The notes under the pieces: model-generated
Seen by the model: only the letters and a program-made list of their open reading frames with translations
Databases searched by the model: none
What the model was told of the DNA's origin: nothing
DNA from: a virus
Reading direction: 5' to 3' (one strand)
Length of the DNA: 25,900 nt
IMG/VR virus record: IMGVR_UViG_3300020472_000149
Location: 1 to 25,900 of that record
Program-made: the position numbers and the translations under genes
Part shown: piece after piece, positions 1-25,900 of the stretch
How positions within the stretch are numbered: position 1 is the stretch's first letter
How the letters are laid out: the number at the start of each line of letters is the position of its first letter

Positions 1-225
1 GAAATAAATGCGGATTTATATGCTCAAGAAACAGCGGCTAAAAAAGCTCACAAAGAAGAATCTCCAGTAAATTTTAACATTAAAAAAGCAGAGAGACAAG
101 CTAAAAGAGCCGCGAGAAAAGCTAAAAGAAAAGCTAGAAAATTAGGAGCTTATAAACCTCCTTACGCTCCATTTAATCCAACATCAGGGGATGATGGCGC
201 TGGTGGAACAGAATACGATAATTAA
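1..225 (+). CDS. Basic small phage protein, 5' truncated
   Basis: The frame is open from the first base and stops with TAA at 223-225, so this is the last 74 residues of a protein that begins outside the window. The visible part has an S-P-V motif (codons at 61-69, in KEESPVNF) and a strongly basic Lys/Arg/Ala stretch (AERQAKRAARKAKRKARK), which could bind nucleic acid or be an extended helix. It ends in a Pro/Gly/Asp tail finishing EYDN. That tail resembles the end of the protein at 1725-2045 (PPY, then SGD, then E-aromatic-DN), and both carry KEE followed by SPV, so the two are probably paralogues. I do not recognise a function; small virion protein is a guess from context. Confidence 0.7.
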   Translation, partial: EINADLYAQETAAKKAHKEESPVNFNIKKAERQAKRAARKAKRKARKLGAYKPPYAPFNPTSGDDGAGGTEYDN

Positions 226-243
226 TAATAAAACAAACTAGTT

Positions 244-465
244 ATGAATCATAAAAAATATGATCCAGCAATGGAAAGATTAAAGCCAGGAACTAAAGTT
301 GGTATAGTTGGGGAATCTCATATATGGGATGGTCCTCTAGATCAAGTTGGAAGACCTCATGGAAGTGGGTCAAGTTCTGGAATAACAGGAATGGAAGTAC
401 TGAAAGCACCAGTATCTTACAAAGGAATGCCTATCACTGAATGTGCCAAAGTATATAATAAATAA
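244..465 (+). CDS. Hypothetical small protein (73 aa)
   Basis: ATG start after an A-rich leader, 18 bases after the previous stop. The product is polar, with a Gly/Ser stretch in the middle (GSGSSSGITG) and no membrane segment. It lacks the SPL motif of its neighbours; KAPVSYKGMPITEC near the C-terminus is the closest local resemblance. The gene sits in a tight co-directional run of small genes, and the next ATG is 3 bases after its stop, so it is probably translated as part of that set. No family is recognised. Confidence 0.7.
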   Translation: MNHKKYDPAMERLKPGTKVGIVGESHIWDGPLDQVGRPHGSGSSSGITGMEVLKAPVSYKGMPITECAKVYNK

Positions 466-468
466 ATC

Positions 469-669
469 ATGGGATACACACAATACGGTAGTCCATTTCT
501 TCAATCTGGAAAAGGCTGTGCAAAATCTGAAGGCGGTTCAGGTTGTGTAGTAAAAAGAGGAAATGAATGGATTATATTAAATAATAAAAAAGGTGGTGTT
601 TGGAAAAGTGGTTTTGCGTCTGAAAAAGCTGCAAATGATCAACTTAAAGCGTACCACGCAAATAGCTAG
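469..669 (+). CDS. Small SPF-motif protein (66 aa)
   Basis: Starts MGYTQYGSPFLQ, so an S-P-F motif lies at residues 8-10 (bases 490-498). A Cys pair follows (GKGCAKSEGGSGCVV, C-x7-C), then a compact segment with WIILNNKKGGVWKSGF and a Lys/Ala helix ending in AYHANS. I recall similar small proteins in marine phage genomes, without a known role. Start choice is firm: the ATG follows the preceding TAA by three bases, and MGY is also how two other proteins here begin (1725 and 3430). It may be a minor virion or assembly protein, but that is inferred from location only. Confidence 0.75.
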   Translation: MGYTQYGSPFLQSGKGCAKSEGGSGCVVKRGNEWIILNNKKGGVWKSGFASEKAANDQLKAYHANS

Positions 670-674
670 AAATT

Positions 675-1307
675 ATGAGCTCTCCATTCCAAAAAAAATT
701 TATGGGTAAAAGCCCATTAAGAGATTCTAAAACTGGAGTTGAAAACACTTATGATAAAGAAATGCATAAGGTAGCTTCTGTAACAGATGATGATGCTTTA
801 GATATAACTGGAAAATATGATTCAGAGTATGATAAAAGGACTGATAAAGAATATATAGATCCTGACACTAATAAACCACCGGTTCAAATGAAATCACCTT
901 TACATGGTTATGTAGAAGCTAGTGATATGGTAGATCCTAGTCCTCCTACAGCACATATGTGGAATAAAGTTTTTGATTCTTTTACACAAGCTTATAAAGA
1001 TGTAGTTACACCTAAAGATCCATGCGAGGGCTTAACTGGTGATAGTTTAGCTAAGTGTAGAAATAAACAGTATGAAACTAAATCAGCGGGAACTGGAGAA
1101 AATACTTCTACACCAAAACAAGAAGCACCTAAAGATACAAGTGCATATGCTAATCTTCCAGATGACTATGATAGTGAAATTCATAAAGCTGGATTTGATA
1201 AAGATAATAAAAGAGTATTAAAAGATTCAGAAGGTAACACATACGCAAAATACGATGCTACCTCAAACCAATGGGTACACGTTGATAGTGTTCAAGATTT
1301 TGGTTAA
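675..1307 (+). CDS. Small SPL-motif protein (210 aa)
   Basis: An acidic/basic mixed protein rich in Asp, Lys and Tyr. It has three copies of the tag: SSPF at residues 2-5, GKSPL at 11-15 and MKSPLHGY at 72-79. A Cys pair follows in PCEGLTGDSLAKC (C-x10-C), resembling the Cys pair of the next protein. The C-terminal third (from about residue 148) has a different look (DDYDSEIHKAGFD, then DSEGNTYAKYDA) and may be a separate small fold. No transmembrane segment or enzyme motif is visible. The stop is followed by a tetranucleotide run and then the next gene. Function unknown. Confidence 0.75.
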   Translation: MSSPFQKKFMGKSPLRDSKTGVENTYDKEMHKVASVTDDDALDITGKYDSEYDKRTDKEYIDPDTNKPPVQMKSPLHGYVEASDMVDPSPPTAHMWNKVFDSFTQAYKDVVTPKDPCEGLTGDSLAKCRNKQYETKSAGTGENTSTPKQEAPKDTSAYANLPDDYDSEIHKAGFDKDNKRVLKDSEGNTYAKYDATSNQWVHVDSVQDFG

Positions 1308-1323
1308 TAAATAAATAAATAAA
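1308..1323 (+). repeat. TAAA tetranucleotide run, four copies
   Basis: Four consecutive TAAA units fill the whole gap between the stop at 1305-1307 and the ATG at 1324. The run also supplies several redundant in-frame stops and an A-rich leader for the downstream start. Slippage here would change leader length only. Confidence 0.8.
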
Positions 1324-1707
1324 ATGGGACATAAAGGACATTGGGGTGAATATACTGGTAACACAAAATGGTCAAGAGACCACGCCCACACAAAAGTTAC
1401 TAAAGAAAATTATAAAGCATCTGAAAGAGATGATGCTGCACATATTGATTATCTTAAAAGAGATGTACTATATGATGATCATCATGGTCATAGTGATGAA
1501 AAAATGACAGCTGATGAAAAACATATATCAAAATTAGCAGGAGATATGAAATATGACAAAGAACATCATGGTTCAGCGGCTAAGATGGTTTCTCCGCTTA
1601 ATGAAACTCCATGTATGCAATTACCAGAAGGTAGTAAAAAGAGAAAAGAATGTATGGAAAAAAGAATGAAAAACTATAAAGCTAAACAAAAAGGAAAAAA
1701 TCAATAA
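1324..1707 (+). CDS. His-rich SPL-motif protein (127 aa)
   Basis: Starts MGHKGHWGEYTG after the TAAA run. The protein is rich in His, Asp and Lys (for example YDDHHGHSDEKMTADEKH), suggesting a charged, helical and possibly metal-binding body at residues 35-85. MVSPLNETPC at residues 88-97 carries the tag (Ser codon at 1591), and a second Cys lies 12 residues beyond the first (C-x12-C) before a Lys-rich C-terminal tail. The SPL-then-Cys-pair order matches the protein at 675-1307. I recall comparable proteins in marine phages but no assigned role. Confidence 0.75.
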   Translation: MGHKGHWGEYTGNTKWSRDHAHTKVTKENYKASERDDAAHIDYLKRDVLYDDHHGHSDEKMTADEKHISKLAGDMKYDKEHHGSAAKMVSPLNETPCMQLPEGSKKRKECMEKRMKNYKAKQKGKNQ

Positions 1708-1724
1708 CAACTAATAATTAAAAC

Positions 1725-2045
1725 ATGGGATACAATAAAGAAGAAGATTCACCAGTAACAAACTTAAATAAAGGATATGGTCATGAATCAGTAAAAACAG
1801 AAAGACATAATTTATTAACCGATAATCCAGTAGCAAAAGATGCTAGTGGAGAAAGAGGTGGATCATGGATGTCAAAACATGCTAGTCAATCGAGAATGGG
1901 AAGCCCATTACACGAGAAGATTACGATGACAAAGAAAAAAACTAAAATGCCTCCTCAACCTGCACCGCCTGCAACGCCTCCATACGGAACTGTTACTGGA
2001 TCAGGTGATACAAATGAATTAGGTAAACCGGAATTCGATAACTAA
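1725..2045 (+). CDS. Small SPV/SPL-motif protein (106 aa)
   Basis: Begins MGYNKEEDSPVTNLN (SPV at residues 9-11) and has RMGSPLHEK at residues 58-66 (Ser codon 1902-1904), so it carries both tag variants. A Lys-rich stretch follows, then a proline-rich spacer (PPQPAPPATPPYG) and a tail ending PEFDN. The tail is similar, in protein and DNA, to the end of the truncated protein at 1-225. The composition looks disordered, with no enzyme signature. It is the last gene before the structured leader at 2046-2113. Confidence 0.75.
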   Translation: MGYNKEEDSPVTNLNKGYGHESVKTERHNLLTDNPVAKDASGERGGSWMSKHASQSRMGSPLHEKITMTKKKTKMPPQPAPPATPPYGTVTGSGDTNELGKPEFDN

Positions 2046-2046
2046 T

Positions 2047-2113
2047 AACAGTACGAGAACTGTTTAAAACTCGAGTCAAACAAAACCATTAACAACAACA
2101 AAAACAAAACAAA
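2047..2113 (+). promoter_or_regulatory. Leader with small hairpin and G-free A/C tract
   Basis: A 6-bp inverted repeat (AACAGT at 2047-2052, ACTGTT at 2059-2064, 6-base loop) is followed by the palindrome ACTCGAGT (2069-2076). From 2077 to 2113 the strand has no G and only two T, ending directly at the ATG at 2114. An unstructured A/C leader of this kind favours ribosome access on a heavily translated message. I see no clear Bacteroidota -7 (TAnnTTTG) box, so a promoter is not claimed. The hairpin could end or protect the upstream transcript, but it has no strong U-tract. Confidence 0.4.
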
Positions 2114-2464
2114 ATGGCAAGATTTATTAAATTTAAAATTACAGCAACTGATATTGCTAATGCACCTGCAGCTGTACTTATTCCTTTAGATGATATAACA
2201 GGAGTAGTTGTACAAGCTAATAATGTGTTAGATATCCACTGTCTTGGTGCTCACGCAGCAACTCAATTATGGAAAGTCACTCCTTCAACTGACCCAGCTG
2301 GCGCGGCAGCTCCAACTATTACGTCTGGAGATTCAGTATATGATGCACTTATATCAGCTATGTCAGCTAATCCAGGTGGCGTTGTTTCAACTGTTCAACT
2401 AGGTAAAGATCAAGCAGGAACTCCAGCTCAAATGTATTGGAGATCTGTAGCGTTTACTGCGTAA
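2114..2464 (+). CDS. Small structural protein, possible capsid decoration (116 aa)
   Basis: ATG at the end of the A/C leader. The product is rich in Ala, Val, Thr and Ser, with a beta-rich appearance (LIPLDDITGVVVQANNVLDI) and a terminal MYWRSVAFTA. Its G+C looks higher than that of neighbouring genes and codons are varied, as often seen for abundant virion proteins. Size, composition and leader fit a highly made decoration or head protein, but I recognise no motif, so this is inference. A short capsid-associated protein of another kind is equally possible. Confidence 0.6.
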   Translation: MARFIKFKITATDIANAPAAVLIPLDDITGVVVQANNVLDIHCLGAHAATQLWKVTPSTDPAGAAAPTITSGDSVYDALISAMSANPGGVVSTVQLGKDQAGTPAQMYWRSVAFTA

Positions 2465-2474
2465 CAATTGATTC

Positions 2475-2630
2475 ATGAAACCAAGAGGACTTGGCGATAG
2501 AATTGAAAATATTACAAAAGCAACGGGCATCAAAAAAGCTGTTGATATTATATCAGAAGCAACTGGTGTCCCTTGCGGATGTAATAAAAGAAAGACTATC
2601 TTAAATAAAATGTTTCCTTCAAAAAATTAA
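2475..2630 (+). CDS. CGC-motif mini-protein (51 aa)
   Basis: A short gene running MKPRGLGDRIENITKATG, then two helical heptad-like stretches, then PCGCNKRK and a Phe/Pro/Lys C-terminus, ending at TAA 2628-2630. It fills the gap between two clear genes (10 bases after one stop, 3 before the next ATG). Small proteins with GLGD, ATGIKK and CGC-KRK recur in marine phage genomes as I recall, which supports it being real. The Cys-Gly-Cys could bind metal or form a disulfide. Function unknown. Confidence 0.7.
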   Translation: MKPRGLGDRIENITKATGIKKAVDIISEATGVPCGCNKRKTILNKMFPSKN

Positions 2631-2633
2631 AAT

Positions 2634-2951
2634 ATGGCTTTTAAATTAGGAGATCCACCGTATTCTACGGATAATATACCTGTCTATCATGTTCCTATGG
2701 AAGACGGAGTAGCTGGTAAAGCTAACAACAATGGAACTATCATTGTAAATAAAGATATGGATCCCAGCCAAATAGACAATATTGTAGCACATGAAAAAAT
2801 TCATATAGAGCAAATGAAACGTGGGGATTTAGATTATGACGATGATTGCGTTTATTGGAAAGGAAAATGTTATCCAAGATCTAAAATGAATGAAGGTGCT
2901 AAAAATCTTCCGTGGGAAGCGGAAGCGTATAATAGAACACAAAACGCATGA
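2634..2951 (+). CDS. Small HExxH metallopeptidase-like protein
   Basis: A 105-residue protein with HEKIH at residues 53-57 (zinc-binding HExxH), preceded by the hydrophobic helix start NIVA. Glu residues in LPWEAEAYN (E95, E97) sit where the third ligand of a minimal gluzincin-type fold would be. DDDCVYWKGKCYPRSK between them looks like a substrate-strand or lid region. It is much shorter than typical secreted endolysin peptidases and has no signal peptide. Its stop overlaps the start of the holin-like gene (ATGA at 2948-2951), which suggests coupled translation and possibly a lysis role. A capsid-maturation or other protein-processing enzyme is the alternative. Zinc peptidase chemistry is known for the motif; activity here is inferred. 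Confidence 0.65.
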   Translation: MAFKLGDPPYSTDNIPVYHVPMEDGVAGKANNNGTIIVNKDMDPSQIDNIVAHEKIHIEQMKRGDLDYDDDCVYWKGKCYPRSKMNEGAKNLPWEAEAYNRTQNA

Positions 2952-3403
2952 GTAAAAAGAAATTCAAAGATACAACTGTTGGTCAACTATTGTTTGGTGC
3001 GGCATCTGTTATTAATCCTACTTTAGGAAATGTATTGCAAGGTGTAACCTCACCAAAAGAAGCAATAGCAGAAATAACAAAATCTGATGCGCCTCAAGAA
3101 GATAAAATTAAACTTCAACAATTAATATATGACCAACAAAATAAAGAACTAGAAGCTATCACATCAAGATGGCAAGCAGATTCCATGTCAGATTCTTGGA
3201 TGTCTAAAAATGTACGCCCGTTAGTATTAGTGTGGTGTATAGTTATATTTTCATTAGCTGGGATTTTAGACAGTATAGAAACACTACCATTTCATATAAA
3301 TGAATTATGGAATGATACTTTCGAGAAAATAATGATGTCGGTCGTCTTAGCCTATTTCGGCGGACGTACGACTGAAAAGGCATCTAGTATTTTTAAAAAA
3401 TAA
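2948..3403 (+). CDS. Holin-like membrane protein (3TM/GTA-type)
   Basis: 151 residues. The N-terminal 30 include a weakly hydrophobic glycine/alanine helix (VGQLLFGAASVINP). The middle is a charged helix (EDKIKLQQLIYDQQNKELEAI), followed by the characteristic SRWQADSMSDSWMSKNVRP. Two hydrophobic segments follow at about residues 92-108 (LVLVWCIVIFSLAG) and 126-138 (KIMMSVVLAYFGG), ending GRTTEKASSIFKK. The order helix, WxxD..SxSWxxKNxRP, TM, TM, FGGRTxEK matches the GTA-type 3TM holin family, so it probably permeabilises the inner membrane at lysis. It overlaps the metallopeptidase-like gene by 4 bases. Confidence 0.75.
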   Translation: MSKKKFKDTTVGQLLFGAASVINPTLGNVLQGVTSPKEAIAEITKSDAPQEDKIKLQQLIYDQQNKELEAITSRWQADSMSDSWMSKNVRPLVLVWCIVIFSLAGILDSIETLPFHINELWNDTFEKIMMSVVLAYFGGRTTEKASSIFKK

Positions 3404-3429
3404 TAATTAACAAATAAAAACAAATTAAA

Positions 3430-3984
3430 ATGGGATATTTTGGAAAAGCCTTAGCAATCACTCCAATAGCACCAGCAGCAATTGATGGAATTCCTGCATG
3501 GGAATTTATGAATCAAACTGGAAGTCTTGGTACATATTTAGCAGGTTCTGCTATTTACGTTGGTGACAGTACTGGCGCTCAAACAGCAGTTGTGATTGTA
3601 GCCGGAACACTAGGTGCTCAAAACACTGTGGTTGGACTAACTATTTCTGCTGGAGGCACAGGTTACACTGGGGGTACAGGAGTAAGTACTTCTGGAGGAA
3701 GTGGAAGCGGTTTAACAGTTAACACGACTGACACAGGTGGTGTAATCACTGGTGCAGTTATTAATGCTGCAGGAACTGGTTATAAAGTAGGAGACATTGT
3801 TACTGTTGCTGGAACTGGTGATGCTACATTAACAATAGACGATGTAAGAAGTTTATTACCAGTAGCTGGTGACGCAATAACATTCGATGATGTACAACCT
3901 GGAACCGTACTACCTGTATACGTAGATTACGTATTAAACACTAGTAGCGCGGGCGGTTTTATAGCAATGAGAAATGAAACGTAA
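3430..3984 (+). CDS. Glycine-rich phage structural protein with GGTGY module
   Basis: 184 residues starting MGYFGKALAITPIAP after an A-rich leader. N-terminal residues 1-60 look like a virion-protein domain (IPAWEFMNQTG, then IYVGDSTG). Residues 68-139 form a Gly/Thr/Val beta module (ISAGGTGYT, then GLTV, then GGVITGAVINA, then KVGDIVTV) that is closely similar to residues 421-496 of the protein at 20560-22488. The last 45 residues (AGDAITFDDVQPGTVLPVYVD) are again beta-rich. This modular build is common in decoration proteins, fibres and tail proteins. Decoration or fibre protein is the likely role, inferred. No membrane segment or enzyme motif is seen. Confidence 0.65.
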   Translation: MGYFGKALAITPIAPAAIDGIPAWEFMNQTGSLGTYLAGSAIYVGDSTGAQTAVVIVAGTLGAQNTVVGLTISAGGTGYTGGTGVSTSGGSGSGLTVNTTDTGGVITGAVINAAGTGYKVGDIVTVAGTGDATLTIDDVRSLLPVAGDAITFDDVQPGTVLPVYVDYVLNTSSAGGFIAMRNET

Positions 3985-3999
3985 ATTAATTTTTTACGT
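3979..3999 (+). other. Weak 7-bp hairpin across a stop codon
   Basis: ACGTAAA (3979-3985) can pair with TTTACGT (3993-3999) around a 7-base loop. It includes the stop codon of the preceding gene. The stem is AT-rich and lacks a trailing T-run, so it may be chance or a weak pause/processing site. Confidence 0.2.
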
Positions 4000-4042
4000 G
4001 TAATTATATAAATAGAATATTAATTAAATTAAATCAAAAATT

Positions 4043-4315
4043 ATGGAAGAAAAAGAAACACAAGTAAATAAAATCACTGAAGATCAATTAAAATCTGTAA
4101 CTTCAAAACAAGGAATGATAACTGAAATGTTATCTCGTGTAGGGTTTGCAGAGGTTCAAAAAATGACACTAGCAAGAGAGCTTGATACTTTATATAAAGA
4201 TATGGAAGAAATCAAGAAAGAACTAGAGAAAGAATATGGACCAGTAAATATAGATCTTAAAACAGGAGAGTACACCAAGATAGAGAAAGAAGAAGAGAAA
4301 GAAGGTGGAAAATAA
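4043..4315 (+). CDS. Coiled-coil small protein (90 aa)
   Basis: Highly charged, helical protein with a long predicted coil (from about residue 12 to 65) and a short NIDLKTGEYTKIEKEEE tail. Similar proteins, starting with VNKITE-Q and ending VNIDL-G-T-IEK, sit in marine phage genomes as I recall, without known role. The next gene starts at a GTG inside its last codons, so the two are likely co-translated. An adaptor or assembly-chaperone role is possible but unsupported. Confidence 0.7.
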   Translation: MEEKETQVNKITEDQLKSVTSKQGMITEMLSRVGFAEVQKMTLARELDTLYKDMEEIKKELEKEYGPVNIDLKTGEYTKIEKEEEKEGGK

Positions 4316-4532
4316 TATTAGAAAGATCAGTATTGGATCTGATTATAAAAATGACGCTATGCACTATGCTATTGGGCAACAAGTGTATGGCGGTCATATA
4401 ATTTCTCATATTTTATTTGAAGAATCTGATAACTCTTATAATATTTATATTAAAAAAGATACTGAAGTATTACCTTGGAAAAAGTTTAACTCTAATATGG
4501 CTATTTCTGTAGAATATGACTTAGAATATTAA
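4305..4532 (+). CDS. Hypothetical protein, GTG start (75 aa)
   Basis: The reading frame starts with GTG at 4305-4307, overlapping the previous gene by 11 bases; no ATG is available early enough to keep the N-terminal IRKISIGSDY segment. The body has a beta-rich GQQVYGGHIISHILFEE then YNIYIKKDTEVLPWKKF pattern and an acidic C-terminus. The stop overlaps the next ATG (TAATG at 4530-4534), so it is translationally coupled to the co-chaperonin-like gene. I recall related small proteins beside packaging genes in marine phages; no function is assigned. Confidence 0.65.
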   Translation: MENNIRKISIGSDYKNDAMHYAIGQQVYGGHIISHILFEESDNSYNIYIKKDTEVLPWKKFNSNMAISVEYDLEY

Positions 4533-5137
4533 TGAGAAGCTTATATGATTTTATTATTACCCCAGTGGGTGATAAATATAATAATGAAATTCAAATAGGT
4601 GATAAAAAAATAGTAGTAAATACTAAAATAGAATCCTGGAAATTCGTTAATAGAATCGCAAAAGTAGTTAAAACACCTTTAGCTTTTAAAACTAAAATCA
4701 AAAAAGGTGATTTAATTGTAGTGCATCAAAATGTTTTTAGAACTTTTTACGATATGCGTGGTGAAAAGAAAAAAAGTAGATCATGGTTTAAAGATGATTT
4801 ATATTTTTGCTCATTAGATCAGTTATATTTATATAAAAATAATACTGGTTGGCATAGTTTTGGGGATAGATGTTTTATCCAACCAATAAAAGATAATAGT
4901 TCTATAACGTTAAATAAAGAACGTAGTTTAATAGGTATATTAAAATATGGTAATAGTTCTTTAGAAGCTATTAAAATCAACGAGGGAGACTTAGTTGGAT
5001 ATACTCCAAACAGTGAATGGGAGTTTTTAATAGAAAAAGAACGTTTATATTGTATGAAATCAAATGATATTGTTATAAAATATGAGTACGAAGGAAACGA
5101 AGAAAAATATAATCCAAGCTGGGCAAGTAGCAGTTAA
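4532..5137 (+). CDS. Two-domain GroES-like co-chaperonin
   Basis: 201 residues that read as two GroES folds in tandem. Domain 1 (about 1-103): LYDFIITPV, then RIAKVVKTP, then IKKGDLIVVHQNV, then DDLYFCSLDQLYLY. Domain 2 (about 108-186): FGDRCFIQPI, then SLIGILKYG, then INEGDLVGYTPNSEWEFLI, then RLYCMKSNDIVIKYE. Each matches the GroES order L-D-RVIV, G-V-VG, V-GD-V-F, LI-ESDILA. Family knowledge: GroES caps GroEL and supports folding; T4 gp31 replaces it for capsid-protein folding. Inference: this protein works with host GroEL on a virion protein such as the capsid protein at 11220-12683. The possible mobile loop (about residues 18-35 and 122-131) is not clearly recognisable as a canonical GroEL-binding loop. 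The gene is coupled by TAATG upstream, and its 3' end overlaps the next gene by 56 bases. Confidence 0.65.
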   Translation: MRSLYDFIITPVGDKYNNEIQIGDKKIVVNTKIESWKFVNRIAKVVKTPLAFKTKIKKGDLIVVHQNVFRTFYDMRGEKKKSRSWFKDDLYFCSLDQLYLYKNNTGWHSFGDRCFIQPIKDNSSITLNKERSLIGILKYGNSSLEAIKINEGDLVGYTPNSEWEFLIEKERLYCMKSNDIVIKYEYEGNEEKYNPSWASSS

Positions 5138-5357
5138 AGAGTTAATTAAAGTTGCTAAAGAACCCATTATAGATTATGGACCAGATATTTCCGCAGATAG
5201 ATTAAAAAATGCTGCAGCTACTAAAAAATTAGCAATATTTGATGCTTTTGAAATCTTAAATAGATTAGAAGAAGAAAAAAATATGTTAGAAGATAAACCT
5301 AAAGAAGCTAAGAAAGAAAAAACTTTTAAAGGTTTTGCAGAAGGGAGGTCTAAATAA
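5082..5357 (+). CDS. Small protein before TerL, possible small terminase subunit
   Basis: 91 residues, mainly helical (IIQAGQVAVKELIKVAKEP, then ADRLKNAAATKKLAIFDAFEILNRLEEEKN), with a Lys-rich tail. The ATG at 5082 lies inside the 3' end of the preceding gene. It is kept because the IIQAGQVAV segment, which recurs in related marine phage proteins as I recall, would otherwise be lost and no later ATG precedes the helices. Position directly before TerL, with overlapping TAATG, suggests the small terminase subunit, but I see no definite DNA-binding motif. Confidence 0.6.
   Translation: MSTKETKKNIIQAGQVAVKELIKVAKEPIIDYGPDISADRLKNAAATKKLAIFDAFEILNRLEEEKNMLEDKPKEAKKEKTFKGFAEGRSK
5343..5348 (+). 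promoter_or_regulatory. Shine-Dalgarno-like GGGAGG before TerL
   Basis: GGGAGG lies 8 bases upstream of the TerL ATG at 5357. It is the only strong SD match I noticed at a start in this window. It also encodes residues of the preceding protein (EGRS), so it may be coincidental, especially as Bacteroidota rely little on SD pairing. Confidence 0.35.
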
Positions 5358-7570
5358 TGTACAAACAAGATTTATATAGAATATTACCTAATTATGTTAA
5401 ACCTAAAGTTCTTAAAAGAAATAATAGGTATAAAAAATGGGAGTATGGTTATAATGAGGAACATGATTTTATAGTAATTAGTAAATCAGGAATGATTGGT
5501 GATGTCTATGAAATACAAGGTTTAAAAATAGCACTTCCAAATACACCTAAAGATATTTATAGATTTAAAAATGATAAATGGAGTAAGGTTGAATATCCTA
5601 AAGTTTTAAGTAAAATAAAAACTGTTTTTCATTGGAGAGAATATCCAGAAGATTTTAAAGAAAAATGGTATGGATATATTGATAGTGAATTTAAAAAACG
5701 TGAAGAAGGTTTTTGGTTTTATAACAAAGGGATTCCTACTTATTTAACTGGAACACATTACATGTATTTACAATGGAGTAAGATTGACGTGGGACCTCCA
5801 GATTTTAGAGAAGCTAATAGATTGTTTTTTATTTTTTGGGAAGCATGTAAAGCAGATGATAGATGTTACGGCATGTGTTATCTTAAAAATCGTAGATCTG
5901 GTTTTTCATTTATGGCTTCAGGAGAAGTTGTTAATTTAGCAAGTATATCAAGTGATTCAAGATATGGAATATTATCTAAAACTGGACCAGATGCAAAAAA
6001 GATGTTTACTGATAAGGTTGTTCCTATTTCAGTTAACTATCCTTTCTTTTTTAAGCCCATCCAAGATGGTATGGATCGACCTAAAACAGAATTAGCATAT
6101 AGAGTACCAGCTTCTAAATTTACTAGAAAAAGTATTGAATCTGGAAGTGAAGTTGTAGACTTAGAAGGTCTTGATACTACTATTGATTGGAAGAATACTG
6201 GAGATAATAGTTATGATGGTGAAAAATTAAAACTGTTAGTACACGATGAAAGTGGTAAATGGGAAAGACCTAATAATATATTAAACAACTGGAGGGTTAC
6301 AAAAACAACTTTAAGACTTGGTAGTAGAATTATAGGTAAATGCATGATGGGTTCTACTTCTAATGCTTTAGATAAAGGAGGTAGAAATTTTAAAAAACTA
6401 TATGATGACTCAGATGTTACAAAAAGAAACGCCAATGGACAGACTCGCTCAGGACTCTATTCTTTGTTCATACCTATGGAATGGAACTACGAAGGATACA
6501 TTGATTCTTATGGCATACCTGTATTCGAAACCCCAACACGGATCGTTGAAGGTCCACATGGGACAAAAATTAGACTTGGAGTAATAGAGTATTGGGATAA
6601 TGAAGTTGAAGGTTTAAAAGAAGATCAAGATGGTTTAAATGAATTTTATAGACAATTCCCTAGAACCACTAAACACGCTTTTAGAGATGAATCTAAAGAA
6701 TCTTTATTTAATTTAACAAAGATCTATCAACAAATAGATTACAACGAAGATATTAGAAGCTCTATAAATGTAACGAAAGGAAGTTTTCAATGGGAAAACG
6801 GAGAGCAAGACAGTAGAGTAATATTTATACCTAACCCACAAGGAAGATTTTTAGTGACTTGGGTTCCAGAAGTTAGTTTACAAAATAGAAGATATATTAA
6901 AAATGGAATTAATTATCCTGGTAATGAACATATGGGTGCGTTTGGATGTGACCCTTATGATATATCAGGAACAGTAGATCGAAGAGGATCTAACGGATCT
7001 TTACATGGATTAACTAAGTTTTCTATGGAAAGTCATCCACCAAATCATTTTTTCTTAGAATATATAGCAAGACCTCAAACTGCTGAGATATTCTTTGAAG
7101 ATGTTTTAATGGCATGTGTATTTTATGGAATGCCAATACTTGCAGAGAATAACAAACCTAGACTACTTTATTATTTTAAACGTAGAGGTTATAGAGGTTT
7201 TGCAATGAACAGACCAGATAAAAGAAGAAATAAATTATCTGTAACAGAAAGAGAAATAGGTGGAATACCTAACTCAAGCGAAGATATTAAACAAGCACAT
7301 GCTTCAGCTATTGAAACATATATAGAACATTTTGTTGGATTAAAGGAAACAGGATATGGTGATATGTATTTTCAAAGAACATTAGAAGATTGGGCAAGAT
7401 TCAATATAAATAATAGAACAACACATGATGCTTCTATTAGTTCTGGATTAGCTTTAATGGCTTGTAACAAACATAGATATGCACCTAATACAGTACGTGA
7501 ATTAGAACCTGTAGATTTAGGTATAAAAAAATACGACAATAAAGGATATACATCAAAAATTATAAGTTAA
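5357..7570 (+). CDS. Terminase large subunit (TerL)
   Basis: 737 residues, ATP-driven DNA packaging motor and headful/cos nuclease. The ATPase half has an arginine-bearing, atypical Walker A-like segment (LKNRRSGFSF, about 176-185), a clear Walker B (KLLVHDES, D297/E298) and a coupling motif (MMGSTSNA, about 332-339). The RNase H-like nuclease half has the three acidic positions expected: D532 in GAFGCDPYD, E597 in ILAENNKP and D691 in THDASISSGLA. The length is within the larger end of the family, and the start overlaps the preceding stop (TAATG). A patch around 6421-6600 has visibly higher G+C than its flanks. The portal ATG follows its stop directly. Identification is firm; the catalytic assignments are from motif reading. 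Confidence 0.93.
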   Translation: MYKQDLYRILPNYVKPKVLKRNNRYKKWEYGYNEEHDFIVISKSGMIGDVYEIQGLKIALPNTPKDIYRFKNDKWSKVEYPKVLSKIKTVFHWREYPEDFKEKWYGYIDSEFKKREEGFWFYNKGIPTYLTGTHYMYLQWSKIDVGPPDFREANRLFFIFWEACKADDRCYGMCYLKNRRSGFSFMASGEVVNLASISSDSRYGILSKTGPDAKKMFTDKVVPISVNYPFFFKPIQDGMDRPKTELAYRVPASKFTRKSIESGSEVVDLEGLDTTIDWKNTGDNSYDGEKLKLLVHDESGKWERPNNILNNWRVTKTTLRLGSRIIGKCMMGSTSNALDKGGRNFKKLYDDSDVTKRNANGQTRSGLYSLFIPMEWNYEGYIDSYGIPVFETPTRIVEGPHGTKIRLGVIEYWDNEVEGLKEDQDGLNEFYRQFPRTTKHAFRDESKESLFNLTKIYQQIDYNEDIRSSINVTKGSFQWENGEQDSRVIFIPNPQGRFLVTWVPEVSLQNRRYIKNGINYPGNEHMGAFGCDPYDISGTVDRRGSNGSLHGLTKFSMESHPPNHFFLEYIARPQTAEIFFEDVLMACVFYGMPILAENNKPRLLYYFKRRGYRGFAMNRPDKRRNKLSVTEREIGGIPNSSEDIKQAHASAIETYIEHFVGLKETGYGDMYFQRTLEDWARFNINNRTTHDASISSGLALMACNKHRYAPNTVRELEPVDLGIKKYDNKGYTSKIIS

Positions 7571-9958
7571 ATGAATATATATAGTAATACTAATAGCCCT
7601 TTTCCTAGTCAAGTAGTGAGTGATGCTGAGAAAGCTACTTGGGAATATGGTGGTCAAGTCGCTCAAGCAATAGAGCAAGAGTGGTTTCGAGTAGGAAGAG
7701 CTAATGGTAATAGATATTTGACTAATTGGAATAATTATCACCAATTAAGATTATATGCTAGAGGTGAACAATCAGTACAAAAATATAAAGATGAATTAGC
7801 TATAAACGGTGATTTATCATATCTTAATTTAGATTGGAAACCAGTTCCTATATTATCAAAATTTGTGGATATAGTAGTTAATGGTATATCTCAAAAAACT
7901 TATGATATAAAAGCATATGCTCAAGACCCTGAATCTATTAAGAAAAGAACACAGTACGCTTCTAAGATTTATGAAGACATGTTATCTAAAGAATATCTAG
8001 AAATGATAAAAGAAACTTTAGGTATTGATTTGTATCAAACTCCAGATCTTGAGCTTATTCCTGAGACTAGAGACGAGTTAGAACTTCATATGCAGTTGAA
8101 CTATAAACAATCAGTAGAAATAGCAGAAGAAGAAGCTATTTCTAGCGTATTAGCTCAAAACAAATATGATTTAATAAGACGTAGGTTAAATATGGATCTA
8201 ACAGTTTGTGGTATTGCAGCTGCTAAAACAAGTTTTAATACTGCTAATGGAGTGACAGTTGACTACGTAGATCCAGCTTACATGATATATTCTTATACAG
8301 AAGATCCAAATTTTGAAGATATATATTATGTAGGGGAATTAAAAGCTATTACAATACCTGAACTTAAAAAAGAATTTCCTAATATATCCCAAGAAGAATT
8401 AAAGAAAATACAAGAAATGCCGGGTAATAGATCTTATGTTACAGGATGGGGTGATTATGATGAAAATACAGTACAAGTTTTATACTTTGATTATAAAACA
8501 TATCATAACCAAGTATTTAAAATAAAACAAACTGATCAAGGTTTGATGAAAGCTATTGAAAAACCTGATACCTTTAATCCACCTGAAAATGATAATTTTG
8601 AAAGAGTATCTAGATCAATAGAGGTTTTATATAGTGGAGCTAAAGTATTAGGCACAGATACAATGTTAAAATGGGGTTTAGCTGAAAATATGTCTAGACC
8701 AATGGCTGATACTACTAAGGTTAGAATGAATTACGCGATTTGTGCACCTAGAATATATAAAGGTAGAATAGAATCTATTGTTAGTAAATGTATAGGGTTT
8801 GCTGATATGATTCAATTAACTCATTTAAAACTCCAACAAGTAATTTCTAGATTAGTTCCAGATGGTGTTTATTTAGATATGGATGGGCTTGCGGAAGTAG
8901 ACCTTGGTAATGGTACTAATTATAATGCAGCTGAAGCATTAAACATGTATTTCCAAACTGGTTCGATAGTTGGTAGATCATTGACCCAAGAGGGTGATAT
9001 GAATCCTGGTAAAGTTCCTATTCAAGAATTAAATTCTTCAGCAGGTGGAGCTAAAATACAAAGCTTAATTCAAACATATCAATATTATCTACAAATGATA
9101 AGAGATGTGACCGGATTAAACGAAGCAAGAGATGGAACCACGCCTGATAGAAATACTTTAGTTGGATTACAAAAAATAGCAGCTAACGCTTCTAATACAG
9201 CAACTAGACACATTGTACAATCTAGTTTATATATAACTTTACAGTTAGCAGAAAATATAGGATTAAAAATAGCAGACGCATTAGAATTTCCATTAACAAA
9301 ATCTGCTTTACAAAATTCTATATCTACATTTAATATTAAAACATTAGAAGAGATAGTTAATCTTAATCTTCATGATTTTGGTATATTCTTAGAACTAGAA
9401 CCAGACGAAGAAGAACAAGCTAAATTAGAAGAAAATATACAAGTAGCTTTACAGTCACAAGGTATAGATTTAGAAGACGCTATTGATTTAAGACAAATTA
9501 AAAATCTTAAATTAGCTAATCAAATGCTTAAAGTTAAGCGTAAATCTAAAATGCTTCAGGATCAAGAGATGCAACAAGCTAATATACAAGCTCAAGCTCA
9601 AGCTCAAGCTGAAACTGCTGAAAAAACAGCTATGTCAGAAGTACAGAAGCAACAAGCGATTAGTGGTGCTAATGTAGAATATGAAAAAGCTAAGAGTGAG
9701 TTTGAAAAAGATCGCATGCAATTACAGGCTCAGTTAGATCAACAAAAAATAGCTCTTGAACATCAAAACGCGATGGAATTAGAGGGAGCTAAAACACAAG
9801 CAAAATCACAAAAAGAAGCGGAAATAGAAGACCGTAAAGATAAAAGAATAAAAATGGAGGGTACTCAACAAAGCAAAATGATTGAGCAACGCCAAACAGA
9901 TAGTCCAGCTATTGATTTTGAACAAAACGCAGGATTAAACATGGAACCTTTCATGTAG
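7571..9958 (+). CDS. Portal protein
   Basis: 795 residues. It begins MNIYSNTNSPFPSQ immediately after the TerL stop. A helical wing/stem region follows (YHQLRLYARGEQSVQKYKDE, then DWKPVPILSKFVDIVVNGIS near residues 95-115), typical of large portals in Bacteroidota podoviruses. A further segment (MDLTVCGIAAAKTSFN, then VDYVDPAYMIYSY, about 210-245) is the portal core. The region GLNEARDGTTPDRNTLVG (about 514-531) is a conserved-looking portal motif. From about residue 640 the protein becomes a long Gln/Ala/Lys/Glu coiled coil (IQAQAQAQAETAEKTA onward), consistent with a barrel-like extension into the capsid. It forms the dodecameric DNA entry ring with TerL. Position and architecture make this secure, though individual active residues do not apply. 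Confidence 0.9.
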   Translation: MNIYSNTNSPFPSQVVSDAEKATWEYGGQVAQAIEQEWFRVGRANGNRYLTNWNNYHQLRLYARGEQSVQKYKDELAINGDLSYLNLDWKPVPILSKFVDIVVNGISQKTYDIKAYAQDPESIKKRTQYASKIYEDMLSKEYLEMIKETLGIDLYQTPDLELIPETRDELELHMQLNYKQSVEIAEEEAISSVLAQNKYDLIRRRLNMDLTVCGIAAAKTSFNTANGVTVDYVDPAYMIYSYTEDPNFEDIYYVGELKAITIPELKKEFPNISQEELKKIQEMPGNRSYVTGWGDYDENTVQVLYFDYKTYHNQVFKIKQTDQGLMKAIEKPDTFNPPENDNFERVSRSIEVLYSGAKVLGTDTMLKWGLAENMSRPMADTTKVRMNYAICAPRIYKGRIESIVSKCIGFADMIQLTHLKLQQVISRLVPDGVYLDMDGLAEVDLGNGTNYNAAEALNMYFQTGSIVGRSLTQEGDMNPGKVPIQELNSSAGGAKIQSLIQTYQYYLQMIRDVTGLNEARDGTTPDRNTLVGLQKIAANASNTATRHIVQSSLYITLQLAENIGLKIADALEFPLTKSALQNSISTFNIKTLEEIVNLNLHDFGIFLELEPDEEEQAKLEENIQVALQSQGIDLEDAIDLRQIKNLKLANQMLKVKRKSKMLQDQEMQQANIQAQAQAQAETAEKTAMSEVQKQQAISGANVEYEKAKSEFEKDRMQLQAQLDQQKIALEHQNAMELEGAKTQAKSQKEAEIEDRKDKRIKMEGTQQSKMIEQRQTDSPAIDFEQNAGLNMEPFM
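9587..9610 (+). repeat. Four CAAGCT hexamer copies in the portal gene
   Basis: Perfect in-frame tandem hexamers encode alternating Gln-Ala in the portal's C-terminal coiled coil. Copy-number change would alter the coil by two residues per unit without a frameshift. Confidence 0.85.
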
Positions 9959-9964
9959 TTTTAA

Positions 9965-9989
9965 TTTTTAATTATATTATATTATGTCA
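9965..9989 (+). repeat. Copy 1 of a 25-bp start-site element
   Basis: This A/T element runs into and past the ATG at 9984 (core TTTTTAATTATATTATATTA, then TGTCA). It is identical over 25 bases to 12742-12766, which spans the start at 12761. It probably sets translation initiation, and possibly transcription, of the two genes at equal strength. Confidence 0.75.
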
Positions 9990-11207
9990 GAAACAAAAAC
10001 AACTTCTCAAGAAGAAGTAAAACAAGAGGGTGACTTTAAATTAAAGTCTAAACCTAAAAAACCAAAACAATTGGTTAAAGAAGAAAAAGTAAAAAAAGTA
10101 AAAATAAATCCTAGAGAACCTTTAATAGAACTCGAAGATAATATTACTAAAGTAGAAATAAAAACAGAAGAAGATGCCATTCCAATCGGAGAAACAGAGA
10201 AAGTATCTGTGGGAGAATCATCCGGAGATAGCCCAGAGATGGGAGAACCTGTACAAGAGTCCAACAAGACTACTGAAGGGTTTTCTCCAATCACCGAAGT
10301 CACAGAAGAAGAAGTAAAAACATCTACAGAACCTAAAAACTTAGTTGTAGATGAAGTGTCTGAATCTATGCCAAAAATAGATTTACCAGAAAATATAGAG
10401 AAACTTGTGGACTTCATGAAAGAAACTGGTGGTACTATAGAAGATTATACTAGATTAAACGCAGATTATTCTAATATAAATGAAGAGGCACTGTTAAAAG
10501 AATATTATAAAAAATCTAAACCACATCTTAATGATGAGGAAATAGGTTTTGTAATGGAAGAAAATTTTCATTATGATAGAGAAGTTGACGAAGAGCGAGA
10601 CGTCAAGAAAAAGAAACTCGCTAAAAAAGAAGCGATTGCAGAAGCTAAAAGCTATTTGGAGGACTTGAAACAAAAATATTACGACGAGATCAAGTTGAGA
10701 CCGGGTGTTACTCAAGAACAACAAAAAGCTACGGAATTCTTTAATCGCTATAATGAGCAACAAGCAAACGCTGAGCAACTACACGAAAACTTTAAACAAA
10801 AAACTAAAGAGTTATTCAATAACGATTTCAAAGGTTTTGATATCAATGTGGGGGATAAAAAATATAAGTATAATGTTCAAAATCGTGATACAGTTGCCGA
10901 GAATCAATCAAACATTAGCAATCTAATCGGGAAGTTCCTAGATGCAGAAGGCAATATAACAGACCCGATTGGTTATCACAAAGCAATGTATGCTGCTGAT
11001 AATGTAGATCAAATCGCTAGTCATTTTTATGAACAAGGCAGGGCGGATGCTGTAAAAGATGTAGTAAAAACATCTAAAAATCTTTCTGATGTGAAAGCAA
11101 GAGAAGGAAATACAGGTGAAGTTTTTGTCGGAGGTTTCAAAGTAAAATCTATTAGTGGTCAAGATTCTACAAAATTGAGAATTAAAAAACGAAAATTTAA
11201 CAATTAA
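9984..11207 (+). CDS. Capsid scaffold-like protein
   Basis: 407 residues between portal and major capsid protein, the usual place for a scaffold or scaffold/protease. The N-terminal 130 residues are low-complexity Lys/Glu/Thr/Ser (acidic overall). A helical middle (about 140-300) contains EEALLKEYYKKSKPHLNDEE and long Glu/Lys coils. The C-terminus ends basic and compact (STKLRIKKRKFNN), like the capsid-binding tails of scaffolds. No serine-protease triad or other protease motif is visible, so a pure scaffold is favoured. Start by ATG in the 25-bp element. Two stretches (near 10130-10300 and 10590-10800) look richer in G+C than the rest. Confidence 0.75.
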   Translation: MSETKTTSQEEVKQEGDFKLKSKPKKPKQLVKEEKVKKVKINPREPLIELEDNITKVEIKTEEDAIPIGETEKVSVGESSGDSPEMGEPVQESNKTTEGFSPITEVTEEEVKTSTEPKNLVVDEVSESMPKIDLPENIEKLVDFMKETGGTIEDYTRLNADYSNINEEALLKEYYKKSKPHLNDEEIGFVMEENFHYDREVDEERDVKKKKLAKKEAIAEAKSYLEDLKQKYYDEIKLRPGVTQEQQKATEFFNRYNEQQANAEQLHENFKQKTKELFNNDFKGFDINVGDKKYKYNVQNRDTVAENQSNISNLIGKFLDAEGNITDPIGYHKAMYAADNVDQIASHFYEQGRADAVKDVVKTSKNLSDVKAREGNTGEVFVGGFKVKSISGQDSTKLRIKKRKFNN

Positions 11208-11219
11208 AATTAACAAATT

Positions 11220-12683
11220 ATGAGTTTAACTCCACAATTTGGAAGTATTGTTCCTTCGCAAGTTCAGCAAACATTAGCTTCAAACTATTTAACGTTTGAT
11301 GCTGGTGGGGAAACATTTGCGCAACAATATTTACCAGAAATTTACGAGCAAGAAGTAGAGCGTTATGGAAACAGAACGTTATCTGGCTTCTTAAGAATGG
11401 TCGGTGCAGAAATGCCTATGACCTCAGATCAAGTAATCTGGTCTGAACAAAACAGATTACACATCGCATATGACGATTGTAGTGTGGCTGCAGCAGGTGC
11501 TAACAACGCATCAGTAGTTACTATTGGCGGTGGCGCAACAGCTACTAACGTTATATCAATTAATGATACTGTAGTTCTTCTAGACCCAGCAACGGGTGCA
11601 GAAGCTAAAGGTATTGTAACTAACAGAGCTGCTGGTGTAGGTGGTGTTGGAACCGCTACGGTTCAACCATTCGCTGCAACTACTTTTGCTGTACAAGGAA
11701 TCACGATTGCAAGTGCAACAATTAAGATGTTTGTTTATGGTTCTGCTTATGTAAAAGGATCATCTATGACAGGTGGTACTCTTGCTAACGGGAGTGTAGA
11801 TAGAATCTCAGTTGAGCCTTCATTTACACAGTATGCTAACTCACCAGTTATTATTAGAAACCAATACGTAGTTAATGGTTCTGATATGGCTCAAATCGGT
11901 TGGGTAGAAGTATCTACTGAAGATGGAGCTTCTGGATACCTTTGGTATTTAAAAGCTGAGTCTGAAACTAGATTACGTTTTGAAGATTACTTAGAAATGG
12001 CAATGGTAGAAGGTGAATTAAATGCAAACGGTGGTCCTGTTGCAGGAACTGCGGTTGCTAATTTACCAGGTACACAAGGTTTATTTGCTGCAATTAACGA
12101 TAGAGGTAACGTAGAAGTAGGATTTACTGCTGCTAACGGACTTGATGAGTTTGATGCAATTCTTAAAAACCTAGATACTCAAGGTGCTATAGAAGAAAAC
12201 ATGATGTTTTTACAAAGACAAACTGCTTTAGATTTTGATGATATGCTTGCGGGTATATCTGCAGGATTCAACGGTGGTGTTGCTTTTGGTTTATTTGAAA
12301 ACTCAGAAGAAATGGCTTTAAACTTAGGTTTTAGCGGTTTCAGAAGAGGTTCTTATGACTTCTATAAAACTGATTGGAAATACTTAAACGACGCTTCTAC
12401 AAGAGGTGGTATCGTTGGTGTTAATTCAATTGAAGGTGTATTAGTACCTGCTGGAACAAGTACAGTTTATGATCAAATTTTAGGAACTAACGTACGTAGA
12501 CCTTTCTTACATATAAGATATAGAGCGTCTCAAGCTGACGATAGAAGAATGAAATCTTGGTTAACTGGTTCTGCTGGTGGTGCTTACACATCTACTCTTG
12601 ATGCAATGGAAGTTAACTTCCTTTCAGAAAGATGTTTAGTAACTCAAGCTGCTAACAACTTTGTATTATTCAAAGGAATCTAA
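11220..12683 (+). CDS. Major capsid protein (HK97-fold)
   Basis: 487 residues following the scaffold, with a mild increase in G+C as expected for an abundant protein. The N-terminal arm (MSLTPQFGSIVPSQVQQTLA) and the LTFDAGGETFAQQYLPEIYEQEVERYG helix resemble major capsid proteins of marine Bacteroidota and crAss-like phages as I recall. A Gly/Ala/Val/Thr-rich insertion at about 85-190 (SVVTIGGGATATNVISINDT) looks like a beta insertion domain. The C-terminal half (EENMMFLQRQTALDFDDML, then TDWKYLNDASTRGGIVGVN, then ERCLVTQAANNFVLFKGI) has the helix/loop/strand pattern of the P- and A-domain ends. It is the likely client of the co-chaperonin at 4532-5137. Followed by a strong terminator. Confidence 0.85.
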   Translation: MSLTPQFGSIVPSQVQQTLASNYLTFDAGGETFAQQYLPEIYEQEVERYGNRTLSGFLRMVGAEMPMTSDQVIWSEQNRLHIAYDDCSVAAAGANNASVVTIGGGATATNVISINDTVVLLDPATGAEAKGIVTNRAAGVGGVGTATVQPFAATTFAVQGITIASATIKMFVYGSAYVKGSSMTGGTLANGSVDRISVEPSFTQYANSPVIIRNQYVVNGSDMAQIGWVEVSTEDGASGYLWYLKAESETRLRFEDYLEMAMVEGELNANGGPVAGTAVANLPGTQGLFAAINDRGNVEVGFTAANGLDEFDAILKNLDTQGAIEENMMFLQRQTALDFDDMLAGISAGFNGGVAFGLFENSEEMALNLGFSGFRRGSYDFYKTDWKYLNDASTRGGIVGVNSIEGVLVPAGTSTVYDQILGTNVRRPFLHIRYRASQADDRRMKSWLTGSAGGAYTSTLDAMEVNFLSERCLVTQAANNFVLFKGI

Positions 12684-12695
12684 ATGATTCAATAT

Positions 12696-12736
12696 TAATA
12701 ATTATCCCTGTCTTCGGGCAGGGTGATTATTATTTT
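12696..12736 (+). terminator. Strong intrinsic terminator, UUCG tetraloop
   Basis: The upper stem CCCTGTC (12706-12712) pairs with GGCAGGG (12717-12723) around a C(UUCG)G loop, a very stable tetraloop. Below one bulged T (12705), TAATAATTA (12696-12704) pairs with TGATTATTA (12724-12732). A short T-run (12733-12736) follows. It lies 12 bases past the capsid gene stop, so it should end or thin transcription after the most abundant gene and protect its 3' end. Confidence 0.85.
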
Positions 12737-12741
12737 ATAAC

Positions 12742-12766
12742 TTTTTAATTATATTATATTATGTCA
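12742..12766 (+). repeat. Copy 2 of a 25-bp start-site element
   Basis: Identical to 9965-9989, and again spanning the start codon (12761) with the first codons of MSKTK. It sits immediately after the capsid terminator, so it may also contain or adjoin a promoter for the tail genes. No TAnnTTTG -7 box is visible inside it. Confidence 0.75.
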
Positions 12767-13555
12767 AAAACAAAAGAAAAAAAAGAAACAAAACCAACTA
12801 TTTCTTCATACAGAGAACAAGGTTGGGAAATAAAAGATAGAATTTACTATCTTAAAGGGGATAAAACTCCTTTAACATTAACTATACCAGGAAAGCATAC
12901 TAAAAAACATGCTTTATTATGGTTTGATGAAAAAACAGGTGAATCAAGAGAACTTAGATATGCCACTAATCAATCATCTCCTCTAGTAGATGAACAAAAA
13001 GGAGAGTGTACAATGGGACATATCATATTTAGAGATGGAACATTAAAGGTAAAAAGAAATAATCAAGCTTTACAAAAATTATTATCTTTATACCACCCAT
13101 TAAAAAATAGAATATATGCTGAGTTTAGTGCTGTAGCTGAAGCAACAGATGATTTACAAGATTTAAACTTAGAAATAGATGCTTTAAATGCTGCTAGAAC
13201 AATGGAAGTAGATCATGCAGAGGCAATTCTAAGAGTAGAAAAAGGATCTGCAGTTTCATCTATGAGTTCTAAAGAAATAAAAAGAGATATATTATTATTT
13301 GCTAAAAACAAACCTAAATTATTTATAAGTTTAGCAAAAGATGATAATGTTCAATTAAGAAACGTAGCGATTAGAGCTAGGGAAATTGGAATTATAAAGT
13401 TATCTCAAGATCAAAGAACCTTTACATGGGGTTCTAATGATAGAAAGTTAATGAATGTGCCGTTTGAAGAAAACCCATATTCAGCTTTCGCTGCATTTTT
13501 AAAGACTGATGAAGGTGTTGAAGTCTATAAATCTATAGAGAAACAACTTAAATAA
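12761..13555 (+). CDS. Conserved phage protein after MCP (264 aa)
   Basis: 264 residues with a Lys-rich N-terminus, a central RNNQALQKLLSLYHPLKNRIY segment, and a C-terminal half that reads as a helical winged-helix-like domain (KNKPKLFISLAKDDNVQLRN, then FTWGSNDRKLMNVP, then NPYSAFAAFLKTDEGVEVY). I recall this C-terminal pattern in many marine phages beside capsid genes, with no established function. It follows the 25-bp element and precedes a 16-bp hairpin. A virion-associated or assembly regulator role is possible. The start is fixed by the shared element. Confidence 0.75.
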   Translation: MSKTKEKKETKPTISSYREQGWEIKDRIYYLKGDKTPLTLTIPGKHTKKHALLWFDEKTGESRELRYATNQSSPLVDEQKGECTMGHIIFRDGTLKVKRNNQALQKLLSLYHPLKNRIYAEFSAVAEATDDLQDLNLEIDALNAARTMEVDHAEAILRVEKGSAVSSMSSKEIKRDILLFAKNKPKLFISLAKDDNVQLRNVAIRAREIGIIKLSQDQRTFTWGSNDRKLMNVPFEENPYSAFAAFLKTDEGVEVYKSIEKQLK

Positions 13556-13564
13556 CAAGTGATA

Positions 13565-13599
13565 ATAATATAGGGGCAGCATTGCTGCCTCTGTGTTAT
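13565..13599 (+). other. 16-bp hairpin between two structural genes
   Basis: The upper stem AGGGGCAGC (13572-13580) pairs with GCTGCCTCT (13584-13592) around ATT, with one G-T pair. ATAATAT-type flanks (13565-13571 with 13593-13599) extend it to 16 bp. An A-run rather than a T-run follows, so it is not a classic terminator. An mRNA processing or stability element is more likely, or partial attenuation. Confidence 0.55.
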
Positions 13600-13613
13600 A
13601 ATAAAAAAATATA

Positions 13614-14372
13614 ATGGCGGTAAATATAAATACAGTATACACAACAGTCTTGTACATATTAAACAAAGAACAAAGAGGGTATATTAACCCCGGTGAGTTT
13701 AACAGTTTAGCTACACAAGTACAGGAAGAAATATTTGAATCATATTTTCCAGATGGCAATCAATTAAATCGCGCTAATCAACAAAATGTACAAAATGATA
13801 CTGAGTTTTTTAACATGTTTAAAAACAATGCTTACAAACTATATCCTTTTGAAAGCAGTCAAGTTTTTACCTATAATGTAGATAATGACGCGTGGCGTTT
13901 TAGTGGTAGTGGATCATTATATAACATAGGTGAAATTATATCAGTCTACAGTACTACTAATCCTAGATATGATTCTATAACTGAATTAGTAAGTAAAAAA
14001 GATTATACTACTATAAATCAATCTAAACTAACTACTCCTACAAGCCAATATCCTTTGGCTTATATAACTAATGCAACAATATCTCCTGCGACTTCTCCAG
14101 AGGTTTTATTAAAAATATCTCCTAAACCCGATAGTGTATCGGCTAACTGTGTATTAAAACCTGCTGGTCCAGTTTGGGGATTCACTGTTGGTACATTAGG
14201 ACAGTATACTTATAGCAATGCAACTTCTACTGATTTTCAACTAGATACATCAGAGCAGGCTAATATTATTACAAAAATTTTAAAATACGCGGGAGTTATT
14301 ATAAACGACCCTACTGTTATACAAACCGCTACAGCAGAAGCACAAAAAGTAGAAGCAAACGAAAAATCTTAA
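13614..14372 (+). CDS. Neck/tail structural protein (252 aa)
   Basis: MAVNINTVYTTVLYILNKEQRGYINPGEFNSLATQVQEEIFESYFPD resembles a structural protein that recurs after the capsid genes of Bacteroidota podoviruses (INTVY...NKEQRGYI-P-EFN). The rest alternates Ser/Thr-rich loops with strands (QVFTYNVDNDAWRFSG, then ISPKPDSVSANCVLKP). Its neighbours are the 410-residue protein and the giant tail protein, so a ring or adaptor in the portal-tail connection is likely. Role inferred from order and resemblance only. ATG after A-rich leader, 14 bases past a hairpin. Confidence 0.7.
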   Translation: MAVNINTVYTTVLYILNKEQRGYINPGEFNSLATQVQEEIFESYFPDGNQLNRANQQNVQNDTEFFNMFKNNAYKLYPFESSQVFTYNVDNDAWRFSGSGSLYNIGEIISVYSTTNPRYDSITELVSKKDYTTINQSKLTTPTSQYPLAYITNATISPATSPEVLLKISPKPDSVSANCVLKPAGPVWGFTVGTLGQYTYSNATSTDFQLDTSEQANIITKILKYAGVIINDPTVIQTATAEAQKVEANEKS

Positions 14373-14378
14373 TAAAAA

Positions 14379-15611
14379 ATGTCAAAAATAACAGAAACTA
14401 ACCAACAATATTATCAAGGTTCACAAGGCTTTAGAGGAGATGCTGGAAATACAGCAGGACAAACTTTTACTACCACATTTGAGACTAATTTAGTTTTTGG
14501 TAGTTATGATCCTAATGAAGAGAACTATGGTTTAAATAATTTTAAATTATATACTAGTACTACAGGATTTCCTGGGAGTTGGAGTGAATACACCTCTGCT
14601 TATACGGTAGCTAATAATGTTGTTACAATAACAGGAAGTCCAGGAGCTAGTGCTTATATTGTTGTTCAACTTAAAACCTTAGATGGAGGTAAATATGGAA
14701 CTAGTGCTGTTGAAAAAGCTTATGGACAAGCAGTAGAAGATAATTACGGAGGTTATCAATACGTTAAATTAGGGGATATAATTGATAATTATATGGTAGG
14801 TTATGTTGGTGATGGCAAATTAATTCAAACAGCTAAAAAATCTGATGTATTATTTTGGGCAAAAAGATCTTTACAAGAGTTTAGTTATGATACTTTAAGA
14901 AGTATTAAATCTCAAGAACTAACAATACCAGAAAGTCTTTCGTTAATAATACCTCAAGATTATGTAAACTATGTTAGTTTAGCATGGATAGATACTTTAG
15001 GAGTAAGACATCCTATATATCCAGTAAATAATTTAACTACTAACCCTTATTATACAAACTTACAAGATGAAGACGGGTTACCAACTCAAGATAATTTTGG
15101 AGAAAATATAGAAGGATCTTCTATTATAGAAGAAAGATGGAAAGATGCTAATGTGAAATTGTTAAATGGTGAGTGGAACGCGTGGAATGATTGGTATGGT
15201 TATGCAACTAATGATTACTATATGCTTAATGGGCCTTGGAATTGGGGACGTTTATTTGGATTAGATACTAAATACGCTAATAGAAATGGTTGGTTTGGTA
15301 TAAATGAAAGAGAGGGTAAGTTTACTTTTTCTAGTAATTTAGCCGACAAACTTATGGTTTTAGAATATATTTCAGATGGATTAGCATATGATATGGATAC
15401 TAAAGTACCTAAAATGGCTGAAGACGCTATGTATAAAAGTATTTCATATAATCTTTTAGCTACTAGAGCTGGAATCCCAGAAGGAATTGTAATGAGGTAT
15501 AAAAAAGATAGATACGCTGCATTAAGAAATGCTAAAATAAGATTATCTAATATTAAGCCAGAAGAATTTGCACAAGTTATGAGAGGTAAATCTAAATGGA
15601 TTAAACACTAA
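14379..15611 (+). CDS. Tail-connector-like structural protein (410 aa)
   Basis: 410 residues, six bases after the previous stop. The N-terminal 110 residues form a Thr/Gly/Asn-rich beta domain (FTTTFETNLVFGSYDPNEEN, a fibre-like insert). The core is KLIQTAKKSDVLFWAKRSLQEF, then SLIIPQDYVNYVSLAWID, then FSSNLADKLMVLEYISDGLAYD, finishing GKSKWIKH. The core order resembles head-to-tail adaptor or tail-tubular proteins (P22 gp4 / T7 gp11 role). The tryptophan-rich YNGW/GPWNWGR region near residues 265-300 is notable. Likely binds the portal and starts the tail. Confidence 0.7.
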   Translation: MSKITETNQQYYQGSQGFRGDAGNTAGQTFTTTFETNLVFGSYDPNEENYGLNNFKLYTSTTGFPGSWSEYTSAYTVANNVVTITGSPGASAYIVVQLKTLDGGKYGTSAVEKAYGQAVEDNYGGYQYVKLGDIIDNYMVGYVGDGKLIQTAKKSDVLFWAKRSLQEFSYDTLRSIKSQELTIPESLSLIIPQDYVNYVSLAWIDTLGVRHPIYPVNNLTTNPYYTNLQDEDGLPTQDNFGENIEGSSIIEERWKDANVKLLNGEWNAWNDWYGYATNDYYMLNGPWNWGRLFGLDTKYANRNGWFGINEREGKFTFSSNLADKLMVLEYISDGLAYDMDTKVPKMAEDAMYKSISYNLLATRAGIPEGIVMRYKKDRYAALRNAKIRLSNIKPEEFAQVMRGKSKWIKH

Positions 15612-15617
15612 AATTTA

Positions 15618-18600
15618 ATGGCACAAACTATTAATACTTTTATTAAAAGTAAATTAAATAAAGACCTAGATGCTCGTTTGTTACCAAATGGAGAGTATAG
15701 AGACGCTTATAATGTACAAGTAAGTAAATCTGAAGGTCCTAATGTTGGTTCATTAGAAAATGTATTAGGAAATAAAGAAGAAATTAATTTTGATACTGCT
15801 ACTGGAATAGGTGCAAACTGGTATTGTATCGGTTATGTAACAAATGAAAGTGATAGTTCAGCATATTTATTTTTAACTGATTACACGGATGATACTCCTA
15901 GTAATTATACTTATTCTACAAGCGCTAATAATGCTATAATAAAATACACAGCTTCTGGTACTAGTTCTCTTGGAACTACTAATCTTTTAGTATCTGGAGC
16001 TTTTTTAAATTTCTCTAGAACACATCCTATTTATGGAGTAAATTTATTAGAAAACTTATTGTATTGGACTGATAATAGAAATCAACCAAGAGTAATAAAT
16101 TGGGACACAGCTATATCTACCGCAGGATATTATACAACTGAAGACCAAATTTCAGTAGCTAAATATAATCCTTACAACAGCATGTATGTTTGGGAGTCAG
16201 CTCATTCATCCGCAACTGTTCCTTATCAAACTACAATGCAGGATGTTACTAGTTTATATAGACCTAATGGAGGACAAGCTAATGTTAACGATCCAGGGGG
16301 ATTTGCTGGAGGAACAACTGTAGAAATAGATAGTATTAAAGGTAATATTTTACCAGCAGGTGGACCTAATGTTGCAAACCCATATAGTGCAACTGGTGCA
16401 GATATTTTTTATATAGCTGGGGATGGGACAGTTACTTCTACCTCTAGAACTGTAGTATCTTATGACGCAAGTACTAATATTTTAACAGCTTCTGCTGCTT
16501 TACCAGCTCTGTCTGATAATACAGTATTAGTTTTTAATCCTAACTACTTTTATGATAAAAACTACGCGGGAGATTCAGATTATTTAGAAAATAAATTTGT
16601 AAGATTTAGTTATAGATATAAATTTGATGATGGTCAATATTCTTTAATAGCACCATTCACTCAAGAATGTTTTATACCTAAACAAGATGGGTATTTCATG
16701 TATGTAAATAATGGAGATGATATACCTAAAAAAGACGATCAAACTGACTCTTATAGGAGTACTATAGTTTCATTCATGGAAAACAAAGTGGATAAAATAA
16801 AATTAAGAGTTCCACTACCTTATGCAGCTAATACTTTAGAAACAAATCTAAAGATTACTGAAATGGATATTTTATATAAAGAATCTGATGGTTTATCAGT
16901 AAAAGTTATAGATACTATACCGGTTGCAGATATAGCTACCGCGTCAACATCTACTTTGATTTATGATTATACTTATTTATCTAAAAAACCTTATAAAACT
17001 CTACCAAGTGATGAGTTAACAAGAGTAGCAGATCAAATACCTGTAAGAGCTTTAGCACAAGAAGTTTCAGGTAATAGAATAATATACGGTAATTATCAAA
17101 ATAAACACACACCTAAAGATACATTAAATTATAATGTAGCTGTTGATGAAAAAGAAGCTTTTAGCTTACAAGATGGTACAGCCACAGCAACAGCACCAAC
17201 TGGCAGTGTAACTGCAGGTACTACCATTACTATTGGAACAGTTGTGGGTACTATAATGGTTGGAAGTATAGTTACAAGCTCAACAGGTGGGGTTACAATT
17301 CCTGCTAACACATTGGTTACAGGTGGTAACTTAAGTACAACATTAACTCTTAATAATAATGTTACTCTAGTTAACCCAACTGCTTTAGTTTTTACTGCTG
17401 TTGGTCCTGATACACAAACAGTTAGTAAAGTAGAGTATCCTAACTCTAATTTAAAACAAAATAGAAATTATCAAGTAGGAGTTGTTTTATCAGATAGATA
17501 TGGAAGACAATCTACAGTTGTGTTATCTAATAATGAAACTCTTTCTACTATAGGAAATTCTTCTTTTATTGGAGATACAGTATATTCTGCTTATAATGGA
17601 GAAGGTGTACAACCAGAAGATTGGCCAGGAGATTCTCTTAAGGTGTTATTTAATGATCCTATATCACCTAGTAATCTTGACCCTAATACTATGTGGCCGG
17701 GAATATATAATGGTGACTCTACAAGTGGTAATTATAACCCTTTAGGTTGGTATTCATATAAAATTGTAGTTAAACAAACTGAGCAAGAATACTATAATGT
17801 ATATTTACCTGGAATAATGGCGGCTTATCCTGAAGATCAAACTTTAGAATTAGGAGGAACTTCATTTACTACATTAATAAATGATAATATAAACAAAGTA
17901 CCTAGAGATTTAACAGAATTAGGACCCGCTCAAAAACAATTTAGAAGTTCAGTTCAATTATTTGGAAGAGTAGAGAATTCCTCTACAGCTCCATCATATA
18001 TTGGAGATGTTATTCAAAATATAGGTGATACTAATATACCTTATTTCCCTGGAAGAACTACAGATACTGTCTCTACAGTTTCTACTTTAGATGATTTATT
18101 TAGTTATAATCCAATGGATCCTCCAAGACCAAATTATTACCCAGCTTTTTATGCGTTGGAATCTAATCCATTAATAGCTAAGGTAAGTACTAATAGTCAA
18201 ATTGGACAAATAGCAACTACTAATTATTCAGTATCAAGTGGTTTAGTTGATACACAAGCTGGTACAGCTTTAACTGATAATGGAGGATCAGTAACTGGAA
18301 CTACTTTTAGTATAGATAATATTAGTGGTAATATAGCAGTAGATAGTACAGTTACAGGTATTGGTATAGTTGGGACAGTCTTTGTAACTAACTATAACAC
18401 ATCGGTATCACCTGCTCAAATAACGGTAAATGAAACTTTAACTTTAGGTAATAATGTTGCATTAACTTTTAATTCTGACGATGTTTCTTCTAGTACAATT
18501 TTAATAAAAAATGTTATTGGAACACCAGTAGCTGGATCATATATTACTGGTCCTGGAATATCAGAAGGTGTGTTCGTAGGTAATTATACACCGGGAACTA

Positions 18601-20120
18601 GTAGCACAGGTACTATAGATGTAGTTGATTCAAGTAATGCTGCTTATAATATTAGTGTATCACAAAACGATAGATTAGATTTTTGGCCAGGTTTTGATCA
18701 CCCAGATTTAGGAACATTAATTAGACCAGGTATACAATACTTAGCAGTATATGAAACTGAACCTGTAGAATCTTTATTAGATATATTTTGGGAAACTTCT
18801 AGTAGTGGAATTATTAGTGATTTAAATACATTGATATTAAATTCAACAGGAGGAGCGGCTGAGCTTTCTAGTTTTAATATTTCTAATTGGACAGAAGGTT
18901 TAGCTAGTGGAAGCGATATATTAAATGCTGATTTTACGTTACAAGATGGCTTTGGTGTTGATATTCCATCCGGAGATATTGATTCTGTTACTTTAGATAG
19001 CGCAGTAGATGGGAATGGAATAGATAGACAATTAGCTGCTAACGGTGGACCTTATTTTAGTTTAGCAGCTGGAGCAGCTGGTTATAACAATATTGTAACT
19101 ACAGCTAACTACTATAATAATATATATTTTAGTTCACCTACTAATGATCCAAATAGAATATTTACTTTTACTTTTAGTACTACTACTAGTGTTGGAGGTG
19201 AAGTATCAAACAATACATTTACTCAAGTAGGAGGACCAAGTAACGTAACACCATCTAGAACAGGTACTATTGATCCAGCTGATGGAGATACAATATATAA
19301 ATCAAGAATTGATACAACAGTAATAGCTACATGTGATTTTAAGAATGGTGCACATAATACTGCTTTACAATGGAAAGACTTAGATTTAAGTTTTCAAAGT
19401 ATTACTAATCTTGCTGGTGATGAAGTAAAAGATTTAGGATATTTTGCTTTAGCAGTTACTCAAACTGGAACTGTTCAAAGAGCAGAGATAACTATTAATA
19501 ACCCAGCTTTACCTATAGATATATACGATATTACTGTTCAAGCTGTAGATGCTGGTATTTCTCCAGTTGCAACATATAATTTTTCAGTAGACTTTAGAAC
19601 AGCTGTTAATTATTCAGAAAATGCTTGGCTATGGACAAAAGGATGTTATGAAGGTGTGAGCTGGTCTGTTATATTATTTGAAGTAACAACTTCAGGTATA
19701 CCTGCTAATAAAGGTTGGTATGGTTGGCTCCCACCTGATAGAGACGGTACAATAAACGATATAGCCGACGGTAGTGTAATAACTTTAGACCGAACAAACG
19801 CTTATACAAGCTGTCCAACCGATGGAGGACCTGGACCAGATTATGGAGGTACATTGTTTTTCTATGCACAGGCTGTTCCAGACCAAACAGGGTTAAACGC
19901 TTTAATGGATATAATGCTTTGTGTTCAAGGTTTAAATGGAGCAATGGGTGGTGGACTTGATTGTCCTCCTGGAGCTTGTACAGATGTTCCAGGATGTGGT
20001 AGTTCAGGGTGTTATGAAGGTTATAGTTATGATTATGGAACTGGATCTCCATCAGATTGCGGAGGGCAAGAAGACCCAGCTATAATAAATGTATCTTCAT
20101 ACTCGATAGAAGTAATATAA
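15618..20120 (+). CDS. Giant tail/stabilization protein (1500 aa)
   Basis: The N-terminus INTFIKSKLNKDLDARLLPN followed by GEYRDAYNVQVSKSEG is the hallmark of the large tail 'stabilization' proteins of Bacteroidota phages. A beta-propeller-like stretch contains LLYWTDNRNQPRV (near residue 149). Four repeats of a beta module sit at about residues 235-308, 529-595, 889-955 and 955-1021 (DNISGNI, VTGIGIVGT, TLTLGNNVALTF). The last 160 residues are Cys/Gly-rich with two GCYEG motifs (1342 and 1464). Relatives as I recall continue into a domain that here appears as a separate gene at 20560. The stop overlaps the ATG of the next gene (TAATG). Confidence 0.75.
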   Translation: MAQTINTFIKSKLNKDLDARLLPNGEYRDAYNVQVSKSEGPNVGSLENVLGNKEEINFDTATGIGANWYCIGYVTNESDSSAYLFLTDYTDDTPSNYTYSTSANNAIIKYTASGTSSLGTTNLLVSGAFLNFSRTHPIYGVNLLENLLYWTDNRNQPRVINWDTAISTAGYYTTEDQISVAKYNPYNSMYVWESAHSSATVPYQTTMQDVTSLYRPNGGQANVNDPGGFAGGTTVEIDSIKGNILPAGGPNVANPYSATGADIFYIAGDGTVTSTSRTVVSYDASTNILTASAALPALSDNTVLVFNPNYFYDKNYAGDSDYLENKFVRFSYRYKFDDGQYSLIAPFTQECFIPKQDGYFMYVNNGDDIPKKDDQTDSYRSTIVSFMENKVDKIKLRVPLPYAANTLETNLKITEMDILYKESDGLSVKVIDTIPVADIATASTSTLIYDYTYLSKKPYKTLPSDELTRVADQIPVRALAQEVSGNRIIYGNYQNKHTPKDTLNYNVAVDEKEAFSLQDGTATATAPTGSVTAGTTITIGTVVGTIMVGSIVTSSTGGVTIPANTLVTGGNLSTTLTLNNNVTLVNPTALVFTAVGPDTQTVSKVEYPNSNLKQNRNYQVGVVLSDRYGRQSTVVLSNNETLSTIGNSSFIGDTVYSAYNGEGVQPEDWPGDSLKVLFNDPISPSNLDPNTMWPGIYNGDSTSGNYNPLGWYSYKIVVKQTEQEYYNVYLPGIMAAYPEDQTLELGGTSFTTLINDNINKVPRDLTELGPAQKQFRSSVQLFGRVENSSTAPSYIGDVIQNIGDTNIPYFPGRTTDTVSTVSTLDDLFSYNPMDPPRPNYYPAFYALESNPLIAKVSTNSQIGQIATTNYSVSSGLVDTQAGTALTDNGGSVTGTTFSIDNISGNIAVDSTVTGIGIVGTVFVTNYNTSVSPAQITVNETLTLGNNVALTFNSDDVSSSTILIKNVIGTPVAGSYITGPGISEGVFVGNYTPGTSSTGTIDVVDSSNAAYNISVSQNDRLDFWPGFDHPDLGTLIRPGIQYLAVYETEPVESLLDIFWETSSSGIISDLNTLILNSTGGAAELSSFNISNWTEGLASGSDILNADFTLQDGFGVDIPSGDIDSVTLDSAVDGNGIDRQLAANGGPYFSLAAGAAGYNNIVTTANYYNNIYFSSPTNDPNRIFTFTFSTTTSVGGEVSNNTFTQVGGPSNVTPSRTGTIDPADGDTIYKSRIDTTVIATCDFKNGAHNTALQWKDLDLSFQSITNLAGDEVKDLGYFALAVTQTGTVQRAEITINNPALPIDIYDITVQAVDAGISPVATYNFSVDFRTAVNYSENAWLWTKGCYEGVSWSVILFEVTTSGIPANKGWYGWLPPDRDGTINDIADGSVITLDRTNAYTSCPTDGGPGPDYGGTLFFYAQAVPDQTGLNALMDIMLCVQGLNGAMGGGLDCPPGACTDVPGCGSSGCYEGYSYDYGTGSPSDCGGQEDPAIINVSSYSIEVI
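18282..18680 (+). repeat. Two adjacent copies of a beta module
   Basis: Two neighbouring modules (about 18282-18480 and 18481-18680) share the order S-NI-G-I, then TG-GI--G-FV-NY, then V--N--L-F. Further diverged copies are at about 16320-16540 and 17202-17400 in the same gene, and at about 22061-22200 in the 642-residue protein. The relationship is at protein level; boundaries are approximate. Confidence 0.5.
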
Positions 20121-20536
20121 TGATCACAAAAGAAAAAATAGAAAAAACTCTTAAAAAAATTCATAAACAAAATTGGAAAGGATATAGATTATATTTTATA
20201 GGTGGAGCAATAGAAGATAGAGAAACAAGGGATATAGATATTTTTATAACTGGTGATGGAGATGAAAAAGAATTAGTTAAGTCAATAAATAAAGTTCAAG
20301 AAAGAGGTATAATAGATTTTTTTGTAGTAGACTATATAGATGAAGATAAAACTGACACTTATTATTTAAAAAGATTTGCTAAAACCTATCCTTCAGTTTA
20401 TGATAAAAGCAAAGGATATGAAGATGGGTTGTATTGGAGAAAGTTTTTACCAATAAGTGAAAGTGGTTGTTGTGGAAAAAAAAGAAATAATAAAAATATA
20501 CAAAAACCGTTGTTGATATATAACGGTGTAATTTAA
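20120..20536 (+). CDS. Nucleotidyltransferase-fold small protein (138 aa)
   Basis: The start is the ATG overlapping the previous stop (TAATG at 20118-20122). The frame is open 63 bases further upstream, but that would place the start inside the tail gene. Minimal nucleotidyltransferase signature: GG at residues 28-29 (YFIGGAIEDRET), DxD at 38-40 (RDIDIFITG), and a third acid at D66 in IIDFFVVD. The C-terminal half is Lys/Tyr-rich with CC (SGCCGKKRNN) and may be a substrate-binding or virion-contact part. Family: NTP-transferring enzymes of the MNT/KNTase type; the substrate is unknown. It sits between the two parts of a tail protein, so it may be a moron-like insert. Catalytic residues appear complete. 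Confidence 0.6.
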   Translation: MITKEKIEKTLKKIHKQNWKGYRLYFIGGAIEDRETRDIDIFITGDGDEKELVKSINKVQERGIIDFFVVDYIDEDKTDTYYLKRFAKTYPSVYDKSKGYEDGLYWRKFLPISESGCCGKKRNNKNIQKPLLIYNGVI

Positions 20537-20559
20537 GAGCAAAATAAGTAATAATATAT

Positions 20560-22488
20560 ATGGGAGCTGTAGTAGAAGTAAAGTATTTTAATTCCTTCGT
20601 TTTAAGAAAGACAATAACAGGCTCAAAACAACCGATATGGAATGGTTCTTTTGGAATTCCTAATGATCTTAACGGTGGTTTTCCAGCTACAGCAGAATCG
20701 ACTGATCAAGCTGCTAATTGGGCTATAGAAGAATCAAGAATTAGAGGTGGATACAATAATACTTCTACTAGTTATGGAGCGAAAGCTTATTTAGTAGAAG
20801 AAGAACCTAATGCTTTTACTAGGTTTAATGCTATGATATATTCTGGAATATTTAATTCTAGAACTGGTATTAATGATACTAATGTATTTAGTGTAGGAAC
20901 AGACATTAGTAAAGCTACTGATCCAGCTAATGGATCTATCCAAAGATTATATGCTGAAGATACAAATTTATATATTTTTCAAGAAAATAAAGTTAGTAGA
21001 GCATTGATAGATAAAGACGCTATTTATTCTGCAGAAGGACAAGGAGCTGTTACATCTAGTAATTTAGTAATAGGTGTTATACAACCAATTGCGGGTAAAT
21101 ATGGAATATCTAAAAATCCAGAAAGTTTTGCGGTATATGGTTTCAACAAATACTTTGCAGATAAAAACAACAATGTTATACTAAGATTATCTAATAATGG
21201 TATTGATGAAATATCTAGTGCTGGAATGAGAGATTATTTTAGAGATGAATTAAATAACCTAGATGTTAGTGGAACACCTGGATTTATAAGAGGTGGATGG
21301 GATTTATATAATAGTCAATATGTTGTATCTACACAACAAAACACGATATATAAATCATCAGGTGCAGATTATAAGACACTATCTTTTGATCCTACGGTAC
21401 AAGGTTGGACTAGTTTTTATAGTTATCTTCCAGATCAATTGTTTAGTGTAAAAAATAATTATTATACTACTAAAGGAGATAAATTATATAAACATTATTC
21501 TACAAGTGTAAATAGAGGTAGTTTCTATGGAACTAATAATAAAAGTAATGTTACATTGGTGTTTAATCCTGAACCAACAAGATCTAAGACTTTTAATACT
21601 ATAAATTATGAAGGAAGTAATGGGTGGTATGTAGAATCAATGCTATCAGATCAAACAGGGCAAGACCCAAGTGTTACACCAAGTGGACAATGGTTAAGTC
21701 CTTCTGATACAGGTTTAGAAATACTTAGTTATTTAGATGGTGAATACGTTGAGCCAACTGGTAATGGACAAACCGTTGCGGCTTCAGCTATAACAACAGT
21801 AACTTTATTAATAGGTGGAGTTACTTCTTATAATATTACAGCGGGTGGAACAGGTTATACCGCAACCACTGGGGTTGCTACTACTGTAGCACCAGCAGGT
21901 GGAACTGGTTTAACTGTGGACACAACAGTTGTTGGTGGTGTTGTTACTCATGTAGTTATTAATGCTGTAGGATCATCTTATTCAGTAGGTGATGTAGTAA
22001 CAATAACAGGTGGAGGTGGTAATGCTAAATTTACTGTAACATCAGTACAAAGCACAACAGGGGATATACCAGCAGGAGCTATAGTGAGTGGTGTTGGGGT
22101 TAGCTCAGGCACAACAGTTGTTAGTTATAATACTGCTAATGGGCTTTTAACATGTAATCAAGCTTTAAATGTTGCTGCAGAAGCAGTGCTAGATTTTACC
22201 GCTACTGTACCTAGATCTAGTTATAATACGTTATTAGGTACAACTATTCCAGGTTGGCCTCGTTATTATTCTGGTTTTAATAGAAAAGAAAATAAATATG
22301 TAGCTGATATAATAAATAATACTACTTTAACAATGATACCAGGAGAAGTAATATTTGGTAGTAATATAAGTGGATTAAAAGGTTTTTATCTTACTACTAA
22401 AGTATCTACAGACAACACCACTAATTTAGGTGCAGAAAAACAATTGTTTTCAGTAGGTACTAATTATATAATGAACAACGGTTATTAA
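20560..22488 (+). CDS. Tail protein, C-terminal part of the giant stabilization protein
   Basis: 642 residues, 23 bases after the nucleotidyltransferase-like gene. Residues 75-225 (YSGIFNSRTGIND, then DPANGSIQRLYAEDTNLYIF, then GKYGISKNPESFAVYGF, then NKYFADKNNNVILRLSNNG, then SSAGMRDYFRDEL) strongly resemble the C-terminal region of large tail proteins of marine phages as I recall, where it is joined to the NKDLDARLLPNGEYRDA domain. Here that domain is a separate gene (15618). The C-terminal third holds a GGTGY module (421-496), then a beta module like those of the giant gene (502-547), then YYSGFNRKENKYVAD. Probable part of the tail hub or stabilising ring. The start at 20560 is the first suitable ATG. 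Confidence 0.65.
   Translation: MGAVVEVKYFNSFVLRKTITGSKQPIWNGSFGIPNDLNGGFPATAESTDQAANWAIEESRIRGGYNNTSTSYGAKAYLVEEEPNAFTRFNAMIYSGIFNSRTGINDTNVFSVGTDISKATDPANGSIQRLYAEDTNLYIFQENKVSRALIDKDAIYSAEGQGAVTSSNLVIGVIQPIAGKYGISKNPESFAVYGFNKYFADKNNNVILRLSNNGIDEISSAGMRDYFRDELNNLDVSGTPGFIRGGWDLYNSQYVVSTQQNTIYKSSGADYKTLSFDPTVQGWTSFYSYLPDQLFSVKNNYYTTKGDKLYKHYSTSVNRGSFYGTNNKSNVTLVFNPEPTRSKTFNTINYEGSNGWYVESMLSDQTGQDPSVTPSGQWLSPSDTGLEILSYLDGEYVEPTGNGQTVAASAITTVTLLIGGVTSYNITAGGTGYTATTGVATTVAPAGGTGLTVDTTVVGGVVTHVVINAVGSSYSVGDVVTITGGGGNAKFTVTSVQSTTGDIPAGAIVSGVGVSSGTTVVSYNTANGLLTCNQALNVAAEAVLDFTATVPRSSYNTLLGTTIPGWPRYYSGFNRKENKYVADIINNTTLTMIPGEVIFGSNISGLKGFYLTTKVSTDNTTNLGAEKQLFSVGTNYIMNNGY
21820..22050 (+). repeat. 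GGTGY module, second copy
   Basis: Encodes ITAGGTGYT, GTGLTVDTTVVGGVV, VINAVG, VGDVVTI, matching about 3631-3846 of the 184-residue protein gene. Both copies keep the same order and spacing. It appears inserted within another beta module. Confidence 0.6.
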
Positions 22489-22498
22489 ATTAAATTAA

Positions 22499-23020
22499 AT
22501 GAAAAATTCCTTAACAAAACAAGAGTATAGTTTAGAGGATGTTGAAAGAATTAATAGATTTAGAGAACTTATTATAGACTTTGAAGAGCAATTAATAAAT
22601 CTTCCAGGTTCATATGGTGATCCTAAAACAGCTGGTCAAAGCAAAGACGTAAACGCTGTTAATCCTTTAAAACATACATTTGCTGATGGTTTATATATTA
22701 GAGAAATATTTATGCCAAAAGGACAAGTTATAACAACTGGTATACATAAACAAGAACATCCTTATTTTGTATTAAAAGGTGATGTATCTGTTTTAACTGA
22801 AGATGGTGTAATAAGAATTAAAGCACCACATCAAGGAATAACTAAACCAGGTACTAAAAGATTAATTTATATCCATGAAGATACAACATGGATAACAGTA
22901 CATGCAACAGAAAAAGATAATATAGAAGAAGTATTAGAAGATATATTAGCTAAAGATTTTAACGATCCAGATATAAATCTTAAAGCTTTACAACAAAAAT
23001 TACAATTAAAAAATAAATAA
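22499..23020 (+). CDS. Cupin-like virion-region protein (173 aa)
   Basis: The N-terminal 60 residues are charged and helical, then a beta-barrel of cupin type begins: LYIREIFMPKGQVITTGIHK (H83), then EHPYFVLKGDVSVLTEDG (H87), then KAPHQGITKPGTKRLIYIHE (PG at 117-118, H126), then VHA (H135). This fits the two cupin motifs with spaced His ligands, but the usual motif-1 Glu is absent, so metal binding and catalysis are uncertain. Phages carry such proteins beside tail genes in marine metagenomes as I recall. It may be a tail/host-recognition barrel rather than an enzyme. Confidence 0.6.
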   Translation: MKNSLTKQEYSLEDVERINRFRELIIDFEEQLINLPGSYGDPKTAGQSKDVNAVNPLKHTFADGLYIREIFMPKGQVITTGIHKQEHPYFVLKGDVSVLTEDGVIRIKAPHQGITKPGTKRLIYIHEDTTWITVHATEKDNIEEVLEDILAKDFNDPDINLKALQQKLQLKNK

Positions 23021-23021
23021 T

Positions 23022-23696
23022 ATGAGTGTAGTAGCAGCCGGTATTGGCGCAGCAGGTTCAATCGTTGGAGGACTTATTGGCTCTGGCGCAGCTAGAAGAG
23101 AGGCGAGGCGTAAAGAACGACAAGCCCGTAGACTTAATGCTAAGCTAGAAAATCTTGAAGCCAATAGACAAGAGATTATAAACCCTTTTGAAGGAGTGCA
23201 AGACTTAAGTAGTATGCTTAGTAATCCCTTTGCTTCATTAGGAGTAGCCACGCAAGCTGCTGAAATGAAAATAGAGCAAGCAGATATTTCTTTAGCTAAT
23301 ACTTTAGATACTATTAGATCTACTGGTGGAGGATCTGGAAGCGCTACTGCTTTAGCTCAAGCCGCGTTACAAGCTAAAAAAGGTGTGGCAGCTAATATTG
23401 AACAACAAGAAGCTCAAAATGAAAAAATGAGAGTACAAGGAGAGCAAACCTTACAAAGACAACAAATGGCTGAACAACAAAGATTACAACAAGCAGATGT
23501 GTCAGGCAAGCAATTTGTATTTGGTCAACAAGAAAATAGAGAAATGCAACAACTAAATAGATTATCTAATCAAATAGGAGCTTTAAGGGGTCAAGCTGCA
23601 GCCGCTAATCAATCTGCTACAGCCGCTATGACTGGCGCTATATCAAGCGCAACGTCAATGCTAGGAGCAGGAATAGCCGCACATAATCAAGGATAG
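23022..23696 (+). CDS. Internal virion protein-like (T7 gp14-type)
   Basis: Starts one base after the previous stop. The N-terminal AAGIGAAGSIVGGLIGSGAA (residues 5-24) is a Gly-zipper hydrophobic helix, followed by a basic stretch (REARRKERQARRL). The middle is a Gln/Ala/Glu-rich coil (GSGSATALAQAALQAKKGVA, then QGEQTLQRQQMAEQQRLQQA). The C-terminus is again Gly/Ala-rich (ISSATSMLGAGIAAHNQG). This matches the look of small ejection proteins of podoviruses that enter the host envelope. Likely packaged inside the capsid; role by resemblance only. Confidence 0.65.
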   Translation: MSVVAAGIGAAGSIVGGLIGSGAARREARRKERQARRLNAKLENLEANRQEIINPFEGVQDLSSMLSNPFASLGVATQAAEMKIEQADISLANTLDTIRSTGGGSGSATALAQAALQAKKGVAANIEQQEAQNEKMRVQGEQTLQRQQMAEQQRLQQADVSGKQFVFGQQENREMQQLNRLSNQIGALRGQAAAANQSATAAMTGAISSATSMLGAGIAAHNQG

Positions 23697-23711
23697 TAAA
23701 CATATAATAAA

Positions 23712-24812
23712 ATGAAGGATAAAAATATAAAAGTTAATATGTGGATAAAACACATGAACCAAAGTGATGCTATGGCGTACAATATGGATTATGTTGCTAC
23801 TTCTACTACTCCAGATTTTGGAATTTTAAATAAAACTTATCAAAACACTGGAATGCGTTATGCTAAAATAAAAACAGCTATTGAAAATAATCAATGTGAG
23901 TCTCCTAATTGTGTTTTAGAATTAGAACAATTAAGAGTTTTAGAATCCGCTCCTAAAAAGTCTTTAGATTTTATAGCTAATGTAATGGCTCAATTAAACG
24001 TAACAGATGATCCTAATTATGATATATGTCAAAATTCAGCTTATACAGTTGCTAATCAAATAATGAATAAAAAACCTGGATTTGGTAGAAATGAAGGTTA
24101 TAATGTAGTAGTTAATTTATTACCTAATGGTTCTCAAGAAATTATATTTATAGGACCATTTTTTGAAACACCACTTAAAATTAATAGTAACACATTACAA
24201 AGTTTATTAAACGCTGGTAGTAATTTAGTAGCAGAAACTCCAGATATAAATAAAGAAATGCTTGCATTATTAACTGAACTAGGTATTATGGAGGCAGGTT
24301 CTAATAATCCAGAGACTGGCCAATTAACTCCACAAGCTAAGATAGCAGAAGAGTTTATATTAAAACTTCCTGATGGTAATTATGATTATGAAATAGTAGA
24401 AATTGGAGAAGGAAAAGCAAGGAATATTCTTAAATTTGATTTAGATAAAATCATGAGGAAAATCGAACCATTTATAAATGCAGAGATTGCTGGTCTTTTA
24501 AGTTCTGAACAAGAAGCTGTTGCTACATGGAATGTGTTTTTAGCACAAGAAAGTGGTGTTGAAGAAGATGATCAAATGGTTGAAAACGCTTATGCAGGAC
24601 ATTTAACTTGGGATTATGAAGAAGTATTACCATTGTCTCAAGATCACAAAGTTGTGTTTGAACAACATTATAAAAATTATTTTTATAAAAATTATTTATT
24701 ACAATTTACTACTAATCAATTACCTAGAGTAACAGAAGATGCAGCAGTTTTTGATTTAGAACCTACAGAGCCTCAAGCTCAGGAACAAGTAAAAGAACAA
24801 CCAGCAAGTTAA
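23712..24812 (+). CDS. Uncharacterised virion-region protein (366 aa)
   Basis: 366 residues, 15 bases after the previous stop. The N-terminal 110 residues are helical with a Cys pair (NNQCESPNCVLE). A middle beta part (EGYNVVVNLLPNGSQEIIFI) and a helical acidic C-terminal half (LDKIMRKIEPFINAEIAGLL, then AYAGHLTWDYEEVLPLSQDH) follow. The last 25 residues are Glu/Gln/Pro-rich. No motif is recognised. Position after the ejection-like protein suggests another virion or internal protein, without direct support. Confidence 0.65.
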   Translation: MKDKNIKVNMWIKHMNQSDAMAYNMDYVATSTTPDFGILNKTYQNTGMRYAKIKTAIENNQCESPNCVLELEQLRVLESAPKKSLDFIANVMAQLNVTDDPNYDICQNSAYTVANQIMNKKPGFGRNEGYNVVVNLLPNGSQEIIFIGPFFETPLKINSNTLQSLLNAGSNLVAETPDINKEMLALLTELGIMEAGSNNPETGQLTPQAKIAEEFILKLPDGNYDYEIVEIGEGKARNILKFDLDKIMRKIEPFINAEIAGLLSSEQEAVATWNVFLAQESGVEEDDQMVENAYAGHLTWDYEEVLPLSQDHKVVFEQHYKNYFYKNYLLQFTTNQLPRVTEDAAVFDLEPTEPQAQEQVKEQPAS

Positions 24813-24822
24813 ATAAAATAAT

Positions 24823-25900
24823 ATGAATGGTACTAAATTAACAGTTGAACAGTATGAAAACAAACTGAGAACTGATATTAATACCCGTAGATTAAGTGAG
24901 GAAACAATTCAAAGTGAGATCGCTGAATACAAGGAGAAGTTAAAAGTAGAAAAAGAAGCAACTGAATTAGCTGCTGCGGAACAAGAAGCTAATCAAGGAG
25001 GAATAATTGAAGAAGAATTTGTACCGCCAGGTCATGAAATAGACCCTGAAGCAAGAGTTACCATGACAACAAAAGACATGGAAAAATTTGGTTTAACAGG
25101 TAAACACACAACAGGGAGTGGTGTGCGTAGTGTTTTAGAAACTGATCTTGTAGAAGCGTTAATTCCTGAAGCTGAAAAATTTATTACTAAATTTAAATCT
25201 ACTGAATTTGAAGATAATCTAAATATAGAGGATATCCATCAGCATGCAGGAGATATACTATTTAAAACTGATAAACTTGATGAATATGATGCTAGACTAG
25301 AGAACTTATCTCAAAAAGAAAAACAAAAAGCTCAAGCAGCGGTATCTAATAGATCTAATGAAATAAGAAGGGAACAAGCTAAACTTTATAAGGAATTAAA
25401 GAAACAGCATCCAGGTATGCAAGGAGTTCCAAAAGAGGTTTTAGAAAAAAATGGAGTATGTCGTTTCAGTGATGACGCTTGTATAAATGAAAAAATTAAA
25501 AATGATTCTCAATTACAACAAATTAAAAGAGATGGATTTTTAAAATATAAAAATGATGAAGAATATCAAGAATATCTTAAAGAACAATTAGGAGACAACT
25601 ATGATAGACATAAAAAATGGAAAGAAGATCCTAGTTCAATAGAGTGGTCAGATAAAGAACTACAAGCGGGTAAAAATCAAGCTTTTCAAAATGAATTATA
25701 TCGTCAAATAAGAGAGTGGGATGATTTTGTTGGAGGAGAAGCATATGATGAACAACTTAAAAAAGCTATATATACATTAATTGAACCTGAAACTAATACT
25801 AAAAAACAGGTAGAAGGTTTAAATGCTTTAGGTGAAGTTATAGAAAAAGACAGTGCTACAATCGACAAAGAATATAGCACGTTACAAAAAGAAGAAGAAC
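24823..25900 (+). CDS. Large coiled-coil protein, 3' truncated
   Basis: ATG at 24823 (10 bases after the previous stop) opens a frame with no stop to the window end, giving 359 codons. The product is Lys/Glu/Gln-rich and helical, with a short GHEIDPEARVTMTTKDMEKF segment and a Cys pair (NGVCRFSDDACIN). The rest (RSNEIRREQAKLYKELKKQ, then NYDRHKKWKEDPSSIEW) is coil-like. In podoviruses the last genes of this block are large internal or ejection proteins, so that is the guess. The C-terminus lies outside the window. Confidence 0.65.
   Translation, partial: MNGTKLTVEQYENKLRTDINTRRLSEETIQSEIAEYKEKLKVEKEATELAAAEQEANQGGIIEEEFVPPGHEIDPEARVTMTTKDMEKFGLTGKHTTGSGVRSVLETDLVEALIPEAEKFITKFKSTEFEDNLNIEDIHQHAGDILFKTDKLDEYDARLENLSQKEKQKAQAAVSNRSNEIRREQAKLYKELKKQHPGMQGVPKEVLEKNGVCRFSDDACINEKIKNDSQLQQIKRDGFLKYKNDEEYQEYLKEQLGDNYDRHKKWKEDPSSIEWSDKELQAGKNQAFQNELYRQIREWDDFVGGEAYDEQLKKAIYTLIEPETNTKKQVEGLNALGEVIEKDSATIDKEYSTLQKEEE

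Follow-up and report, generated by a model that had tools for sequence, protein, structure and literature searches.

A short tag, SP[LF], recurs at the front of many small, mostly basic and otherwise unrelated proteins encoded in a variable gene cassette of a group of aquatic bacterial viruses, where it is enriched, selected at the protein level, and, among relatives, absent from one and replaced by a different tag in others. We give about an even chance to the explanation that this tag serves as an address for the virion interior and works like the capsid targeting sequence of phage T4.

The window, a 25.9-kb virus record, begins with six small open reading frames (ORFs), all on the plus strand, that contain eight SP[LFV] sites, every one of them in frame. 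The earlier note had reported such sites in five of six small genes, and the observation is real and more extensive than first noted. The first ORF (1..225), whose 5' end is cut by the window edge, encodes a small basic protein with SPV at 61-69; no homologue was found among the first 80 related loci. The second (244..465) encodes iwd (GESHIWDGPLDQ...PITECAK), a conserved marker of the cassette and the sole exception among the six, with GPL and PIT in place of SP[LFV]. A member of the KGC family follows (469..669), with the tag MGYTQYGSPFLQS ahead of its body and SPF at 490-498 (GSPF from 487). The MSSPFQKKFMGKSPL protein (675..1307) carries SPF at 681-689 and SPL at 711-719 and 894-902, and its MSSPF-type front end is like that of a family tagged in 49/49 members. 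The last two ORFs encode a His/Asp/Lys-rich protein (1324..1707) with SPL at 1591-1599, towards the C-terminal end, and a member of the GSWMSKH family (1725..2045) with SPV at 1749-1757 and SPL at 1902-1910. Enrichment over shuffled proteins, which the earlier note had proposed checking, is pronounced: the six proteins have eight sites compared to 0.33 expected from whole-protein shuffles, none of 20,000 shuffles attains eight, and the 23 ORFs in the rest of the window contain four compared to 3.7 expected. The eight sites are written in seven different 9-base words that use both TCN and AGY serine codons, and the same codon mix is seen across the cassettes of related loci. Thus, the tag has been selected as protein rather than inherited as DNA.

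The terminase large subunit encoded in the window (TerL; 5357..7570, plus strand) is 63% identical to that of a podovirus from Manatee Spring and 44% identical to those of the Flavobacterium elemo phages, and is also related to TerL of Cellulophaga phages, among which phi38:1 is classed in Pervagoviridae. The muzzle protein (20560..22488, plus strand) has a crAss_MUZ_C domain, a C-terminal domain present in all five records examined (the window and four longer relatives) that indicates a crassvirus-type virion. Based on the kinship of TerL and this muzzle, the host is probably a Bacteroidota bacterium. The gene at 23022-23696, which follows those for the muzzle and a tail fibre, encodes a Gly/Ala-rich, then Arg-rich protein that may be an ejection protein, judging by its position and composition.

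Using terL as an anchor, we collected 160 related loci, in which the gene order is groEL - groES - hth - variable genes - holin - g4043 - g4305 - g4532 - terL. The variable genes usually include iwd and a small HExxH peptidase, and the holin (phrog_3427; 2948..3403, plus strand) forms the right-hand border of the cassette. Just upstream of terL, positions 4532-5137 encode a conserved 201-aa protein whose PHROG match is annotated as co-chaperonin GroES; related contigs also have a groES-sized gene next to groEL.

Between the conserved borders, the variable part of the cassettes comprises 939 proteins in 116 families. Every tripeptide was scanned, using one random member per family, and compared to shuffles: SPL ranks first of all tripeptides (23.8 families compared to 3.3 in shuffles) and SPF second (17.5 compared to 2.7), with no such excess of SPF in non-cassette genes (4.2 compared to 2.8) and a weaker one of SPL (12.0 compared to 4.3). 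The excess is concentrated at the N-terminus. YKQ, SPL, and SPF top the list for the first 40 residues of cassette proteins, and the density of SP[LFMIV], ~1.3 per 100 residues over positions 1-20, drops to values of mostly 0.01-0.25 past residue 50. In a shuffle restricted to the N-terminus, SP[LFIVM] occurs within the first 60 residues of 40.9 of the 116 families, versus 6.6 (maximum 13) in shuffled sequences. Reordered controls are low, with SPL in 19.0 families versus 1.2 for LPS and 1.1 for SLP, and SPF in 13.9 versus 0.2 for FPS and 0.1 for SFP. The tag thus sits mainly in the first ~40 residues, although mid-protein and multiple copies also occur, up to 12 per cassette. Typical front ends are MSSPFQKKFMGKSPL, MGYTQGNNPLSRKTSPLN, MAYKQYNSPFNKK, MAFKLTNSPFKK, and MKSPLREG, often within a longer front end of the form M[AG][YF]K[QLM]..(N)P[LF]SRK.SP[LF][NK]. 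Tagged families are basic, with a median pI of 9.6 compared to 5.1 for the core, and have a median length of 175. Conservation in homologues, the other check envisaged at the outset, also held: orthologues retain the tag in 49/49, 25/26, 16/19, 11/11, and 7/8 cases in five families.

A strict DNA pattern for M[AG]YKQ..SPLN matched just 13 of 2.9 million viral contigs, 12 of which carry the same TerL, the remaining one being an out-of-frame chance match. The idea of a wider occurrence of the tag, in unrelated phages, was dropped when six of seven contigs proved to have this same TerL. Among 85k cellular genomes, the pattern gave six matches, two of them in frame and only one of these (116 aa, Shewanella) an ORF of fair length; the cellular matches are probably due to chance. 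A strict pattern for MSSPFQ..KSPL matched no viral contig, although related loci encode such proteins, which makes that scan uninformative.

The tag is modular. It is found on unrelated bodies, namely DUF6321, the KGC domain, the WPSAYASG domain, and a metallopeptidase, and longer contigs have a second tagged cluster past the tail genes. One relative, the 77-kb genome G003, whose TerL is 76% identical, is untagged and encodes DUF6321-like, WPSA-like, KGTGKKPKG, and metallopeptidase bodies without any tag. At the cassette position, L190/L191 and L203 (G003), which share this TerL type and lack both tags and iwd, encode very long repetitive proteins. In the window, the small HExxH metallopeptidase (2634..2951, plus strand) has an N-terminal tail at the tag position that reads MAFKLGDPP, compared to MAFKMDSPI or MAFKMNSPF in relatives. 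HExxH is invariant in this family, and the predicted structure, confident apart from a low-confidence front tail, resembles a minigluzincin fold (Foldseek E of 0.05 at best and probability of 0.9-0.99 against selecase/abylysin). The metallopeptidase is common in related loci, but tblastn found none in the elemo, Cellulophaga, and Manatee Spring records; its alignment is too variable for a collection-wide scan.

In relatives without SP[LF], several families have G[AP]A[KRQDEN] instead, partly at matching places. This Gly motif, which is short and loose, was defined once the data had been inspected, and in some Gly-type genomes it occurs in several copies in one repeat-rich protein. Among 100 cassettes, 73 have at least two SP proteins, only one of them also having at least two Gly proteins; 12 are the reverse (at least two Gly proteins and not two SP proteins), with L100 among them probably spurious, and 15 are of neither type. 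SP and Gly protein counts are negatively correlated over these cassettes (Spearman -0.49), and label permutations on tag type ignore relatedness. Orthologues of the KGC family read HSSPLLANGKGC in L020 versus NRLGAAKAGKGC in L125, and those of the GTYP family STPFLQKSPLKE versus NNPLGAAKKVG, in both cases at or near the same place. A per-genome scan for top tripeptides was too noisy to reveal tag replacement. Mapped onto the TerL tree, the Gly type requires six changes, or about five without L100, which may reflect repeated change or an exchange of cassettes. The second, distant cluster, inspected in Gly-type genomes after the motif had been defined, bears on this choice. In the Gly-type genome G016, three of its proteins have GPA, GAAN, and GAAK/GAAN fronts, with MAYKVKGPAIKEKAYE in place of the MAYKQSPFFITEAAYE of L029, an SP-type relative, and GFHMGAAN in place of the GFHNKSPL of another, L063. 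In G015, also Gly-type, GAAN and GPS (GPSK) each occur once; the intermediate G022 has GPSQ, and the cluster shows no clear tag in the G017 and G019 contigs. Gly-type tags at this distant cluster argue, from two genomes, against a simple block transfer of one cassette.

The iwd protein (244-465) has an invariant W.GPL and GxS core and is predicted to be mostly unstructured, its model being too poor for a fold search. Its C-terminal form PIT..A[KQ] is found in 46 SP-type genomes and no Gly-type genome, and the NAVL form (NAVLCAQ) in 16 Gly-type and 10 SP-type genomes. As a perfect marker of tagging, iwd was rejected, since 13 cassettes with iwd have no tag by the strict pattern. The portal start, which the earlier note had counted with the set for its NSPF, does not belong there: homologues read NSAF, NSSF, NSIF, or GSF, SP[LFIVM] occurs in 3 of 80, and the conserved part is FPSQVV, so NSPF is not a tag.

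How might such a tag work? Under the virion-interior explanation, SP[LF] would be a short linear address, recognized by one trans-acting partner made by the phage, in the disordered N-terminal stretch of numerous late proteins that are small and, for the most part, basic. This partner would bring tagged proteins into the assembling head, or the tail lumen, as internal cargo that would be packaged alongside the DNA and probably passed to the host upon infection. Since the tag is modular, absent from one relative, and replaced in others, a partner acting in trans is implied. Lineages can swap SP[LF] for G[AP]A[KRQN] on several families, as would be expected if all tags must match one receptor. 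Of the three roles suggested in the earlier note, docking to capsid or scaffold and contact with a shared partner overlap, and both fit a tag that is modular, N-terminal, kept in orthologues, and exchangeable. The choice of the virion interior as the address, of a head component as the receptor, and of injection as the fate of the cargo is our inference.

T-even phages package internal proteins that are alike only in an N-terminal leader directing packaging (PMC9026906, PMC12373910). The T4 proteins IPI, IPII, and IPIII resemble the tagged set in being small and basic, with unrelated bodies, encoded at variable loci, several per phage, and in sharing a short N-terminal sequence, the capsid targeting sequence. 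However, they belong to another phage group and have another motif, whereas the proteins described here have up to 12 tag copies per cassette, internal tags, and two tag types among relatives. A likeness of another sort exists in encapsulins, whose cargo peptides are short, occur on unrelated cargo, and dock inside an HK97-fold shell, although, unlike the N-terminal tag described here, they are usually C-terminal and placed on enzymes. Such cargo-loading peptides are a further close system (PMC7355545). Crassvirus virions keep cargo proteins in both capsid and tail (PMC10172136). The cargo of phicrAss001 (gp45/gp46, RNA polymerase subunits; PMC10172136) comes from the same virion type, with a muzzle domain, but consists of large proteins, and the passages describing it mention no shared tag, whereas most of the tagged proteins are small and have their genes outside the tail module. 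Taken together, stored crassvirus cargo and the T-even leader make a virion-interior address the simplest mechanism. Against it, no cultured phage is known to carry the tag, and tags occur mid-protein and in several copies, whereas the T4 leader is single. In the untagged phi38:1, small basic proteins from the same gene region are labelled structural; as counterparts of the tagged proteins they were rejected, as they are not homologous.

Other readings account for parts of the same evidence. The tagged proteins could form an internal core or glue, their tags binding each other or one scaffold multivalently with no delivery, as several tag copies per protein and the conserved, mostly unstructured iwd, with a C-terminal form that follows tag type, would suggest. 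We consider this unlikely, as the extreme variability in cassette gene content fits accessory cargo better than a core, and as iwd, sitting in the same cassette, may co-vary with tag type through inheritance. Rather less probable is that the tag is a cleavage site at which a maturation protease removes N-terminal propeptides, a change in protease specificity then changing the tag; a site with Pro or Ala before P1 (SPL, SPF, SPV, GPA, GAA) is put forward with the same reserve. The N-terminal position, the several sites per front end, the shift of P1 from large hydrophobic residues to Ala, and the metallopeptidase in the same cassette agree with cleavage. Likewise, head proteins of SPN3US, several of which have N-terminal extensions, lose propeptides, but these are mostly long, occur on the portal too, and are cleaved after Glu by an identified protease (PMC10052503). 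Processing, the remaining suggestion of the earlier note, is not supported: conserved sites are absent from MCP, portal, and scaffold, tags also lie mid-protein, and an S78 prohead protease was found in none of five records, all possibly incomplete. A search for a protease of the T4 gp21 type (S77) was without a match, although no control matched either, and the cassette metallopeptidase is absent from some tagged cassettes and itself has a tag-like tail. Cleavage is thus less likely than a virion-interior address.

A chaperonin address, by which the phage GroEL/GroES, whose genes adjoin the cassette, would receive the tagged proteins, has in our view only a slim chance. In its favor, the cassette lies next to groEL and a groES-sized gene, and chaperonin recruitment has been reported for T4 propeptides (PMC10052503). 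In an exploratory screen of nine proteins, against random splits that ignore phylogeny, alignment columns separating the tag types numbered four in GroEL (0.1 in random splits), two in MCP (0.04), and zero or one in the other seven, so that core proteins co-vary at most weakly with tag type and the screen is only a lead. Yet the Manatee Spring phage, the elemo phages, and the untagged G003 have groEL without tags, and small, polar proteins make poor chaperonin clients. Finally, the likeness could be a functionless by-product of composition or of recombination at gene starts, given that cassette genes shuffle between phages. This reading is largely refuted and very improbable: the varied DNA words and serine codon classes of the eight window sites speak against it, and neither local shuffles nor reordered controls reproduce the excess.

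The virion-interior address might be extended to a genome-wide code, in which every virion-interior protein would bear the short tag of its own phage. Relatives would have switched this code repeatedly from SP[LF] to G[AP]A, the tags on unrelated proteins of two widely separated loci changing along with a single receptor; we regard this as a tentative and rather doubtful proposal. If the virion-interior address itself is correct, a simple motif search would expose which proteins are delivered by a large and hardly cultured group of Bacteroidota-type phages, in parallel to the T4 leader, which revealed anti-restriction internal proteins, and a tag so easily moved would be usable for filling crassvirus-type particles with proteins of choice. 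The replacement of tags between closely related phages provides a natural experiment for finding the receptor.

Beside the metallopeptidase gene, positions 2475-2630 of the window encode a member of a 51-aa family with the pattern GLGDxIEKxTxATGIK..CGC..LNxxFPY, which also occurs in Microcystis phage Mel-JY01 and in the Manatee Spring phage.
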